Source: Haloglomus litoreum (GTDB lineage: Archaea > Halobacteriota > Halobacteria > Halobacteriales > Haloarculaceae). From it: 64,000 nt of DNA. The position numbers and the translations under genes were made by a program. How positions within the stretch are numbered: position 1 is the stretch's first letter; each line of letters starts with the position of its first letter. The DNA lies in NCBI RefSeq assembly GCF_029338515.1, contig NZ_CP119988.1, positions 2,604,001 through 2,668,000 of the forward strand. The letters are read 5' to 3'. The notes under the pieces were generated by a model, which saw only the letters and a program-made list of their open reading frames with translations, was not told where the DNA came from and ran no database searches. Shown here in pieces: positions 1 to 64,000 of the stretch.

Positions 1-233
1 ATCCGCTCGATGGTCGACTCGGCGTCGGCCAGCGCGGTCTCGCCCTCCTGCTCCAGCATGGACGCGATACCCTCGTAGGAGGACTCCATGGGCAGGTCCG
101 CGAACGAGGCCGTGTTGATTACGTACAGCAGGTGGAGGGTCGCGCCGTGCTCGTCGGCCAGTGCCGCCGCGTGCTCCACGACGCGTTCGGTGCCCGGGGA
201 GCCATCGGTCGGGACCAGGATGTCGGCGTACAT
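1..233 (-). CDS. Universal stress protein (UspA family), C-terminus cut by window edge
   Basis: Reading the minus strand from the ATG at 233 gives 77 residues beginning MYADILVPTDGS, the usual start of a UspA-fold protein (strand 1 plus the nucleotide-loop Asp). A valine/alanine-rich helix and LHLLYVIN strand follow. The ATP-binding GxxG-(9)-G(S/T) motif would lie in the missing part, so ATP binding cannot be judged. A TATA-like A/T patch (minus-strand ACTAAAAC, plus 262-269) sits about 30 bases upstream. UspA proteins act in the cytoplasm in stress physiology; the exact role is unknown. It is divergent from the TrxB-like gene. Confidence 0.85.
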   Translation of the reverse strand, partial: MYADILVPTDGSPGTERVVEHAAALADEHGATLHLLYVINTASFADLPMESSYEGIASMLEQEGETALADAESTIER

Positions 234-370
234 GCGTCTAGGCTGGCGTAGCACGGGCGGGGTTTTAGTCGTGTGCCACGCCCCCATTTCCCCCACCATC
301 CCCTGCTACAGCCGTCACAGAAGCGATTTCGCTACCTCGCCTGTGCGGCGGGAGAGCCGGAGGGGCGTGA

Positions 371-377
371 TTTATTA
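371..377 (+). promoter_or_regulatory. TATA-like box of the TrxB-like gene
   Basis: TTTATTA lies 25-31 bases before the ATG at 402, the spacing expected of a leaderless archaeal transcript. It supports 402 as the start over the upstream in-frame ATG at 273. Confidence 0.6.
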
Positions 378-401
378 CGGCTTCGTGGCCTACCGGCGGG
401 C

Positions 402-1463
402 ATGAGCGAAGACGACATCGAGCACCGGCGCCTCATCGTCGCCGGCACCGGGATGGCAGGACTGACGGCGGCGATCTACGCCGGGCGGTCGAACAACGAG
501 CCGCTGGTGCTGGAGGGCGACGAACCCGGCGGCCAGCTCACGCTGACGACCGACGTGGCCAACTACACCGGCTTCCCCGAGGGCATCTCCGGGCCGGACC
601 TCATCAACAACGCGAAGGAGCAGGCGAAGCAGTTCGGCGCGACGGTCGACCACGGCATCGTCACGAACGTCGAGAAGCGCGACGACGGCGCGTTCCGTGT
701 CGAACTGAAGGACGGCACCGTCTACACGACGGACGCGTTCATCGTCGCCTCGGGTGCCTCCGCGCGGACCCTCGGCGTCCCGGGCGAGGAGACGATGATG
801 GGCTACGGGCTCTCGACGTGTGCGACCTGTGACGGCGCGTTCTTCCGCGACGAGGACATGCTGGTCGTGGGCGGCGGCGACGCCGCAATGGAGGAGGCCC
901 ACTTCCTCACCAAGTTCGCCGACACCGTCTACCTGGCCCACCGCCGCGAGGAGTTCCGCGCCGAGGACTACTGGATCGACCGCGTGATGGAGAAGGTCGA
1001 CGCCGGCGAGATCGAGATCATGCGGAACACGGAGCTGCTGGAGATCCACGGCACCCAGGCGGAGGGCGTCGACCACGTCACGCTCGCGCGCAACGAGACC
1101 GGTCACCCCAAGGAGAACCTCGACGACCCCGACACCGAGCAGTTCGACATGGATGTCGGCGCCGTCTTCTACGCCATCGGCCACACGCCGAACACCGACT
1201 ACCTCGAGGGGACCGGCGTCGAGATGGACGACGAGGGCTACCTGGAGACGCAGGGCGGCGACGGCGGCGGGCAGACCGCCACCGCCGTCGAGGGGCTGTT
1301 CGGTGCCGGCGACGTGGTCGACTACCACTACCAGCAGGCCGTGACAGCGGCGGGGATGGGCTGCAAGGCCGCCATCGACGCCGACGGCTACCTGGAGGAC
1401 CGCGAACGCGCGGGCGAACTCGGCGTGCGGGACGCCGAACCGGAGGCGGCCGCCGACGACTGA
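402..1463 (+). CDS. trxB: FAD-dependent pyridine nucleotide-disulfide oxidoreductase, thioredoxin reductase-like
   Basis: 353 residues. An N-terminal FAD dinucleotide motif (VAGTGMAGLTAA, about residues 14-25) is followed by GGQL, the redox pair C140-A-T-C143 with Asp next to it, a second nucleotide-binding motif (VVGGGDAAMEEA) and a C-terminal FAD-contact segment (GLFGAGDVVD). This is the order of low-molecular-weight thioredoxin reductases, which pass electrons from a nicotinamide or F420-type donor through FAD to thioredoxin. An acidic insertion near residue 230-250 and an Asp/Glu/Ala tail suit a halophile. The donor cannot be told from the sequence; ferredoxin-NADP reductase-like members share this fold, but the CATC pair argues for disulfide reduction. 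Confidence 0.88.
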   Translation: MSEDDIEHRRLIVAGTGMAGLTAAIYAGRSNNEPLVLEGDEPGGQLTLTTDVANYTGFPEGISGPDLINNAKEQAKQFGATVDHGIVTNVEKRDDGAFRVELKDGTVYTTDAFIVASGASARTLGVPGEETMMGYGLSTCATCDGAFFRDEDMLVVGGGDAAMEEAHFLTKFADTVYLAHRREEFRAEDYWIDRVMEKVDAGEIEIMRNTELLEIHGTQAEGVDHVTLARNETGHPKENLDDPDTEQFDMDVGAVFYAIGHTPNTDYLEGTGVEMDDEGYLETQGGDGGGQTATAVEGLFGAGDVVDYHYQQAVTAAGMGCKAAIDADGYLEDRERAGELGVRDAEPEAAADD

Positions 1464-1608
1464 TCGGCGCGGTTCTCACGCCCGGGGTCGCTGGGCTTCT
1501 GCCTCTGATGAACCGCTCACCGTCTGAGAGCCATCCATTTCGGGCCTTCTACGTTATCGAGATAGATCCAACGCGTGAGAGTGGAGGTACGGTGGCATAC
1601 AGCGGTGA

Positions 1609-2499
1609 GTGGTGGTCGTGACGTTCTTGGGATTCGAACCTGTTCGCCACTCTGTGCGCGATTCCGCCCTCTCGCTGACGCTGTGTGTGCTTCTCGTCCT
1701 CTCGGGCTGTAGCCTGTTCGGAGGAGCGGGTACCCCGACCGCGACGGACGGACCAGCATCGCCGACCGGCACACCGACGCCGACGTTCGGGCCGGCGGTG
1801 TACGACGCGGCCGACGCCGCGGCCTCGACCGATCGCCTCCGCGAGGCCGGGTCGTGGAACGCGACGCTCACGACCCGGTACGAGTCCAACCGGTCGCGGC
1901 CTGACCTCGACGAGTACCCCATCGAACTGGCACTCCGGGCGAACGCCTCGGTGGGCCACCTGCAGGTCACGGAGCGCCGCGCGGACGGCCGCGTCGAGAC
2001 CACGTTCGTCGACGACTCCGGTGGCTACGTCCGCGAGCGGTCGGCCGACGGCGACGTGGACTACCGGTGGGCCTCCCGGCCGAACGACACCCTCCTCGTC
2101 GACGCACTCACCTACCGGGCGCTCGCGGGCACGCAGCTCCGGTACGTCGACGACCCCGGCGAGTTGCCGTTGGCGAAGGTCGGCTACGAGCGCGTCGACG
2201 ACGAGGTCGTCGCGGTGTACGAGGCCAACGCCAGCGAGTCCGGGTTCGACCCGGACCGGTCGCTGCTGGTGCCGGAGGAGGCCAGGCTCGTGCAGTACGA
2301 GCAGCGACTCACGCTCGCCAGCGACGGCCGGCTCGTCGGCCGGACCGTCACCGTCGAGTGGGTCCACCCGGACCGCGAGGAGCGCGTGACCTACCAGCGG
2401 TCCTTCCGGCTCGGGGCGGTCGATGGTGTCACCGTCGAGCGACCGGGCTGGGTCGACGAAGCCCGGCAGACAGCGGACGAGTCCGCGGAGGAGAACTGA
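1609..2499 (+). CDS. Putative haloarchaeal lipoprotein, paralogue of the one at 38442
   Basis: 296 residues from GTG 1609 (GTG 1612 and 1618 are equally possible; no ATG fits). A hydrophobic segment ends in the lipobox LSGC (Cys about 34), then a Thr/Pro/Gly-rich linker, so the mature protein is probably lipid-anchored outside the membrane. The rest is a beta-rich domain with many N-x-S/T sites and no catalytic motif. It ends in a VERPGW motif also present in the lipoprotein at 38442-39344; both share a central YEAN/TYRALAG-like fold pattern, so I infer one family. Function unknown. Confidence 0.75.
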   Translation: MVVVTFLGFEPVRHSVRDSALSLTLCVLLVLSGCSLFGGAGTPTATDGPASPTGTPTPTFGPAVYDAADAAASTDRLREAGSWNATLTTRYESNRSRPDLDEYPIELALRANASVGHLQVTERRADGRVETTFVDDSGGYVRERSADGDVDYRWASRPNDTLLVDALTYRALAGTQLRYVDDPGELPLAKVGYERVDDEVVAVYEANASESGFDPDRSLLVPEEARLVQYEQRLTLASDGRLVGRTVTVEWVHPDREERVTYQRSFRLGAVDGVTVERPGWVDEARQTADESAEEN

Positions 2500-2521
2500 T
2501 TCCGCGGGGGTCAGAGGCCGT

Positions 2522-3481
2522 TCAGTACTCGGGCACCCGCGCCAGCCACTGCTCCGGGTTGTCCAGTTCCTCGTCGGTCGGCAGCAGGTCGGGGTCCGAC
2601 CAGACGACGCCCGCCGCCTCGACGCTGCGAGCGTCCGCGACGGCGTCGAAGAACGCCTTGCCGCGCTCGTACTGGCGGCGCTTCATCCCCAGGCCCAGCA
2701 GCCGGCGGACCAGTTTCGAGAGCGGGCCCCGCCCCGAACGGCGAGCCTCCAGTTTCGCACGGAGGTCCTCGTACTCGTCGTCGAACGCGCGGTCCATGAT
2801 GAGCTCGGCGTAGCCCTCGACGGAGGTCATCACGGTGTCGAGTTCGCCGATGGCCTCGCGGTTGAGGCTCCCCTCCGTGAGGTCGTCGACGGCGTTCTCC
2901 ATCCGCGATTCCAGGTGCTCGGAGAGCCACGGCGCGGCGCCGAACTCGGCGGCGTGGGTCACCTCGTGGAACGCGATCCAGCGCCGGAACCGCTCGGTCT
3001 CGACGTCCAGCGAGTCGGCCACCCGCTCGATGTTGGGGTGGACGAAGTAGAGCGCGTGGTCGTCGCCGTCCGCGAGCAGGAGCGGGTCGTACTGCCCGAG
3101 GACGTTGTTCGCGAGGAAGCTCAGCATCACGGCCATCGAGCCGGTGTTGGTCGTCCGGGCGATGCCGAACGCGTCCGTCTCGAGGTCCGCCAGCGGCTCC
3201 ATCACGCGCCGGAAGGTGGCGATGTTGGCGTCGATCCAGTGGTGGCGGTGCTGGACCTCGACGGTCTCGGGCAGGTCGAAGCCCAGTCCCGTCACCTCGC
3301 GGACGCGGTTGCGGGCGTCGCGGACGTCGGTCGCGTACCCCTCGCGCTCCTCGGGCGTGAGCTCGATGTTGCCGGGGCTGACGGTCGCCTTCGCCGCGTC
3401 CGCGGCGCCGTTCCAGTCCACCGGGCCGTCACCGCTCCGCGGGGCGTCCGCCACCGCCCGTATCGCGCCGAAAATCGTCAT
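2522..3481 (-). CDS. Zinc-dependent metalloprotease-like protein (zincin_2 / DUF2342 family)
   Basis: 319 residues from ATG 3481. The zincin motif HEVTH is at residues 172-176 in a helix (WIAFHEVTHAAEF), with a downstream SVEGYAELIMD helix that should carry the third ligand. The N-terminal half contains the family's long helical region with GIARTTNTGSM. This family was first noted in actinobacteria as F420-biosynthesis-associated; haloarchaea also make F420, but no F420 gene is adjacent here. No signal peptide or membrane helix, so probably cytoplasmic. Substrate unknown. It is convergent with the lipoprotein gene upstream (22-base gap). Confidence 0.8.
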   Translation of the reverse strand: MTIFGAIRAVADAPRSGDGPVDWNGAADAAKATVSPGNIELTPEEREGYATDVRDARNRVREVTGLGFDLPETVEVQHRHHWIDANIATFRRVMEPLADLETDAFGIARTTNTGSMAVMLSFLANNVLGQYDPLLLADGDDHALYFVHPNIERVADSLDVETERFRRWIAFHEVTHAAEFGAAPWLSEHLESRMENAVDDLTEGSLNREAIGELDTVMTSVEGYAELIMDRAFDDEYEDLRAKLEARRSGRGPLSKLVRRLLGLGMKRRQYERGKAFFDAVADARSVEAAGVVWSDPDLLPTDEELDNPEQWLARVPEY

Positions 3482-3656
3482 ACGATAGGTAGCCGTGTTC
3501 GGGTCAAATGCCTTCCGGCAGATGCGGGTATTGGCGGTGCGGATGGTTCCCGTGTTGGTACCTTCTCAGTTGAGACGCTGACGGCTCAGGCAGCAGCCTG
3601 TCGAAGGCCTCCGTACGCTCTCGCGACAATGGCGACAGCGACAACAGAACCGGGTA

Positions 3657-3772
3657 GAAAGCCCCCGCCCGCTCGACGTTCCGGGGCTCGCTGCGCTCCT
3701 CGGTCGCTCACTCCGTTCGCTCCCTGCGGTGCTTACTTCGCCCGGGAACGGTCGAGGCGGGCGGCCCCTTTC
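3657..3772. repeat. 116-bp imperfect palindromic element
   Basis: The left arm 3657-3686 starts GAAAGCCCCCGCCCGCTCGAC and the right arm 3741-3772 is its imperfect reverse complement (GAAAGGGGCCGCCCG on the other strand). The two arms share about 25 of 30 positions with small bulges. The loop is the low-complexity TCGCTCACTCCGTTCGCT type of sequence common in haloarchaeal spacers. It may be an interspersed repeat; only a genome search can tell. Confidence 0.55.
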
Positions 3773-4008
3773 AGTCCCGCCCTGTTGCTGGTTGCACCGA
3801 GCGTTCACACGTGGTGGTTCCAGTGGAGTGCTAGTGGCCCCACACCTCCCCGCGCTCGCGCTGAGGTGTTCCGGCACGCTCGCTAGCGCTCGCGGCCTCC
3901 ACAGAGCGAGCGCGAGCGCGCTTCCTGATCCCGGAACCGGCTGGCCGACCCTGCTGCTCGGCTGGTGCGTGCCAGCCCCGTCAGTCGCACCGGCGCGCGC
4001 TGGCTGCC

Positions 4009-4057
4009 GACGACAGCCCTCGCGAGCGGCCTCGTGCCGCGAGCTCCGGCTGTCGTC
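4009..4057. repeat. Hairpin with perfect 10-bp outer stem
   Basis: GACGACAGCC (4009-4018) pairs with GGCTGTCGTC (4048-4057). The enclosed bases contain a second nested CTCGCG/CGCGAG pairing. Confidence 0.6.
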
Positions 4058-4202
4058 TGCCACCTCTAAGCGCGCGAGGGCTGAGACGCGCAGCGAAGCG
4101 AGCATCGCAGGCGGCTGGGGAGGCGTGAGGCCCACGACCCGACTGACCAACGTGCTGTCCTGGCGGACTCGAAGGTGAGCCGAGCGAAGCGAGGCGAACG
4201 TC

Positions 4203-4220
4203 GTCAGAGCTTGCTCTGAC
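4203..4220. repeat. Perfect 8-bp inverted repeat with TT loop
   Basis: GTCAGAGC-TT-GCTCTGAC. No T-tract follows, so it is not a typical archaeal terminator; it is part of the repeat-rich spacer. Confidence 0.6.
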
Positions 4221-4580
4221 GGAAGGCGAGCGCTCTCGACCCGGCCCCGACGACGTAAGCACCGCAAGGCGCCTTTGGCGCCCGAGGAGCGCAGCAAGGC
4301 GCGGCCGGTCGAGAGCGCGAGGGCTTCGTAGGTGGTTCCGTTATCGTCGTGGCCGCAGTTGTCGTAGAGCGTGAAGGCTTCGGGGATTGGTGACTCGGTG
4401 AGTAGGTAATGTTGGGATATACTAGAAATAGTGACTGTTCATAGAATAAATATATCTTTTATTCACTTATTTACCATGTGATTACTAAAATTCAGCACTA
4501 CCGGACGAACAACCCATCCCGTTCCACTTCCACTCCGGGGTGGCAAGCTTCAGACCCCCGGCCGCCATACACCCGTACAG

Positions 4581-5978
4581 ATGCCCGAGCGCGCGGAACT
4601 CCCGGGGGCGCCAGAGCCCGAGGACCGCGTGGTCGCGCACGTGGACATGGACTGTTTCTACGCGGCCTGCGAGCGGCTCCGCGAGCCCGAACTCCGGGGT
4701 GAACCCGTCGTCGTCGGAATGGGGTACGAGCCGGGCGAGACCATCGGCGCCGTCGCCACCGCCTCCTACGAGGCCCGCGAGTTCGGCGTCGAGAGCGCGA
4801 TGCCCATCGAGCACGCGCTGCAGCAGCTCCCCCGCCGAGCCGACAGGGACCCCGATGACGAGGGTGCCCCCGACGAATCGGGCTTCTACCGGCCCGTCGA
4901 CATGGCGTTCTACGAGGAGACGGCGAGCGAGGTGAAGGCCATCCTGCACGACGCGGCCGAGACGGTCCGGGAGGTGAGCATCGACGAGGCGTACCTCGAC
5001 CTCACACCGGAGGGGTGGGACGGCGCCCGGGCGGCCGTCGAGCGGCTGCGCGAGCGCATCCGCGAGGAGGTCGGCGTCGTCGCCAGCGTCGGGGTCGCGC
5101 CGAACATGTCCACCGCCAAGATCGCCTCCGACCACGAGAAGCCCGACGGCCTCGTCGTCGTCCGCCCCGACGAGGTGCGCGACTTCCTCGCACCCATCCC
5201 GGTCGAGGACCTGCACGGCGTCGGGCCCGTCACGGCCCGGACGCTGCGCGAGCGCGGCATCGAGACCGCGGGGGACGTGGCCGGCGCCGACCCCGTCGCG
5301 CTGGAGCGTGAGTTCGGCGAGCGCGGCCGGGAGCTGTACGACCGGGCGCGGGGGCGCGACGACCGCGCGGTCGAGCCGCAGGGGCGCTCGAAGAGCATCT
5401 CCAGCGAGTCCGCCCTCGAACCGACCGAGGACACGGGGACGAAGCGCGACCTCGTCCGCTCGCTCGCGGCCGACGTGGCCGAGCGGGCCCGCGCGAAGGA
5501 CGCGCTCTACCGCACCATCGGCGTGAAGGTCGTCCAGCCGCCGTTCGACGTGAACACGCGCGCTCGGTCGCTGTCCGGCCCCGTGGACGACCCCGACCTC
5601 GTGGAGGCGGTCGCGCTGGACCTCCTGACGGAGTTCGAGGACAGCAGGGTCCGGAAGCTCGGTGTCCGTGTCTCGAACCTCGACTTCACGGCGGCCGAGC
5701 AGGCGACCATCGACGGCTGGGGAGGTCCGGGAACGACCGACGGCGCGGACGGCGATGCGGGGACGGCCGGCGGCGACCCGACCGACGGCGGCCAGGAGAC
5801 CATCGACGGCTGGAGCGAGGTCGAGGCGTCGGCGCGTGGCACCGACGAAGGCGAGGGGGCGGCCGCACGCGCCGACGCAACGAGTGGGTCGCCCCAGGGC
5901 ACCGACGACTCCGGAGCGGAGCGGACCCGGCATGTCAGGTGGGGCCAGACCCGCCTGCCCGAGTTCGCCGACGAGTGA
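4581..5978 (+). CDS. dinB: DNA polymerase IV, Y-family translesion polymerase
   Basis: 465 residues from ATG 4581. Catalytic carboxylates of a Y-family palm are visible: D22-M-D24 in HVDMDCFYAACE and D135-E136 in SIDEAYLDLT. The thumb helix-hairpin-helix (GVGPVTARTLRERG) and little-finger domain follow to about residue 370. It copies damaged DNA at the fork. The last 95 residues are a disordered Gly/Asp-rich tail holding three PCNA-binding-like peptides: QATIDGW (374-380), QETIDGW (405-411) and QTRLPEF (456-462). The usual family has one; three suggest multivalent clamp recruitment (inference). It is followed by rqcH on the same strand after 68 bases. Confidence 0.93.
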   Translation: MPERAELPGAPEPEDRVVAHVDMDCFYAACERLREPELRGEPVVVGMGYEPGETIGAVATASYEAREFGVESAMPIEHALQQLPRRADRDPDDEGAPDESGFYRPVDMAFYEETASEVKAILHDAAETVREVSIDEAYLDLTPEGWDGARAAVERLRERIREEVGVVASVGVAPNMSTAKIASDHEKPDGLVVVRPDEVRDFLAPIPVEDLHGVGPVTARTLRERGIETAGDVAGADPVALEREFGERGRELYDRARGRDDRAVEPQGRSKSISSESALEPTEDTGTKRDLVRSLAADVAERARAKDALYRTIGVKVVQPPFDVNTRARSLSGPVDDPDLVEAVALDLLTEFEDSRVRKLGVRVSNLDFTAAEQATIDGWGGPGTTDGADGDAGTAGGDPTDGGQETIDGWSEVEASARGTDEGEGAAARADATSGSPQGTDDSGAERTRHVRWGQTRLPEFADE

Positions 5979-6046
5979 GCGGGGGCCGCGTGGGCCGCGG
6001 AAACCGGACCCGACACGCCTATCCGGGCGACCGCCGCAGTCCGGGC

Positions 6047-8260
6047 ATGGAGCAGAAACGCGCCCTGACCAGTGTGGACTGTGCGGCACTGGTCCGCGAA
6101 CTCCGGAGCTACCGGGGGGCCAAGCTGGACAAGGCCTACCTCTACGAGGACGACCTCGTCCGGCTGAAGCTCCGGGACTTCGACGCCGGGCGACTGGAGC
6201 TGCTGGCCGAGGTCCGGGACCCCAAACGGGTCCACCTCGTCGCCCCCGAGATGGTCCCGGACGCGCCGGGGCGGCCGCCCAACTTCGCGATGATGCTGCG
6301 CAACCGGCTGTCGGGCGCCGACCTCGTCGACGTGCGCCAGTTCGAGTTCGACCGTATCATCAGCATCGAGTTCGAGCGCGACGACGAGAACACCACCCTC
6401 GTCTTCGAGCTGTTCGGCGACGGCAACGTCGCGGTGCTGGACCCCGAGCGCGAGGTCGTCTCCTCGCTCGACACCGTCCGCCTCAAATCCCGGACCGTCG
6501 CCCCCGGCTCCACCTACGACTTCCCCGACTCGCGGTTCGACCCCCTCCAGGCCGACCAGGAGTCGTTCGCCCGCCGGATGGCCCAGTCCGACTCCGACAT
6601 CGTCCGCACCGTCGCGACGCAACTCAACTTCGGTGGCCTCTGGGCAGAGGAGCTCTGTCGGCGCGCCGGCGTCGAGATGAACAAGGACATCGCCGCCGCC
6701 GAGCGCGAGGAGTACGACGCCCTCTACGACGCATGGGACCGCCTCCGGGCACGCATCAAGGAGGGTGACCTCGACCCCCGCGTCTACACCGAGGCCGTCG
6801 AGACGGAGACGGGCGACGATGGGGGCGGGGACGACGAGGAGGTGGCGACCGACGAGTCGTCCGACGGGGACACCCCGCGGCGCGTGGTGGACGTGACGCC
6901 CGTCCCCATGGAGGAGCACGAGGCTGCGGGCCTCCACGCCGAGGCGTTCGACGACTTCAACGAGGCACTGGCGGACTACTTCCACCGGCTGGAACACGAG
7001 TCCGTCGGCGGGGGAGGTGGCGGCGGTGGCGGCGGCCGCGACCGCCCGGACTTCGAGTCCGAGATCGCCAAGCACGAGCGCATCATCGCACAGCAGGAGG
7101 GCGCCATCGAGGAGTTCGAGCAGCAGGCCCAGCGGGAGCGCGAGAAGGCCGAACTGCTGTACGCCAACTACGACCTCGTCGACGATGTCCTCTCGACGGT
7201 GCGTGACGCGCGTGCCGAGGACCGCTCCTGGGACGCCATCGAGGAGCGCTTCGCCGAGGGCGCCGAGCGTGGCATCCCGGCCGCCGAGGCCGTCGTCGGG
7301 GTGAGTGGCGCCGAGGGGACCGTCACGCTCGCGCTGGACGACCACGAGGTGACCGTCGAGGTCGCCGACGGCCTCGAGAAGAACGCCGACCGGCTCTACA
7401 CCGAGGCCAAGCGGATCGCCGAGAAGAAGGAGGGCGCCCTGGCCGCCATCGAGGACACCCGCGAGGACCTCGAGGCGGTGAAGCAGCGCCGCGAGGAGTG
7501 GGAGGCCAGCGACGCGGCCGAGAGCGGATCGGTGGACGAGGCCGACGAGGCCGACGAGACGAGCGACGAGGAGTGGCTCCGGCGGAGTTCCATCCCCATC
7601 CGGAGCGACGAGAAGTGGTTCGAGCGGTTCCGCTGGTTCCACACCTCGGACGACTTCCTCGTCATCGGGGGCCGCAACGCCGACCAGAACGAGGAACTCG
7701 TCAAGAAGTACATGGACCGCGGGGACCTGTTCTTCCACACGCAGGCCCATGGCGGGCCCGTGACGGTCCTGAAGGCGACGGGCCCCAGCGAGGCTGCCCA
7801 GGACATCGACATCCCCGAGCGGTCGAAGCGCGAGGCCGCGCAGTTCGCCGTCGCCTATTCGTCCGTGTGGAAGGACGGGCGCTACGCGGGCGACGCCTAC
7901 ATGGTGAGCCCCGACCAGGTGTCGAAGACGCCCGAGTCCGGCGAGTACCTGGAGAAGGGCGGGTTCGCGGTACGTGGCGACCGGACCTACTTCGAGGACG
8001 TGGAGGCCGAGGTGGCCGTCGGTATCCAGGTCGAGCCCGAGTCGCGGGTCGTCGGCGGCCCGCCCGACCCCATCGAGGAGCGGACGGTGACGAGCATCCG
8101 GCTGGAGCCCGGGCAGTACGCCCAGAACGACATCGCGAAGATGATCTACCGGGAGTTCCGCGAGCGGTTCGCCGACCAGTCGTTCGTCCGGAAGGTGGCC
8201 AGCGCCGACCGCGTCCAGGAGTTCTGCCCCCCCGGCGGCTCGACGATGGTCGACGAGTAG
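6047..8260 (+). CDS. rqcH: Ribosome-associated quality-control protein RqcH (NEMF/Rqc2/FbpA family)
   Basis: 737 residues from ATG 6047; an A/T patch (CCTATCC) 28 bases upstream supports this start. NFACT-N domain at residues 1 to about 115 carries D11 and the D102-R103 pair, matching the conserved Asp and DR residues needed for C-terminal tailing of stalled nascent chains in yeast Rqc2 and bacterial RqcH (assignment by motif position). Charged coiled-coil segments lie about 330-390 and 440-490, and the NFACT-R domain begins near 523 (WFERFRWFHTSDDF). A run of ten glycines (321-330) precedes the coiled coil. The protein binds 60S/50S-type subunits blocked by peptidyl-tRNA. Pelota, which splits the stalled ribosomes, is encoded 1.6 kb downstream. 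Confidence 0.92.
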   Translation: MEQKRALTSVDCAALVRELRSYRGAKLDKAYLYEDDLVRLKLRDFDAGRLELLAEVRDPKRVHLVAPEMVPDAPGRPPNFAMMLRNRLSGADLVDVRQFEFDRIISIEFERDDENTTLVFELFGDGNVAVLDPEREVVSSLDTVRLKSRTVAPGSTYDFPDSRFDPLQADQESFARRMAQSDSDIVRTVATQLNFGGLWAEELCRRAGVEMNKDIAAAEREEYDALYDAWDRLRARIKEGDLDPRVYTEAVETETGDDGGGDDEEVATDESSDGDTPRRVVDVTPVPMEEHEAAGLHAEAFDDFNEALADYFHRLEHESVGGGGGGGGGGRDRPDFESEIAKHERIIAQQEGAIEEFEQQAQREREKAELLYANYDLVDDVLSTVRDARAEDRSWDAIEERFAEGAERGIPAAEAVVGVSGAEGTVTLALDDHEVTVEVADGLEKNADRLYTEAKRIAEKKEGALAAIEDTREDLEAVKQRREEWEASDAAESGSVDEADEADETSDEEWLRRSSIPIRSDEKWFERFRWFHTSDDFLVIGGRNADQNEELVKKYMDRGDLFFHTQAHGGPVTVLKATGPSEAAQDIDIPERSKREAAQFAVAYSSVWKDGRYAGDAYMVSPDQVSKTPESGEYLEKGGFAVRGDRTYFEDVEAEVAVGIQVEPESRVVGGPPDPIEERTVTSIRLEPGQYAQNDIAKMIYREFRERFADQSFVRKVASADRVQEFCPPGGSTMVDE

Positions 8261-8394
8261 GCTCCCGGCGGCCTGCACGGGCCCCAGCAGGGTCGTGCGC
8301 CGGGCCAGCCAGTCGCAGTATAGGTTTATATCCGAGAACGATGTAGCTACTTCAGTTGTAGCGCGCGCGGAACGTTCCGTGTGGCCGGCACAAC

Positions 8395-8398
8395 GGAG
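8395..8398 (+). promoter_or_regulatory. Shine-Dalgarno-like GGAG before the DUF4013 gene
   Basis: GGAG sits 7 bases before ATG 8406, and a TATA-like TATAGGTTTATATC (8319-8332) is about 80 bases upstream. This gene therefore appears to have a real leader, unlike most others in the window. Confidence 0.5.
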
Positions 8399-8405
8399 AG
8401 TCATC

Positions 8406-9110
8406 ATGTTCGAGGAATCCATCAACTATCCGCGAGAGGGAGATGAGGGCTGGAAGACCATCGTGATCGGCGGAGTCCTGGGAATCCTGTCGTTCCTGTT
8501 CGTCCCCATCTTCCTGGTACTGGGTTATGGCGCACGCGTCCTCCGGGACGCGGCGGCCGACCCCGAGACCGAGCACGCGCCCGTGTTCGACGAGTGGGGC
8601 GAGCTGTTCATGGACGGCCTGCGACTGTTCGTGGTCGGGCTGGTCTACCTGCTCGTGCCGCTCTTCGTCTTCGGCTTCACCGTCGGTGGGCTGGTCATCG
8701 CCATCCTGACGGGCAGCGAGAGCCTGACCATCGCGGCCATCGTCGGCGCCCTCGGTGGCTTCGCCGTCGCCGGCGTGCTCACCCTGCTGGTGTACTACTT
8801 CCTGCCGGCCGCCCTGACGTTCGTGGCGGTGTCGGGCAGCATCGGTGACGGGTTCGCCTTCGGCCGCATCCGCGCGCTCGTGACGACCCGCGAGTACGCC
8901 ATCCGCTGGCTCGTCGCGCTCGGGGTCCTGATCGTCGTCGGCGCGATCACCAGCGTCCTCGGCGCGACCGGTATCGGCGCCCTGGTCGTCCCGTTCGTGT
9001 CGTTCTACGGCATGGTCTCGGCGTACTACCTGTACGGCGGCGCGGTCGGTGTCGTCGAGCCGGAGGCCGCCGAGAGCGGGGCCGAACCCGCAGCCGGGCC
9101 GGTGGCCTGA
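8406..9110 (+). CDS. DUF4013-type polytopic membrane protein
   Basis: 234 residues. After an N-terminal cytoplasmic stretch with paired charges come about six hydrophobic segments (about 18-42, 72-98, 103-128, 131-150, 164-190, 193-212), separated by short loops rich in Gly. The opening FEESINYPREGDEG and GYGARVLRDAA fit the DUF4013 family, whose function is unknown. A short Glu/Ala tail ends it. It lies between rqcH and pelota, but nothing in its sequence ties it to translation. Confidence 0.75.
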   Translation: MFEESINYPREGDEGWKTIVIGGVLGILSFLFVPIFLVLGYGARVLRDAAADPETEHAPVFDEWGELFMDGLRLFVVGLVYLLVPLFVFGFTVGGLVIAILTGSESLTIAAIVGALGGFAVAGVLTLLVYYFLPAALTFVAVSGSIGDGFAFGRIRALVTTREYAIRWLVALGVLIVVGAITSVLGATGIGALVVPFVSFYGMVSAYYLYGGAVGVVEPEAAESGAEPAAGPVA

Positions 9111-9215
9111 AGCGCAACCGGCATCCAGCGCACCGTCCCGCACCGTCCGAACGGCCTCCTTCTACCTCCAGCGCACGGTTCCCTCTCGACGGCCCGTTGC
9201 ACCGACCCCGCCCCC

Positions 9216-9665
9216 CTACGCCAGCGCGATGCCGAGGCCCAGCACGACCAGACCGAGGAGGACGGAGACGATGGAGATGGCCAGCAGTTCCGCGCCGAGG
9301 CCGAACAGCAGCGCCCCCAGGATGGCACAGAATCCGACGATGGTACCGATGCCGAAGACGAAGTCCCCGCCGTCGACCTCGTCACCCGAGTCCGGTTCGG
9401 AGGCGGCCCCGGTCCCGGTGAAGACGTGGAACCCGAGCGGAATCGTCGCCACCAGGGCGTACAGTGCGTCGGTCCATCGTGCCGGGATGGCGGTGAGGCC
9501 GGCGAACTCCTGGAGGGTCCCCGTGGCGTCGAGGTAGAACAGTCCAACCGACTGGAGCAGCGCGTCCACGGGACCGGCGGGTGCGCCGGCGGTCGAGGCC
9601 AGAATCACCGAGAGGCCGACGAACCCCCACCCGAGCAGCCAGGCGAACACCACGAGCGCGGACAT
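9216..9665 (-). CDS. Small four-helix membrane protein, unknown function
   Basis: 149 residues. Hydrophobic helices lie at about 3-24, 60-80, 98-116 and 122-148; a polar acidic loop (EPDSGDEVDGGD) separates the second from the third. No motif recognised. It is convergent with the DUF4013 gene and divergent from pelota. The acidic loop and Ala/Gly/Leu-rich helices are ordinary for a haloarchaeal membrane protein. Confidence 0.65.
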   Translation of the reverse strand: MSALVVFAWLLGWGFVGLSVILASTAGAPAGPVDALLQSVGLFYLDATGTLQEFAGLTAIPARWTDALYALVATIPLGFHVFTGTGAASEPDSGDEVDGGDFVFGIGTIVGFCAILGALLFGLGAELLAISIVSVLLGLVVLGLGIALA

Positions 9666-9854
9666 ACGCTACCGCCACCCCCCGGCTCGCGACCGCTGTT
9701 CCCCCCACGAGCGTCCACCGACCCCAGTTCCGTCGCCAATCGCGAGACTCATCGAGCGAGGGGCGTTCCGCCGACCAGTTAGGCGTTCCGCACGTGGCGC
9801 CGGCCCACCGCGCGGAACGGCAGGGTCTTTGCGGACGGCCCACCCAGTCCGGGT

Positions 9855-10922
9855 ATGCGAATCCAGGACCGCCACGCCGTCGGCGAGGGGCGCGAGCAGA
9901 TCGAGGTGGTCCCCGAGAGTCTGGACGACCTGTGGCATCTCACCTACATCATCGAGCCGGGCGACGAGGTCGGGGGGGACACGACCCGCCGCATCCAGCG
10001 CAACGACGACCAGATGCGCGACACCGGCGGCGAACGCGAGCACATGTACGTCACCATCGCGGTCGAGGACACGGAGTTCGCGAAGTTCGCCAACCGGCTC
10101 CGCATCGGTGGCGAGATCGTCGACTGCTCGCGCGAGGACCAGCTCGGGCTCCATCACACGCTGAACGTCGAGGAACGCACGGAGATCGAGATCACCAAGC
10201 GGTGGAAGACCGACCAGCTCGAACGCCTGCAGGAGGCCGTCGAGGCCGCCGAGAACCCCGACGTCGCCATCGCCACCGTCGAGGAGGGCGAGGCCTACGT
10301 CCACACCGTCGCCCAGTACGGCGTCGAGGAGCGGGCCTCCATCACGGCGACGACGGGCAAGGGCGAGTACGCTCAACCACGGACGGCCCTGTTCGCCGAG
10401 CTGACGGACGTCCTCGCGCGGATGGACGTCGACGCCATCATCCTCGCCGGCCCCGGGTTCACCAAGCAGGACGCGCTGGAGTACATCGAGGAGGAGGCGC
10501 CGGAGGTGGCGAAGCTCATCACGACGGTCGACACCTCCGGCGTCGGCGACCGCGGCGTCCACGAGGTGCTCAAGCGTGGCGCCGTCGACGAGGTGCAGGC
10601 CGAGACCCGCATCGCCGAGGAGGCCAGCTACATCGACGAGCTGATGGAGCGCATCGCGCAGGGCCACGAGGCCGCGTACGGCATCGAGAGCGTGATGGAG
10701 GCCGCGGAGTTCGGTGCCATCGACGAACTCCTCATCCTCGACGAGCGCCTGCGGGTCGAGCGGGCCGGCGAGGGGGACTGGGATGTCGACGCCAACGACC
10801 TCGTCGAGACGGTCGAGCAGAAAGGGGGGTCGGTGACGGTGTTCTCCAACGAGTTCGACCCCGGCCAGCAGCTGAAGAACCTCGGCGGCGTCGCGGCGCT
10901 GTTGCGCTACCGCATCGACTGA
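9855..10922 (+). CDS. pelA: mRNA surveillance protein Pelota (aDom34)
   Basis: 355 residues, the full archaeal length. N-terminal Sm-like domain ([19 protein letters not shown], through [13 protein letters not shown], about 1-125), central eRF1_2 domain (about 130-255) and C-terminal eRF1_3 domain (about 258-355, ending in the strand AALLRYRID). The GGQ loop of release factors is absent, as expected of Pelota, which splits stalled ribosomes with ABCE1 instead of hydrolysing peptidyl-tRNA. An A/T patch (GTCTTTGC, 9823-9830) 28 bases before the ATG suggests a leaderless transcript. It ends 3 bases before the stop of the broken membrane gene on the other strand. Confidence 0.95.
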
Positions 10923-10925
10923 GAC

Positions 10926-11345
10926 TCAGTCTCGTTCGGTCCCGGTGTCGGCACGGGCGGAGAGAGCGCGTGTGGCGGAGTCGCCGTAGGCGAGCCGCGC
11001 GCCGGACCAGAGCGCCCCCAGTGCGATACCGACCGCGAGCAGGAACGGTACCGGTTCCGGGAGCCACCCGGCCGCCCGCCTCGCTAGTCTATCCGCGACT
11101 GCGGCGCCGACGAGCCACAGCACGAGGAACGTGGCGTGCTGGACGAGCGTTCCGGAGCGGTGGGCCTGCTGGAGTCCCAACAGGATGAATCACGCGAGCA
11201 TGAGGGTACCGACCGTAGCGAGGGCCAGATAGCGGAGCCGCCGACCGAGTGAGAACGCCACGGGGACCCCGATGACGACCGCGAGGAACGCGAGCGTCTG
11301 CGCGACCAGCACCGGCGAGGCACGCGCCACGAGTCCGTCGCTCAT
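10926..11345 (-). pseudogene. Four-helix membrane protein gene interrupted by one in-frame TGA
   Basis: From ATG 11345 (MSDGLVARAS) the frame runs 51 codons to TGA at 11190-11192, then stays open in the same frame for 87 more codons to a stop at 10926. Joined, it is a 139-residue protein with helices at about 11-33, 39-57, 70-87 and 95-113; the stop falls inside the second helix (LMLA-stop-FILLGL). A single G-to-A change from TGG (Trp) explains it. No other frameshift is present, so the lesion is recent, or is an assembly error. The gene follows the MBL hydrolase by 51 bases on the same strand. Confidence 0.8.
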
Positions 11346-11396
11346 CCCCGGCGGGGGGCGGGCATCGGTACCCCCGTACTGGGTCTGCGGGCCATC

Positions 11397-12203
11397 TCAC
11401 TCCACCTCCACGGTCAGTCCGTCCTCCGCGAACCGCACCTCGCCGTCGTACGCCGCGCCGAGCGACTCCAGCATCGCCTCCTCCCTGCCGACCGTGTGCG
11501 GATACAGGTGGGTCAGGTAGACCGTCCCGTACTCGTGACCGGCCAGCGTCTCGCCCAGCGCGCTCGGCGTGGGGTGGTTGTCCACGTCCACCTCGTCGGG
11601 GAACGAGCAGTCGTGGACGAGCACGTCCGAGCCGTCGGCGAAGCGCGCGAGCCGCTCGGTCTCCTCGGAGTCACCGGAGAAGGTGAACACGGGGGCATCG
11701 GGGTCGTCGACCCGCCCGGCGGGCGTGAACCGGTAGGCGTGACAGTACATCGAGTGGATGGTCTCCACGGCGTCGACCGAGAAGCCCGCGAGGTCGAACG
11801 GGGCCTCGTCGGGCGTCACCTCGCGGAGCTGCAGCTCCAGCCGGTCCTGCATGTAGTCGTGCACGTCGAGGAGGCCCTCGACGAGGTCACCGGTCCCCGG
11901 CGGCCCGACGACTCGCAGCGACTCGGCGCCGGCCAGCCAGCGCGCCTTCATCAGCGGCAGGAGGTCCGCGACGTGGTCGAGATGGTGGTGGGTGAGCAGG
12001 ACGGTGTCGACGCCCTCGTACCCCGTTTCGGTGGCCGCCAGCGAGTGGAGGGCGCCGCTCCCGCAGTCGACCAGCAGCGGCCCCGGCGTCTCGGACCCAG
12101 CCTCCTCTTCCGCCCCGCTCCCGTCGCCCTCGACGAGCAGGCCGGTCTGCATCCGCTCGCCGGTCGGCATCGCGCTCCCGGTTCCGAGGAACGTAACCTG
12201 CAT
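11397..12203 (-). CDS. MBL-fold metallohydrolase, ribonuclease Z/arylsulfatase-like
   Basis: 268 residues from ATG 12203 ([13 protein letters not shown]); a patch of A residues about 28 bases upstream (minus CTTTTGC) supports this over the longer open frame. The metal motif THHHLDH is complete, with further ligands [15 protein letters not shown] (Asp), VHDCS and the final THLYPH. This layout, GTGSA start plus F/YSGDT-like strand, is that of RNase Z-type beta-lactamase fold hydrolases, but the flexible exosite arm of true tRNase Z is not evident. Likely a cytoplasmic phosphodiesterase-like or lactonase-like enzyme; substrate unknown. Confidence 0.85.
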
Positions 12204-12396
12204 GGGAGAGTCGTGGTCCGACCCGCGCAAAAGGTGTGTGGTCGGGCGTGGGGCCGTGGGCAGCCTCTGCAGGTTCGTGGCCGGGGCGTGCGGGCGTTCC
12301 TCCGGGGGGCGCCCGGGAACTGTCCTCTCGCGGTGGTCAAATCTTATGCCCTCGCCAACCGTGTGTTCACACGCACCACAGCGTGCGTGTCCATCC

Positions 12397-12987
12397 ATGC
12401 CAGGCAAACAGCTCCTGATGATCGTCGGTGACTTCGTCGAGGACTACGAGGCCATGGTCCCGTTCCAGGCCCTGCAGGCCGTCGGCCACGAGGTCCACGC
12501 CGTCTGCCCCGAGAAGGAGGCCGGCGACAGCGTCAAGACCGCCATCCACGACTTCCGCGGCGACCAGACGTATCTGGAGGAGCGCGGCCACGACTTCGAG
12601 GTGACCGCGACGATGAGCGAGGTCGACCCGGCTGACTACGATGGCCTCGTGGTTCCGGGCGGGCGGGCACCCGAGTACCTGCGCACGTACGACGCCGTGC
12701 TCGATACCGTTCGGCACTTCTTCGACGAGGAGAAGCCGGTCGCCGCGCTCTGTCACGGGCCGCAGATCCTCGCCGCAGCGGGGGTCCTCGACGGCTACGA
12801 GATGACCGCCTACCCCGCCGTACGCGCGGAGGTCGAGGCCGCCGGCTGCTCGTGGGTCGACGAGGTCACCACGGACCGCAACCTCGTCACCGGGCAGGCG
12901 TGGCCCGACCATCCCGAGTGGATCGCGCAGTTCCTCGACGTGCTCGGGACCGACATCCAGCACGGCGAGGCCGTCGCCGCCGACTGA
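12397..12987 (+). CDS. DJ-1/PfpI family protein
   Basis: 196 residues. Glu/Asp near the start (GDFVEDYE, residues 11-18), the PGG turn ([11 protein letters not shown]) and the nucleophile elbow [10 protein letters not shown] with Cys119-His120 are all present, so the catalytic Cys is intact. Family members include PfpI-type proteases and deglycase/glyoxalase-like enzymes; which applies here is not visible. Soluble, no signal. The region 12340-12396 contains a TCTTATG A/T patch about 48 bases upstream. It precedes the kinase gene by 86 bases. Confidence 0.87.
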
Positions 12988-13044
12988 ATCACGCGGCCGG
13001 TCGGACCGTCCCCGGGTACCGCCCGGGCCGCCGTCGACCGGGAA

Positions 13045-13050
13045 TTTATC
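13045..13050 (+). promoter_or_regulatory. TATA-like box of the first histidine kinase gene
   Basis: TTTATC is centred 27 bases before ATG 13074 and marks it as the start; the frame is open far upstream. Confidence 0.6.
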
Positions 13051-13073
13051 CCACCACCACCCCGGGTCCCCGT

Positions 13074-14072
13074 ATGGACCGGGCGGAGATGTTCGAGAAG
13101 ATGGTGGAATCCGTGGGCGTCGGGGTCGCCGTCTACGGGGAGGACGGCCGGTACGTCTACGTCAACGAGGCGTACGCGGAGCTGCTGGACACGGAGCGCG
13201 AGTCGCTCGTCGGCACGCCGCTCTGGACGGTGGTCCCGGACTTCGAGGCGGACCGCTTCGAGGAGTACTGGGAGTCGCTCGACGACGGGGAGACCCGTAC
13301 GGACGAGACGGTCCACGAATTCGGCGACACGCAGGTCCCGGTCTCGGCGGTGACGACACGGCACCGACTCGAGGGCGTGCCGTACCACTTCGGCACCATC
13401 CAGGACATCTCCGAGTTGAAGGCGCGGGAACGGGAACTCCGGGAGAAGAACGAGCGGCTGGAGGCGTTCACGGCCGTCGTCAGCCACGACCTGCGGAACC
13501 CCCTCAGCGTCGCGAAGGGGTACCTCCAGGTCCTCCGGGAGGACGTCGACCGGGACGAGGTCGAACTGATCGAGAGCTCGCTCGACCGGATGTCCATCCT
13601 CCTCGACGACCTGTTGCGGCTGGCACGGGAGGGCCACTCCGTGGACGACGCCGAGCCAGTGTCGCTGGCCGGCGTGGTGGCGGCGGCCCGACAGACCGTT
13701 CGGACGGACGAGGCGACGGTCACCGCCGAGGGGGATATCCGGTTCCTGGCCGACGAGAGCCGGCTCCAGCAGCTTCTCGAGAACCTCCTGCGCAACAGTG
13801 TCGAGCACGCCAGCGAGAACGGAGCTCCGACCATCGTCGTCGGTGCGTTGCCCGAGGGGACAGGCTTCTTTATCGAGGACGACGGCCCCGGCATCCCGTC
13901 CGACGAGCGCGAGGCGGTCTTCTCACCGATCCAGTCGGAGGGGAGCCGCGGCGTGGGGCTCGGCCTCGCCATCGTCAACGAGATCGTCGAGGCCCACGAC
14001 TGGTCGATACGGGTCACGGAGGGGCGCGCGGGCGGCGCCCGGTTCGAGATAACCGGCGTCGAGCCGGCGTGA
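13074..14072 (+). CDS. PAS-domain sensor histidine kinase
   Basis: 332 residues. One PAS domain (about 3-115: VGVGVAVYGEDGRYVYVNEAYAELLD ... HFGTIQDIS), then a HisKA dimerisation helix with phosphoacceptor H138 in VVSHDLRNPL, then HATPase_c with N-box (NSVEHAS), G1 (DDGPGIP) and G2 (GVGLGLAIV). No membrane helix, so a soluble cytoplasmic sensor. No response regulator is adjacent, which is common in haloarchaea, so its output partner is unknown. Closely similar in architecture to the kinase at 34403. Confidence 0.92.
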   Translation: MDRAEMFEKMVESVGVGVAVYGEDGRYVYVNEAYAELLDTERESLVGTPLWTVVPDFEADRFEEYWESLDDGETRTDETVHEFGDTQVPVSAVTTRHRLEGVPYHFGTIQDISELKARERELREKNERLEAFTAVVSHDLRNPLSVAKGYLQVLREDVDRDEVELIESSLDRMSILLDDLLRLAREGHSVDDAEPVSLAGVVAAARQTVRTDEATVTAEGDIRFLADESRLQQLLENLLRNSVEHASENGAPTIVVGALPEGTGFFIEDDGPGIPSDEREAVFSPIQSEGSRGVGLGLAIVNEIVEAHDWSIRVTEGRAGGARFEITGVEPA

Positions 14073-14084
14073 GCCCGCCGACGG

Positions 14085-17069
14085 TCAGTAGAACCCGTCC
14101 GTGTCGGAGACGAACCCCGTCGGTCGACCGCCCTCCGTCACGGCGTCGGTCGCGTCGTCGGCCGCCTCGGTCGCGCCGTCCGTCGCGTCCTCGACCGCTC
14201 CGGTGTCCCCCGCCCCGTCGTCCGCGGCGTCGGCCCCCTGGTCGTCCGCCGACGCGGGCGACGGGGCGCCTCCCTCCGGGGGCGAGGGCGCGTCACCCGG
14301 GGACGGCGGCTCCGCGCCGGGGATGTCGATGGGATTCGGCAGCGGACGGGGAGCGGCCGGGACGACCGGCGTGTACTGGTGCTCCGGAGTGACCCGGACC
14401 GTCGTCGATTCGACGGCCACGTCCTCGACCTGCGTGCGCGTGTGTGGGTGGGGCTTGTACTCGCCGTTCTCGACGTAGATGTCCAGCTGATCGTGGAGTC
14501 GTTCGGGCTCCTCGCCGGTCGCCTGCGTCCGCGCGACCTCCTGTGCGTTCTGGTGACCGGAATTGCTCGGCGGGAGCACGTCCTGGGCGTTGTCCTGCCA
14601 GGTCTGCGTGTCGTCGCTCAGCGCGAACCCCATGTCGATGGCCTGGTTGTACGAGGAGCGGTTCTGGACATCGATGACCGTCCGGCTGGAGGCGCCGATG
14701 GAGAGGAACTTGCTCTTCAGGATGGCGTCACGCCACGTCGAGGGGTCGGAGCCGTACTCATCGCGTAGTTCGGCCTTCACCTCGCGGAGTACCGAGCGGA
14801 TGACCTCGTCCCGGCGCTCGGCGTCGAACGTGGCGAGTCCGTCGTTGCTGGCCGTGGCGAACCAGTCGTGGGCGGTGTCGCCCGCCAGCGCGTCGATGAA
14901 CGTGACGTCGCTGGTGGCGTTCCCCGAGTCGGAGGCGTGTCGGCTCGTCGTCGGGCGCAGGGAGAGCGTCCCCTGCTCGCCGTCGAGTTCGTCGTCGAAG
15001 ACCCGCTGCTGGAGCTTCTTCCGGGCCCGGAGGAACACCGAGTGCCCCGGGTAGTCCATCCGGTCGTCGTCGGTCAGGTCCTCCCACGAGCAGAAGTCGT
15101 CGAGCCACTCGGTCAGCACCGTGGCCACGTCCTGCAGGTCCTCGGCATCCTCCGCGGCGTCACGCAGGTACGGCGCCGAGACCTGCGCGGTGGCATCGTG
15201 CTTCGCGGACTGGTACTCGATGTCGCGCACGTCCTCGAGCGAGACGGTCGAGCGCGCCTGTTCGGCCGTCTCCTCGCCGACGGGCACGCCCTCGGGGATG
15301 TCGAGCTTCTGCCGGATGAAGTGGTTCTGGGTCTCGACGCGGTGGCGTGACCCCCAGTTCTGCTCGCCGTCACCCGCCCGCCAGCCCGCGGCGGGTCCGT
15401 TGTTCCAGTTGACGTAGTAGCCGCGCGAGGAGTTCCTGTCGGTGGTTCCGAGACCGGTTCCGGAGTAGGTGGCCGTCCACTCGTGGGTGTCGGGCGTCGC
15501 CGGGAGCCGGTAGTCCCGGCCCTCGTATCGGTCGGGGATCTTCCCGGTGTGGTAGTACGCGATGTTCTCGCGTTCGACGGTGCCGTCGTCGTCCTCCTCG
15601 TACTCGACGACGTGGAAGTTGAACGTGAACGGGAACTCGGCGAGGCGGTGCTCGAAGTCCTCGAGGTCGTCGGAGCGCGCGAGTTCCGCCCACGCGAACG
15701 CCCCCTCCAGTTCCTCGCCCCGTGTGGTCGTCCGCTGGCACCACGCGACGTTCTCGTCGGGGTTCCAGGCGACGACGGGCATGGTGGCGCCGTCCTGTTC
15801 GACGCGAGCGACCTCCTGCTCGACGACGCGGGTGCCCGACCCACCCGTGAGGACCGCACCCGCGGGGTTGGCCTTGTGGACCACCGTCTCGGTCGCCATC
15901 GTGTGCCACTCGCCGTCCCACCGGTAACGGTGCCTGTCCTCGGGGTCGAGTTCGACCGCGATGGTGTCGACCTGGTCGTCGCGGCCCGAGGTGACGGTCC
16001 ATGCGAGCGTGTCCGTCCGGCCGATGACGAGCGCGGGCGCCCCGACGACGCCCATCCCGGTCATGTCGAAGCCCGCACCGTGCAGGCCGACCTCGTACGG
16101 GATGGGCGGCTTGAAGAAGCCCATCTGCGGGCCGCCGCCCAGCATCGGCGTCCCGGTCTCGGTCAACTCCCCGCTGAAGACGAACGCGTTCGAGCCCCAC
16201 TTGAATCCCGTCATGAGGCCCTGCCCCGACCGGATGCCGTTCTGGACGTCCTCGGGGATGCTGAGGTCCGTCTCGATGCCCCACGTCTCGGCGCCGAGTG
16301 CGGCATCCACGAGGTCGAGTTGCTCGCGCGGCACGTCCTCGTACTCCGGAACCGTCTCGACGAGGTCCGGGTCGTAGTCCTCGTCGCCCGGGGCGATGCT
16401 GGTGAAGTGGTCGTCGGTCGTCTCCAGCCAGTTCAGGTCGCCGTACGCCTCGAACGCGTCCCGCTCGCTCCCGAGGTTCTCCTTCAGCTTCGCCAGCGTC
16501 TTCGCGTTGCCGAGTTCGCTCCCGCCGCCGACGCCGAAGAAGCCGATGAGGTAGTTGATGGCCGCGACCGTGTCCTCGGGCTTCCACGGCTCGGGGGCGT
16601 GACCCAGCGCGGCGAAGATGCCCGGCAGTTCGCCCTGCGCGGCCATCTCCGTCATCCGCCGGTTGACGCCGTCCGTGTAGCCGCGGACGGCCTCCTTGAT
16701 GGTCTGGGAGGCCTCTTCCCACTGGCGCTGGATCTGCTCCGGGCTGTAGAGGTCCCGCCGGACCTGGATGTCCGAGGAGAGCTGGGCCGGCCCGAGCACC
16801 TGCGCGCTGTTGCCGTAACCGATGTGGCGGACGGCGTCCAGCAGGAACAGCCGGTCACGAGCCTGGACGTAGCCGTTGCCGTAGCCCAGCGCGTAGACGC
16901 TGTCCCCGTAGATGTGGCTCTCGTTGTACTCCGTCGTCAGGATCTCGATCTCCTCGAGCGGGTCCTCCTGCAGGTTCGGGTTGAACCCGTCCGTCTCGGC
17001 CGTGGCCGTCCCCGCGAGACCGGTCCCCGCCAGCCCACCGAGCAGTTTCGTGAAGTCTCGTCGCTGCAT
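14085..17069 (-). CDS. Tat-exported penicillin acylase family hydrolase (Ntn fold)
   Basis: 994 residues. The N-terminus MQRRDFTKLLGG plus Ala-rich segment to TATA is a Tat signal. The alpha-chain region covers the next 265 residues, and the autoprocessing site is the G292-S293-N294 of FKWGSNAF, Ser293 becoming the N-terminal nucleophile as in penicillin G and acyl-homoserine-lactone acylases. The beta-chain follows to about 890. The last 100 residues are a Pro/Ala/Asp/Gly low-complexity tail without anchor, so the enzyme may be released or cell-wall-associated. It removes acyl groups from amides; substrate (lactam, AHL or other) is not predictable. Longer than typical (750-850) mostly through this tail. 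Confidence 0.88.
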   Translation of the reverse strand: MQRRDFTKLLGGLAGTGLAGTATAETDGFNPNLQEDPLEEIEILTTEYNESHIYGDSVYALGYGNGYVQARDRLFLLDAVRHIGYGNSAQVLGPAQLSSDIQVRRDLYSPEQIQRQWEEASQTIKEAVRGYTDGVNRRMTEMAAQGELPGIFAALGHAPEPWKPEDTVAAINYLIGFFGVGGGSELGNAKTLAKLKENLGSERDAFEAYGDLNWLETTDDHFTSIAPGDEDYDPDLVETVPEYEDVPREQLDLVDAALGAETWGIETDLSIPEDVQNGIRSGQGLMTGFKWGSNAFVFSGELTETGTPMLGGGPQMGFFKPPIPYEVGLHGAGFDMTGMGVVGAPALVIGRTDTLAWTVTSGRDDQVDTIAVELDPEDRHRYRWDGEWHTMATETVVHKANPAGAVLTGGSGTRVVEQEVARVEQDGATMPVVAWNPDENVAWCQRTTTRGEELEGAFAWAELARSDDLEDFEHRLAEFPFTFNFHVVEYEEDDDGTVERENIAYYHTGKIPDRYEGRDYRLPATPDTHEWTATYSGTGLGTTDRNSSRGYYVNWNNGPAAGWRAGDGEQNWGSRHRVETQNHFIRQKLDIPEGVPVGEETAEQARSTVSLEDVRDIEYQSAKHDATAQVSAPYLRDAAEDAEDLQDVATVLTEWLDDFCSWEDLTDDDRMDYPGHSVFLRARKKLQQRVFDDELDGEQGTLSLRPTTSRHASDSGNATSDVTFIDALAGDTAHDWFATASNDGLATFDAERRDEVIRSVLREVKAELRDEYGSDPSTWRDAILKSKFLSIGASSRTVIDVQNRSSYNQAIDMGFALSDDTQTWQDNAQDVLPPSNSGHQNAQEVARTQATGEEPERLHDQLDIYVENGEYKPHPHTRTQVEDVAVESTTVRVTPEHQYTPVVPAAPRPLPNPIDIPGAEPPSPGDAPSPPEGGAPSPASADDQGADAADDGAGDTGAVEDATDGATEAADDATDAVTEGGRPTGFVSDTDGFY

Positions 17070-17263
17070 GTGCCCGGACTGTTCCGCTACCCCCGGTAAG
17101 CGGTGTCGCCGCCTTTAGAGGGGCATTTATTGATTGAACGGCGAGTCAGGAAGGATCCCCGCTGCCGGCGGATTCCGGACCCACTGCCCCGGCCCGGCGT
17201 CCGTCCGCAACGAGAGTCTGCTCCGCGCCACCCGTCAGACGCTCGGCACACATCGCCACAACG

Positions 17264-17270
17264 TATTTAC
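17264..17270 (+). promoter_or_regulatory. TATA-like box of the 51-aa gene
   Basis: TATTTAC centred 27 bases before ATG 17294, typical of a leaderless transcript; it is the main reason to accept this very short gene. Confidence 0.6.
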
Positions 17271-17293
17271 CCCGAGCGAGCGGAGGGTATGGT

Positions 17294-17449
17294 ATGTCGG
17301 AACACACCACCCCATACGTGTTCGGTGACGAGGCGGCCGACGGCGGCATGGATGTCGAACCGGAGAGCGACCACGGCACCGAGACCGTCATCGTCGACGG
17401 CGACGCGATGAGCTACCGGAGCTACCAGCGCCACGAAGAGGAGGAGTGA
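17294..17449 (+). CDS. 51-aa acidic small protein, unknown function
   Basis: MSEHTTPYVFGDEAADGG through a polar, Asp/Glu-rich chain to YQRHEEEE and TGA. The composition (about 30% acidic) matches haloarchaeal cytoplasmic proteins, and a TATA-like box is placed for a leaderless start. No Cys, membrane helix or motif. The other frames of the same segment lack acidic bias. It lies between the divergent penicillin acylase gene and the convergent acyl-CoA dehydrogenase gene. Confidence 0.6.
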   Translation: MSEHTTPYVFGDEAADGGMDVEPESDHGTETVIVDGDAMSYRSYQRHEEEE

Positions 17450-17646
17450 CACCCGAAGCCGCTCCCCCGCCGCACCGCCAGCGGATACTCCGTACACCTG
17501 ACCCACTTCTCACGACCTCCGTCCCCCATAGCTCCGACTGCGTACGCCCGAAGTACGATAGATATTTGAGCCATTATCCACTTATTCCGCAATTTAACCC
17601 AGTATTTCCAGAATAGAGATAACCTCTCCCGGTTATCGCGGTACTG

Positions 17647-19452
17647 TCAGTCGTCCGCGGTCGGCTCGGGCGCGTCGACCAGCGCGTCCGGCTCGACGCT
17701 CGCGTACCGCGCGACGGCGTCGAACACCTCGTCGGTCATCGCGAAGCGCTCTCCCGAGTCGATATGCCGGGATTCGTCGCGGAAGCGGGTGTTGACGAAG
17801 CCCTCCGCCACCAGCGCCCGACGGGCCTCCCCCCGCTCGATGTCGTCCTGGGCCTGTTCGAGCAGCAGGGCGCCCGTCACCACGTCGAAGATGAGGTCGG
17901 CGAGTTTCTTGGCCTGGTACTGGGCGTAGTCGCCGTCCTCGCCGGCGAGCGCGCCGAGGCCGCGCTGGAGGTCGGTGAACGCGGCCTCCACCTCCTCGGC
18001 CAGCGGTTCGAGGTGCGGGTGCTCGACGGCGTCGAGCTTCTCCTGTACGTACGGCAGCAGCGATTCGGCGGCCTGCTCGCGCTCCAGCGCGCGCAGGACA
18101 TCGAGCGAGAGGACGTTCGAGGGGCCCTCCCAGATGGGGAGCACCTGCGCGTCGCGGAAGAACCGCTCCGTGACGAACCCGGAGACGTAGCCGTTGCCGC
18201 CGAGGATCTCCATCGCGTAGCTGGTCCCGTCGACGGCCATCCGGGCGGTCCGGTACTTCGCGATGGGGATGAGCAGGCGCATCAGCCGGTAGGCCTCGCT
18301 CTCGTCCCCTTCGGCCTCGCGCTCGTCCATCAGCCGCGCGGCCTCGAAGGTGAACGCCGCGGCGGCCTCGTAGTCGACGGTCATCTCGACGAGGTCCCGG
18401 CGCATCAGGGGGTACTCCTGGATGACGTCGCCGAACGCCTCGCGGTCTGCCGCGCGGACCTTCGCCGCGAGCAGCGTGCGGCCGATGGCCGACACAGAGG
18501 CGGCCGCGTTCGAGAGCCGCTCGTAGTTCATCATCTCGGCCATGTACTTGAAGCCGCGCTCCTCCTCACCGACGAGGTACGCCTCGGCGCCCTCGAACTC
18601 GATCTCGCCCGTCGGGACCGAGAGCGTCCCGAGCTTGTCCTTCAGCCGGCGGTAGAGCTGCCCGTTGGGCTCGCCGTCCACCTCGTGGGGGACGAGGAAC
18701 AGCGAGAGGCCGGCAGTTCCCTCCTCCGCGTCGGGCGTCCGGGCGAGCGCGAGCGCGCCCTGGCCGTCGATGTTCGAGCAGAACCACTTCTCGCCGTAGA
18801 GCCGATACACCTCGGCGTCCTCGGGCGCGTCGTCGGAGACGGTCTCCGGGTCCGCGGGTTCGGCGCGGGTCTCGTTCGCGCCGACATCGGAGCCGCCCTG
18901 CTTCTCCGTGAGGAACATGGCGCCCTCGATGTGGTCGTCGTAGTCGTCGGTCGTGAGCTGCTGGAAGAACCCCGAGAGCGACCCGTCGTCGAACTTGTCG
19001 AGGACGATGGCCGCGCCGACGGTCATCGAAGCGGGGCAGGTGAACCCCTGGTCGGCGTACGAGAGGTACGTCTGCATCAGGAGGGCGTGCGAGATGTTCA
19101 GCGGTTCGTCGCGCCCCTCGGGCGCGTGGAAGACGTCGTGGCTGAGGCCGAACTCCTCGTAGGTGATGCGCTCGTTCTCGAACTGCTTCGGGTGGTACTC
19201 GACGTGGTTCTGGACCTCGCCGTAGTCGTCGTAGGTGTGCAGTTCGGGCGGGTTCTCGTCGATCAGGTCGGCGTTGTGGGCGACCGTGTGCCCGAGGACC
19301 TCGCCGAACTCCGAGAGCCGGCTCCGCGCCCAGTTCAGGTCCGACTCCGGGTACAGCCGCTCGGCGACCCCGCGCAGCGTGGGGTCGTACTCCCAGTAGC
19401 TGCAGTCGGCCGCCTCGTCGAGGGCATCGTAGTCGATGGGGTCCGTTGCCAT
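17647..19452 (-). CDS. Acyl-CoA dehydrogenase family protein, AidB-like
   Basis: 601 residues, longer than ordinary acyl-CoA dehydrogenases (about 380). The order fits AidB-type members: a long N-terminal extension, then the FAD/acyl-binding motif FLTEKQGGSDVGANET (near 178-193), YGEKWFCSN, a helical domain with MNYERLSNAA, the ILGGNGYV loop and WEGPSNVLSLD, then a C-terminal helical extension. The usual catalytic Glu region is altered as in AidB relatives, so beta-oxidation activity cannot be assumed. FAD-dependent and cytoplasmic. An AT-rich 190-bp spacer separates it from the convergent 51-aa gene. The acyl-CoA ligase at 27617 is too far to be in an operon with it. Confidence 0.88.
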   Translation of the reverse strand: MATDPIDYDALDEAADCSYWEYDPTLRGVAERLYPESDLNWARSRLSEFGEVLGHTVAHNADLIDENPPELHTYDDYGEVQNHVEYHPKQFENERITYEEFGLSHDVFHAPEGRDEPLNISHALLMQTYLSYADQGFTCPASMTVGAAIVLDKFDDGSLSGFFQQLTTDDYDDHIEGAMFLTEKQGGSDVGANETRAEPADPETVSDDAPEDAEVYRLYGEKWFCSNIDGQGALALARTPDAEEGTAGLSLFLVPHEVDGEPNGQLYRRLKDKLGTLSVPTGEIEFEGAEAYLVGEEERGFKYMAEMMNYERLSNAAASVSAIGRTLLAAKVRAADREAFGDVIQEYPLMRRDLVEMTVDYEAAAAFTFEAARLMDEREAEGDESEAYRLMRLLIPIAKYRTARMAVDGTSYAMEILGGNGYVSGFVTERFFRDAQVLPIWEGPSNVLSLDVLRALEREQAAESLLPYVQEKLDAVEHPHLEPLAEEVEAAFTDLQRGLGALAGEDGDYAQYQAKKLADLIFDVVTGALLLEQAQDDIERGEARRALVAEGFVNTRFRDESRHIDSGERFAMTDEVFDAVARYASVEPDALVDAPEPTADD

Positions 19453-19616
19453 GTCACGACGGTTGCCGTCGTTCGGGATAAATCACCTGTTCGTCACCAC
19501 CTCGTGAGAACGACGGCACGGTGACCCATGGCGGGATGTCGGCCCCCGCCCGTGGGCGCCGGAGGTTGTCGAACGCTACCACACACCTAAGTCGGCAGGC
19601 GATAGACGGGTGCGGT

Positions 19617-20351
19617 ATGGAGTTCCACCAGGAGCCGACGTTCGAGCGACAGGAGCGACAGGAGATCTACGACCTCGTCGAGCGGCACGGCCGCGTCGAC
19701 TACGAGGAGGCCCGCCAGGACCTCCGGATGGACCACGAGATGTTCGGCCACCACGTCGCGATGCTCGTCCGTGACGGGGCGCTGAAGCGGACCGACGAGG
19801 GCGCCCTGGAGGTCGCCTTCGAGTCCGGCGCCGTCGAGGAGTACGAGGTCGACGACACGCTGTTCTGCATCCGGCAGGCCCGCCAGGACGACCTGACGGG
19901 CCTCATCGGCGCCATCCGCTCGACCACCGAGACCGCCCCGTACGTCGAGGCCGAGTCGGTGGCGGACATCGTCGAGAACGAGGCGACGCTGCTGCGCCAC
20001 AACGAGGTGGAGACGCGCGTCTTCTTCGTCGCGACCGTCGATGGCGACGTGGTGGGCTGGGCCGGTGTGAAGGGGAACGAACTCGCGAAGCTGGCCCACA
20101 CCGCCGAACTCACCGTCGGCGTGGTCGATCAGTACCAGGGCCACGGCATCGGGAGCCACCTCCTCGTCCGCGGGGTCGGCTGGGCGGCCGCCAACGGCTA
20201 CGACCGCGTCTACAACTCCGTCCCGGCCACGAACGAGGCCGCCGTCGAGTTCCTGGAGGACCACGGCTGGGAGCTCGAAGCGGTCCGCGAGGGCCACTAC
20301 CGCATCGACGGCGAACCCGTCGACGAGCTGATGCTGGCCGTCGAGGTCTGA
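19617..20351 (+). CDS. GNAT N-acetyltransferase with N-terminal winged-helix-like domain
   Basis: 244 residues from ATG 19617 (CCTAAGT patch 28 bases upstream). Residues 1-60 (ERQEIYDLVERHGRVDYEEARQDL ... MLVRDGALKRTDEG) look like a winged helix-turn-helix. Residues 80-244 form a GNAT fold with the acetyl-CoA loop Q172-Y-Q-G-H-G-I-G179 and the family's N..A..FLEDHGW end. It transfers acetyl from acetyl-CoA to an unknown amine. The fusion suggests either DNA targeting or a protein-protein adaptor. Divergent from the dehydrogenase. Confidence 0.82.
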   Translation: MEFHQEPTFERQERQEIYDLVERHGRVDYEEARQDLRMDHEMFGHHVAMLVRDGALKRTDEGALEVAFESGAVEEYEVDDTLFCIRQARQDDLTGLIGAIRSTTETAPYVEAESVADIVENEATLLRHNEVETRVFFVATVDGDVVGWAGVKGNELAKLAHTAELTVGVVDQYQGHGIGSHLLVRGVGWAAANGYDRVYNSVPATNEAAVEFLEDHGWELEAVREGHYRIDGEPVDELMLAVEV

Positions 20352-20438
20352 CCGCGAACCCGGACGCCGGGCGACGGCTGCCCCGGGGTCGGGCCCGCCA
20401 CCGAAACCCGTTTTCTCCCCCGGTGCGGACGGTCGGCC

Positions 20439-21107
20439 GTGCACGTCCACGTGAACGCCGCGACCAGCGTCGACGGGAAGCTCTCGACCCGCCGGCGCGA
20501 GCAGGTCCGCATCTCCGGCGACGAGGACTTCGCCCGCGTCGACCGCCTCCGGGCCGAGGCCGACGCCGTGCTCGTCGGCGTCGGGACCGTGCTCGCGGAC
20601 GACCCCTCGCTCGTGCGACACGACGAGCCCCACCGCGAGCGCGAACGCGGGACCGACGAGCCGCCTGCCCGTGTCGTCGTCGACAGCCGCGGCCGGACGC
20701 CGCCGGACGCCGCCATTCTCGATGGCGAGCCGACGACCTACCTGCTGGCGAGCGACGCGCTCTCGACCGACCGCGAGCGTGCGCTCGCGGCGGCGGGCGC
20801 GACGGTACTGCGAACGGAGAGTACCGACGGAAGCGAGCGCGTCGACCTCGCGGCTGCGCTGGAGGCGCTCGAAGAACGGGGCGTCGAGCGGCTCATGGTC
20901 GAGGGAGGTGGCGAGGTGATCTTCTCGCTGTTCGACGCCGGCCTGGTCGACCGGCTCACCCTCTACGTCGGCTCGCTGGTCCTCGGTGGCCGGGACGCAC
21001 CCACACTCGCAGACGGCGAGGGGTTCGTGGAGTCGTTCCCGGCGCTGTCGCTGGCCGCCGTCGACCGACTCGACGACGGCGTGGTGCTGTCGTACGACGT
21101 GGAGTGA
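20439..21107 (+). CDS. 2,5-diamino-6-ribosylamino-pyrimidinone 5'-phosphate reductase (archaeal riboflavin pathway)
   Basis: 222 residues from GTG 20439; CGTTTTCTC 26 bases upstream supports it. RibD C-terminal fold: start HVNAATSVDGKLST, LRAEADAVLVGVGTVLADDPSLV, RVVVDSRGRTPP, then EGGGEVIFSLFDAGLVD and the GSLVLGG loop. The deaminase domain of bacterial RibD is missing, as expected of the archaeal/fungal enzyme, which reduces the ribosyl side chain with NAD(P)H before deamination. It feeds riboflavin and F420/FO precursors. No other rib gene is adjacent. Confidence 0.88.
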   Translation: MHVHVNAATSVDGKLSTRRREQVRISGDEDFARVDRLRAEADAVLVGVGTVLADDPSLVRHDEPHRERERGTDEPPARVVVDSRGRTPPDAAILDGEPTTYLLASDALSTDRERALAAAGATVLRTESTDGSERVDLAAALEALEERGVERLMVEGGGEVIFSLFDAGLVDRLTLYVGSLVLGGRDAPTLADGEGFVESFPALSLAAVDRLDDGVVLSYDVE

Positions 21108-21134
21108 TCGGAGAAGAGCGACGATTCCGCCGGG

Positions 21135-21428
21135 TCAGTGCTGGTGGCCGGTCAGCTCGCCGTAGGTGGCACCGAACCGCTCCTCGAACAGGTCCATGGT
21201 CGTCTCCTCGATGGCCTCCAGCTCCTCGTCCACGCCGCCCTCGGAGTGGTGGACGGTGGCGTGGATGCGCTGGGCGCAGCCGAACATGGCGAGGTCGCCG
21301 ACGACCTCGGCCGCGGACTCCTCGCCCTCCGCGAGCATCTCGAGCAGCCCGGACGGGAGCGTGACCTGGTCCTCGCCGTCGGGGCCGTCGATGGTGAGCG
21401 TGACCGCGTCGGATTTGTCAGTCGACAT
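21135..21428 (-). CDS. 97-aa conserved-type haloarchaeal protein, unknown function
   Basis: MSTDKSDAVTLTIDGPDG is followed by LPSGLLEMLAEGEESAAEVVGDLAMFGCAQRIHATVHH and a Glu-rich helix. The layout, a short beta strand pair then helices, resembles small haloarchaeal DUF7545-like proteins, but I cannot confirm this. Single Cys; His-rich end (GHQH). Convergent with the riboflavin reductase gene (27-base gap). Confidence 0.65.
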   Translation of the reverse strand: MSTDKSDAVTLTIDGPDGEDQVTLPSGLLEMLAEGEESAAEVVGDLAMFGCAQRIHATVHHSEGGVDEELEAIEETTMDLFEERFGATYGELTGHQH

Positions 21429-21514
21429 AGACTCCGGTAGCGCGCCCTCCGGTATGACTCTGGTGGGTACGGGCGCGCCAGGGACGAGCGCCGGGCGACA
21501 CCGGCCGACGGGGG

Positions 21515-21784
21515 CTACCCCTCGTCGCCGCGCTCGGGCGGTTCCACGAAGTCGAAGCCGACCTGCGGACGGCCGGTCGGGTCGTCCACGTGGGCGCCGG
21601 CGGCCTGGAGGTCGCGTTCCCGGGCCGCTCGGAACACCGCGGTCGGAACCGGCGCGACGCGTTCGCCGGTCCCGCCGACGACGATGACGTCGTAGCTCCC
21701 GCTCCGTCCGACCTCGCAGTCGTGCTCCCCGGCGACCTCGCGCAGTGCGGCGATGGTCTCGTCGACCTGCTCCGCGTAGCTCAT
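21515..21784 (-). CDS. 89-aa hypothetical protein
   Basis: MSYAEQVDETIAALREVAGEHDCEVGRSGSYDVIVVGGTGERV: an amphipathic N-terminal helix, then a short YDVIVVGG strand-turn that resembles a fragment of a nucleotide-binding fold but is too small to be one. Acidic bias fits a real gene. No recognised family. Confidence 0.5.
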   Translation of the reverse strand: MSYAEQVDETIAALREVAGEHDCEVGRSGSYDVIVVGGTGERVAPVPTAVFRAARERDLQAAGAHVDDPTGRPQVGFDFVEPPERGDEG

Positions 21785-21900
21785 ACCCAGTCGTTACGCG
21801 GACCGTGATATGGACGCGCCGGCCGATGCGGCACCTGCCGGCTGTCGCCGGAAGCGGCCGTTTCTGCGGGCTCCGGACCCCCGCGAACTGTCCACGTCGC

Positions 21901-22827
21901 TCACTCGGGCGCGTCGGCCAGCGACCGCTCGATGAACTCGTTCACCCGGTCACGGGGGATGCCGCGGACGGCGTGGGTCCCCGGGTCGATACGCGTCGGT
22001 GGGAGCGCTCCCGGTCCGATGGGGTCGCCGACCGTGGCGTCACCCTCCCCCGCACGCTTGCGCTCGGCGAGGTCGCTGGCCGTCGCGACCAGGTCCGGGT
22101 CCGGGTCGAACCCGTCGGGAGCGCCGCCCGCGGCGGCGTCCGCCGCGAGGTCGAGGAACGCCCCGAAGTCCAGCGGCGGGAAGCGATGGGTGTCGCGGAC
22201 GTACCCGGCGTAGAGGATGCCCCGAACGACGTACAGCGCTCGCTTGACCGTCCGGTCCGTGGTGGCCTCCGCGTAGCGACCCTTCGGGACGCGCTCGGTC
22301 GCCCCGTCAGGGTCGTCGACCGGCCGGACCCGGTAGGCGTCGTCGCGTTCCTCCACGACCACGTACACCGGCTCGTCACCGTCCAGCAGCCGCCGCTGGA
22401 GGTACTTGTGGTACTGTCGGGTCGCCAGCGAGCGGTAGTGGTGGTAGACCGACATCGGGTCGAACCGGTCGGCCACGTCGTCGACGAGCGCCGAGAGCGG
22501 GTCGTACGCCCGGTGGACGAGCGGCGAGTGGCAGAACTCCAGCGCGGTCGGGTTGGAGTCCACGAGGAGTTCGCCGAAGCGCCGGACGTTCCACGCCCGG
22601 AGCTCCGTCTCGCCCTCGGTCCGCTCGACGGACTCGACCACGTCGCCGAGGCGGGCGTAGGCGGCCGGCCGCTGGACGAACAGGGCGGCCACGTCGTGGT
22701 CGCTGGTCGCCGAGTGGAGGTTCCACGCCCGACTGCCGATGTCCCGTGCCGCGAGGACCCGGGCGTCGTGGTAACGCTCGACCGCCGCCAGCGCGTCGGC
22801 CAGCCCCGGCGGGTCGTCGGTGGTCAT
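21901..22827 (-). CDS. RlaP-type predicted nucleotidyltransferase (DNA polymerase beta superfamily)
   Basis: 308 residues from ATG 22827, where the short MTTDDPPG start fits the acidic composition; the upstream extension is basic and not coding-like. The pol-beta pattern is visible as DIGSRAWNLHSATSDHDVAALFV (GSR...SDxD, two metal-binding Asp near residues 45-47), followed by the ELRAWNVRRFGELLVDSNPTALEF segment typical of the RlaP/YcgL-like family. Some bacterial members sit in RNA-repair operons. The product's substrate is unknown. Divergent from tmcA with 113 bases between. Confidence 0.8.
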   Translation of the reverse strand: MTTDDPPGLADALAAVERYHDARVLAARDIGSRAWNLHSATSDHDVAALFVQRPAAYARLGDVVESVERTEGETELRAWNVRRFGELLVDSNPTALEFCHSPLVHRAYDPLSALVDDVADRFDPMSVYHHYRSLATRQYHKYLQRRLLDGDEPVYVVVEERDDAYRVRPVDDPDGATERVPKGRYAEATTDRTVKRALYVVRGILYAGYVRDTHRFPPLDFGAFLDLAADAAAGGAPDGFDPDPDLVATASDLAERKRAGEGDATVGDPIGPGALPPTRIDPGTHAVRGIPRDRVNEFIERSLADAPE

Positions 22828-22940
22828 GGTCGGAGGCTGGAGGGCGGACGGGTAAGCGTGTTCGGTGGGGTGTGAGGCCGGGGCACGCCACCTCCGCCCC
22901 AACCGACGGAGCCTTGGCCCTCGCGGCCGGCGCCCCGGAC

Positions 22941-25283
22941 ATGGACCTGCCGGGGCTGGTGACACGCCTCGCCGCCGAGGCCCGCGCGACCGACGAGCGC
23001 CGACTCCTCGTCCTCCACGGCTCTCGCGAGGCCTGCGAGCAGGGCGCCCGACGCGTGCTCGACGCTGCCGGGCTCGACGGCCGAGTTGCCGTCCTGAGCG
23101 AGCGCGAGGCCATCGACGCGACCACCCGGCGCCCGCCCAGCCGCTCGGGAGACCTCCTGGGGGAGACGTACGACGCGACGGTCGTGGACTGCCACGACGC
23201 GTGCCAGCCCAACGCGCTGGGCCGGGCGGCCGGCACCGTCGACGGTGGTGGCCTCCTCGTGTTGCTGGCACCGCCGCTCTCCGAGTGGCCCGACCGCCGC
23301 GACGGCTTCGACGAGTCGCTGGCCGTCCCGCCGTTCGAACTCGACGACGTGACCGGCGTCTTCCGGGAGCGACTGGTGCGGACGCTCCGCTCGCACCCCG
23401 GCGTGGCCATCGCCGCGGTCGCTGTCGACGACGCTGAGGTGGGCGTCGGGGCGACAGTCGAACGCGACGGCCTGACCGACCCCGCCCCGCGGCTCGTGAC
23501 CGGGGAGTCGCCGGTTGAGCCCCCCGCCGACGCGGCCTTCCCGGCGGCCGCCTACGAGGCCTGTCGCACGGCCGACCAGGCCGACGCCGTCGTGGCCTGC
23601 GAGCACCTCCGGGAGCCCGGGCAGGCCGTCGTCCTCACGGCCGACCGTGGCCGAGGGAAGTCCAGCGCCATCGGCCTGGCCGCGGGCGCCCTGGCCCTCG
23701 ACGGCCGTGACGTGCTGGTCACCGCTCCGGGCTACCGGAACGCCCGTGAGGCGTTCGCCAGGGCGCAGGAACTGGTGGAGGGGGTCAGCACCGACGCCAC
23801 GTGGGACGAGGCCGACCACGCGCTCACCGTTGGCGGCGGGCGGGTCCGGTTCGCGGGGCCGCCCGAGGCCGCCGACGCGGTGGCCGACCCGGACGCGCCG
23901 GCGGCACCGGACGTTCTGCTGGTCGACGAGGCGGCCTCGCTCCCGGTCCGGCTGCTGGAACGCTACCTCACGGGCATCGCCGTCGCCTTCGCCACGACCG
24001 TCCACGGCTACGAGGGTGCGGGCCGGGGGTTCGACGTCCGGTTCCGCGGCCGCCTCGCCGAGAGCGACTACACGACCACCGACTGCACGATGGACCAGCC
24101 CATCCGCTACGCCGGCGGGGACCCCGTGGAGGTGTGGTCGTTCCGCGCACTCATGCTCGGCGCGCGGCCCCCGGTAGCGGGCCTCGTCGCCGACGCCGCG
24201 CCCGGGACGGCGACCTACGAGCGACTCGAGCCAGCGACGCTCGCGGGGGCCGGCGAGGAGTGGCGCCTCGCCGAGACCTTCGGCCTGCTCGTGCTGGCCC
24301 ACTACCGGACCGAGCCCGACGACCTCGCGCGGTTGCTCGACGCGCCGAACGTCGCGGTGCGGGCGCTGACACACGACGGCCACCCTGTCGCCGTCGCGCT
24401 CCTCGCGCGGGAGGGCGGGCTCCCGGCCGAGCGCCGCGCCCGGATGTACGAGGGCGAGCGCGTCCGCGGGAACATGCTCCCGGACGTGCTGACGACGCAG
24501 TTGCGCGACGAGGCCGCCGGCGGTCCGGTCGGGGTCCGGGTGCTCCGCATCGCGACCCACCACGCCGTCCGGTCGGAGGGGCTGGGGAGCCGGTTGCTGG
24601 ACGAGGTCGCCGCGGAGTTCGGCCCCCAGTCGACCGACGGGAGCGACGAGGGCCCACCCGAGCCGGGATGGCCGAACGACCCCGTGGACTACCTCGGCGT
24701 CGGGTACGGCGCGACGCCCCGCCTGCTGCGGTTCTGGCGGCAGAACGGGTTCCGGACGGTCCATCTCTCGACGACCCGGAACGACACCTCCGGGGAGCAC
24801 TCCGCGCTGATGATGCGCCCGCTCACTGACGCCGGCCACGAGCTCCACGACCGGAGCGCCGACTGGTTCGCGCGCCGGGTCGGGAGCGTCCTCGGCGACC
24901 CCCTCCGTGACGCCGACCCGGACGTGGTCCGGGCGACGCTCCGCGCGGCCGACGCGACGGTCCCGCTCGATCTGACCGACCGCGAGTGGCGAACCGTCGC
25001 CGCCGCGGCGTACGGCCCCGGGATGTACGCCCCCGCGCCGCGGCCGTTCCGACAGCTGGCGCTCCACGACCTGCTGGGTGGCTCGGCGGCGGGCCTGAGC
25101 GACGACGAGGAACGCCTCCTCGTGCGGAAGGCGCTCCAGGCCCGGCCGTGGGAGGCGGTGGCCGACGAACTCGACTGCGTCTCGCGGCGTGCCTGTATGC
25201 GCGCGTTCGGGGACGCCTGCGTCGGACTCGTGGACGCGTACGGGACCGACGCGGCCCGTGAGGAGGCGGCGCGATACCGATGA
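22941..25283 (+). CDS. tmcA: tRNA(Met) cytidine acetyltransferase TmcA
   Basis: 780 residues from ATG 22941. N-terminal DUF1726-like domain (1 to about 190), RecA-like helicase module with P-loop G237-R-G-K240-S, Walker B region (VLLVDEAASLPV), then GNAT domain (MLPDVLTTQLRDEA ... RILRIATHHAVRSEGLGSRLLDEV) and a C-terminal tRNA-binding region. The enzyme makes N4-acetylcytidine in RNA using ATP and acetyl-CoA; in archaea it can modify many sites. Its stop overlaps the next start by ATGA, so it is translationally coupled to the DUF456 gene. Confidence 0.95.
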   Translation: MDLPGLVTRLAAEARATDERRLLVLHGSREACEQGARRVLDAAGLDGRVAVLSEREAIDATTRRPPSRSGDLLGETYDATVVDCHDACQPNALGRAAGTVDGGGLLVLLAPPLSEWPDRRDGFDESLAVPPFELDDVTGVFRERLVRTLRSHPGVAIAAVAVDDAEVGVGATVERDGLTDPAPRLVTGESPVEPPADAAFPAAAYEACRTADQADAVVACEHLREPGQAVVLTADRGRGKSSAIGLAAGALALDGRDVLVTAPGYRNAREAFARAQELVEGVSTDATWDEADHALTVGGGRVRFAGPPEAADAVADPDAPAAPDVLLVDEAASLPVRLLERYLTGIAVAFATTVHGYEGAGRGFDVRFRGRLAESDYTTTDCTMDQPIRYAGGDPVEVWSFRALMLGARPPVAGLVADAAPGTATYERLEPATLAGAGEEWRLAETFGLLVLAHYRTEPDDLARLLDAPNVAVRALTHDGHPVAVALLAREGGLPAERRARMYEGERVRGNMLPDVLTTQLRDEAAGGPVGVRVLRIATHHAVRSEGLGSRLLDEVAAEFGPQSTDGSDEGPPEPGWPNDPVDYLGVGYGATPRLLRFWRQNGFRTVHLSTTRNDTSGEHSALMMRPLTDAGHELHDRSADWFARRVGSVLGDPLRDADPDVVRATLRAADATVPLDLTDREWRTVAAAAYGPGMYAPAPRPFRQLALHDLLGGSAAGLSDDEERLLVRKALQARPWEAVADELDCVSRRACMRAFGDACVGLVDAYGTDAAREEAARYR

Positions 25284-25840
25284 CCGGCCCCTCGACGCTC
25301 GGCACCCCTGTCGCGGTCCTCACGGCGGTCGTCGGTCCCGCCGTCGAGGTGCCCGTTCTGGGGACCGTCGAGGCGGCCTGGCTCGTCGCACTCGTCCTCC
25401 TGCTGGCGGGCATCCTCGGGAGCCTCCTCCCCGGGCTCCCGGGGCCCGCGCTCTCGCTGGCGGGCGTGCTGGGGTACTGGTGGGCGACCGGCTACGCGAG
25501 CCCCGGGACGCTCGCACTCGTCGGACTGGTCGCGCTCGGTCTGCTGGGTCTCGCAGCCGACTGGTTGGCGGCCCCCCTCGGCGCGCGGGCCGGCGGCGCC
25601 TCGACGCGGACGACCGCAGTGGCCGGCATCGTCGGCTTCGCGCTCCTGTTCGTGCTCGGCCCGCTCGGCGTCGTCCTCGGTGTCGCCGGGACGGTGTTCC
25701 TGCTCGAACTGCGGCGGTCGGAGGACCCGGAGGCCTCGCTGCGGGCGGCGGGTGCGGCGACCGTCGCCGTCCTCGGGAGCGCGCTCGCACAGCTGGTCGT
25801 CACGGGCGCGATGCTGGTGGGCTTCCTGCTGGTGGTCTGA
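25280..25840 (+). CDS. DUF456 membrane protein
   Basis: 186 residues; ATG 25280 overlaps the tmcA stop by four bases. Hydrophobic helices at about 30-65, 70-92, 114-145 and 158-185 with the family's GxxGSLLPGLPGPALSLAG loop near 47-63. Members are integral membrane proteins of unknown function. The overlap suggests co-expression with TmcA, with no mechanistic link visible. Confidence 0.82.
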   Translation: MTGPSTLGTPVAVLTAVVGPAVEVPVLGTVEAAWLVALVLLLAGILGSLLPGLPGPALSLAGVLGYWWATGYASPGTLALVGLVALGLLGLAADWLAAPLGARAGGASTRTTAVAGIVGFALLFVLGPLGVVLGVAGTVFLLELRRSEDPEASLRAAGAATVAVLGSALAQLVVTGAMLVGFLLVV

Positions 25841-25855
25841 GACCCGCAGCCTCGC

Positions 25856-26449
25856 TCAGCGTCCCATCGTGTGGAACTCCTCGTTCGGCCGCATGTCCGT
25901 CACCAGCGCCATCCGGTTGGCGAGGTTGTAGTAGGCCACGACGCTGGCGATGTCCCAGACGGCCTCGTCGTCGAAGCCCGCCTCGCGGAGGCGGTCGAGG
26001 TCGGACTCGTCGACGCGACCCGGGGACTCGGTCAGCTTGACCGCGAAATCCAGCATCGCACGGTGCTGGTCGGAGATATCGGCGAGGCGGTGGTTGGCGG
26101 CAATCTGGTCGGCGAGCAGCGGCGCCTCGGCGAAGATGCGAAGCAGCGCACCGTGCGCGACGATGCAGTAGTAGCAGTCGTTCGTCCCTGAGACGGCGAC
26201 GATGATCATCTCGATCTCCTCGGGGGCGAGCGAACTCCCCTCGTGGATGGCGTCGTAGTAGCCGAAGAAGGCGCGGAACTGCTCGGGTCGGTGGGCCAGC
26301 GCCGAGAACACGTTCGGCGTGAACCCGGCGCGGTTCGCCTCCTCGGTGATGCGCTCCTGCAGGTCCTCGGGGATGTCCTCGAAGTCGGGCACCGGGAACC
26401 GCGTCATCGCGTCGTCCCGGAGCGTCGGTGTCTCGTCGGCTGGGGCCAT
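25856..26449 (-). CDS. AhpD/CMD-family peroxidase-related protein
   Basis: 197 residues from ATG 26449 (GGTTAGTCG patch about 26 bases upstream). All-helical carboxymuconolactone decarboxylase fold with redox pair C92-Y-Y-C95 and His99 in NDCYYCIVAHGALLR, the AhpD active-site pattern. Shape and length fit the uncharacterised peroxidase-related subfamily: acts on hydroperoxides using a dithiol cycle. The reductant partner is unknown. Convergent with DUF456 (15-base gap). Confidence 0.85.
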   Translation of the reverse strand: MAPADETPTLRDDAMTRFPVPDFEDIPEDLQERITEEANRAGFTPNVFSALAHRPEQFRAFFGYYDAIHEGSSLAPEEIEMIIVAVSGTNDCYYCIVAHGALLRIFAEAPLLADQIAANHRLADISDQHRAMLDFAVKLTESPGRVDESDLDRLREAGFDDEAVWDIASVVAYYNLANRMALVTDMRPNEEFHTMGR

Positions 26450-26473
26450 ACCCGGACTCCGACTGGCGGCCGG

Positions 26474-26839
26474 TTAGTCGTTGCGCCGGGGGGCGTCCTC
26501 GGGCCTGTCGTCCGTCTCCCCGTCGCGGGACCCGTCACCGTCACCGCTGCCACTCACGGAGGTACCACCCCCGTCGGCCTCCGGTTCGTGGCGTCCCCCC
26601 TCCTCGTCGCGGGGGACGACCCCACGGGTGCTGGCGCCGTGGTCCTTGTCGGTGGCCGAGCGCTCCGGTGTCCCGGCCGAGAGATTGACCACGCCCTCGT
26701 CCTCGTCCGGTCGGAGCTGGCGGCTCACCAGATAGAGCACGGTGTACCCGACGAGCCCGATGGCGAAGACGGTCACCGGGATGAGGAAGGGGCCGAACGT
26801 CTGCACCATCCCCTCTACGACCGACTGGACCCCGACCAT
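26474..26839 (-). CDS. 121-aa single-pass membrane protein with acidic disordered tail
   Basis: From ATG 26839: an N-terminal helix (about 12-41: TFGPFLIPVTVFAIGLVGYT) and then 80 residues of Asp/Glu/Gly/Ser/Arg low complexity ending GDGSRDGETDD. A minus-strand CTAAACC patch (plus 26863-26869) about 27 bases upstream marks the promoter. Unknown function; single-spanning anchor with cytoplasmic or external tail. Confidence 0.6.
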   Translation of the reverse strand: MVGVQSVVEGMVQTFGPFLIPVTVFAIGLVGYTVLYLVSRQLRPDEDEGVVNLSAGTPERSATDKDHGASTRGVVPRDEEGGRHEPEADGGGTSVSGSGDGDGSRDGETDDRPEDAPRRND

Positions 26840-26962
26840 CGGCCGATGGTACGGCCGGCAGCGGTTTAGTTGTGGGCATCCGGCCGCCGGCGGCGGCCGG
26901 ACGCGTCCACGGGGGGGAGCGGCGGCCCACAGGTTCAAACCGGGAGCCGACGAACCGCCGCT

Positions 26963-27454
26963 GTGTACGCGACGGGCCACTACGGGATGGCACTGCTCGT
27001 CTACGCGCCGGTCGGCCACCTCCTCCTGAAGGCCGACCCCTTCCTCGCGTTCGTCGGCGGCGCGGGCGTCCTCGCGCTCGCGACGCTCCCGGACATCGAC
27101 ATGGACCTCCCGCTGGTCCCGCATCGCGGCCCGACGCACTCGCTGCTGTTTCTCGCACTGGTCGCGGGGGCGCTGGGTGCGGTCGGCTGGACCATCGGGC
27201 AGGGCCCGTGGCAGCCCCTCGGCGGCCCGACCAGAGCGGCGCTGTTCGCCGGCGGCATCGGCGTCCTGGGCGTCGGGTCGCACCTCCTCGCGGACATGCT
27301 CACGCCCGCCGGGGTGAACCTCCTCTGGCCGCTCCCGGCCGAGGCGCTCAGTTTCGACGTCGCCCGCGCCGACAACACCATCGCCAACTACGGACTCCTC
27401 GGCCTGGGAGCGTTCGCGACGGCCGCCGTGGTGCTGGTCGCGAGTCCGGTCTGA
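26963..27454 (+). CDS. DUF457/YdjM-like membrane-bound metal-dependent hydrolase
   Basis: 163 residues from GTG 26963 (VYATGHYGMALLVYAPVGH). Signature residues of the family are present: LPDIDMDLPLVPHRGPTHSLLF (Asp and His metal ligands) and GSHLLADMLTPAGVNLLWP. About four transmembrane helices alternate with these loops. Members are predicted inner-membrane hydrolases (LexA-regulated YdjM type); substrate unknown. Divergent from the 121-aa gene. Confidence 0.8.
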   Translation: MYATGHYGMALLVYAPVGHLLLKADPFLAFVGGAGVLALATLPDIDMDLPLVPHRGPTHSLLFLALVAGALGAVGWTIGQGPWQPLGGPTRAALFAGGIGVLGVGSHLLADMLTPAGVNLLWPLPAEALSFDVARADNTIANYGLLGLGAFATAAVVLVASPV

Positions 27455-27584
27455 CTCCGTCCTCGCTTCGGATCCGAACCTGGCCGGGGGCGCGAATCCC
27501 CCGGCTCCGTCCGACGACAGGAGTGACCGTCGACCGCCTGCAACTGACGGGCGCCTTTAGTCTGACCCCCGTGCCGGGCGCCAA

Positions 27585-27592
27585 TCTTTATG
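27585..27592 (+). promoter_or_regulatory. TATA-like box of the acyl-CoA ligase gene
   Basis: TCTTTATG, centred 28 bases before ATG 27617. The first ATG (27590) falls inside this box, which argues it is not the start codon. Confidence 0.6.
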
Positions 27593-27616
27593 CCCCGACC
27601 GCCGGTCCCTCCGGGC

Positions 27617-29260
27617 ATGGAACACCACAAGGGCGAGCCCCTGAGTCACTTCGGCGACGTGCCGGCGATGGCGGCGGACCGGTACGGCGACAAGACCGCG
27701 TTCACCTCCTTCGGGCAGGAACTCTCCTTCGCTGAACTCGACGCCCAGGCGAATCAGGCCGCGAACCTGCTCGTCGAACAGGGCGTCGAGCCGGGTGACC
27801 GGGTCGGGCTGTTCATCCCGAACACGAACCAGTTCCCGCCGGCGTACTTCGGCATCATCCGCGCGGGGGCCGTGGCGGTCCCGCTCAACCTCCGGATGGA
27901 CCCGAACACGCTGGGCTACGTCGTCAACAACTCCGAGGCCGACATCGTCATCGCCTCGCCCGTCCTCGCCGACGAGGCCAAGCAGCTCGCGAGCGCGACG
28001 GACATCGAGACGCTCCTCCTTCCCGGCGTCACGGACGACGGCATCGTCAACTACTCGCAGGCGATGGCCGACCAGCCGACCGACTTCGACCGGCCCGAGC
28101 GCGAGCCCTCGGACATCGCCTGCCAGCCGTACACCTCCGGCACCACGGGCAAGCCGAAGGGCGTCCTCCTGAGCCACGAGAACCTCCTCTCGGCGGTGGA
28201 GGCGTACACGAAGGGTGGGCTGGCGGTCGACGCCGACGACTCCATCGTTCTCGTCCTGCCGCTGTTCCACATCTTCGCGCTGAACGCCATCATGTCGACC
28301 TACCTCTACAAGGGCGCGACGATGCACCTGCAGCCCCAGCCCGACGCCGAGAACATGCTGACGGCGCTGGACGAGCACGACGTGACCACGATGGCCGGGG
28401 TGCCGGCGATGTACACGATGATGTGGCAGGAGTACCGCGGCAACGAGGAGCAGTACGACCTCTCCTCGCTGCGCTACGTCAACTGCGCCGCCGCGCCGCT
28501 GCCGGACAACGTCCGCCGCACCATCGAGGAGGCCTGGGGGGTCCCGATGATCGAGGGCTGGGGGATGACCGAGACGGCCCCGGCGGGGACTATCGAGCCC
28601 TCGCACGGTGTCCGAAAGGAGGCCGGCTGTATCGGCCCCGTGCTGGAGGTGTGTGACGTCAAGATCGTCGACCCGGACACGCGCGAGACGAAGGTGTCGA
28701 CGGAGCAGCTGAAACCGTTCCCGGACCAGGACCTCGACTTCGAGGGCGAGGAGACGACCGGCGAGATCGCCATCACGGGCCCCAACATCTTCGAGGGGTA
28801 CTTCAAGCTGCCCGAGAAGACGAAGGAGGTGTTCGACGACGAGGGCTACTTCCTCACCGAGGACATCGCGCGCGTCGACGAGGACGGCTACCTCTGGATG
28901 GTCGACCGTGCCGACGACATGATCATCGCGGGCGGGGAGAACATCTACCCCGCCGAGGTCGAGGACGCGCTCTACGAGCACCCCGACGTCGCCGAGGCCG
29001 GGGTCTGTGGCGCCCCGCACGCGGTCAAGGGCGAGGCGCCCGTCGCGTTCGTCGTCCTCGAGGAGGGCTCGGACCTGACCGAGGAGGAGCTCCGGAAGTT
29101 CACCCTCGACCACGTCGCCACCTACGCCCACCCGCGGCGCATCTGGTTCGTCGACGAGCTCCCGCGCTCGGCCACGCAGAAGGTCCAGCGCTTCCAGCTC
29201 GAGGAGATGGCCAAGGAGCGCCTGGAGGGCGGCCAGCTAGAGAGCGGCGAGGAGCTGTAG
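27617..29260 (+). CDS. Long-chain acyl-CoA ligase (AMP-binding superfamily)
   Basis: 547 residues. Adenylation core with P-loop YTSGTTGKPKG at 172-182, the EGWGMTETAP A5 motif, and C-terminal hinge/A8 motif (DDMIIAGGENIYPAEVE) with catalytic Lys region NATQKVQRF. It activates a carboxylate with ATP to acyl-AMP, then to acyl-CoA. Chain length is not predictable. Haloarchaea keep fatty-acid catabolism genes though their lipids are ethers. Convergent with the MTH865 gene across a three-hairpin element. Confidence 0.92.
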   Translation: MEHHKGEPLSHFGDVPAMAADRYGDKTAFTSFGQELSFAELDAQANQAANLLVEQGVEPGDRVGLFIPNTNQFPPAYFGIIRAGAVAVPLNLRMDPNTLGYVVNNSEADIVIASPVLADEAKQLASATDIETLLLPGVTDDGIVNYSQAMADQPTDFDRPEREPSDIACQPYTSGTTGKPKGVLLSHENLLSAVEAYTKGGLAVDADDSIVLVLPLFHIFALNAIMSTYLYKGATMHLQPQPDAENMLTALDEHDVTTMAGVPAMYTMMWQEYRGNEEQYDLSSLRYVNCAAAPLPDNVRRTIEEAWGVPMIEGWGMTETAPAGTIEPSHGVRKEAGCIGPVLEVCDVKIVDPDTRETKVSTEQLKPFPDQDLDFEGEETTGEIAITGPNIFEGYFKLPEKTKEVFDDEGYFLTEDIARVDEDGYLWMVDRADDMIIAGGENIYPAEVEDALYEHPDVAEAGVCGAPHAVKGEAPVAFVVLEEGSDLTEEELRKFTLDHVATYAHPRRIWFVDELPRSATQKVQRFQLEEMAKERLEGGQLESGEEL

Positions 29261-29407
29261 GCCGAGCCGCCCTCCCGCTATCGAAGCGAGCTTGCTTCGA
29301 AGAACACAGATTTCGGAACTTCTCGAACACCTACAGCCCGACAGTGGATAATAATTGCTTAGAAATCGAAATATTCCAGATAGAACATCTCTATCGATTC
29401 GGTGCAT
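29261..29407. other. AT-rich spacer after the acyl-CoA ligase gene
   Basis: No coding signal. Contains a small hairpin (TCGAAGCGAGCTTGCTTCGA, 29280-29299) just after the ligase stop and an AT-rich patch (29344-29397) before the three-hairpin element. Confidence 0.5.
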
Positions 29408-29543
29408 CCGCGCGCCGCAGGCGCGCGGTTCACCGGCACGAGGGCGCCGTAGGCGCCCGAGTGCCGGCCGTTTTTCTGAACGTTTTTTGCCGTGAGCGGT
29501 TCGCCGGCGGCGCCGGCGAACCCGAGCGGGAAAAAACGCTCGT
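29408..29543. terminator. Three-hairpin element A, likely bidirectional terminator
   Basis: Three consecutive stems. H1: CCGCGCGCC 29408-29416 with GGCGCGCGG 29420-29428. H2: CCGGCAC 29433-29439 with GTGCCGG 29461-29467, inner GGGCGCC/GGCGCCC 29442-29458, then a T5 run at 29471. H3: GGTTCGCCGGC 29498-29508 with GCCGGCGAACC 29512-29522, bracketed by CGTTTTTT (29481) and AAAAAACG (29531-29538). T-runs on both strands suit termination of both convergent genes. It starts on the minus strand directly after the stop codon at 29544. A second copy lies at 57619-57768. Confidence 0.72.
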
Positions 29544-29795
29544 TTAGATGAGGTCCTGGTCCTCGAGCTGCTCCATCACGTCGTCGACGAAGTCCTCGGC
29601 GGAGTCGTAGGGGAAGTCGCCGCCGCCGAGCTTCGTGTTGAGCTCCATGGCGGTCATGGAGAAGTCGCCGGACTCGAACTTCGTGCCCGGCCCGTTCGGG
29701 AGCGCGGGAACGAGGTCCATCGGGCTGTTGATCGGGTAGTCCGCACCCTCGAACGCGTCGACCATCTGCTGTCGGAGGTCATCCTTGTCGACCAT
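29544..29795 (-). CDS. MTH865 family protein (small, EF-hand-like helical fold)
   Basis: 83 residues from ATG 29795: MVDKDDLRQQMVDAFEGADYPINSP, then LPNGPGTKFESGDFSMTAMELNTKL and DFPYDSAEDFVDDVMEQL. This spacing of ADYPI, LPNG and DFPY matches the MTH865 family of small archaeal proteins, whose solved member is a helical bundle; no function is established. The stop codon lies against element A, so its mRNA should end in those hairpins. Confidence 0.8.
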   Translation of the reverse strand: MVDKDDLRQQMVDAFEGADYPINSPMDLVPALPNGPGTKFESGDFSMTAMELNTKLGGGDFPYDSAEDFVDDVMEQLEDQDLI

Positions 29796-29916
29796 AATGC
29801 GTCTCAACCTTGCGGTCGGAATGTAATAAAGAATGATGTTCCGGCGCAGGGGAACCCACGACTCGTTCCGGGGCGGACCACCGACCATTACCCCGGAAGG
29901 GCACGAACCCGCACGT

Positions 29917-30636
29917 ATGCCGCGCGACGAGCGCCCCACCGTGGACGACGCATACGACCGGCTGGCCGGGACCTACGAGAGCCAGGAGAGAGACCCGTAC
30001 TGCGCGGACCTGGAGTTCCCCGCGACGACGGCGCTCCTCCCGGATGTGGCGGGCGACAGGGTCCTCGATGCGGGGTGTGGGCACGGTCGGTACGCGGAGT
30101 GGCTGGTCGAGCGGGGGGCGGACGTCCTCGCCGTCGACCGGAACGCCGAGATGCTCGACCGCGCGAGACGGCGGCTCGGCGACCGGGCGACGGTCCGCCG
30201 GGCCGATATCACCGGGCCCATCGAGGCCGCCGACGATGGCGGGTTCGACGGTGTCGTCTGCGGGCTCTCGCTGCACTACGTCGAGGACTGGCGGGAGGCG
30301 TTCGCGGAGTTCGCTCGCGTCCTCCGGCCGGGCGGGTTCCTGGTGTTCTCGGCGCAGCATCCGGTGGACGAGTACATCGCGTTCGAGGCCGAGAACTACT
30401 TCGAGGTCGAACGGGACAGCATGACGTGGGCGGCCGGCGACGAGACGGTCGAGGTCCCGTTCTACCGCCGGCCGTTCTCCGAGGTCGTCAACCCGCTGGT
30501 CGAGACCGGGTTCCGGCTGGACGAACTGGTCGAGCCGACACCGACGGAGCGGTTCAGGGAGCGGAAACCGGAGTCCTACGAGAAACGGATGCGGTACCCC
30601 ACGTTCCTGTGCATCAGGGCGACGAGGGGCGAGTAG
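29917..30636 (+). CDS. Class I SAM-dependent methyltransferase
   Basis: 239 residues from ATG 29917 (CCATTACC patch about 30 bases upstream). Motif I VLDAGCGHGRYAEWL (near 50-65), the acidic motif II end AVDRNAEMLDRA, motif IV FDGVVCGLSLHYVEDW and the LRPGGFLVFSAQHPVDEY strand are all in place, so it binds SAM. Substrate unknown; the aromatic C-terminal part resembles UbiE/bioC-type small-molecule methyltransferases. Divergent from the MTH865 gene. Confidence 0.85.
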   Translation: MPRDERPTVDDAYDRLAGTYESQERDPYCADLEFPATTALLPDVAGDRVLDAGCGHGRYAEWLVERGADVLAVDRNAEMLDRARRRLGDRATVRRADITGPIEAADDGGFDGVVCGLSLHYVEDWREAFAEFARVLRPGGFLVFSAQHPVDEYIAFEAENYFEVERDSMTWAAGDETVEVPFYRRPFSEVVNPLVETGFRLDELVEPTPTERFRERKPESYEKRMRYPTFLCIRATRGE

Positions 30637-30657
30637 CGGCCGGCGAGGTCGAACCCG

Positions 30658-31392
30658 CTACTGGAAGCCCCGGATGGGTTGAGCCTGGCTCGACTCGTCG
30701 TCGGCGTTCTCCATCCGCTGTGCGAGCTGCTCGCGGGCCTCGCGGATCTCCTCGGCGTGTTCGACCAGGTCGTCGGTCGGGACCTCGATACCCGTGAGCG
30801 GCTCGATGCCCCCCGTGATGATGATGCGCGCGGCCTCCGGGTCCGGGAACCGGCCCTCGGTCTCGACGATGAGACCGATCGCCGGGAGGTCACGGCGTTC
30901 CGCCGCCGCGAGCAGGGCGCCCGTGGGGCCGCTGACCAGCCCGCCCTGGCGCGGGGGGACGATGCCGGCGTCGTCGAGCCGGTCGGTCGTACCGCCGCTG
31001 GCGACCCCGTAGAGTTCGGGCGTGCCGTCCTTCTCTTCCGGGAGGCCACTCAGGTAGAGGGGCGTGATGTCGTGCTCCTCGATGAAGCCCGTGACGCAGT
31101 CGGAGAAATCCTGGGCCCGCTGGGGCGAGATCGGAACGTCGCTCTGGAGGACCAGCAGGTCCCGGTCGGTAGCCTCGTAGACACGTACCGGCGGCATGAG
31201 TGCCGAGTTGTCGCTGTGGTAGACCGCGACGTCGGGGATGCCGTCACAGTAGATGCCGCCCGCGTAGGTCATCTCGAAGGTGTCGACGAGGTGGTCGGCC
31301 GCGATCTTCCCGACGAGGCCCGCGCCGGGGAGCCCCTCGACGAGCGTCGCACCGGACGGGTCCATGTCGGTCTCGATGTCCACGAGTGCCAT
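30658..31392 (-). CDS. PAC2-family protein (proteasome assembly chaperone-like)
   Basis: 244 residues. PAC2 fold: LVEGLPGAGLVGKIAADHLVDTFEM near the start, SDVPISPQRAQDFSD, the GLPEEKDGTPELYGVASGG loop and PTGALLAAAERRDLPAIGLIVET. Archaeal members are related to eukaryotic proteasome assembly chaperone 2; a direct role at the haloarchaeal 20S proteasome is an inference from family. Soluble with an acidic helical tail. Convergent with the methyltransferase (21-base gap). Confidence 0.87.
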   Translation of the reverse strand: MALVDIETDMDPSGATLVEGLPGAGLVGKIAADHLVDTFEMTYAGGIYCDGIPDVAVYHSDNSALMPPVRVYEATDRDLLVLQSDVPISPQRAQDFSDCVTGFIEEHDITPLYLSGLPEEKDGTPELYGVASGGTTDRLDDAGIVPPRQGGLVSGPTGALLAAAERRDLPAIGLIVETEGRFPDPEAARIIITGGIEPLTGIEVPTDDLVEHAEEIREAREQLAQRMENADDESSQAQPIRGFQ

Positions 31393-31480
31393 GTGCGACC
31401 CTCTCGGGGCAGGGGCTTCAACGTGGGGGCGTGCGCGCCTCGCCGAACTGGAGAGGTTTTGATAGGTCTGTCAATTTCTC

Positions 31481-31486
31481 CTTATG
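31481..31486 (+). promoter_or_regulatory. TATA-like box of the S15/CocE-type hydrolase gene
   Basis: CTTATG centred 26 bases before ATG 31509; it supports 31509 over the in-frame ATG at 31572. Confidence 0.5.
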
Positions 31487-31508
31487 TTGATGTCCGTCAC
31501 TGTCGGGT

Positions 31509-33395
31509 ATGGACCAGCACAGCCGGGACGACCGTGGTGGGTCGGGGCGACGGGGGACGGACGATGCGGTGATGGACGGAGCGGGGACGAACCGGCGGCG
31601 CTTCCTGAAGGGCGCGACGACGACGCTGCTCGCCGCGGGTACGCTCGGGACGAGCGTCACGAGCGCGGCGGCCGCCGACGGCGACGGCTACCACACGACG
31701 ACCAGGCGCATCGGAACGTGGGACGGGAAGGAACTCGCGACGCGGCTCTACGTCCCCGCCGGCGAGAACGACGTGGGCGTCCCGTACCCGGCGGTCCTCA
31801 TCACGCACGGTTACGGGGGTGACAAGGAGGGCGGAATCCCGGCGCGGATGGGCCGCACGTACGCCCAGCACGGCTACGTCGTCCTGACCTACGACTCGCG
31901 TGGCTTCGGGGAGTCCGACGGCGAGGTGGGCGTCGACGGACCGAAGGAGGTCAAGGACGCCCAGTCGCTGCTAGACTGGCTCGAGGGCGCGACGGAGGCC
32001 GATGTCCGCGACGGCGGTGCTGGCGATGGGCTCGTCGCGCGCGGCGAGGACGGCGGGCTCCGCGTCGGGATGGACGGCCTGTCGTACGCGGGCGGCATCC
32101 AGCTCAACGTCGCCGCCGTCGACGATCGACTGGACGCCATCGTCCCGCGGTGGGCGTGGAACGACCTCGTCTACTCGCTGGCGCCCAACGGCGGCATCAA
32201 GGCGGGCTGGACCGCCATCCTGCAGGAGTTCGGCGCGCAGGGCTCGCGCGACATCGAGACCGACCAGGGGGCCCTCCGGAACGATGCCGTCCCGGAGGAG
32301 CACGACGTGCGCAGCGGCGTCGACCCGCGGCTGTACGAGTTCTACGCCGAGGGGGTCGCCACCAACGAGTTCTCCCCTGCGGCACGAGCGTTCTTCAAGC
32401 TCCGGTCGGCCTCGACGAAGGGTGACGGGCTCGCCGAGAACGCACCGCCCTCGCTGCTCATCACGGGCTGGAACGACACGCTGTTCACTGCGACCGAGAC
32501 GGTCCGGAACCACGCGCTCCTGAGCGAGGCCGCCGACAGCCGGATGGTGTTCATCCGCGGTGGACACTCGCTGGAGCAGCAGGCGACGCTGGAGCAGGGC
32601 GAGGTCGACCGGATGGCACTCACCTGGATGGCCCGGCACGTCGGGGGGCGGCCGCCGGAGACCCTCCCCGAGCCCTGGCCCGCGGCAGAGGGCGAGAGCG
32701 GGGGGCACGCCGACGCGAACGGGAACCTCGCGGCCCGGGCGGTCGCCGACATCCCCGAGGTGACCTACTGGCGGGCACAGGACGGCGACTTCGCGACCGC
32801 AGCGGGCCTTCCGGTGGCCGAGGATGGCCCGTCGCGGACGCTGGCCGAGGCCAGGAACGCGAGCAGCGGAACGACCGACCTCGCGGGCGGGCCCGTCGGC
32901 GGGTCGAACTCCGAGGTGGTCATCCAGCGCAACGACGACTACGCCGAGGGGACGTACGCCGACTTCGACTACCCGGTCGAGGCGGAGACCGAGGTCCTCG
33001 GCGTCCCCGAGGTGTCGCTGACGGTGACGCCGCTCGGGCGCGACCCGCTCGTCTTCGCGAAGGTGTACCACGTCCGCGGGGACGGCTCCGAGGAACTGGT
33101 CTACAACCAGACGACCCCCTACGAGGTCGCGGGCACCATCGGCGAGCCACAGGAACTCTCGTTCGAGCTCGCCGGCATCGAGCGTCGGTTCGAGCCGGGT
33201 GACCGGCTCCGGGTGACCCTCTCGACGGCGGACGTCGCCTATCAGAACTCCCGTACCTCGGCGGGCGTCCGCATCGACAACGACGCCTCCGAGGTCCTGG
33301 TCCCGGTCCGCGGCGAGAGCGGCCTCGCGATGCCGGACGGAGCCGGGTCGGCCGACGCCACCCCCATCGACACGATCGTCCCGGAGTCCCTCTGA
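31509..33395 (+). CDS. Tat-exported CocE/NonD-type hydrolase (X-Pro dipeptidyl-peptidase S15 family)
   Basis: 628 residues. A Tat motif RRRFLKGATT (about 35-44) with Ala-rich h-region ending near residue 60 follows a 34-residue n-region. The alpha/beta-hydrolase core has YDSRGFGESDG, nucleophile Ser192 in GLSYAGG and an HSLEQQ His. The C-terminal jelly-roll (PepX_C: VLGVPEVSLTVTPLG ... RFEPGDRLRVTLSTAD) completes the S15 fold. It is expected to cleave esters, beta-lactam-like or X-Pro bonds outside the cell. Divergent from the PAC2 gene. Confidence 0.88.
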   Translation: MDQHSRDDRGGSGRRGTDDAVMDGAGTNRRRFLKGATTTLLAAGTLGTSVTSAAAADGDGYHTTTRRIGTWDGKELATRLYVPAGENDVGVPYPAVLITHGYGGDKEGGIPARMGRTYAQHGYVVLTYDSRGFGESDGEVGVDGPKEVKDAQSLLDWLEGATEADVRDGGAGDGLVARGEDGGLRVGMDGLSYAGGIQLNVAAVDDRLDAIVPRWAWNDLVYSLAPNGGIKAGWTAILQEFGAQGSRDIETDQGALRNDAVPEEHDVRSGVDPRLYEFYAEGVATNEFSPAARAFFKLRSASTKGDGLAENAPPSLLITGWNDTLFTATETVRNHALLSEAADSRMVFIRGGHSLEQQATLEQGEVDRMALTWMARHVGGRPPETLPEPWPAAEGESGGHADANGNLAARAVADIPEVTYWRAQDGDFATAAGLPVAEDGPSRTLAEARNASSGTTDLAGGPVGGSNSEVVIQRNDDYAEGTYADFDYPVEAETEVLGVPEVSLTVTPLGRDPLVFAKVYHVRGDGSEELVYNQTTPYEVAGTIGEPQELSFELAGIERRFEPGDRLRVTLSTADVAYQNSRTSAGVRIDNDASEVLVPVRGESGLAMPDGAGSADATPIDTIVPESL

Positions 33396-33481
33396 ATCCG
33401 ACCAGCGGCTCGTGATATCCGGTTCTTGTGTCATGTCGGCGAGAAGCAGACAGAATCCGATCCGACAGTGCTATCCGACCA

Positions 33482-34282
33482 TCAATCCCCGTACGCGGCC
33501 ACCAGCCCGTCGAGTGCCTCGTGGTGTTCGGTGGTGTGAGGCGCGGCGAGTGGCGTGACCGACACCTCGCCCTCCACGACGGCGCGGCGGTCGGTGCCGT
33601 CGGGGTCGGGGATGGTCCCCTCGGCCATCAGCTCCCAGATGTGGTCGTGGATGACGACGCTCTCGCCCTCGCGCTCGGCGTCGATGCGGTAGACGTGCGA
33701 GGGGCGTGTGACCCGCATCGGGGCGTGCGCCTCGGACGCGGGTGAGTCCGGTTCGTACTCCGGCGGGAGGGGGGCGTTGATGTTGAGGTAGTCGGCGTGC
33801 TCGAAGACACCCGCTTCGAGGGCGTGGTCGACGAGGAAGCGCGTCGCGCGGGCGGCCTCGGCGTACGCCGGGGTGTCCGGGTCGAACTCCTGGTAGCGCA
33901 CGTCGGTCCCGGGGAAGTACAGCGAGGCGGCGATGGCCGGGATCTCGAAGAACGCGGCCTCGACCGCGGCGGAGACGGTTCCGGAGCGACCGAGCGTGTA
34001 GCCGCCCAGGTTGGCACCACGGTTGCAGCCCGCGACGACCATATCCGGCTCGAGATCCAGCGCCTGCGTCCCCGCCACCACGCAGTCGACCGGGGTTCCG
34101 TGGACCGCGAAGCCGTCCTCGCGCTCGTCGATGGTCACCTCGCGGGACATCTTCCGCCCGACCGCACTCTGGTCGGCGGCGGGCGCGACGACGGTCACGT
34201 CCGCCACGTCCCCGAGCGCCTCCCGCAGCGCCCGGAGCCCGGCGGCGTCGATGCCGTCGTCGTTGGTGAGGAGCACCTCCAT
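33482..34282 (-). CDS. surE: 5'/3'-nucleotidase SurE
   Basis: 266 residues from ATG 34282, preceded by a strong GGAGGTGAGG Shine-Dalgarno-like block. Metal-binding D8-D9 in LLTNDDGID, the APAADQSAVG loop (Ser) and SGTVSAAVEAA, NRGANLG are all present. It removes phosphate from nucleoside monophosphates; SurE helps during stress in bacteria. Length is normal for archaea. Convergent with the hydrolase gene across 86 bases without clear hairpins. Confidence 0.93.
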   Translation of the reverse strand: MEVLLTNDDGIDAAGLRALREALGDVADVTVVAPAADQSAVGRKMSREVTIDEREDGFAVHGTPVDCVVAGTQALDLEPDMVVAGCNRGANLGGYTLGRSGTVSAAVEAAFFEIPAIAASLYFPGTDVRYQEFDPDTPAYAEAARATRFLVDHALEAGVFEHADYLNINAPLPPEYEPDSPASEAHAPMRVTRPSHVYRIDAEREGESVVIHDHIWELMAEGTIPDPDGTDRRAVVEGEVSVTPLAAPHTTEHHEALDGLVAAYGD

Positions 34283-34283
34283 G

Positions 34284-34293
34284 CCTCACCTCC
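34284..34293 (-). promoter_or_regulatory. Shine-Dalgarno-like block of surE
   Basis: On the minus strand GGAGGTGAGG ends one base before ATG 34282; the spacing is short, but its purine content is far above surroundings. Confidence 0.45.
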
Positions 34294-34402
34294 GGCCGGG
34301 TGGGGCAAAAAGCCGTGCCTGCGGCCGGCTCCGGGGCGCTCCTCGTACAAGTGAGGCCGTGGGCCGAAGGTTGATGCCGAGCGCGGCCGAACACCGGGAA
34401 CG

Positions 34403-35842
34403 ATGTCCGACCCGTCGCCCGGGAGCGAGCCGACCGTCGGATCACCGCTCCTCGACGCGCTCGGTGACGGGCTCCTCGTTCTCGATGCCGAGTCCGGGAC
34501 CGTCACGTACGCCAACGGGACCGCGGTGGAGCTGCTCGACGGGGACCCGACGGGATCGACGCTGGACTCGCGGCTCGCACAGGGGCCCGGGCTTGATGTC
34601 GCGGGCGACGAGCGCCGCCGGATGGTCTGGGAGCTCCCGACCGACGAGCCCCCGCCGCCGGGAACGCCGGCGGCCGGGAGCAGCCTCGAGACGCGGTACC
34701 TGGAGGCGACACTCACCCGCACCAGGGACGGCGGCGACCCCGTCGTGATGGCGTCGTTGCGGGACGTGACCGACCGGGTCGCCCGGGAACGGTCGCTGGA
34801 ACAGCACGAACGCGTCATCGAGACGATGCCCGACGGCGTGTTCGTCATCGACGAGACCGGGCGGATGGTCGGCGGGAACGAGGCGATGGCCGAGATGATC
34901 GGCGAGGATATGGCGGGTCTGAAGGGGAAACCGTTCCACGAGCTCGCCTCGGAGGGGATCCTCGAGGCCGACGTACTCGATACGTACACGGAGATCGTGG
35001 CGGACCTGCTGGCCGGCTCGGACCACGAGCGGGCCGAGATTGAGGTGACGCCGCCCGGCGAGACGACCCGGATATACGAGTGCCACGTGACCCTCCGGCC
35101 GCCCGACGACGGCCCGTTCACCGGCATCGTGGGCGTGGCACGGGACGTGACCGAGCGGGTCGAGTCACAGGCGTCGCTCCGCCGGGAGAACGAGCGCCTC
35201 GAGCAGTTCGCCAGCGTCGTGAGCCACGACCTCCGCAACCCGCTGAACATCATCAAGGGGCGGCTCCAGCTGTACGAGGAGACGGGCCGGACGCAGAAGC
35301 TGGGGCACGCAGCACGGGCCGCCGAGCGGATGGACGACATCATCAGCGACCTGCTCACGCTGGCCCGGGAGGGCGAGACGGTCGGCGAGACCGAGCCCGT
35401 CTCGCTCGCGACCCTCGCCGAGGAAGCCTGGTCGGTCGTCGAGGCCGGGGACGCGACCCTCTCGGTCCCCGACGACGCCGAGTTCGAGGCCGACCCCGAC
35501 CGGCTGCAGACGGTGCTGGAGAACCTGTTCTCGAACGCCGTCGAGCACGGCACCGGTGGCGGTGGGACGGAATCCGGCGACGCCGGCTCGGCGGCCGACC
35601 TCACCGTCACCGTCCGCCCACTCGGCGACCCGGACGCGCCTGCGGGGTTCACCGTCGAGGACGACGGGGTCGGCATCCCGGAGGACATCGCGGGGCCGCT
35701 GTTCGAGCATGGCGTGACGAACGCGGCTGACGGGACCGGCTTCGGCCTCTCCATCGTCCACCGCATCGTCGAGGCCCACGGCTGGACGGTCACGGCGGGC
35801 GAGAGCGAGGCCGGCGGCGCACGGTTCGAGATACGGTTCTGA
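34403..35842 (+). CDS. Dual-PAS sensor histidine kinase
   Basis: 479 residues. Two PAS domains: about 10-125 (LGDGLLVLDAESGTVTYANGT) and about 133-260 (IETMPDGVFVIDETGRMVGGNEAMAEM). HisKA with H275 in VVSHDLRNPLNIIKG, then HATPase_c: N-box NAVEHG, G1 DDGVGIP, G2 GTGFGLSIVH. No transmembrane helix. A Gly/Ser insertion (GTGGGGTESG) splits the N-box strand from the next one. No response regulator nearby. It overlaps nothing and is divergent from surE. Confidence 0.92.
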   Translation: MSDPSPGSEPTVGSPLLDALGDGLLVLDAESGTVTYANGTAVELLDGDPTGSTLDSRLAQGPGLDVAGDERRRMVWELPTDEPPPPGTPAAGSSLETRYLEATLTRTRDGGDPVVMASLRDVTDRVARERSLEQHERVIETMPDGVFVIDETGRMVGGNEAMAEMIGEDMAGLKGKPFHELASEGILEADVLDTYTEIVADLLAGSDHERAEIEVTPPGETTRIYECHVTLRPPDDGPFTGIVGVARDVTERVESQASLRRENERLEQFASVVSHDLRNPLNIIKGRLQLYEETGRTQKLGHAARAAERMDDIISDLLTLAREGETVGETEPVSLATLAEEAWSVVEAGDATLSVPDDAEFEADPDRLQTVLENLFSNAVEHGTGGGGTESGDAGSAADLTVTVRPLGDPDAPAGFTVEDDGVGIPEDIAGPLFEHGVTNAADGTGFGLSIVHRIVEAHGWTVTAGESEAGGARFEIRF

Positions 35843-35884
35843 GGGTGGCCAGGGCCCGGGAACGGTCGGAAGCCGACACCCCGG

Positions 35885-37423
35885 TCAGGGTGGCACGGGC
35901 ACCGACTCCACGACGACCGCCTCGTCCACGACGAGGTTGTACGCGCGCTCGTCGTCGTTCCAGAGCACCAGCACCCGCTCGAAGGTGAGCAGGTCGCCGT
36001 AGTCGGCCTCCCGGAGCGGCGCGTTCAGGCTGTCCTCGTCGACGAGGACGGCGAAGTGGTCCGTCGTCTGCGAGCCGTCGCCGATACGGAACAGGGGGTT
36101 GGCGTCGGGGGACTCGGTCAGGTCGTGGCTCAGTTTCACCGCCGCGACGTTGACCCGGTCGGTGACGTGGGCCTCGGAGTCGGCGAGCCGGGCGAAGCGG
36201 TCGTGCGCCGGCTGGAAGTCGATGGCCTGGCGGCCGTCCCGCCGGAGCACGCTGTAGGAGAACTGCACGTCGACGTTGACGAACTCGCCGTCGCCTGGGG
36301 CCCGGTCATCGGCAGCGGCCGGGTCGGCGGTCGCCTCACCGGCGTCCGGGCCACGCTCGCCCCGGTCGAGCGAGCGCTGGAACCCCGGCACCTCGAGGTC
36401 CGGGCGCACGTCGAACGACCAGCAGGTGTCGGCCGGGGCGGCGTCCGGCCAGAGCCGGAGCGTCGGCGCCCACACCGTCGCGGCGTCCTCGCCGGAGTGG
36501 TCGGCCAGCGCGCGCTCGACGCCACGCAATCCCAGCGCGGTGTTCCGGTCGGCCGGGGCGAGCGCGAGGAACGAGCCGTCGGGTGCGAGCGCGTCGAGGT
36601 AGCGCCGGGCCGTCCCGGACGGGTCCTCGAGTTCCGAGAGGACGTTCGAGAACAGTATCAGGTCCCAGCCGGCGGGCGCGTCGTCCCCGCCCACCGCCGC
36701 GTCGTCCAGGGGCGCTGCCGGGTCGAACGCCTCGGCCGTCTCGCGGTGGACCGTGGGGTGGACGTTCCGCCCCAGGTCCCCCAGCAGCGACTCCAGCACG
36801 TCGGCCGCGGCCGCCGGCTCGACGGCGTGGTAGTCGAGGAGCGCCTCGTCCGGGAGGTAGTCGGCGAGCCCGAGTGCCGGCCCGCCCACGCCGGCACCGA
36901 CATCGAGCACGCGCAGGTGATGGCCCAGCAGGTCGGCCTTCGCGAGGTCGTCGAGGACGTACTGGACGCTCGCGTAGTAGCCCGGCAGGTGGTAGACGGC
37001 GTACGCGAGCGCCGTCTCGTCGTCGTACTCGACCGCGCCGCCGTGGAGGTAGTGCTCCTTGACCTCGCGGAGACGGCGCCGGAGCCGGTCGCCGCTCTCG
37101 CCGTCGGGCCAGCCGGCGCCGTAGCGCTCGACGAGCAGGTCCTCAAGCCGGGTCGCGTGGGCGTCCGGGAGCGCGGTGACGCGCTCGTCGACGCCGCGGG
37201 CCCGCCACGCTGGAACCGGCTCGCCGGAGACGGGGACGAAGGTCCGGTCGTCGGTCTCCACCAGGCCGAGGTCGGGCGCCAGCGCCCGGAGTTCCTGCGT
37301 CACGACGGCGGGATGGGGCTGTCCCTCGACGTACTCGAACACCTCCTCCGGGTCGATCGGCCGGACGCTCCGGAGGTACCGGGCGGTGTCCCGCAGGTCC
37401 GAGCGCTGTGTCTCATCCATCAT
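35885..37423 (-). CDS. Rsm22-like small-ribosomal-subunit methyltransferase
   Basis: 512 residues. Helical N-terminal third, then a SAM-binding core (LRVLDVGAGVGGPALGL near 170-185; DLILFSNVLSELED near 255), and a C-terminal region (VNVDVQFSYSVLRRDGRQAI...KLSHDLTE) as in Rsm22 family proteins, which act on the mitochondrial small subunit in yeast. The four Cys of eukaryotic Rsm22 are missing here; only one Cys is seen, so an Fe-S site is unlikely. Its ATG overlaps the tyrA stop (ATGA), so it is co-expressed with tyrA. Confidence 0.75.
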   Translation of the reverse strand: MMDETQRSDLRDTARYLRSVRPIDPEEVFEYVEGQPHPAVVTQELRALAPDLGLVETDDRTFVPVSGEPVPAWRARGVDERVTALPDAHATRLEDLLVERYGAGWPDGESGDRLRRRLREVKEHYLHGGAVEYDDETALAYAVYHLPGYYASVQYVLDDLAKADLLGHHLRVLDVGAGVGGPALGLADYLPDEALLDYHAVEPAAAADVLESLLGDLGRNVHPTVHRETAEAFDPAAPLDDAAVGGDDAPAGWDLILFSNVLSELEDPSGTARRYLDALAPDGSFLALAPADRNTALGLRGVERALADHSGEDAATVWAPTLRLWPDAAPADTCWSFDVRPDLEVPGFQRSLDRGERGPDAGEATADPAAADDRAPGDGEFVNVDVQFSYSVLRRDGRQAIDFQPAHDRFARLADSEAHVTDRVNVAAVKLSHDLTESPDANPLFRIGDGSQTTDHFAVLVDEDSLNAPLREADYGDLLTFERVLVLWNDDERAYNLVVDEAVVVESVPVPP

Positions 37424-38259
37424 GTGTCGTCACCGTCGGTTCGGTCGTCGGCAGCCGTCCTCGACGGCGCTCCCTCGGCGGCCCCGCCGAACGGCGCCGC
37501 GCCGGCCTCGGCGTACAGCTCGGCGAAGGCCTCGAAGTCATCCGCCACCTCGGCGACGCGCCGGGCGGCGTCGGCGACGGCGTCGGCGCCCTCGAAGGCG
37601 GCCTGTATCTCGGCGTACACGTCGGGGTTCCCGCCGGTCACGTTCGCGACGAGGTCGGCGAGCGGCTCGGAGACGGGCGTGTGGAATTCCTCGGGCACGT
37701 CCTCTGCGGCGAGGCCGAACGCGAGGACCGCGGCGTGGGTCCGTGCCTGGACGGTCGCCATCGCGCGGTCGTGCTCCGCGGGCGTCGTGTCGAAGACGCG
37801 GTTCCCCCGGTCGGCCAGCGCCTCGCGGATGGCCCGGACCGCGGGGCCACCACGGTCCACGACGACGGCGCAGTTCCCGGGCTCGTTGTCGGGGGCGAAC
37901 AGCGGGTGGAAGGAGGCGCGCTCGCGGTCCGGAGCGGCGTCGGCGAGTGCCGTGACGGCCGTCTCCATCTCGCCCGAGACATCCACGACGGCGCGCTCGG
38001 CCCGCGGCCCGTGTTCGGCGACGGCCTCGGGAACTGCCGAGATGGGGACCGCCACGCAGACAAGGTCGACCGGCCCGCCGTCATCGACGGTCGCCGTGGG
38101 GGCGTCCGGCTCGTCGGCGACCCGTTCCGCGAAGGCCGCCACCGCCGCCCGGGCGGCGGTCTCGTCGTCGTCGGCGAAGGCCACGCGGTCGACGGCAGGG
38201 GCGACGCTACGGGCGAACCAGCGGCCCATCGTCCCGGCCCCGACCACGAGCAGGTGCAT
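37420..38259 (-). CDS. tyrA: Prephenate dehydrogenase-like protein (TyrA, tyrosine biosynthesis)
   Basis: 279 residues from ATG 38259. The N-terminal Rossmann motif VVGAGTMGRWFA binds NAD(P), VCVAVPIS marks the cofactor pocket edge, and HPLFAPDNEPG matches the HPMFGP catalytic loop of TyrA. The C-terminal helical dimerisation domain contains the family's arginine/histidine pattern QARTHAAVLAFG. It oxidatively decarboxylates prephenate to hydroxyphenylpyruvate. Stop overlaps the Rsm22-like ATG by four bases. Confidence 0.82.
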   Translation of the reverse strand: MHLLVVGAGTMGRWFARSVAPAVDRVAFADDDETAARAAVAAFAERVADEPDAPTATVDDGGPVDLVCVAVPISAVPEAVAEHGPRAERAVVDVSGEMETAVTALADAAPDRERASFHPLFAPDNEPGNCAVVVDRGGPAVRAIREALADRGNRVFDTTPAEHDRAMATVQARTHAAVLAFGLAAEDVPEEFHTPVSEPLADLVANVTGGNPDVYAEIQAAFEGADAVADAARRVAEVADDFEAFAELYAEAGAAPFGGAAEGAPSRTAADDRTDGDDT

Positions 38260-38441
38260 GAGCGTCCGATTGCCGACGCCCCGGCAAAAGCCGTTCGCTC
38301 CCGGCACCGTCGGCGACTGCCGCGGACGATGAGGGCCCCGAGAGCGCCACCGATGTCGCGACACCAGGTCTGCCCCCGGAAGCACGTCGCCAGGTCTGCC
38401 GCCGCCACCAGCACTATCCGGGGCGAGTCCAGACAGCCGCC

Positions 38442-39344
38442 ATGCGCCGTAGCCTGCTGGTGGTGGGCCTGTGCTGTCTCCTCGTTCTCGCCGGGTGTGG
38501 TGGGACGAGCACGCAACCGACCGCGTCGCCGTCACCGTCCGGGACGGCGGCGCCCGACGGCGGTGGTGGTGACGGCGGTGCCGGGAGCGACGACGGCGAT
38601 GGCGGTACGGCGGACGACGGGGAGAGCGATGGCTCCGGGGACGCCGGCGGTGACGGGACGGACGGCGGGTCCTCGTTCGAGTACCCCGAGGGCGTCGACG
38701 ACTCCGGCGTCGCCGACTCGACGGCGCTGTTCGACGCCCACGTGGCAGCGGTGTCCGGGACGGACTACGCCATCAACCTCACGCAGGTGGCGGCCATCGG
38801 CGAGAACCGGACGCACGCGACCTCGGTGGTCCGGAGCGACCTCGACAGGGAGCGCTCGCTCGGCCGGTTCGAGGTCACGGGGCAGCAGGACACCTCGGTC
38901 GCCGTGTTCCGGAACACGAGTGACTTCTACCGCCGGCAGACCGCCGCCGGCCGGACCTCGTACCGGGTCCGGAACGCCACCGGGTCGTTCGCGACGTACC
39001 ACGAGCGCCGGGCGGACGTCCTCCGATCCGCGAACACGGTCTTCCAGTTCGCGAACCTCTCGAGCGCCGAGATCGTGGAGCGTGACGGCCGACGGATGGC
39101 CCGGTACACGCTCGACGAGGTCGACCGGACGGCCATCAACGAGAGCACCACCATCACGGACGCCAGCGCCGAGCTACTGGTCGACGAGCGGGGGGTCATC
39201 CACCGCGGCTACGTCGAGATCGACGGCGAGCGCGACGGCGAGCCCCGGCGGCTGTTCGTCGAGTTCCGCACGACCGCGACGGGCGACGTGCCCGTCGAGC
39301 GACCTGGCTGGCTGGGGACAGCTGAGGAGGAGGCCGGGACCTGA
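38442..39344 (+). CDS. Putative haloarchaeal lipoprotein, paralogue of the one at 1609
   Basis: 300 residues. Signal with lipobox LAGC (Cys19), then a Gly/Asp/Ser tract of about 55 residues, a spacer between membrane anchor and folded domain. The domain has ALFDAHVAAVSGTDYAINLTQ, repeated N-x-S/T sites and ends in VERPGW, as in the other lipoprotein. ACTATCC is centred 26 bases upstream. It probably sits on the outer membrane face; binding partner unknown. Divergent from tyrA. Confidence 0.75.
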   Translation: MRRSLLVVGLCCLLVLAGCGGTSTQPTASPSPSGTAAPDGGGGDGGAGSDDGDGGTADDGESDGSGDAGGDGTDGGSSFEYPEGVDDSGVADSTALFDAHVAAVSGTDYAINLTQVAAIGENRTHATSVVRSDLDRERSLGRFEVTGQQDTSVAVFRNTSDFYRRQTAAGRTSYRVRNATGSFATYHERRADVLRSANTVFQFANLSSAEIVERDGRRMARYTLDEVDRTAINESTTITDASAELLVDERGVIHRGYVEIDGERDGEPRRLFVEFRTTATGDVPVERPGWLGTAEEEAGT

Positions 39345-39458
39345 CCGGCACTACCGGGAGCCCGAGAGTCGGCGCGATGGTGCGTTCCAGGCGTCAGCCC
39401 TCATCTCTCGAACGTCCCGATTCCCGGTTGGAACCGAGCGAGCGGACGGGAGCAGCCG

Positions 39459-39893
39459 CTACATCTTCCCCGCGCGCTCCAGCCCGACGTACGCCGCCGC
39501 CCGCCTGACCAGCGCGGGGTGCGGGTCGGCCGGGGGGCGGCAGGCCAGCACCCGCTGGAAGGCCGCCTCCAGGTCACGGTCGGTCGTCTCAGCGAGCGTG
39601 GCCGCGGCCACGGCGACGCTCCGCGAGGAGCCGGCCGAACAGTGGACGAGCGTCCGGTGTCCGTCGGTCAGGGCATCGAGCGTCGCGTCCACGGCTCGCT
39701 CGAACGCGCTCCCGTCGTTGCGCGGCCCGTCGACCATCGGCTCACGGACGACGTCGACCCCCGTCGGATAGCCGTCGGTGGGAGCGTCGTGCGTGAGGCC
39801 GACGACGACATCGATGCCGGCTGCGTGCAGCGCCCGGCCGTCGCCCACGCTGGCGAGATCGCCAACGTACAGGTCCTCCCCCACGCGATGCAT
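39459..39893 (-). CDS. Dual-specificity protein phosphatase
   Basis: 144 residues from ATG 39893. The Cys-phosphatase loop is H84-C85-S-A-G-S-S-R91-S, with general acid Asp expected in the REPMVDGPRND stretch (D55 region). This is the DSP core without extra domain. It removes phosphate from Ser/Thr/Tyr or other phospho-esters; target unknown. Convergent with the second lipoprotein gene (114-base spacer). Confidence 0.87.
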   Translation of the reverse strand: MHRVGEDLYVGDLASVGDGRALHAAGIDVVVGLTHDAPTDGYPTGVDVVREPMVDGPRNDGSAFERAVDATLDALTDGHRTLVHCSAGSSRSVAVAAATLAETTDRDLEAAFQRVLACRPPADPHPALVRRAAAYVGLERAGKM

Positions 39894-39929
39894 GCACCGT
39901 GCTTCGTGACGGCATCACAAGAAACCGCG

Positions 39930-40724
39930 TCAGACGTGTGGCTTCGGTCGTAGCTCCTCCGGCGAGCGCGCGGCGAGCCACTCGCAGAGCTGTACGAGCT
40001 GGTCGGAGGCAGCCTCGAACAGCTGGGCGCCCTTCTCCGCGGTGGCGTCGGTCTGGTCGCCGAGGACGCCGTTGTCGGTGTTGTCGGCGGCGTCGTAGAA
40101 GGCCCGGGCGCCGTGGACCATCCCGCGCCGGCGGCCGTCCGGCTCGGCGTTCTCCACCTCCTCCATCAGGACCCCGCCGTCGCGGGCCTCGTCGAGGCGG
40201 TCGTCGTGGACGAGGTCGGGGTGGAGGTGCTGTATCATCGCGGTCTCCTTCGGGCCGCCGTGGGGCCCGTTGTGCTCGAAGAGGTCGTCGACGAGGTCGG
40301 GGATGGACTCGTCCCACATCCACTCGACGGCGAAGGCGGTCTCGTCGTCGTACAGTCGTCGGCCGACCTCCTGCAGGTGCTCGATGTTGCCGCCGTGGGC
40401 GTTGACGTAGACGACACGGTCGATACCGTGGTAGGTGAGGTTGCGGGTGAACGACTCGACGTAGTCACGGAACTGGGGCGCGTCGACCCACATCGTCCCG
40501 GGGAACTGCTTGTGGTGCGGGCTGACGCCGATGTTGATGGTGGGGGTGCAGAGGTAGCCGGTCCGGTCGGCGGCCTCGCGGGCCAGCCCTTCGGCGATGA
40601 GGTGGTCGGTGCCCTCGGGGAGGTGCGGCCCGTGCTGCTCGGTCGAGCCCAGCGGGACGATGGCCAGCGACTCGGCCTCGAAGTACGCCTCCAGATCCGG
40701 CCACGCCTCGTCGGCGAGATACAT
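39930..40724 (-). CDS. Creatininase-family amidohydrolase
   Basis: 264 residues from ATG 40724 (MYLADEAWPDLEAYF), the usual start position in relatives; ATG 40751 would add nine residues. Metal ligands: GSTEQHGPHLPEGTDH (E29, H31, D40), NAHGGN, and HGGPKETAM. Members include creatinine amidohydrolase, FAPy deformylase for riboflavin/F420 (ArfB) and MftE. As archaeal ArfB belongs to this family and a riboflavin reductase is in the window, ArfB activity is a candidate (inference). Confidence 0.83.
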   Translation of the reverse strand: MYLADEAWPDLEAYFEAESLAIVPLGSTEQHGPHLPEGTDHLIAEGLAREAADRTGYLCTPTINIGVSPHHKQFPGTMWVDAPQFRDYVESFTRNLTYHGIDRVVYVNAHGGNIEHLQEVGRRLYDDETAFAVEWMWDESIPDLVDDLFEHNGPHGGPKETAMIQHLHPDLVHDDRLDEARDGGVLMEEVENAEPDGRRRGMVHGARAFYDAADNTDNGVLGDQTDATAEKGAQLFEAASDQLVQLCEWLAARSPEELRPKPHV

Positions 40725-40853
40725 GCGACGGTCGACGCGCGGCGGTGGCATGAAGGTGGTCCCCTGGATGCCGAACCGTACCGGGGCGGCATGGCCGCAC
40801 GAGGCCGCGGTGTCGGGCCGAACGGTTTTGACGTGGGGGGCTGAAGGGCGAGT

Positions 40854-41540
40854 ATGCGATTCCTCATCGTCGGATACGGTCGGGTCGGGCTGCGGACCGC
40901 GCAGATCCTCGCCTCCGAGGGACACGAGGTAACCATCGTCGACGAGGACCCGGAGAAGGTCGCGGAAGCGACCGACGACGGGTTCCAGGCCCACGAGGGC
41001 GACGGCCAGGACGACCGGCTCCTCGAGAAGGCCGGCATCGCGGACGTCGACGCCATCGCCGCGCTCACCGGCGACCTGAACGCCAACTTCGCGGCCTGCA
41101 TGGCCGGCGAGGCTCACGACATCCGGACGGTCATGCGCATCGACGAGGACTACCGCGAGGAGATCTACGAGAAGTACGCGGCCGACGTCGACGAGATCGT
41201 CTATCCCGAACGGCTCGGCGCGGCGGGCGCGAAGACGGCACTGCTGGGCGGGGACCTGAACGTCCTCGCGGACCTGACGGAGTCGTTGACGGCGGCGACC
41301 GTCGACGTGCCCCCGGAGTCCCCGCTCGTCGGGCGCCGGGTCGTCGGGGTGGAACTCCCTGCCGGCTCGCGGATCTACGCCCACGGCCGGGTGAACGAGC
41401 CGCTGAACATCCCGCTGCCGCAGGCGACCATCGAGGCCGGCGACCGGCTGGCCGTCATCGCCGACGGCGACTCGCTGGCCGCGGTCCGTGCGATGGTCCA
41501 GGGTGACGACCCGGACGGCGACGCGGAAGCCAGCGCCTGA
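40854..41540 (+). CDS. TrkA-type K+ uptake regulatory protein (RCK: TrkA-N plus TrkA-C)
   Basis: 228 residues. N-terminal Rossmann motif VGYGRVGLRTA (residues 6-16) with DED acidic end of strand 2 for NAD(H) binding; C-terminal TrkA_C domain from about 145 (VPPESPLVGRRVVGVELPAGSRIYA). It gates a membrane K+ transporter by nucleotide binding, important for salt-in osmotic balance in haloarchaea. The membrane subunit (TrkH) is not in the window. CGGTTTTG is 26 bases before ATG. Divergent from the creatininase. Confidence 0.9.
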   Translation: MRFLIVGYGRVGLRTAQILASEGHEVTIVDEDPEKVAEATDDGFQAHEGDGQDDRLLEKAGIADVDAIAALTGDLNANFAACMAGEAHDIRTVMRIDEDYREEIYEKYAADVDEIVYPERLGAAGAKTALLGGDLNVLADLTESLTAATVDVPPESPLVGRRVVGVELPAGSRIYAHGRVNEPLNIPLPQATIEAGDRLAVIADGDSLAAVRAMVQGDDPDGDAEASA

Positions 41541-41894
41541 GGGCGGTCTCGACAGTATCCGTCGACGGGTCCCCGGTCTCCTCGCCTCGACAGCCGTCAC
41601 TCGGGTTCGCGATGGGTGAGCTTCCGCTCCGGAGCGAGCGGAGCAGAGAGTGTATGTGGCCTCTGCATCCCCGGAAAGGAGATAGGTCCGGGCGCGCGGT
41701 GGGGAGGATGGGGATGTGTTGAGGCCGTCAGTGCGCGCCCACCGATAGCCATCCCCGGGAGGAACATAAATCCGCGTCAGACAGCCGTGTGACCGGCGGG
41801 CGGCGTCCGACGCTCGTCGTCTCTCCGTCATGCGTTTTCTCGGGCGCCGTACCGGGCGAGGAGCCGTGCCCCGGCGGCCGACGAGATACTTAAG
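41541..41894. other. 354-base non-coding region with stable secondary structure
   Basis: No credible gene on either strand. Stems: CCGCTC/GAGCGG-type (41624-41641), GGCCTC 41658-41663 with GAGGCC 41721-41726 enclosing CATCCCC 41666-41672 with GGGGATG 41710-41716, and GGGCGCGC 41690-41697 with GCGCGCCC 41733-41740 as an alternative. TATA-like ATAAATC (41766-41772) and ACTTAAG (41888-41894) patches follow. Could be a small RNA gene; see findings. Confidence 0.4.
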
Positions 41895-42224
41895 TCAACC
41901 CCCGCCCGGCAGCGGGCAGAGACTCGCGGTGAGGACGGCGACCTCCTCGGTGTCGTTGTGCGCGCCGTGGACGGCACCCCGTTCGTTGAGGACGACGCCC
42001 GGCGCGGGGACCCGTTCCTCCTCGTCGTCCCGGACGACCGTGACGGTCCCGGAGAGGACGTGGAAGACGTTGGTGGCGTCGGCGTGTTCGTGGGGTTCGA
42101 CGCGGGCGCCGGGGCCGAGCGCGAACGCCTTCACGAGCACGTCGTCGGTGACGACGAGTTCCGTCGTCGCTACCTCGCCCTCCTCGGGGTCGAGTGCGGC
42201 AGCCTCGGGATACAGGTCGAGCAT
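41895..42224 (-). CDS. Small cupin-domain protein
   Basis: 109 residues from ATG 42224. Single cupin barrel: motif 1 PHEHADATNVFHVLSGTVTVV (two His and one Glu-like), motif 2 VLNERGAVHGAHN. Metal-binding His are present, so it may bind a metal and a small acid. Function unknown. 62 bases separate it from the permease end on the same strand. Confidence 0.83.
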   Translation of the reverse strand: MLDLYPEAAALDPEEGEVATTELVVTDDVLVKAFALGPGARVEPHEHADATNVFHVLSGTVTVVRDDEEERVPAPGVVLNERGAVHGAHNDTEEVAVLTASLCPLPGGG

Positions 42225-42285
42225 GGGAGGCAGAAGGCGCGCGCGGAACTTAGTCCCACACGTCGCCGGTCGGGAAGGAGGCCCG

Positions 42286-43695
42286 TTACTCCGCATCCGG
42301 CACGTGGTCCGTGACGCTGTCGACGGCGTCGTCGATGCGCTCCTCCTCGATGGGGACGACCTGCTCCTCCAGCACGTCGCGCTTGAAGTAGAGGAGTTCG
42401 ACGCTCACGACCGCCAGCGCGACCACGACGACCATCCCGAACGTGCCCGGTTCGCGGGTGTAGAGGTTGTAGGCCATCAGCGGCAGGAACGCGGCGGTAC
42501 CGACGAGGCCGACCGCGGGCGGCAGTGGGTTGACGCTGTCGCGCTCGCGCTCGCGGAGCGCGAGCAGGCTCATCGCGCCGAAGATCAGGATGAACGCCAG
42601 CGAGGCGAACGAGGTGATGGCACCCAGACTGCCCACCGCGGTGAACACGGCGGTCACACCACCGATGACGAGCAGCGTCCGCTCGGGGATGCCGTCGGCG
42701 TCCGCGTCACCGATATCGTCCGGGAGCAGGTCGTCGGCGAGCATCCCCTTCGCGAAGTGCGCCGCCGAGAACATGGTGGCGTTGATGGCGCTCCCGGTGG
42801 AGAACAGCGCCGAGAGCGCGAGCGCGACGCCGCCGGCCGTCGCGAGGCCGTACGGGGATAGCATCGTCCGGGCGGCGTCCTTCAGCGCGACGTGGGGGTG
42901 CTGCTGGAGCGCCTCCGGCGCGAGGTTGACCGTGACGACGCCGACGAGGACGTAGATGGCCACGGCGGCCGGGATGGAGATGTAGACGGCCTTCCGGAGC
43001 GTCTCCTCGGGGTCGGTGATGGACTCCTGGTCGTAGAACAGGAGCTGCCAGCCCTGGAAGGCGACGAAGGAGATGGCCGCCGCCACCACGGGCCCGAACC
43101 CGGCCAGCGAGCCGACGCCGAACCGGAGCGACGACGCCGGACTGTACCCGAGGGCGTAGACGACACCGAGGACGCCGAACGCGACGAGGATGAACACCTT
43201 GAGCGCCACCAGGACGTTCTCGGCGCTGCCGGTGGTGCGGGCGCCGGCGAGGTTGAGCGCCACGAAGCCGGCCACCGCCAGCACCGAGATGAGCGGGCGG
43301 AGCGGGAGGCCGGCGACCGACGCCGGAACGACCGCGAACGAGACGGTGAACTCGGCGAAGGCGAAGGCGTACATCGCCATCGAGCCGATGTAGCCGAACA
43401 GGAGCGTCCAGCCGACCATCCCCGCCAGGTCGGAGTTGCCGACGTAGCACTGGACGAACGTCACCGAGCCGCCCCGGTTGTCGGTCATCGTGTTGAGTTT
43501 GATGTAGGAGTAGCCGGCACAGAGCGCGACGATGCCGGCGGCGACGAACGCCACCCACGTCCTGTAGCGCGTGATGCCGGCGACGACGCCCATGACGGCG
43601 TAGATGCCGCCGCCGATCATCCCACCGAGCGCCATCGATACCGACTCGGTCAGACCGAGGTCTTCGGCGGTCATGGTCGTCGGCTGGTTCGACAC
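42286..43695 (-). CDS. APC-superfamily amino acid permease
   Basis: 469 residues from GTG 43695 (ATG 43674 is an alternative). About 12 transmembrane helices; helix 1 holds the broken-helix substrate motif GGMIGGGIYAV, and LFSTGSAINATMFSAAHFAKGM marks helix 8 of the APC fold. It moves an amino acid or amine by ion symport or exchange. TATA-like GGATATTT (minus strand, 43722-43729) lies about 30 bases upstream of the GTG. C-terminal acidic tail. Confidence 0.88.
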   Translation of the reverse strand: MSNQPTTMTAEDLGLTESVSMALGGMIGGGIYAVMGVVAGITRYRTWVAFVAAGIVALCAGYSYIKLNTMTDNRGGSVTFVQCYVGNSDLAGMVGWTLLFGYIGSMAMYAFAFAEFTVSFAVVPASVAGLPLRPLISVLAVAGFVALNLAGARTTGSAENVLVALKVFILVAFGVLGVVYALGYSPASSLRFGVGSLAGFGPVVAAAISFVAFQGWQLLFYDQESITDPEETLRKAVYISIPAAVAIYVLVGVVTVNLAPEALQQHPHVALKDAARTMLSPYGLATAGGVALALSALFSTGSAINATMFSAAHFAKGMLADDLLPDDIGDADADGIPERTLLVIGGVTAVFTAVGSLGAITSFASLAFILIFGAMSLLALRERERDSVNPLPPAVGLVGTAAFLPLMAYNLYTREPGTFGMVVVVALAVVSVELLYFKRDVLEEQVVPIEEERIDDAVDSVTDHVPDAE

Positions 43696-43839
43696 TGCGA
43701 CTGAAACGTGTGTCGTAGTGAGGATATTTCACACATACCAGAGATGTCCAGAATATACGCCGAGAGATTGCCGTGTAACATCCGGACGCACACCGGAGCC
43801 GTCGAGTGGGTCGGTCCGGCGGTGACCGACGCCCGTCCC

Positions 43840-44652
43840 TCACCACGAGAGGCGGACCGACTGGCCCGGGGCGAGTCCGAACGCCTCGTCGCCCCGCCCC
43901 CGGTTGACCGCGAACTCGACGTTGCCGTGGCTCCCCACCGTGACGAGGCGCTCGCCCGCCTCGCACTCGGCGTAGGCCCGGACGATCGGGGCATCGACGC
44001 CGTTCACCTCGACCCGGTCGCCAACGTGGTCGGCCAGCGCCTCCCCGGGAACGTTCGTGACGGCGTTGCCGAAGTCGTCCACGACGAGGATCTCCCCGTC
44101 GGCCCCCGTCTCGTCGAGCGAGGGATCGGGGAACGACACCGCCTCGTAGTCGTCGGTCGGGGTGAGGCGGTCGGCCGCGCCGAGGTCGTCGACGCCGATC
44201 TCGTGGACCGCGGCGGCGGCGGGTGCGAACACGTCGCGCCCGTGGAACGTCCGGCTCGCCGGGTCGCCGTACGCGTAGTCGAACACCTCCACCTCGCCGT
44301 TGGTACCGCTGCCACCGTCGCCGCCACCACGGTCGTTCACCGCCTCCGAGGCCGTGGCAAGTCGCCGCGCCGCCGGGAGGAGGACGCCGTTGTCGGGGCC
44401 GACGAGCGCGTGGTCGCCCGCCCGGACAACGAGCGCTCGACGGTCCGTGCCCACGCCGGGATCGACGACGACGAGGTGGACGGCCGGCGGGAACCAGGGA
44501 AGGACCTCGCGCAACCAGAACGCCGCCGCCCGGACGTCCTGGCGCGGGAACTCGTGGCTCACGTCCACGAGCCGGGTGTCGACACGCTGGAGGATGACGC
44601 CCTTCATCGCCGCCGGATACGGCGCCCCGAAGTCCGAACTCAGGGTGATCAT
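43840..44652 (-). CDS. SAM hydroxide adenosyltransferase (DUF62/SAM hydrolase)
   Basis: 270 residues from ATG 44652. Conserved motifs of the duf62/fluorinase-like fold: LSSDFG (Asp7), HLVVVDPGVGTDRRALVVRAGDH, VGPDNGVLLPA and VDDFGNAVTNVPG. It splits SAM with hydroxide into adenosine and methionine; physiological role debated. An Asp/Gly insertion (DRGGGDGGSGTNGE, about 105-118) is unusual. Divergent from the 107-aa gene. Confidence 0.9.
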   Translation of the reverse strand: MITLSSDFGAPYPAAMKGVILQRVDTRLVDVSHEFPRQDVRAAAFWLREVLPWFPPAVHLVVVDPGVGTDRRALVVRAGDHALVGPDNGVLLPAARRLATASEAVNDRGGGDGGSGTNGEVEVFDYAYGDPASRTFHGRDVFAPAAAAVHEIGVDDLGAADRLTPTDDYEAVSFPDPSLDETGADGEILVVDDFGNAVTNVPGEALADHVGDRVEVNGVDAPIVRAYAECEAGERLVTVGSHGNVEFAVNRGRGDEAFGLAPGQSVRLSW

Positions 44653-44759
44653 GGGTGGGGCTGGGGCGGCGGGTGACGTAACCGTGGGGGTCCCGCTGGG
44701 GTACGCGCGTGATACTCGCTCTCGGCGAGGCCACCACACTCGCCGTCGGCCGGCCGTGG

Positions 44760-44767
44760 CTTTTACC
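44760..44767 (+). promoter_or_regulatory. TATA-like box of the 107-aa gene
   Basis: CTTTTACC centred 27 bases before ATG 44791. Confidence 0.5.
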
Positions 44768-44790
44768 CGCGGCGAGGCGCGACCCCGGCC

Positions 44791-45114
44791 ATGGACCTTC
44801 AGGTGGACGGACTGGAGGAGCTCGAAGAGCGGGTCGAGACCGCGCTCGACAGGGTCACGGCGCTCCAGGTGGGGACCCAGGTCACCTCGGAGGCCTTCTT
44901 CCCGCCCTCGTTCATGCGCGCCCACACGACCTTCGATTCGTTCGAGGCGTTCTGCGAGCAGAGCCCCTGGGCCGTCGACGACATCGGTGACGTCCAGAAC
45001 ACCGCCCAGGAGCCGCTCGACCAGTACGTCGCCGACACGACCGACTTCGACTCCTGGGAGGGGATGAAGGTCCAGGCCGCGGAGGAGGACATCATCGACG
45101 AGATCGTCGACTGA
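44791..45114 (+). CDS. 107-aa acidic haloarchaeal protein, unknown function
   Basis: MDLQVDGLEELEERVETALDRVTAL forms an amphipathic helix; the rest contains TTFDSFEAFCEQSPWAVDDIGD and ends EEDIIDEIVD. High acidity and a well-placed TATA-like box support a real gene. No motif known. It precedes mre11 by 115 bases on the same strand. Confidence 0.65.
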   Translation: MDLQVDGLEELEERVETALDRVTALQVGTQVTSEAFFPPSFMRAHTTFDSFEAFCEQSPWAVDDIGDVQNTAQEPLDQYVADTTDFDSWEGMKVQAAEEDIIDEIVD

Positions 45115-45229
45115 CCACCCGGCGTCCTCCGGCGCACCTGACGGAAGCCTTCGGCGGTTCCCGGCAGGGAGATTCCACTTCCACCGAGCCCGCGACACGT
45201 TCTTACGGGGACCCGACCAACCCGGGCGC

Positions 45230-46621
45230 ATGACGCGGTTGCTCCACACGGGGGACACTCATCTCGGCTACCGGCAGTACAACGAGCCGGCACGCCGCCA
45301 GGACTTCCTGGACGCCTTCCGGCAGGTCGTCGAGGACGCCATCGAGGCGGACGTGGACGCGGTCATCCACGCGGGGGACCTGTTCCACGACCGCCGGCCC
45401 GAGCTGGTCGACCTGATGGGGACCATCGGCGTCCTCCGGCGGCTCGACGACGCCGGTATCCCCTTCCTCGCGGTCGTCGGGAACCACGAGACGAAACGCG
45501 ATGCGCAGTGGCTCGACCTGTTCGCCTCGCTGGGCTACGCCGAGCGCCTGGGTGACGAGCCCCGGGTGGTGGGTGACGTGGCGGTGTACGGCCTGGATTT
45601 CGTGCCACGCTCCCGGCGCGAGGACCTCGACTACACCTTTGCCGACCACGATGCCGAGCACGCGGCGCTGGTCACGCACGGCCTGTTCCAGCCGTTCGAC
45701 CACGGCGACTGGGACGCCCGCGAGGTGCTGGCCGAGGCCTCCGTCGACTTCGACGCGATGCTGCTGGGCGACAACCACGCTCCCGGGCAGGAGCGACTGG
45801 AACCCGACGAGGGCGGCGGGAACGGGGGTGACAGCGCCGACGGGGGTGACGGCGTGGACGCCTGGGTCACGTACTGCGGGTCGACCGAGCGCGCGAGCGC
45901 GGACGAGCGCGAGGACCGGGGCTACAACCTCGTCACCTTCGACGGCGCGGGCGCCGACGGCGTCCAGATCACCCGGCGCTCGCTCCCGACGCGCGAGTTC
46001 CGGTTCATCGACGTGGAGCTGCAGGCGGACGAGGGCGTCGAGCGGGTGAACGAGCAGGTGACACAGTACGACCTGAGCGACGCCGTCGCGGTCGTGACCA
46101 TCACGGGCGAGGGCGAGCGGGTCGCCCCGGCACAGGTCGAGGAGCGGATGAACGAGCAGGGCGCACTCGTCGCGCGGGTGAACGACCGCCGCGAGTTCGA
46201 GGCTGCCGGCGAGGCGGTCGAGGTGTCGTTCGCGGACCCGGACGAGGCCGTCCGCGAGCGCGTGCGCGAACTCGGGCTGAGCGGCGCCGCCCGGACGCTG
46301 GACGAGACGGTCCGGGAGAGCAAGACGCCGGACTCGCGGGTCGCCGACGACGTGGAACAGCGTGTGCGCGAACTCGTCGAGGACGGCGACGAGTCGGCCT
46401 TCAGGCCCGCGCCGGACGTCTCGGAGACGACAGCCGAGCAGACCGGGACCGCGGCCGAGAAACTCGCCGGGGACGGCGGCGACGCGGGGACCGAGTCCGG
46501 AGACGAGGACGGGGCGGAGCCCGAGACCGGGCAGGAGGCCTCCGGCGCGACGGGGACGACCGAGGGGGACGCCGAGGCGACCGACGACGATGGCCAGGGC
46601 TCGCTGGGTGATTTCGCGTGA
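45230..46621 (+). CDS. mre11: Mre11 DNA double-strand break repair nuclease
   Basis: 463 residues. Phosphoesterase motifs: GDTHLGY (D9, H11), HAGDLFHD (D50), GNHE (N85, H86), VTHGLF and LLGDNHAP, binding two Mn2+. The capping domain is followed by an Ala/Glu/Gly/Thr-rich tail. The very C-terminus is QGSLGDFA (456-463), a PCNA-binding-like peptide. It works with Rad50 on DNA ends. A TCTTACG patch 26 bases upstream supports ATG 45230. Its stop overlaps the rad50 GTG start (GTGA). Confidence 0.95.
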   Translation: MTRLLHTGDTHLGYRQYNEPARRQDFLDAFRQVVEDAIEADVDAVIHAGDLFHDRRPELVDLMGTIGVLRRLDDAGIPFLAVVGNHETKRDAQWLDLFASLGYAERLGDEPRVVGDVAVYGLDFVPRSRREDLDYTFADHDAEHAALVTHGLFQPFDHGDWDAREVLAEASVDFDAMLLGDNHAPGQERLEPDEGGGNGGDSADGGDGVDAWVTYCGSTERASADEREDRGYNLVTFDGAGADGVQITRRSLPTREFRFIDVELQADEGVERVNEQVTQYDLSDAVAVVTITGEGERVAPAQVEERMNEQGALVARVNDRREFEAAGEAVEVSFADPDEAVRERVRELGLSGAARTLDETVRESKTPDSRVADDVEQRVRELVEDGDESAFRPAPDVSETTAEQTGTAAEKLAGDGGDAGTESGDEDGAEPETGQEASGATGTTEGDAEATDDDGQGSLGDFA

Positions 46622-49359
46622 GGTTCCGCCGCGTCGTCCTGGAGAACTTCAAGTGCTACGCCGACGCCGACCTCACCCTCGATCCCGGCGTGACCGTCGT
46701 CCACGGCGTGAACGGAAGCGGGAAGTCCTCGCTGCTCGAAGCGTGCTTCTTCGCGCTGTACGGCCACCGGGCGCTGGACGCCAACCTGGACGAGGTCGTC
46801 ACGACCGGCGCCGACGAGGCGACGGTCGAACTCTGGTTCGCGCACGGGGGCGCCGACTACCACGTCGAGCGCCGCGTCAAGCTCCGGGGTGGCGGCGCGA
46901 CCAACGACAAGTGCGTGCTGGAGACGCCCGAGGGGCCCATCGAGGGCGTCAAGGACGTCCGGGCGTACGTGACCGACCTCCTGCGGATGGACACGGACGC
47001 GTTCGTCAACTGCGCGTACGTCCGGCAGGGGGAGGTGAACAAGCTCATCAACGCGGACCCGTCGACCCGCCAGGACATGATCGACGACCTCCTGCAACTC
47101 GGGACGCTGGAGGAGTACCGCGAGCGGGCGTCGGACGCGCGGGTGGGCGTCAAGCGCGTCCGCGACGGGCGACGGGAGGTCCTGCGGGACGTGGAATCGC
47201 AGATCGAGGAGAAGGAGGACCGGGACCTCCACGAGCGGCTGAACGGGCTGAAGGGCGACCTCTCCGAGGTGAGCGCCGAGATCGACGATCTCGAGGCCCA
47301 GCGCGAGACGGCCGTCGAGACCCGCGACCAGGCCCGGGAGATCATCGAGAACCACGAGGCCAGGCGCGAGGAGATCGCGGAACTGGCCGACGACATCGAG
47401 GAGCTCGAATCCGAGATCGCGTCGGCCGAGCAGGAACGCGAGGAGGCCGCCGAGCGCGTCTCCGAGCTGACGACGGCCGCGGAGGAACACCGCGAAGCCG
47501 CCCGGGACGCGGCCCGTACGGCCGTCGACACGGCCCAGGAGGACGACGACCCCGATATCCGGGTCGATGTCACGCCGGGGAACCCGGACCCCGCGTCGCT
47601 GGATGCGGCGGTCGCGGAACTCGAGGCCCGCATCGAGGATGTCGACGACCGCATCCAGGAGCGGCTACTCGAGAAACAGGAGCACGCGAGCGACGCGGAG
47701 ACCGCCCGGGAGCGGGCCGGGGAACTCACGACCGAGGCCGAGGCGAAGCGCGAGCAGGCCGACGAACTGGAGTCGGAGCTGGAGGCCGCTCGCGAGACGG
47801 TCGCCGAGCAGCGCGAGCGCATCGACGACCTGGACGAGCGCATCGACGACCTCCGGGCCGTCTTTGACGACGCCCCATGCGACCCCGACGGGGCCGACGC
47901 GCTGGTCGAGCGACGCCGCGAGCGGGTCGCGGAGGCGCGCGAGCGGGTCACATCGCTGGAGGGGGACCTGCAGCACGCCCGCGAGCGGGTCGCGGAGGCC
48001 GAGGAGCTACTCGCCGAGGGGAAGTGCCCCGAGTGCGGCCAGGCGGTCGAGGACTCGCCGCACGTCGAACGCGTCGACGAGGACCGCGAGCGGGTCGCTG
48101 ACCTGGAGGACGAGCTCGCCGCGGCCCGCGAGACCGTCGCGGAGCGCGAGGACGCGCTCGACGCGGCCGAGACGCTCGCCGAACGGGCCGACGAACTGGA
48201 GCAGGTGCGGAGCGACCGCGAGAGCGCCCGGGAACTCCTCACGGAGCGCGAGCAGGGGCTCGACGACGACGAGGAGCGGATCGACGACCTCCGCGAGCGG
48301 GCCGCGGAGCTCGCGGACGAAGCCGAGGCGAAGCGCGAGGCCGCGGCCACGGCCGACGAGCGGGCCGAGGCCGCGAAGGCCGCCATCGGCGAGCTGAACG
48401 GCGAGAAGGCGACGCTGAAGCAGCGCCGGACACGGCTGGAGGAGGCGGCCGACGCACTCGACGAGGCCGCGGACCTCGAGAACGAGGTCGAGCGCCTGCG
48501 CGAGCGGCGCGAGTCACTCGCCAGCGAGAACGACCTCCGGCGGGACTCGCTGGCCGAGAAGCGGGACCGGAAGACCGAACTCGAGGCCGAGTTCGACGAG
48601 GAGCGCGTCGAGCACGCCGAGGACGAACTGGAGCGGGCCGAGCAGTACATCGAGCAGGTCGACGGGCGTCTGGCGGACCTGCGCGAGCGGCGTGACGACC
48701 TGCAGGGCGCCATCGGCGCGACGGAGAACGAGATCGAGGCACTGGAGGAGCTGCGCGAGCGACGCGGCGACCTCGCCGCAACCGTCGAGAACCTCGATTC
48801 GCTGTACGAGGAGGCCGAGCAGCTGGAGTCGATGTACGCCGACCTGCGGGCCGAACTCCGCCAGCAGAACGTCGAGAAGCTCGAGCGGCTGCTGAACGAG
48901 ACGTTCGACCTCGTCTACACGAACGACGCCTACTCGCACATCGAGCTGGACGGCTCCTACGAGCTGACCGTCTTCCAGAAGGACGACGAGCCGCTCGAAC
49001 CCGAGCAGCTGTCGGGCGGCGAGCGCGCGCTGTTCAACCTCTCGCTCCGGTGTGCCATCTACCGGTTGCTCGCCGAGGGCATCGAGGGGACCGCACCGAT
49101 GCCGCCGCTCATCCTCGACGAGCCGACCGTCTTCCTCGACTCGGGCCACGTCTCGAAGCTGGTCGACCTCGTCGAGTCGATGCGGGAGCTCGGCGTCGAG
49201 CAGATCCTCGTGGTGAGCCACGACGAGGAACTGGTCGGCGCGGCCGACGACCTCGTCCGGGTCGAGAAGGACCCGACCAGCAACCGCTCGCGCGTCGAAC
49301 GGACGAACGCCGTCGAGGCAGGCGCGCTGGAGTCACAGGTGGCCGAGGGCGACGACTGA
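46618..49359 (+). CDS. rad50: Rad50 ABC-type ATPase, SMC-like
   Basis: 913 residues from GTG 46618 (overlaps mre11 by four bases). Walker A GVNGSGKSS (K36, S37), long coiled coil about 165-750, zinc hook C470-P-E-C473 in the middle, signature LSGGERALF (L798-) and Walker B LILDEPTVFLD (about 823-833). ATP-driven clamp that tethers DNA ends. Coiled-coil lengths suit the family (850-950). An AT-rich spacer (49360-49448) follows with no hairpin. Confidence 0.96.
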   Translation: MRFRRVVLENFKCYADADLTLDPGVTVVHGVNGSGKSSLLEACFFALYGHRALDANLDEVVTTGADEATVELWFAHGGADYHVERRVKLRGGGATNDKCVLETPEGPIEGVKDVRAYVTDLLRMDTDAFVNCAYVRQGEVNKLINADPSTRQDMIDDLLQLGTLEEYRERASDARVGVKRVRDGRREVLRDVESQIEEKEDRDLHERLNGLKGDLSEVSAEIDDLEAQRETAVETRDQAREIIENHEARREEIAELADDIEELESEIASAEQEREEAAERVSELTTAAEEHREAARDAARTAVDTAQEDDDPDIRVDVTPGNPDPASLDAAVAELEARIEDVDDRIQERLLEKQEHASDAETARERAGELTTEAEAKREQADELESELEAARETVAEQRERIDDLDERIDDLRAVFDDAPCDPDGADALVERRRERVAEARERVTSLEGDLQHARERVAEAEELLAEGKCPECGQAVEDSPHVERVDEDRERVADLEDELAAARETVAEREDALDAAETLAERADELEQVRSDRESARELLTEREQGLDDDEERIDDLRERAAELADEAEAKREAAATADERAEAAKAAIGELNGEKATLKQRRTRLEEAADALDEAADLENEVERLRERRESLASENDLRRDSLAEKRDRKTELEAEFDEERVEHAEDELERAEQYIEQVDGRLADLRERRDDLQGAIGATENEIEALEELRERRGDLAATVENLDSLYEEAEQLESMYADLRAELRQQNVEKLERLLNETFDLVYTNDAYSHIELDGSYELTVFQKDDEPLEPEQLSGGERALFNLSLRCAIYRLLAEGIEGTAPMPPLILDEPTVFLDSGHVSKLVDLVESMRELGVEQILVVSHDEELVGAADDLVRVEKDPTSNRSRVERTNAVEAGALESQVAEGDD

Positions 49360-49448
49360 TATGTCGTGACACCAACCATTCAATTATAAATGATTTCAGA
49401 AACATATATTCGATATTAAATGATAATCGATTCGATAGAGATGATATT
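49360..49448. other. AT-rich spacer after rad50
   Basis: About 70% A+T against a GC-rich background; several T/A patches, no gene. Lies between convergent rad50 and the 142-aa gene, so probably a terminator region. Confidence 0.5.
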
Positions 49449-49877
49449 CTACACCGTATCGCCGCGGAGCCGGGCGAGCCCCTCGCTCGCGAGGGCGGTG
49501 GTCTCGTAGCCGCGTTCGCCCGCGACCTCGGCCTCGGCGAGGAGGCCGGCGGCGCGGAACTCCCCGAGGAGTCCGTGGAGATCGGACTCGCAGAGGTCCG
49601 TCCGGTCCAGCAGTGTCCGGACCCCGGTCGGACCACGGTCCTCCAGCGTGAGGAGGAGTCCCAGCGCGCGGTCGTTGTGGGTGGCTCGCAGGACCCGTCG
49701 GACCGGTTCGGGTACCGCCTCGGCGGCGAGTTCGAGGCCCGACGCCTCGACCGCCGTGAGTTCCTCGTTCGGGCGGTACGCCTCGCTGCCGGTGATGGGG
49801 TCGCGGACCAGGCTGGACTCGCCGGACCGCTTCACGAGCAGGTAGCGCCGGCCATCGTCGTCCTCGACGGGCTGCAC
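49449..49877 (-). CDS. 142-aa winged-helix-like protein next to rad50
   Basis: MQPVEDDDGRRYLLVKRSGESSLVRDP gives a short beta-strand domain, then DPITGSEAYRPNEELTAVE, and a helical region AVPEPVRRVLRATHNDRALGLLLTLEDRGPTGVRTLLDRTDLCESDLHGLLGEFRAAGLLAEAEVAGERGYE-type that reads as a winged HTH (RTLLDRTDLCESDLHGLLGE). Function unknown; may be a regulator of the repair locus by position only. Confidence 0.65.
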   Translation of the reverse strand: MQPVEDDDGRRYLLVKRSGESSLVRDPITGSEAYRPNEELTAVEASGLELAAEAVPEPVRRVLRATHNDRALGLLLTLEDRGPTGVRTLLDRTDLCESDLHGLLGEFRAAGLLAEAEVAGERGYETTALASEGLARLRGDTV

Positions 49878-49966
49878 ACGCTCCCCTATCGGGCGGACGG
49901 GCGTGAGGATTGCGGTGCGGACGGGGCGGACGCCGTGAGGCAGCCCGGGTCGGCAGTCACCGCGGG

Positions 49967-50374
49967 TCAGTCGTCGGCAGGCGGCCGGTCTTCGGTCTCC
50001 GCCTCCGCATCGGACTCGTCGGCATCTGCGCCGTCGTCGTAGTCCGTCGACTGGACCTCCCGGTACTTCCAGCCGGCGTAGGCCAGGGCGGCGACGCCGA
50101 GCAGGAAGACCGCGCCGCCCTCCCGGACCTGGCCGCGGAAGACGACCAGCATCAGGCCGAGGCTGGCGGCGAACAGGCCGAGGTTGATGGTGGCGACCAG
50201 TCCCCAGAACGCCCGGAACAGCCCCTCCGGCACGTTGCTCTCGTCCGGGATGTCGGGCGCGAGGTCGGACTCCGGGTCCGACTCCGCACCCTCACCGTCG
50301 TACCGGTGGAGGTACTTCTCCCCGGGGTTGGTGGGCTCGTCGGGTTCGTCCGGCCACGGGTCGCCGTCGCTCAC
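49967..50374 (-). CDS. 135-aa two-helix membrane protein with acidic ends
   Basis: From GTG 50374: acidic/Pro-rich N-terminus (WPDEPDEPTNPGEKYLHRYDG), two transmembrane helices (about 60-80 and 85-103), then an Asp/Glu/Ser tail. Unknown function. The upstream spacing gives no ATG, so GTG is preferred. Confidence 0.6.
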   Translation of the reverse strand: MSDGDPWPDEPDEPTNPGEKYLHRYDGEGAESDPESDLAPDIPDESNVPEGLFRAFWGLVATINLGLFAASLGLMLVVFRGQVREGGAVFLLGVAALAYAGWKYREVQSTDYDDGADADESDAEAETEDRPPADD

Positions 50375-50420
50375 GCCTCGGTCCAGGTGGTGCGACCGCA
50401 AAAGGGTTTCTCGGCGCGGC

Positions 50421-50597
50421 TCAGGCCATCTCCTCGAGTACGCGGGCGTTGTCCGCCTGGATCCAGGCGAGCGGGTTCTCGGCGTCGTAGAGCACCACGC
50501 CCGAGTCCGTCTCGTAGGCCTCTGTCGTGGCGACAGCGTCGGCCTCGCTCTCGGGGCTATCCCACTCCGAATCGACGTCAGCGTCGGGGTCAGGCAT
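50421..50597 (-). CDS. 58-aa small acidic protein
   Basis: From ATG 50597: MPDPDADVDSEWDSPESEAD ... GVVLYDAENPLAWIQADNARVLEEMA. The end (YDAENPLAWIQAD) is a compact, recurring haloarchaeal motif as in small DUF7331-type proteins (not confirmed). A minus-strand GATATATG (plus 50633-50640) may be its TATA box, giving a short leader. Confidence 0.65.
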   Translation of the reverse strand: MPDPDADVDSEWDSPESEADAVATTEAYETDSGVVLYDAENPLAWIQADNARVLEEMA

Positions 50598-50792
50598 GGT
50601 GGTTGTACCCGGATATGGGAAGGATTGACACACATATATCCCTTGTGGGCATTTTCGGAGCGTGAACCCGACCCCGATAGCCGGATGGAACGGGAATCCG
50701 TCGGCGGGAGCGACCCCCAGAGAACCGTCGGACAGACCCCGGGCCGTCGCCCGATACGTGCCTTTTTCACCCCGTACGACGGAACGCCGACA

Positions 50793-53621
50793 ATGGCCGA
50801 GGACTCCCAGCAATCGCTGACCGACTTCGGGAGCGCCGGCGCGGACGACGACGGGAGCCCGGACGAGGGGACCGAGGCGGAGATCGCCGAGGCGGTAGCC
50901 GGGAACGGCGGCGGTGACAGCACGGCGGTCGTGGACATGGCCGAGCGGCGCTACCCCGACGCCGAGGGGACGACCACGCTGGCCGTGACGCAGGTCGACT
51001 ACACCGTGGAGGGCCACGGTGACGAGGAGCGACCCGTCCTCCACGTGTTCGGACGGAACGCCGAGCGCGAGTCGGTCCACGTCCGGGTCCACGAGTTCGA
51101 GCCGTACTTCTACGCGCCACTCTCGAACTTCGTGACCGACGCGGCGGCCGCCGAGATGGACCCGAGCGAGTGGACCGAGGACGACCTCGACCCGATGCAG
51201 GACCCCGAACAGCAGTTCGACCGGCTGACCGGGCGCCACCTCACCGACGCCGACGGGGAGCCGTTCGAGAGCATCCGTGGCGAACGCCTGCTGAAGATCA
51301 CCGGACAGACGCCGCGGGACGTGGGGCAGCTGCGCGACCGGTTCGACCACTACGAGGCGGACATCCTCTTCCCGAACCGGCTACTCATCGATCGCGACAT
51401 CCGGTCTGGCGTGCGGGTCCCCATCCGGCGGGAGGAGGACGGCGACGGGGCACCCGACGGAGCCGGGGACGGCGACGTCCCCATCGACGTCCACCACAGC
51501 GAACTCGAACCCGTGGAGATGGATGTCGAGCCGCGCGTCTGCACCTTCGACATCGAGGTCGACGACCGTCGGGGCTTCCCCGAGGACGGTGAGGAGCCCA
51601 TCGTCTGTCTCACCTCGCACGACTCCTACGACGACGAGTACGTCGTCTGGCTCTACACCGCGCCCGAGGGCATCGAGGGACCGGACGCGCTGCCGGGGTA
51701 CGAGCCCATCGAGGACGACCTCGACGTCGAGGTGCGGTCGTTCGAGCGCGAGGAGACGATGCTGGCCGAGTTCGTCGACTACATCCGCGAGACGGACCCG
51801 GACGTGCTGACGGGCTGGAACTTCACGGACTTCGACGCCCCCTACCTGCTGGACCGCATCGAGGAGCTGGCCACGCCCGAGAACGGCCTCGCCATCGACC
51901 CGACCTCGCGCGTCAACGAGGTCTGGCGCTCGGACTGGCAGGGCCCCAACGTGAAGGGTCGCGTCGTCTTCGACCTGCTGTACGCCTACAAGCGCACGCA
52001 GTTCACGGAACTGGACTCCTACCGGCTCGATGCAGTGGGAGAGACCGAACTCGACGTGGGGAAGGAGCGCTACGCCGGCGACATCGGCGACCTCTGGGAG
52101 GAGGACCCCGAGCGCCTGCTGGAGTACAACCTCCGGGACGTGGAGCTGTGTGTCGAACTCGACCGCAAGCAGGAGATCGTCCCGTTCTGGCAGGAGGTCG
52201 CCTCCTTCGTGGGCTGCAAGCTGGAGGACGCCACCACGCCCGGCGACGCCGTGGACATGTACATCCTCCACGAGGTGTTCGGCGACTTCGTCCTGCCCTC
52301 GAAGGGGACCGTCGACGCCGAGGACTACGAGGGCGGCGCCGTCTTCGACCCCATCACGGGCGTCAAGGAGAACGTCAGCGTGCTGGACCTGAAGAGCCTG
52401 TACCCGATGTCGATGGTGACCATCAACGCGTCACCCGAGACGAAGGTCGGGCCGGACTACGACGGCGAGACCTACCGCGCCCCCAACGGGACGCTGTTCC
52501 GCAAGGAGCCGGACGGCATCATCCGGACGATGGTCGACGACCTGCTGACCGAGCGCGAGGAGAAGAAGGTCCTCCGAAACGACCACGAACCCGGAACCGA
52601 CCCGTACGAGCAGTACGACCGGCAGCAACAAGCTGTCAAGGTTATTATGAATTCTTTATATGGGGTACTTGGATGGGACCGGTTCCGGCTCTACGACAAG
52701 GAGATGGGAGCCGCTGTAACAGCTACAGGCCGGGATGTAATTCGGTATACGGAGAGGGTCGTCTCCGAGATGGATTATCAGATCGTCTACGGAGACACCG
52801 ACTCGGTCATGTTGGAACTCGGACAGGACGTTTCGACCGAGGAGGCCATCGAGCAGTCGTTCGAGATCGAGGAGCGCGTCAACGAGTCGTACGACGAGTT
52901 CGCCCGCGAAGACTTGAACGCAGAGGAGCACCGCTTCCAGATCGAGTTCGAGAAGCTCTACCGTCGGTTCTTCCAGGCGGGCAAGAAGAAGCGCTACGCC
53001 GGCCACATCGTCTGGAAGGAGGGCAAGGACGTCGACGATATCGACATCACGGGGTTCGAGTACAAGCGCTCGGACATCGCGCCCGTCACGAAGCGGGTGC
53101 AGCACCGCGTCATCGAGATGATCGTCACCGGCGCGGACCTGGAGGACGTGCGCACGTACGTCCACGAGGAGATCGACTCGTTCAAAGCCGGCAACGTGGA
53201 CTACGACGACATCGGCATCCCCGGCGGCATCGGGAAGAAACTCGACGCCTACGACACTGCAACCGCGCAGGTCCGCGGCGCGAAGTACGCGAACCTGCTG
53301 CTGGGGACGAACTTCGGGCGCGGGTCGAAACCCAAGCGGCTCTACCTCGAGAACGTGGACGCCTCGTTCTTCGAGCGGATGGAAGAGGAAGAGGGGCTGG
53401 ACCCGCATGCGGACCCACTGTACGGCGAGTTCAAGCGGGACCCGGACGTCATCTGCTTCGAGTTCGCCGACCAGGTGCCCGAGGAGTTCCACGTCGACTA
53501 CGAGAAGATGCTGGAGAAGACGCTGAAGGGGCCCATCGCCCGCATCCTCGAGGCGCTGGACATCTCCTGGCAGGAGGTCGAAAGTGGGCAGGAACAGACC
53601 GGACTCGGGTCGTTCATGTAA
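50793..53621 (+). CDS. polB: Family B replicative DNA polymerase, intein-free
   Basis: 942 residues from ATG 50793 (GCCTTTTTCAC patch 28 bases upstream). 3'-5' exonuclease ExoI D253-I-E255; palm motif A SLYPMSM (535-541), motif B KVIMNSLYG (616-624), motif C YGDTDS (666-671). An acidic insertion lies about 205-235. Both termini carry PCNA-binding-like peptides: QQSLTDF (6-12) and QTGLGSFM (935-942). Codons about 612-683 are A/T-ending (GTT, ATT, TCT, TTA, TAT, ACA, AGG) whereas the rest is GC3-rich; this tract spans both pol-a and pol-c intein sites. Main replicative polymerase candidate with PolD. Confidence 0.97.
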   Translation: MAEDSQQSLTDFGSAGADDDGSPDEGTEAEIAEAVAGNGGGDSTAVVDMAERRYPDAEGTTTLAVTQVDYTVEGHGDEERPVLHVFGRNAERESVHVRVHEFEPYFYAPLSNFVTDAAAAEMDPSEWTEDDLDPMQDPEQQFDRLTGRHLTDADGEPFESIRGERLLKITGQTPRDVGQLRDRFDHYEADILFPNRLLIDRDIRSGVRVPIRREEDGDGAPDGAGDGDVPIDVHHSELEPVEMDVEPRVCTFDIEVDDRRGFPEDGEEPIVCLTSHDSYDDEYVVWLYTAPEGIEGPDALPGYEPIEDDLDVEVRSFEREETMLAEFVDYIRETDPDVLTGWNFTDFDAPYLLDRIEELATPENGLAIDPTSRVNEVWRSDWQGPNVKGRVVFDLLYAYKRTQFTELDSYRLDAVGETELDVGKERYAGDIGDLWEEDPERLLEYNLRDVELCVELDRKQEIVPFWQEVASFVGCKLEDATTPGDAVDMYILHEVFGDFVLPSKGTVDAEDYEGGAVFDPITGVKENVSVLDLKSLYPMSMVTINASPETKVGPDYDGETYRAPNGTLFRKEPDGIIRTMVDDLLTEREEKKVLRNDHEPGTDPYEQYDRQQQAVKVIMNSLYGVLGWDRFRLYDKEMGAAVTATGRDVIRYTERVVSEMDYQIVYGDTDSVMLELGQDVSTEEAIEQSFEIEERVNESYDEFAREDLNAEEHRFQIEFEKLYRRFFQAGKKKRYAGHIVWKEGKDVDDIDITGFEYKRSDIAPVTKRVQHRVIEMIVTGADLEDVRTYVHEEIDSFKAGNVDYDDIGIPGGIGKKLDAYDTATAQVRGAKYANLLLGTNFGRGSKPKRLYLENVDASFFERMEEEEGLDPHADPLYGEFKRDPDVICFEFADQVPEEFHVDYEKMLEKTLKGPIARILEALDISWQEVESGQEQTGLGSFM

Positions 53622-53884
53622 GTCAGAAAAATATACTTCAGACGCCCAAATACAATATTTCGATATATAAGCCATATTCTACACAGTTATCGGACCCATA
53701 CACGAATCACACCCATTCGAACGAGCTGGTTACTGGCCTGGAGCGCACACCAGCCAGACAGGGAATCGTGACACGGGATTTCACAGACCGAAGATTTCGT
53801 TTTCGATTCGCGAACCCTGACGTGGAAACCCGAAACCATTATGCACGTCACACCCCGAGTTTTGGTCGACCGAAGGTACTCATC
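53622..53884. promoter_or_regulatory. 263-base upstream region of the suf genes
   Basis: AT-rich after polB (53622-53690), then an inverted repeat TTCGCGAA (53808-53815) near A/T-rich TTTTCG, a TATA-like CATTATG (53837-53843) and GAGTTTTG (53857-53864) 25-45 bases before ATG 53885. The TTCGCGAA palindrome could be a regulator site. No gene seen. Confidence 0.4.
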
Positions 53885-54799
53885 ATGGCAACGCTAGAAC
53901 TCAAGAACCTGCACGCGGAGGTCGCCGAGGAGGGTGGGGAGACCATCCTCCGCGGTGTCGACCTCGAGGTATCGTCCGGCGAGATCCACGCCCTGATGGG
54001 CCCGAACGGCTCCGGGAAGTCCACCACGGCGAAGATCGTCGCCGGCCACCCCTCGTACGAGGTGACCGAGGGCGAGGTCCTGCTCCACCTGGAGGAGGGC
54101 GACTTCGGTGACGATTTCGACATCCCGGAGGACAAGCGCACCTGGGACCTGCTCGACCTGGAGCCCAACGAGCGCGCCGCGCTCGGTATCTTCCTGGGCT
54201 TCCAGTACCCGGCGGAGATCGAGGGCGTCACGATGGTCAACTTCCTCCGGACCGCGCTCAACGCGAAACTCGAGGAGCGCGAGGAGCTGTTCGAGGACGA
54301 GGAGGCGGCCGCCGACGAGGACGAGGAGGACGAGGGGTACGACACCTCCCCGATGGAGGGCCCCGCCGACGAGGGCGAGGTCGGCGTCGCGGAGTTCCAG
54401 GAGCTGCTGGCCGAGAAGATGGAGCAGCTGGACATGGACGAGCGGTTCGCCCAGCGCTATCTGAACGCGGGGTTCTCCGGCGGCGAGAAGAAGCAGAACG
54501 AGGTCCTGCAGGCAGCCATCCTGGAGCCGTCCATCGCGGTGCTGGACGAGATCGACTCCGGACTGGACATCGACCGCCTCCAGGACGTCTCGAAGGGGAT
54601 CAACGCGCTCCGTGACGAGCAGGGCACCGGCATCCTGCAGATCACCCACTACCAGCGCATCCTCGACTACGTCGAGCCCGACCACGTCCACATCATGCTG
54701 GACGGACAGGTCGTCAAGAGCGGCGACGCCTCCCTGGCCGAGCAGCTCGAGGACGAGGGCTACGACTGGGTCCGCGAGGAAGTATTCGAGACGGCGTAA
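53885..54799 (+). CDS. sufC: SufC, Fe-S cluster assembly ATPase
   Basis: 304 residues from ATG 53885. ABC ATPase: Walker A GPNGSGKSTT (K45), Q-loop FQYPAEI, signature FSGGEKKQNE, Walker B AVLDEIDSGLDID and H-loop ITHYQR. The usual length is 250; the excess is an acidic insertion (about 131-175, ELFEDEEAAADEDEEDEG) between Q-loop and signature. It hydrolyses ATP in the SufBC2D scaffold. First gene of sufC-sufB-sufD, with 62 bases to sufB. Confidence 0.95.
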   Translation: MATLELKNLHAEVAEEGGETILRGVDLEVSSGEIHALMGPNGSGKSTTAKIVAGHPSYEVTEGEVLLHLEEGDFGDDFDIPEDKRTWDLLDLEPNERAALGIFLGFQYPAEIEGVTMVNFLRTALNAKLEEREELFEDEEAAADEDEEDEGYDTSPMEGPADEGEVGVAEFQELLAEKMEQLDMDERFAQRYLNAGFSGGEKKQNEVLQAAILEPSIAVLDEIDSGLDIDRLQDVSKGINALRDEQGTGILQITHYQRILDYVEPDHVHIMLDGQVVKSGDASLAEQLEDEGYDWVREEVFETA

Positions 54800-54861
54800 C
54801 TTCGGATGGTTACGCACAGGCTAATGAGTACACAGACGTAAACGACAGACACACCGAAATC

Positions 54862-56292
54862 ATGAGTTCAGATCAAGACCACCTGAAGGAGACGGACACC
54901 GAGGCCCGCTTCGAGTTCAAGAAGGAGGAGGCCTCGGCGTTCAAATCCGAGAAGGGCCTGACCGAGGAGACCATCCGCGTCATCTCGGAGGACAAGGACG
55001 AGCCCGAGTGGATGCTGGAGCGGCGCCTGCGTGCGCTGCGCCAGTTCCAGGAGATGCCGATGCCGACCGACTGGCCCGGCCAGCCAGACCTCTCGGAGGT
55101 CGACATCGACGAGATCGTCCCGTACATCCGCCCCGACATCGACACGCGCGGCGGCGTCGACGACTGGGAGGACCTCCCCGAGGACATCAAGGACACGTTC
55201 GACAAGCTGGGCATCCCGGAGGCCGAGAAGAACGCGCTCTCCGGTGTCGGCGCCCAGTACGAGTCCGAGATCGTCTACCAGAACATGCAGGAGCGCTGGG
55301 AGGAGAAGGGTGTCATCTTCATGGACATGGACCGCGCGGTCCAGGAGCACCCCGAGATCGTCAAGGAGCACTTCATGACGAAGTGCGTGCCGCCGAGCGA
55401 CAACAAGTTCGCCGCGCTCCACGGCGCCATCTGGTCCGGCGGCTCGTTCGTCTACGTCCCCGAGGACACGACGGTCAACATGCCGGTCCAGGCGTACTTC
55501 CGGATGAACTCGGAGGGGATGGGCCAGTTCGAGCACACGCTCATCATCGCCGAGGAGAACTCCGAGGTCCACTACATCGAGGGCTGCTCGGCCCCGAAGT
55601 ACTCCTCGTTCAACCTCCACAGCGGGGGCGTCGAGGTGTTCGTCAACGAGGGCGCCCACGTCCAGTACTCGACCGTCCAGAACTGGTCGAAGAACACGTA
55701 CAACCTGAACACGAAGCGCGCCATCGCCGAGAAGGACGCCACGATGGAGTGGGTCTCCGGCTCGATGGGCTCGAAGGCGACGATGCTGTACCCGTCGACC
55801 ATCCTCAAGGGTCCCGGCGCGACGGACAACCACATCACCATCGCGTTCGCGGGCGAGGGGCAGGACATCGACACCGGCGCGAAGGTCTACCACAACGCGC
55901 CGAACACGAAGTCCACCATCGAGTCCAAATCCATCGCGAAGGACGGCGGCCGCACCAACTACCGCGGCCTCGTCCACATCTCGGACGGCGCGGAGAACTC
56001 CAGCACGAGCGTGGAGTGTGACGCGCTGATGTTCGACAACGAGTCCACCTCGGACACGATGCCGTACATGGAGATCGAGGAGTCGAAGGTGGACGTGGCC
56101 CACGAGGCGACGGTCGGCAAGATCGGCGACGAGGACGTGTTCTACCTCCAGTCGCGTGGCCTCGACGACGACGACGCCAAGCAGATGATCGTCGCCGGCT
56201 TCATCGAGCCCATCACGGAGGAACTGCCCATCGAGTACGCGGTCGAACTCAACCGCCTCATCGAGCTCGAGATGGAGGGGTCGCTGGGCTAA
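54862..56292 (+). CDS. sufB: SufB, Fe-S scaffold subunit
   Basis: 476 residues. Beta-helix core from about 170 with GAIWSGGSFVYVPEDTTVNMPVQ, the EGCSAPKYSSF Cys loop and SIAKDGGRTNYRGLVHI, ending in ESKVDVAHEATVGKIGDEDVFYLQSRGLDDDDAK, all typical of SufB. The cluster is built at the SufB-SufD interface. Strong acidic charge. One base separates its stop from the sufD ATG. Confidence 0.96.
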   Translation: MSSDQDHLKETDTEARFEFKKEEASAFKSEKGLTEETIRVISEDKDEPEWMLERRLRALRQFQEMPMPTDWPGQPDLSEVDIDEIVPYIRPDIDTRGGVDDWEDLPEDIKDTFDKLGIPEAEKNALSGVGAQYESEIVYQNMQERWEEKGVIFMDMDRAVQEHPEIVKEHFMTKCVPPSDNKFAALHGAIWSGGSFVYVPEDTTVNMPVQAYFRMNSEGMGQFEHTLIIAEENSEVHYIEGCSAPKYSSFNLHSGGVEVFVNEGAHVQYSTVQNWSKNTYNLNTKRAIAEKDATMEWVSGSMGSKATMLYPSTILKGPGATDNHITIAFAGEGQDIDTGAKVYHNAPNTKSTIESKSIAKDGGRTNYRGLVHISDGAENSSTSVECDALMFDNESTSDTMPYMEIEESKVDVAHEATVGKIGDEDVFYLQSRGLDDDDAKQMIVAGFIEPITEELPIEYAVELNRLIELEMEGSLG

Positions 56293-56293
56293 G

Positions 56294-57508
56294 ATGTCGG
56301 TGCAACTCGAGACCATCAGCGAGGAGACGGTCCGACAGCTGAGCGAGGAGCGCGACGAGCCCGAGTGGCTCCTCGAGCAGCGGCTCGACGCCCTGGAGGC
56401 GCTCGACGACCTGCCGTTCCCGGACGTCATCCAGACACCCGGCCGCAAGTGGACGGACCTGGCAGACCTCGACTACGAGTCGATGGTCGATCCGTTCTCC
56501 CAGACCGAGGAGAAGGAGTGGGAGGCCGACGAGGGCATCGACGTCCTCCCGTTCCACGAGGCCGTCGAGGCCGAGGAGTCCCTGGTTCGGGACGCCTTCG
56601 GCTCCGTCGTCGACCCGGAGACGAACTACCTGACCGCGCTGTCGACGGCGCTGTTCACCACGGGGACGGTCATCTACGTTCCGGAGGGCGTCGACGCCGA
56701 GGACGTGACCATCCGGACGACGATGAACGGCCGGTCGCTGTTCAACTACACCCTGGTCGTCACCGAGAAATCGTCGTCGGTGACCATCCTGGAGCGCCAG
56801 GAGACGGGCGAGGACCTCGACGGGTCGCGCTACTACTCCGGGCTGACCGAGATCGTCGGCGGCGAGAACGCCTACGTCCAGTACGGCAGCCTGCAGGACC
56901 TCGACCAGACGACGTACAACTACCAGCTGAAGGAGGCCGAGGTCGACACCTACGGCACGGTCGACTTCATCGACGTGAACATCGGCTCGCGCCTGACGAA
57001 GGCCTCCGTCGAGACGCACCTGAACGGTGACTCCTCGGAGACGAAGATGGTCGGGGCCTTCTACGGCCACGACGACCAGCACTTCGACATCGACGCACGC
57101 GTCTGGCACAACGCCGAGCACACGACCGCCGACCTCGTCACGCGCGGGGTCATCGACGACCGCGCGCGCTCGGTGTACGAGGGCGTCCAGAACGTCGGCC
57201 GCGAGGCCTGGGACACCAGTAGCTACCAGCGCGAGAACACGCTGATGCTGAGCGACGAGTCCGAGGCCGACGCCTCGCCGAAGCTCATCATCAACAACCA
57301 CGACACCGAGGCCAGCCACTCCGCGACGGTCGGACAGGTCGACCAGCAGGACCTGTTCTACATGACCTCGCGCGGCGTGAACGAGCGTCTGGCGAAGAAC
57401 ATGCTCGTCGAGGGGTTCTACGTCCCCGTCCTCGAGGAGATCGAGGTCGAGGAACTCCGCGAGGAGCTCACCGAGCGGGTGCGCGAACGGCTCCGGCAGC
57501 GGGAGTAA
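56294..57508 (+). CDS. sufD: SufD, Fe-S assembly partner of SufB
   Basis: 404 residues. Shorter paralogue of SufB with the same beta-helix repeats (GTVIYVPEGVDAEDVTIRT, GENAYVQYGSLQDLDQTTYN) and end motif EASHSATVGQVDQQDLFYMTSRGVNERLAK. The His of SufD that helps cluster ligation should lie in the EASHSAT stretch. No SufS/SufU nearby, so sulfur donor genes are elsewhere. Followed by a 110-base spacer and element B. Confidence 0.94.
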   Translation: MSVQLETISEETVRQLSEERDEPEWLLEQRLDALEALDDLPFPDVIQTPGRKWTDLADLDYESMVDPFSQTEEKEWEADEGIDVLPFHEAVEAEESLVRDAFGSVVDPETNYLTALSTALFTTGTVIYVPEGVDAEDVTIRTTMNGRSLFNYTLVVTEKSSSVTILERQETGEDLDGSRYYSGLTEIVGGENAYVQYGSLQDLDQTTYNYQLKEAEVDTYGTVDFIDVNIGSRLTKASVETHLNGDSSETKMVGAFYGHDDQHFDIDARVWHNAEHTTADLVTRGVIDDRARSVYEGVQNVGREAWDTSSYQRENTLMLSDESEADASPKLIINNHDTEASHSATVGQVDQQDLFYMTSRGVNERLAKNMLVEGFYVPVLEEIEVEELREELTERVRERLRQRE

Positions 57509-57618
57509 CAGCGGCTCCGGACAGCCCGCTTTCGACTGCGTTCTTGACGATTTTATATGTGCTCGACATATCACATTTACCCAGCACTCAGTAGACATAT
57601 TCACTTCCCAGACGGTTT
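57509..57618. other. Spacer after sufD
   Basis: No gene. AT-rich from 57545 to 57600 with TTTTATATG and CATATCACATT patches. Confidence 0.4.
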
Positions 57619-57768
57619 ACGCGCGCCGAAGGCGCGCGTTTCACCGGCACGAGGCCGCGAAGCGGCCGAGTGCCGGCATTTTTTCTGAACGTTTTTTGCG
57701 ACGAGCGGTACCCGCAGACCGGCGGCTTCGCCGCCGGTCAAGTGGCACCCGAGTCGTCAAAAAAGCTC
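57619..57768. terminator. Three-hairpin element B, second copy of the 29408 element
   Basis: H1: ACGCGCGCC 57619-57627 with GGCGCGCGT 57631-57639. H2: CCGGCAC 57644-57650 with GTGCCGG 57670-57676, inner GGCCGC/GCGGCC (57653-57667), then T6 at 57679. H3: GACCGGCGGC 57717-57726 with GCCGCCGGTC 57730-57739, bracketed by CGTTTTTT (57690) and CAAAAAA (57758-57764). Shared single-strand pieces with element A: CACCGGCACGAG, CGAGTGCCGG, TTTTCTGAACGTTTTTTG. It abuts the stop codon at 57769 and faces sufD. Confidence 0.72.
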
Positions 57769-58224
57769 TTAGAAGTCCGGCAGGTCCTCGGGCGGCTCGT
57801 AGTCCGCCTCCCAGTCGATGTACTCCTCCTTGAGGGTCTCGCAGACGATCTGGCCGAGCTCCGTGAGCCCGGCGTTGATCGCCGAGACGGTGCCCCAGGA
57901 GTCGAGTTCGGGGTGGAGGTCACGGACCTTCCAGTCCTCCGGCAGCCCGGGCGCGTGGTAGCCGACGCGGTCGGCGAAGTCGTCCCAGAAGAAGTCGAAG
58001 CGCGACGGCAGGTCGAGGTCGATCGCGATCTGCCAGTCGTCCTCGTCCATCTCGGCGTGCTCGGCCCACTCGGCGAACGCCTCCTCCCAGGCTCCGTCCT
58101 CGAGGAAGGCCTGGAGTTCCTCGCGGCGGTAGTCGTCGCCCTGGACCTCGGCGTCGTCGTAGTCGTCCGGGTCCAGGTTCGGCTCCAGTTCCGGCGGCGC
58201 CGGTGGCTCGACGTCGAGTCCCAT
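57769..58224 (-). CDS. 151-aa very acidic haloarchaeal protein, unknown function
   Basis: From ATG 58224: Pro/Glu/Asp-rich start (PPAPPELEPNLDPDDYDD), then EELQAFLEDGAWEEAFAEWAEHAEMDEDDWQIAIDL, DFFWDDFADRVGYHAPGLPEDW and a helical end. Many Trp and acidic residues. TATA-like GATAAAG on plus (58249-58255) is centred 28 bases upstream. Stop codon touches element B. No known fold. Confidence 0.7.
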   Translation of the reverse strand: MGLDVEPPAPPELEPNLDPDDYDDAEVQGDDYRREELQAFLEDGAWEEAFAEWAEHAEMDEDDWQIAIDLDLPSRFDFFWDDFADRVGYHAPGLPEDWKVRDLHPELDSWGTVSAINAGLTELGQIVCETLKEEYIDWEADYEPPEDLPDF

Positions 58225-58248
58225 GGCCGGGGGTTGGACGTGCCGGGC

Positions 58249-58255
58249 GATAAAG
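58249..58255 (-). promoter_or_regulatory. TATA-like box of the 151-aa gene
   Basis: Minus-strand CTTTATC, centred 28 bases before ATG 58224. Confidence 0.55.
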
Positions 58256-58345
58256 CCGCGGCCAGGGGGTGCGCCCACCGGCCCCGCCGGGGCCATCCGG
58301 ATGACGCGTGTCTGACGAACGTTGAAGTAGGACGAGCGACGAAAC

Positions 58346-58771
58346 ATGGGCACGATGGGCAACAAGAACAAGACCATCTCGTTCAGGGTCAACGAGGAGT
58401 CGTTCGAGGCCCTGCAGAGCATCGCCGAGGAGCGCGACATCTCGCTCTCGGCGGTCTTCCGGGACTACGTCGAGATGCTCGTTGCCCACGACGGACAGGT
58501 CCAGGTCGTCCCCGAGCACCAGCTCGACGACTCGACCACCTCGCCAGCCGAGTCCTTCCCGCCGAAGGTCGAGGTGCCCAAATCGTTCGTCCGCGAGCAC
58601 GAGCGCCTCGAACTCGAGTCCGAGCACCTCCGCGAGCAGCTCGACGAGTACAAGAAGTACGTCACGAAGCTCTCGCAGAAGCTCGAGGAGGAGGAGAGCG
58701 AGGAGGTCATCCACCTCGACGACCTCGATGCCGGCGAGGAAGAGGAGGAGCCGTCGTTCCGCCTCGGCTGA
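58346..58771 (+). CDS. Ribbon-helix-helix DNA-binding protein with C-terminal coiled coil
   Basis: 141 residues (ATG 58355 is also possible). KTISFRVNEESFEALQSIAEERDISLSAVFRDYVEMLV (about 9-47) is a CopG/Arc-type RHH, followed by a linker, a Glu/Leu heptad coiled coil (about 86-120) and an acidic end. It probably binds DNA as a dimer. Divergent from the 151-aa gene, 121 bases apart, so it may regulate that gene or itself (inference). Confidence 0.8.
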   Translation: MGTMGNKNKTISFRVNEESFEALQSIAEERDISLSAVFRDYVEMLVAHDGQVQVVPEHQLDDSTTSPAESFPPKVEVPKSFVREHERLELESEHLREQLDEYKKYVTKLSQKLEEEESEEVIHLDDLDAGEEEEEPSFRLG

Positions 58772-58804
58772 CACGGCGTTCTCGGTTCTGGTTCTCCCGG
58801 ACGC

Positions 58805-59041
58805 TCACTCGCCAGTGGCGTCCGTCTCCCCGGCGGTGCCGCTCGAACCCGTCCGGGCGCGGACGAGCGTCACCAGGTACGCCACGACGACGATGCCCAC
58901 CGCCGGGGTGGCCACCGTGAGAAGCAGGCTCTCGGTGGCGAGCCACACACCCCCCGCGAGATACGGGTAACAGAGGAGCACGAGGATGTACCACTGTCGC
59001 CGTTCGATACGGTCGAGCTTCCGCTGGAGGGCCTCGTCCAT
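58805..59041 (-). CDS. 78-aa two-helix membrane protein
   Basis: Basic N-terminus (ALQRKLDRIERRQ), helices about 17-36 and 40-62, short polar tail. Plus-strand CATAAAT (59067-59073) is centred 29 bases upstream. Function unknown. Confidence 0.6.
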   Translation of the reverse strand: MDEALQRKLDRIERRQWYILVLLCYPYLAGGVWLATESLLLTVATPAVGIVVVAYLVTLVRARTGSSGTAGETDATGE

Positions 59042-59137
59042 ACGCGGCGGTCTGCCGGGTGAGGCGCATAAATCTTCCTCCGGAAGCCGGTCCGCCGATG
59101 ACTCTCGGGCGCTCGGAGGCCCGCCGCCGCGACCGGG

Positions 59138-59623
59138 TCAGTGCTCCAGCGACTCGGCGTATGCGAAGTCCGCCTCGCCGGCCGCCTCCTCGTGACCGTC
59201 GAGGGTGATACGCCACCCGTGGAGGACCGCCGGGTCCTCGAGCGCGTTCGTCAGGACGGTCCGCACGTCGAGCACGTCGACGCCGTAGAAGTCCCGGGGG
59301 ACGCCATGGAGGTACTGGAGCGCCGTGCGGAAGAGACTCCGCATGCCGTCGTCGTCCTCGAAGTCGAAGTGCTTGTACGCGCCGGCGGCGACCTGCACCA
59401 TCCCGTGGAGGAACTTGCTCTCGATGGAGCCGCGCCCGTAGTTGTACCACTCGTCCTCGAAGCAGTCGTGTGAGTCGTGGAACTCACCCGAATTGTAGAG
59501 ACGCACCCCGTGTTCGGTCGCGCGCCGCAGGGTGGCGTGCTCCCAGCGGCCGTCATCGCGCCACCCCGCCGGGTCGCCGCGGGCCGGCGGCCCCACGGTC
59601 GGGTCGCGGGTGTGGTCGTCCAT
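59138..59623 (-). CDS. DUF309 domain protein
   Basis: 161 residues. The family motif [22 protein letters not shown] (about 42-63) with its His and Glu residues, then [18 protein letters not shown]309 proteins are small helical, of unknown function. ATG 59623 follows no obvious box. An Arg/Asp-rich N-terminal 30 residues may be disordered. Confidence 0.82.
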
Positions 59624-59732
59624 ACGGTGTCGTTCCGCCGCGAGGGTCGTAACGCCGTCGGTCAGGCGGGGCGCAACGACCGCCCGGCCGCCAGCGTCGG
59701 ACCAGTCCGGTCGCGCCCGGTCAGGCGCGCCG

Positions 59733-59837
59733 TCAGAAGACGTTCTCCCTGCAGAACGGACACCGGGTCCCGTTCACGCTCCGGTTGACCTGCGAATCAC
59801 ACTCTGGACAGCGACTGATGACCCCCCGAGATTCCAT
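59733..59837 (-). CDS. 34-aa zinc-ribbon protein
   Basis: From ATG 59837: C10-P-E-C13 and C26-P-F-C29, two knuckles of a zinc ribbon, ending ENVF. The ATG is preceded at 24-33 bases by the long TATA box AAAATATTTA (minus strand, 59861-59870), so a leaderless start is likely; the upstream open extension would cross this box and is rejected. Function unknown; tiny zinc-finger proteins are common in haloarchaea. Confidence 0.7.
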
Positions 59838-59860
59838 ACCGGCCCATGAGACACCTGAGT

Positions 59861-59870
59861 TAAATATTTT
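59861..59870 (-). promoter_or_regulatory. TATA box of the 34-aa zinc-ribbon gene
   Basis: AAAATATTTA on the minus strand, centred 28 bases before ATG 59837; the most AT-rich box among the small genes here. Confidence 0.65.
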
Positions 59871-59932
59871 GGCCACTCCGGTCGCGTCCGGGTGGCCGAA
59901 GATTCTTGCCATGTGCCCCGTAACCACGGCAC

Positions 59933-60127
59933 ATGGACGTTGACGCGGCGAGCGAGACGGTCGACTGCGAGCGATGCGGTGATGCCGTCGAGGTCGGCGT
60001 CCCCGGCGGTGAGCGGTGTGCGGACTGTGGCGCGTACTACTGTCACCTCTGCGTCGACGACCTCGCGAGCCAGCAGCTGCTGGACGAACCCGAGTGCCCG
60101 TCCTGCGAGGTCCGGCTGGTCGCCTGA
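59933..60127 (+). CDS. 64-aa protein with four CxxC pairs (zinc-binding)
   Basis: C12-x-x-C15, C29-x-x-C32, C37-x-x-C40 and C55-x-x-C58: eight Cys in 64 residues, the pattern of a cross-brace or double-knuckle zinc domain. Acidic N-terminus. Function unknown. Divergent from the 34-aa gene with 95 bases between them. Confidence 0.7.
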   Translation: MDVDAASETVDCERCGDAVEVGVPGGERCADCGAYYCHLCVDDLASQQLLDEPECPSCEVRLVA

Positions 60128-60149
60128 GCCGGGGGCGGGGACGCCGGGC

Positions 60150-60614
60150 TCAGAGGTCGCGCGCGATGTCGCGGAGTCGGTTGACCCGCTCGGAGCGGTC
60201 CCTGATGTCCTCCGGGTCGCAGACATCGGCCAGGCGACTCGACCGGACGAGTTCCCGCAACGGCTCCAGTGACCGGTCCGGCACCTCCACGGATTCGAGG
60301 TAGGTTGCGGTCCGTTCGAGGTCGGCACTCGAGGGCCTGCGCCCACCGTCGGCGCCGCCCAGCCGCCACGCGAGGTCTCGCTCGTCGTCGCCCCCGCGCT
60401 CCGGGAGCGTCGCGCCGCCGGCGAGGACGAACGCCTTCGCCAGCAGGAACGGGACCACGTCGGGTTGCTCGTAGCCGAGGTCGTCGACCAGCAGCGAGAC
60501 GACGCGGTCCGAGAGCTCGAGGCGGCGTCGGCTGTTCCCGACGGCGATCTCGAGGAGAAGGTCGTCGCGGGCCTCCGGCTCGGGGTCCCGGTAGAGGTGT
60601 GGCGGCTTGGTCAT
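60150..60614 (-). CDS. 154-aa haloarchaeal protein, unknown function
   Basis: From ATG 60614: MTKPPHLYRDPEPEARDDLLLEIAVGNSRRRLELSDRVV-like opening, helical with many Arg/Glu/Leu, ending in an RSERVNRLRDIARDL helix. No metal motif or membrane helix. Adjacent to, and divergent from, tRNA-Leu. Confidence 0.6.
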   Translation of the reverse strand: MTKPPHLYRDPEPEARDDLLLEIAVGNSRRRLELSDRVVSLLVDDLGYEQPDVVPFLLAKAFVLAGGATLPERGGDDERDLAWRLGGADGGRRPSSADLERTATYLESVEVPDRSLEPLRELVRSSRLADVCDPEDIRDRSERVNRLRDIARDL

Positions 60615-60723
60615 ACGCCGACCAGGGGTGGCAGCGATTTCAGCGGCCCGATTCAGAGCGTGCGGCCAGCGCCGGCGGCCTCCGCAACGGTTTTGGCCGC
60701 CAGCACCGGATTCACCGCTGCGC

Positions 60724-60807
60724 GCGGGGGTAGCCAAGCCTGGAAACGGCGGCGGACTCAAGATCCGCTCCTGTAGAGGTCCACGGGTTCGAATCCCGTC
60801 CCCCGCA
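60724..60807 (+). tRNA. tRNA-Leu (anticodon CAA)
   Basis: 84 bases, class II. Acceptor GCGGGGG (60724-60730) pairs with CCCCCGC (60800-60806); D-stem GCC/GGC; anticodon stem GCGGA/TCCGC (60752-60756, 60764-60768) with loop CTCAAGA, anticodon C59-A60-A61; variable arm of 14 bases (60769-60782, stem CCT/AGG); T-arm ACGGG-TTCGAAT-CCCGT (60783-60799); discriminator A60807. CCA is not encoded and there is no intron. Reads UUG codons, rare in this GC-rich genome. Confidence 0.95.
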
Positions 60808-60874
60808 CGTCCAACGTGCGGAAGGCCGCCTCGGAGCGGTCTTCCCCCGCATCACTCACACCTCCGCCAGCGAC
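60779..60874 (+). repeat. 96-bp direct repeat, first copy
   Basis: From the last bases of the tRNA variable arm through the T-arm and 67 bases downstream (to CCAGCGAC). The identical copy is at 61021-61116. Together with the 40-bp match 60739-60778 / 60886-60925 they show a tandem duplication. Confidence 0.85.
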
Positions 60875-61049
60875 AGCCACCCAGGCCTGGAAACGGCGGC
60901 GGACGCAAGATCCGCTCCTGTAGAGTTCTCGTGAGTGTCGCCGGAGGCGACCGAACGAGAGCCCGGAAGTCGCAGGCCCGCGCAGCGAGCGAAGCGAGCG
61001 AGCAGGAACGCCTTCCGGTGGTCCACGGGTTCGAATCCCGTCCCCCGCA
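60874..61049 (+). pseudogene. Degenerate tRNA-Leu duplicate with 95-bp insertion
   Basis: Homologous to the tRNA from the D-arm on. The 5' acceptor strand is missing. Conserved U33 is changed to G at 60905 (CGCAAGA loop). The variable arm is broken after TGTAGAG by 95 bases (60926-61020), then GTCCACGGG continues through an intact T-arm and 3' acceptor. It cannot fold as a working tRNA. The insert has its own hairpin (CTCGT/ACGAG with GTCGCC/GGCGAC). Confidence 0.85.
60926..61020 (+). other. 95-bp insertion inside the tRNA-Leu duplicate
   Basis: Interrupts the variable arm. Holds CTCGT...ACGAG (60928-60958) with nested GTCGCC-GGA-GGCGAC and a GCGAGCGAAGCGAGCGAG low-complexity run. Not an intron position for archaeal tRNAs. 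Confidence 0.6.
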
Positions 61050-61116
61050 CGTCCAACGTGCGGAAGGCCGCCTCGGAGCGGTCTTCCCCCGCATCACTCA
61101 CACCTCCGCCAGCGAC
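61021..61116 (+). repeat. 96-bp direct repeat, second copy
   Basis: Identical to 60779-60874, T-arm and downstream 67 bases included. No substitution seen, so the duplication is young or homogenised. Confidence 0.85.
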
Positions 61117-61176
61117 GAGCGGCGGCCACGTCCCGCGGAACGCCGGAGCTATGGGGCGCTCGCTCCACGCCCGGAT

Positions 61177-62010
61177 GTGACCGACAAGTCGAGCGACGAG
61201 CAGGGGCTGTCCGGGCGGGCGCGGGCGGCCGACGCGGCGGCGCGGGCCGGCGCGGCGGTGGCCGCAGAGGCGTTCCGGACGGACATCGCGGTGGAGGCGA
61301 AGACGAACGCGACGGACTTCGTGACCGAGGCCGACCGGGACGCCCAGGCGGCCGTGGTCACGGCGCTCCGCGAGCGCGGGTTCGAGGGTCCGGTCGTGGG
61401 CGAGGAGGAGGCCGACGAGGTGGTCGACGCGGTGCCGGAGACGGGGCCGGCGTGGGTCGTCGACCCCATCGACGGGACCAACAACTTCGTCCGGGGGGTC
61501 CCGGTCTGGACGACCAGCGTCGCGGCCGTCGTCGACGGGGCGGCCGTCGCGGGGGCGAGCGCGGCCCCCATGCTGGAGGACGTCTTCGTCGCCGATGGGA
61601 CCGCCGCGTGGCTCAACGACCAGCCCATGGCGGTGAGCGAGCGGACCGACCCCGCCGAGTTCGCCGTGGCGCCGACGCTGTGGTGGGGCCACGACCGGCG
61701 CGCGGAGTTCGCCGCCGCCTGCCGCGAGATCGTCGAGCGGTTCGACGACCTCCGGCGGTTCGGCACCGTCCAGTACAGCCTCGCCGCGGTGGCGATGGGA
61801 GCGCTCGAGGGTGCCATCACGAACGTCCGCGGGGCTCCGTGGGACACGGTGGCCGGCGCACACCTCGTCGAGCGGGCTGGCGGGACCGTCACGGACATCC
61901 ACGGCGAGCCGTGGCGCCACGACGCACAGGGGCTGGTCGCCTCGAACGGCGAGGCCCACGACGAGGTGCTCGCGGCCGCCCGGGCCATCGAGGCCGAGCG
62001 CCCGGACTGA
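61177..62010 (+). CDS. Inositol monophosphatase-family phosphatase (SuhB/FBPase IV-like)
   Basis: 277 residues from GTG 61177. Metal motifs: GEEEAD (E76, E77), DPIDGT at 96-101, and a C-terminal GAPWDTVAGAHLVERAGG. Splits phosphate from inositol-1-P, fructose-1,6-bisP or related; archaeal members often do both. The open frame upstream of the GTG belongs to the tRNA duplicate. No TATA-like box identified. Confidence 0.9.
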   Translation: MTDKSSDEQGLSGRARAADAAARAGAAVAAEAFRTDIAVEAKTNATDFVTEADRDAQAAVVTALRERGFEGPVVGEEEADEVVDAVPETGPAWVVDPIDGTNNFVRGVPVWTTSVAAVVDGAAVAGASAAPMLEDVFVADGTAAWLNDQPMAVSERTDPAEFAVAPTLWWGHDRRAEFAAACREIVERFDDLRRFGTVQYSLAAVAMGALEGAITNVRGAPWDTVAGAHLVERAGGTVTDIHGEPWRHDAQGLVASNGEAHDEVLAAARAIEAERPD

Positions 62011-62089
62011 CGGCGGACGCCAGGCCGACGCAGGGAGCCCGGGCCCGGTGGCCAGAAGCGCTATACGCTGCAGGGGTCGACTGGGGGGC

Positions 62090-63892
62090 ATGCGAAGGCT
62101 GCCGGCCGTCGTCCTCGCGTGTTGCATCCTCCTCGCGACGGGCGGCGCTCCGGCGGCAGCGACAGTCTCGAACGCGTCCGACGTGGCCACAGGTGGTGCA
62201 GCGGCCACCGGCAACGCGGCTGCCGCGAGCCGGCCCGCCGACGGGACCGTACGCCACATCATCCGGCTGGCCGACCCCGGGTCCGTCGAGGTCGAACTCG
62301 GCGTGGGCGTCACGGAGCCGACCACCGAGTTCCGGGTCACGCTCCCCGCCGATGCCGAGGTGACCGCCACGGACGGGTTCGACCGGGTCGATACGAGTAC
62401 CTACGAGTGGGACGGCCGGACCGACGGGCCCACGGTGACCTACCGGGCGCCGGTCAACCGGACGGTCGGCGACAGCATCCGGTTCGCCGCCACCGATGGC
62501 TGGGCGCTGGTCGACATGACGGACCTCGACGTCGCCTTCTCCTGGCGGAGCCTCGGCCCGACGAGCTACGACCGACGGTTCGCCGTCCCGGACGGCTACG
62601 GGGGCCGCTCGATGGCCTACCTCGGGGAGTACCGACTGGCGAACGCCTCGGCCGCCGGCCAGCAGTTCACCGTCGTCCACCCGACAGTCGTCTCGACGAA
62701 CGCGAGCGCGGCGGCGTACGCGGAGACGCTGGCAGGGGTCGCCGACGACATCAGGGTCGGGGCTCGCGACCCGACAGTCACGGCGTTCATCGCGCCGCCG
62801 CCCATCGGCGCCGACGGCGGCGAGGGCGGTGTCGGCGGCCTGGCGACGAGCGCGGACATGTGGGTCGCCGCGGACGCGGCCACGATGGCTGGACCGGACG
62901 GGACGCGAGTGAGCGAGCCCATCTTCGTCCACGAGTACGTCCACACGCGGCAGAACTACAGCCTCGCGGCCGACATGGCCTGGTTCACGGAGTCGAGCGC
63001 GTTCTACTACATGACGGTGACACCCCACCAGCGCGGCACCATCACGGAGCGCCGCTTCGACCGCCGATTCCGGGTGGCCGACCGCTCCCGGGACGCCACC
63101 CTCACGGGGACGACGGCAGCGCAGTACCGCGCGTGGGCCACGAAGGGGCCCCGGACCCTGGCCGCACTCGACCGGCGCATCCGCACCGCGACGAACGGCT
63201 CGCGCAGCCTGCAGGACGTCTTCCGGCGGGTGAACGAACACGAGGGGAACGTCACGTACGCGGAGTTCCGGTCGATGGTCGCCGCGACCGCGGTCGAGCC
63301 CCAGGACGAGTGGCTCGACCGCCACGTCGACGGTCCGGCGCTCGCACCCAGGCCCGACCCGGACGCCTACCCCGGTCCGGGTGTGACCGTCGACCCGGGC
63401 GCCGCGGAGTGGCGTCGGGGCGACGAGTGGGTCTCGCTCTCCGAGACGCCGCTCCCAGCGGGCATCCCGCTGGAGGTTCGACATCCCGAGGCCGGCGTCG
63501 TCGTCCGACCGGCGGACGCGACGGCGGCCGTGAACGTCACCGGCGGTGACCCGGCCACCGTGCGGTTGCCCGCCGGGGAGGCCGGCCTGCGCGTCGAGAC
63601 GTTCTACGGCCGGCAGCCGACGGTCCTCACCGTCACGACGAGCGAGGACGTGGACGGCGACGGTGTCACTAATGCCGCGGAACTGGAGCAGGGGAGCGAC
63701 CCGTACGACGCGAGCAGTTCGACGGCGACGCCGGAACCGGGGCCGCTCGACGGGGGCGGAGACGGGGACGGGGCCGGGACCGACGAGGGGCCCGCCCTCG
63801 GTGACGGCCCCGGGTTCGGGCTCACCACCGCGCTGGCTGCGGGGGCCGCCCTCCTGACCTGGCTCGTCGGCCGCTCACGATGGCGAGACTGA
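62090..63892 (+). CDS. Exported gluzincin-type metalloprotease with PGF-CTERM-like C-terminus
   Basis: 600 residues from ATG 62090 (CTATACG centred 26 bases upstream). Sec signal 1-24 (Ala-rich cleavage). HEYVH at 281-285 with Glu301 15 residues later in AWFTES, the gluzincin pattern (M1/M61-like). A calcium-loop-like D520-V-D-G-D-G motif and NAAELEQGSDPYD suggest a type-3/dockerin-like Ca site. The tail is a Gly/Asp linker, then GPGFG (573-577) and one transmembrane helix ending RSRWRD: an archaeosortase A-type sorting signal. Confidence 0.82.
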   Translation: MRRLPAVVLACCILLATGGAPAAATVSNASDVATGGAAATGNAAAASRPADGTVRHIIRLADPGSVEVELGVGVTEPTTEFRVTLPADAEVTATDGFDRVDTSTYEWDGRTDGPTVTYRAPVNRTVGDSIRFAATDGWALVDMTDLDVAFSWRSLGPTSYDRRFAVPDGYGGRSMAYLGEYRLANASAAGQQFTVVHPTVVSTNASAAAYAETLAGVADDIRVGARDPTVTAFIAPPPIGADGGEGGVGGLATSADMWVAADAATMAGPDGTRVSEPIFVHEYVHTRQNYSLAADMAWFTESSAFYYMTVTPHQRGTITERRFDRRFRVADRSRDATLTGTTAAQYRAWATKGPRTLAALDRRIRTATNGSRSLQDVFRRVNEHEGNVTYAEFRSMVAATAVEPQDEWLDRHVDGPALAPRPDPDAYPGPGVTVDPGAAEWRRGDEWVSLSETPLPAGIPLEVRHPEAGVVVRPADATAAVNVTGGDPATVRLPAGEAGLRVETFYGRQPTVLTVTTSEDVDGDGVTNAAELEQGSDPYDASSSTATPEPGPLDGGGDGDGAGTDEGPALGDGPGFGLTTALAAGAALLTWLVGRSRWRD

Positions 63893-64000
63893 CGAAATAA
63901 ATTCATATCGCAGAAATTCCCACTCTAATTTGCCATATAATTCAGAAATTTCTCCATTATAGAATATATCCCTCACGGGGTCGGCCCGGTCAGTCCAGCA
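63893..64000. other. AT-rich spacer at window end
   Basis: Very AT-rich (63893-63972). TCA at 63990-63992 might be the stop of a minus-strand gene (...Leu-Asp-stop) that continues beyond the window; too short to identify. Confidence 0.3.

Follow-up and report, generated by a model that had tools for sequence, protein, structure and literature searches.

Two three-hairpin elements in the 64,000-nt stretch of Haloglomus litoreum DNA analysed here (the window, 2604001-2668000 of the 4,695,480-bp Haloglomus chromosome) belong to a repeat family of about 35 copies in this chromosome. The family was previously unlabelled and is absent from Rfam: no Rfam family matches the element, scores at copy 1 fall far under the gathering cut-off, and the sole match in the window is a tRNA. 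A search of the open-access literature found no description of the element. Paired differences between the stems of its copies reflect a conserved structure and have arisen mostly by swapping of hairpin modules, not by stepwise compensation. The element adjoins the 3' ends of genes, where it is probably a dispersed, recombining, bidirectional T-tract terminator.

A repeat family in Haloglomus

An earlier, sequence-only reading of the window described two three-hairpin copies, at 29408-29543 and 57619-57768, and every stem and shared word is present there (Table 1). The pair proved real, but two was far too small a number, and the further copies keep their pairing. With up to 2 mismatches allowed, the word TTTCTGAACGTTTTT turns up at 30 sites of this chromosome (its reversed pattern at 0), and a related word at 18-32 places in each of four same-genus genomes; a longer family word has 0 matches in 242 other genomes of the order. 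A covariance model, R1, comprising H2 and the T-tract core and built from 20 distinct copies, matches copy 1 at 29429-29491 (E 3.4e-18) and copy 2 at 57640-57700 (E 9.7e-21). Its matches in four Haloglomus genomes number 35 (this chromosome), 36, 41 and 26, and once weaker matches elsewhere are counted it reaches 25 of 43 genera. Among the named genomes scanned, those of Haloglomus irregulare and H. halophilum and the MAG QS_4_70_19 carry the element.

Table 1. Parts of the two window copies and the genes on either side (positions are those of the window).
Feature	Positions	Strand	Basis
Copy 1, H1: CCGCGCGCC-GCA-GGCGCGCGG	29408..29428	+	sequence, fold
Copy 1, H2: CCGGCAC-GA-GGGCGCC-GTA-GGCGCCC-GA-GTGCCGG; tandem GA internal loop, GNA triloop	29433..29467	+	sequence, fold
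Copy 1, double T-tract T5-CTGAACG-T6, terminator-like for + strand transcripts	29471..29488	+	sequence
Copy 1, H3 and its base stem	29489..29543	no strand	sequence, fold
Copy 1, gene A: MTH865-like family protein (PF07747), stop adjoins element	29544..29795	-	
Copy 1, convergent neighbour: AMP-binding (acyl-CoA synthetase-like) protein	27590..29260	+	
Copy 2, H1: ACGCGCGCC-GAA-GGCGCGCGT	57619..57639	+	sequence, fold
Copy 2, H2: CCGGCAC-GA-GGCCGC-GAA-GCGGCC-GA-GTGCCGG	57644..57676	+	sequence, fold
Copy 2, double T-tract T6-CTGAACG-T6	57679..57697	+	sequence
Copy 2, H3 with base stem (CGAC-GA-G...C-GA-GTCG)	57698..57768	no strand	sequence, fold
Copy 2, gene A: 151-aa protein, no Pfam match, stop TAA adjoins element	57769..58224	-	
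Copy 2, convergent neighbour: SufBD-like protein (PF01458)	56294..57508	+	

Read in the sense of the gene whose stop codon adjoins the element (gene A), the layout runs stop codon, a few nucleotides, T6, base stem, H3, base stem, A6, linker, A6, H2, GTGAAAC, H1, TATGCA; on the opposite strand the hairpins come first, followed by T6-linker-T6. The linker is CGTTCAG in most Haloglomus copies. H2 of the window copies contains a 2x2 GA/GA internal loop (CAC-GA-G.../...C-GA-GTG), while H3 has a longer base stem, in which its T6 pairs with A6. The right ends of both copies adjoin minus-strand stop codons (TTA at 29544 and 57769): the A6 of copy 1 at 29531-29536 is a T6 for gene A, directly past its stop, and copy 2 has its A6 at 57759-57764 and a GCTC end (GAGC-T6 in gene sense). 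A second Haloglomus type, with the linker TCTGCACC and GCACC ahead of T6, is found at the orthologous gene ends of sister species. Past H1, five loci have short, imperfect repeats of the GTGTCACGGGCGCGGTCCTGTTGCTG type.

Covarying stems and exchanged modules

Across 20 distinct rows of H2, 94.6% of cells are paired and 9 of the 13 pairs have changed on both sides. The count of compensatory pairs for which the sequence-only reading had called gives 41 both-side cells, against 12.4 in shuffles; the covariation score is reached in 0 of 500 shuffles, and the pairing collapses on a one-column slide. The outer H2 stem is 100% paired in 12 distinct stems (24 both-side cells against 8.5). Full complementarity between the triple before T6 and that of the linker holds for 30 of 40 extracted rows (six are chance viral matches), compared with 13 in shuffles (0/10000), and all 13 distinct rows pair. 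In two alignments (A1 and A2) the rows were excised and put in register by hand, favouring pairing, a bias that the slid controls address in part; a third, A3, was left out, MAFFT having displaced its 8-bp stems by one column. The idea that the linker directly repeats the pentamer ahead of T6 was rejected: such a relation holds for self-complementary dinucleotides only, whereas complementarity holds for others too. H2, the outer stem and the base triple all covary, which bears out the earlier claim in so far as structure is conserved above sequence.

The route by which the paired changes arose is a separate matter. Orthologous sites were compared in 44 pairs with gene A at least 80% identical (median 92.5% over 45 pairs compared). 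Median identity there is 56% in the left half of the element, 62% in the right half and 52% in flanking intergenic sequence, and halves at least 80% identical occur in 5 pairs on the left and 8 on the right, 3 pairs having both. Modules at orthologous sites are mostly either near-identical or unrelated, the left and right halves being replaced independently; within one genome, loci have the left half in common with one copy and the right half with another, with the breaks at the core. Because orthologous halves differ and copies are mosaics, a hairpin is typically replaced whole, its complementarity arriving with the module. The copy at 1496677 joins the linker TCTGCTCC to an H2 of the CCGGCAC type, and core and hairpins thus assort. 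Across the set there are point-level both-side changes as well, but since hairpins are swapped as whole modules, stepwise compensation deduced from any two copies is a weakened inference. The paired changes between the two window copies thus do indicate a conserved structure, as had been claimed; they do not record stepwise compensation, since the difference consists mostly of ready-made hairpin blocks.

Recurrent two-hairpin modules of 55-65 nt, for example TCGTGGAATCG..CGATTCCACGGGCAATCAGAACG..CGTTCTGATGACG and TTCGAGAGAC..GTCTCTCGTCATCACGAGAGAGC..GCTCTCTCGAACGAC, are inserted in stems or loops of the element at nine Haloglomus loci and at a locus of another genus. Some of them recur in more than one genus, and they have the look of small mobile repeats in their own right.

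Gene ends in Haloglomus and across Halobacteria

With genes called by a home-made codon-usage script, about 95 of 100 oriented Haloglomus copies have on their single-T side a minus-strand gene whose stop lies at the element; the other (left) neighbour is convergent in 56 and tandem in 39 of the 95. A run of at least four Ts lies within 12 nt of the stop in 78 of 98 Haloglomus copies. Only 2 of 55 window genes have T5 or longer within 40 nt of the stop, and both window elements supply a T6 there. By Pfam, genes A include those for ribosomal protein L15e, RNA polymerase A'', glutamine synthetase, prephenate dehydratase, a ProRS-type synthetase and AICAR transformylase; enolase and GlyRS, entertained as gene identities, gave way to AICAR transformylase/IMP cyclohydrolase-like and ProRS-type synthetase matches. 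The A'' gene of one genome, G001 (L163:2643-4493), includes an intein splicing domain (PF14890). In the proS region of G000, each of two convergent genes has an element of its own, the two standing back to back; for this reason an orientation switch between species once proposed there is withdrawn.

The layout extends beyond the genus. The pattern T6-N5..10-T6-G recurs with other linkers in many genera, the linker words of relatives elsewhere in Halobacteria being 7-8 nt long, and CAAAAAATCTNNNCCAAAAA is found in 57 of 292 Halobacteria genomes and 27 of 78 genera (reversed-pattern controls 0). Outside Haloglomus, 26 cases have a sense gene on the T-run side, and in 23 of them the T-run begins 4-11 nt past the stop (mode 6 nt); a Halobellus limi plasmid copy begins at the annotated end of an ABC-transporter gene. 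One locus has a pair of elements whose linkers differ (CGTTGATG and TCTGGACC), either one nested in the other or the two immediately side by side. Six viral-contig matches to the class-wide core are AT-rich chance matches that lack the architecture, and a search of phages for the element gave no matches.

Many genes A have orthologues with no element. At gene 57769-58224, the element-less orthologues in G001 and G002 end one residue later (..DLPDF* versus ..DLPDFD*), and G003 may keep a decayed remnant, GAGCGTTTCGGACGACTCCGGGT; the polarity of gain and loss is therefore not certain in every case.

Termination, mobility and known systems

A bidirectional terminator is the best reading because T6 adjoins the stop of gene A while hairpins and two T-tracts face opposing traffic. 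RNA polymerase leaving gene A would meet T6 a few nucleotides past the stop and halt as at other archaeal T-stretch terminators. Opposing transcripts, from a convergent gene or antisense where the neighbour is tandem, would traverse H1 and H2, which on that strand carry predicted tandem G-A mismatches and GNA triloops, before T6-linker-T6, and would then stop. Copies would be gained and lost at gene ends; the framework would be inherited as a repeat family whose hairpins change places as complete modules, the likely means being recombination between copies, or gene conversion, at their conserved core. Termination, its aid by the hairpins and exchange by recombination are what we infer. In vivo in Haloferax volcanii, termination reaches 95% of transcripts at a T5C stretch and 59% at a hairpin motif (PMC7237163).

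Some features sit poorly with this reading. H3 lies past the T-tracts whichever way transcription runs, and a pure terminator has no need of the GA/GA that the base stem of H3 retains on the + strand (48 loops). The 39 of 95 copies with a non-convergent left neighbour have their hairpin and double-T side turned to no known transcript, and exact conservation of the linker word across families is more than T-tracts require.

Predicted 2x2 GA/GA internal loops number 140 on the + strand (that with T6-linker-T6) against 2 on the minus strand, and the three-nucleotide loop has the form GNA or TNC in 207 of 279 element hairpins against 83 of 859 in coding sequence, the closing pair being C-G in 247 of the 279; on the + strand GNA:TNC is 116:14 in H1 and H2, upstream of the double T, and 71:44 in H3, all these being counts over related copies, not independent events. 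Both GNA loops and tandem G-A pairs of the sheared kind are stable features of single-stranded DNA, and RNA has them too. In these predicted folds, the strand bias of mismatches and loops speaks for a single folded strand and against a symmetric cruciform, the DNA form put forward earlier. The polarity of H1 and H2 would fit a role in RNA of the + strand, where both precede the double T; the GA/GA polarity of H3 would go beyond the need of such a role.

The main rival reading is a small transposable element. Its folded single DNA strand would be the substrate of a trans-acting transposase, as for PATE-, SMR- or REP-like elements, with strand-specific GA mismatches and GNA triloops as recognition features and termination as a side effect; we hold this possible but rather unlikely. 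GA/GA polarity in all three hairpins, the excess of C(GNA)G-type triloops over coding hairpins, end words identical across the class, and the precedents of Haloquadratum SMR-A and PATE (PMC3119063) speak for it. So do direct repeats of 85, 66 and 26 bp, copied from the neighbouring gene end, around three copies outside Haloglomus (a fourth is flanked by a 38 bp direct repeat, tRNA-like sequence), but the lengths differ and target duplications sought around Haloglomus copies were not found. The Y1 transposase domain PF01797 is present in the 4 Haloglomus genomes and in G100; the element has no linked transposase, however, and this profile of the general Y1 domain detected none in G005, G007 and G058, which all carry elements. 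Copies are, moreover, anchored at a nearly fixed distance from stop codons, and we know of no such near-fixed distance among PATE/SMR/REP-like elements. The terminator and transposon-like readings may both hold together: class-wide haloarchaeal mobile terminators, short elements, would insert directly behind stop codons via a folded single DNA strand distinguished by its GNA triloops and tandem G-A pairs, and once in place would terminate transcription for the host in both directions, with hairpins reshuffled between copies. We offer this synthesis tentatively and with considerable doubt.

Stem covariation and the + strand polarity of H1/H2 loops and mismatches would suit a 3'-UTR RNA element of the convergent transcript, whose tandem G-A hairpins would serve RNA stability or protein binding, not termination; such a role is improbable, as the element is tied to the stop of the opposite-strand gene, 39 of 95 copies have no convergent gene and Rfam offers no match. 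GC-rich hairpins are common in a 70% GC genome, but chance look-alikes made of GC-rich palindromes and T-runs deserve hardly any credence, given the covariation, the empty reversed-pattern controls and the shared tail TTCTGAACGTTTTTTG, found at 2 places only in the window at up to 3 mismatches where 0.05 are expected (two reached in 0 of 100 shuffles).

If the bidirectional terminator reading is right, gene ends across Halobacteria bear a recognisable repeat-derived terminator from which transcript ends are predictable, and paired empty and occupied gene ends form a natural set for testing what terminators do. Structural covariation by whole-hairpin swaps would be a caution for covariation methods that assume stepwise compensation.

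Like archaeal T-stretch terminators, the element has T5-T6 just 3' of genes, on both its strands; unlike them, it frames the T-tracts with three covarying hairpins and a conserved linker and forms a dispersed repeat family (PMC7237163). The view that such elements are not simple U-tract terminators holds for the added hairpins but understates the likeness, since each strand bears T5-T6 tracts of the kind that terminate in Haloferax (PMC7237163). Among Haloquadratum repeats, SMR have terminal inverted repeats and PATEs IS605-like ends; SMR-A target other mobile elements, inserting into near-terminal palindromes of IS605-type transposons or PATEs, and nested insertion into palindromes occurs alongside differing repeats at one site ('SwitchRepeats') (PMC3119063). 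The present family resembles them as short non-coding haloarchaeal repeats with palindromes, nested insertion and 'SwitchRepeats' (PMC3119063), but its copies adjoin stop codons of ordinary genes, and it is set apart from SMR-A (HqIRS42/43/55) and PATE by their descriptions. Haloarchaeal small mobile repeats and PATEs, together with bacterial REP/BIME, are the nearest published kinds. REP/BIME are dispersed palindromic repeats at gene 3' ends with strand-specific, mismatched hairpins; the element shares the dispersed palindromes at gene ends and the strand-specific fold, and differs in sequence, architecture and its double T-tract. Bacterial bidirectional intrinsic terminators have a hairpin and then a T-run on one strand and a T-run on the other, an arrangement also seen here, whereas this element is archaeal, repeat-derived and modular and has a further T-tract right at the stop codon.

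Follow-up and report, generated by a model that had tools for sequence, protein, structure and literature searches.

The polB gene and its A/T-ending codons

We analysed a stretch of 64,000 nucleotides of the Haloglomus litoreum contig NZ_CP119988.1 (hereafter the window), which contains an intein-free polB gene (Table 1). It has no second full-length copy in the genome, a single contig of 4.70 Mb. Codons ending in G or C make up 91.4% of polB and those ending in A or T make up 8.6%. The results of our segment scoring showed that the run of A/T-ending codons pointed out by the initial annotation is real and that it is an outlier within the gene, the top-scoring A/T-ending segment (codons 612 to 652) reaching a score of 27.1 while the maximum of 5000 synonymous-codon shuffles was 14.7. 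A weaker A/T-ending tail extends to about position 52832 (about codon 680), with an AT3 of 0.21 at codons 653 to 683. The tract is patchy, as every codon from 628 to 638 ends in G or C. A scan of the window for other runs of A/T-ending codons gave two stretches with a higher score; the stop-to-stop frames scanned may include non-coding sequence. The intergenic stretch that directly follows polB (53622 to 53860) is A/T-rich in G+C-rich surroundings.

Table 1. Features of the polB locus, in positions of the window
Feature	Position	Strand	Remarks
polB, family B DNA polymerase, intein-free	50793..53621	+	942 aa; PF00136, PF03104
Empty polB-a intein insertion point, K534/S535, motif A	52394..52395	+	Without codon halo
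Core A/T-ending codon tract, codons 612-652	52626..52748	+	22/41 codons A/T-ending; 0/5000 synonymous permutations
5' part of the tract, codons 612-620	52626..52652	+	Nearly codon-identical to intein-bearing G001 and G002
Empty polB-b intein insertion point, N620/S621, motif B	52652..52653	+	Intein here in G001, G002, G003 and most carriers
Divergent, exchanged segment, codons 621-712	52653..52928	+	Maximum-likelihood segmentation against G001 and G002; starts at the polB-b insertion point
Empty polB-c intein insertion point, D668/T669, motif C	52796..52797	+	Inteins of G022, G028, G032, G050, G055 and others
Conserved block, right boundary of the exchanged segment	52929..53010	+	Identity with the congeners recovers

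The motif B insertion point, which had been labelled pol-a, is the one that we take to be polB-b in the usual naming, polB-a being the site in motif A. Its position at N620/S621 stood, whereas the motif C site, first placed at D670/S671, is located at D668/T669 in intein-bearing relatives. An apparent fifth polB intein site at 345/346 was the polB-d site misaligned.

The window's own genome (G000) has three congeners in the genome collection (G001, G002 and G003), all of which carry an intein at N620/S621; G003 has a second intein at motif A. When the G001 polB-b intein was used as the query, no match was found elsewhere in the Haloglomus litoreum genome, which ruled out its relocation within that genome. 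A domain search of the same intein gave Hint_2 above the cut-off and LAGLIDADG_3, the domain of a candidate homing endonuclease, at 22.4 bits, just below the cut-off of 22.5. The polB-b inteins of the three congeners look mosaic in their middle part, and that of G001 resembles inteins from outside the genus (G240, G026 and G264) more closely than it does that of G003. The Haloglomus litoreum genome is not intein-free, since it carries an mcm intein at the Walker A site (GTGK/S, 466 aa; L323, G000:C1:3421500-3426700); an mcm intein of the same length is found at the same site in two congeners. Two family-B polymerase-like genes of this genome (L002 and L003, G000:C1:1244255-1245169 and 1343994-1344908) are both 894 aa frames with identical match scores, about 100 kb apart, suggesting a duplicated element, and a third homologue is located at 4201212.

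A divergent segment 3' of the polB-b insertion point

Comparison of the window polB with that of the three congeners showed that nucleotide identity decreased from about 88 to 93% outside the tract to 65 to 67% across codons 621 to 712, where the congeners are 82 to 86% identical among themselves. Maximum-likelihood segmentation against G001 and G002 placed the divergent segment at codons 620/621 to 712 (52650/52653 to 52928), with an LR (log-likelihood gain) of 52 to 58 versus a permutation maximum of 12, and mismatch was 0.33 within the segment versus 0.08 to 0.09 outside. On the left, the segment starts at codon 620/621, precisely at the site of intein insertion. Immediately 5' of it, codons 612 to 620 differ from those of G001 and G002 only at codon 612 and, for G002, also at codon 620; codons 613 to 619 are identical and mostly A/T-ending. 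When the more distant G003 was used for comparison, the best divergent segment was codons 639 to 714. Both flank trees united G000 to G003, while the tract tree set G000 apart from a group of the G001 to G003 tracts (SH-aLRT 95). The AU test on the 102-residue tract did not reject a single clade for the genus (p = 0.35), a result obtained from only 102 columns.

We assembled 129 haloarchaeal polB genes from a genome sample partly picked by similarity to the tract, and intein positions were taken from the alignment to the window protein. The results of this comparison showed that codons 621 to 712 lost 0.108 identity relative to the flanks when only one congener of a pair had the polB-b intein (17 discordant pairs, each genome used once), versus 0.031 in 28 concordant pairs (Mann-Whitney p = 1e-4). 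The effect was absent from the flanks of the same pairs, with p = 0.62 for codons 591 to 620 and p = 0.94 for codons 721 to 812. Because within-genus pairs are not fully independent, genus-level tests are given: the comparison of 13 discordant with 15 intein-free concordant genera gave p = 2e-4, or p = 4e-4 without the window's genus, and the direction was the same in 7 of the 7 genera having both kinds of pairs. The version of the tract therefore follows the presence or absence of the polB-b intein in close relatives (13 genera, p = 2e-4), while the polB flanks follow the organism and not the intein, as they unite G000 to G003 and the effect of discordance is confined to codons 621 to 712. 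The flank and tract values were 0.956 and 0.717 for the pair G230-G240 and 0.922 and 0.714 for the pair G039-G163, and in both genera it is the intein-bearing species (G240 and G039, respectively) that stands apart from several empty congeners. In the vertical intein-bearing pairs G006-G298, G243-G356 and G182-G352, the intein, the tract and the flanks agree.

With flank similarity controlled for, the similarity of inteins was also related to that of their tracts (partial Mantel r = 0.16, p = 0.001), and the same test on control regions gave p = 0.09 for codons 541 to 612 and p = 0.30 for codons 726 to 797. The closest tract neighbours from other genera shared the polB-b state with an excess of 0.19, versus 0.00 to 0.10 in control windows. 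The discordance, partial Mantel and neighbour results are those predicted by homing with one-sided co-conversion. The flank-congruence correlation showed that the tract is scrambled in general, and does not settle direction within the genus. In-frame length differences fall within the exchanged segment at codons 677 to 683 and cut across families; several relatives have single-codon gaps there (G017, G028 and G037, for example), while G023, G259 and G265 have matches that are five codons longer.

The alleles that best match the 3' segment of the window polB have no intein at polB-b (G290, G351, G259, G374 and G230), and the window allele belongs to the "empty" type. For the segment of the congeners, the best matches are carriers from another family (G356, G244 and G243, also G091 and G011), the nearest of which (family f4, genus g46) reach only 73 to 78% nucleotide identity. 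For either version, no donor closer than about 79% in nucleotides was found in the phage, plasmid, viral and named-genome collections. A viral or plasmid donor was rejected, as there was no phage match, the plasmid matches were only two archaeal polB genes at 69 to 72%, and viral contigs reached about 40% in amino acids.

The empty state of this allele can be read as the loss of a past intein, in which an intein-free polB fragment of another haloarchaeon replaced the intein together with the 3' segment and left the foreign segment as the scar, a reading to which we give somewhat less than an even chance. The 5' codons up to N620 match those of carriers, and the G001 to G003 tracts form one group, as described above. 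Path distances (four-point condition) in both flanks, with G003 basal and G000 beside G001 and G002, favour loss, since the intein could then be ancestral and a single loss would be the shortest story. This is weakened by the inteins of the genus, which are not vertical (flank 0.965 versus intein 0.877 for G001 and G002, with G003 further off), whereas intein and flank agree in vertical pairs elsewhere; repeated gain by the congeners is thus plausible without any loss here, and no close empty donor was found in the collections searched. We consider escape from invasion and intein loss through replacement by an empty allele nearly equally likely.

The initial annotation had instead proposed a scar in the form of a co-conversion tract that stayed behind after the precise loss of an intein acquired by homing. 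For a plant cox1 intron, a loss that left the whole co-conversion tract in place has been reported (PMC3192709), and the A/T-ending codons of this allele are among the most marked of those compared around the site (AT3 of 0.50, 7th of 115). However, the tracts closest to that of the window belong to the alleles listed above, intein-free at polB-b, and the version of the carriers is the one found in the congeners. The scar idea was partly supported, in its link to intein sites, and the retained tract is unlikely.

The codon halo in polB and mcm

As a measure of the halo in 116 GC3-rich haloarchaea, we took the ratio of observed to expected (O/E) A/T-ending codons with normalisation for each residue and each genome, which removed amino-acid composition as a cause of the halo. 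The O/E ratio was mostly 0.5 to 1.7 along polB and was 2 to 3 at codons 611 to 630 and 641 to 680, with a dip at codons 631 to 640. The halo surrounds the polB-b and polB-c sites in intein-bearing and intein-free alleles alike, and its median O/E was 3.57 in polB-b carriers versus 1.86 in intein-free alleles, both values being above 1; the comparison of alleles with and without the polB-b intein gave p = 2e-4. In mcm, the ratio was 2.7 to 3.9 around sites 331 and 358 and 2.5 to 2.9 around site 411, and was about 1 further out. The halo is tied to intein sites in haloarchaea. The placement of the tract at intein sites, which had been called striking, is thus not a coincidence, given that the conflict starts at N620/S621 and recurs in 13 genera and that mcm has a halo as well. 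The A/T-ending codons do not represent the composition of one donor, as had been suggested, since most haloarchaea have them with or without an intein. Their presence in intein-free relatives had been named as an argument against a scar if it came with no phylogenetic conflict; these relatives do share the codons, but the conflict is present.

A codon bias that acts locally, for folding or as some other DNA signal independent of inteins, would agree with the halo of intein-free haloarchaea. It is nevertheless very improbable, because mcm as a second gene also has a halo at its intein sites, because the halo is stronger where the intein is present, and because 36 methanogen polB genes (0.76 at codons 612 to 629 and about 1 at codons 639 to 680) and 30 methanogen mcm genes (0.90 to 1.16) from a related set had no halo at the same alignment positions. 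In that methanogen order, polB was intein-free at the site in all cases in which the search produced an unbroken match. The polB-a site, with 13 carriers in the sample, showed almost no halo, so that the halo is not universal. G009 and G036 (loci L041 and L054) have no polB-a intein and an AT3 of 0.46 to 0.48 around motif A, possibly as old footprints, while the carriers at this site are mostly without a high AT3 there.

Selected synonymous recoding that hides the site from the homing endonuclease, raised by the initial annotation as recoding that destroys such sites, would explain why empty alleles more often have AAT, TCT, AGT or AGC, and CTG at the cut codons while carriers favour AAC TCG CTC, and escaper mutations in homing sites do arise in the laboratory (PMC10643990). 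We consider such resistance an improbable cause, as it predicts a stronger halo in empty alleles and the halo is stronger in carriers. The halo also reaches well beyond the recognition site of 14 to 40 bp, endonucleases of this kind tolerate single synonymous changes (PMC3024317), and amino-acid divergence at codons 641 to 712 is left unexplained by resistance.

Third positions were more A/T-rich in the flanks than in the inteins (3.1- to 3.3-fold versus 2.1-fold), a point against the homing explanation. The composition of inteins correlated with that of their flanks (rho of 0.32 and 0.46), a correlation that supports imported sequence as the origin of the halo. On the 5' side (codons 612 to 620) the halo is present and the exchange signal is absent, so that exchange alone is insufficient to account for the halo; mutagenic, error-prone repair of breaks is a possible origin. 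Simple cytosine deamination on resected single strands, which predicts a T-rich 5' side and an A-rich 3' side, was not supported, as the observed T share was 0.57 (5') and 0.67 (3').

Probable intein homing with one-sided co-conversion

We consider it probable that the tract was left by intein homing at polB-b, the polB-c site being nearby. The pattern would be caused by homing repair, and we infer from the sequence comparisons that intein homing in haloarchaea swaps, by co-conversion, about 280 bp of the host gene on the 3' side. The LAGLIDADG endonuclease of the intein would cut an empty polB at N620/S621, and repair would copy in the intein with about 90 codons of the donor's 3' extein and very little of the 5' extein, until the conserved block (about codons 713 to 745) lets the strands rejoin. 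The 3' segment would thus occur in two versions, one intein-travelling and one of the empty type, whose distribution crosses genus boundaries; the window polB would have the empty-type version beside its native 5' codons, and the three congeners the intein-travelling version together with the intein. Over repeated rounds, cutting, conversion and loss may surround the homing site with A/T-ending codons, a halo that would outlast the intein.

Co-conversion tracts are already known for mobile introns. The plant mitochondrial cox1 group I intron has a 3'-only co-conversion tract, with one case of intron loss in which the tract was kept (PMC3192709). Both systems comprise a mobile element with a homing endonuclease, a putative one in the polB-b intein, and a divergent host tract on the 3' side whose state follows the element; unlike the cox1 tract, which lies beside an RNA intron and is minimally 3 to 21 bp in its canonical form, that of polB is about 280 bp long, lies beside an intein in an archaeal chromosomal gene, and ends at a conserved block. 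Diversity gradients are described for yeast mobile mitochondrial introns (PMC5378118), with imported co-conversion or mutagenic repair as candidate causes. Host variation rises toward the homing site in both cases and the same two explanations apply, although the yeast work concerns within-species SNP density and polB shows between-species exchange and a directional A/T bias at third positions. The term "intein" is absent from the text of that paper. PMC4071816, PMC3024317 and PMC10643990 deal with the same host genes and insertion sites as here and cover the distribution and horizontal movement of haloarchaeal inteins, active homing in Haloferax and the proposal of loss by homologous replacement. 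Co-conversion of single flanking codons is noted in them at MCM-d; their passages on these subjects mention no exchange tract 3' of polB-b and no halo of codons. A keyword search of an open-access library found no earlier report of a class-wide 3' exchange tract or of a codon halo at intein sites.

In more general terms, the chances seem even that intein homing sites in haloarchaeal genes carry lasting compositional halos and one-sided exchange tracts produced by repeated cutting and repair, that intein-free genes are a fossil record of invasions, and that essential replication genes are mosaics made by a parasite. If this is true, inteins would do more than insert: they would move the motif B to motif C palm region of a replicative polymerase between genera and alter the codon usage of the catalytic core of their host. 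The homing assay in Haloferax volcanii works, which makes the 3' bias and mutagenic repair directly testable. Phylogenies could be misled by polB and mcm, and past invasions would be readable from intein-free genes, which bears on the debate over the gain-loss cycle of inteins.
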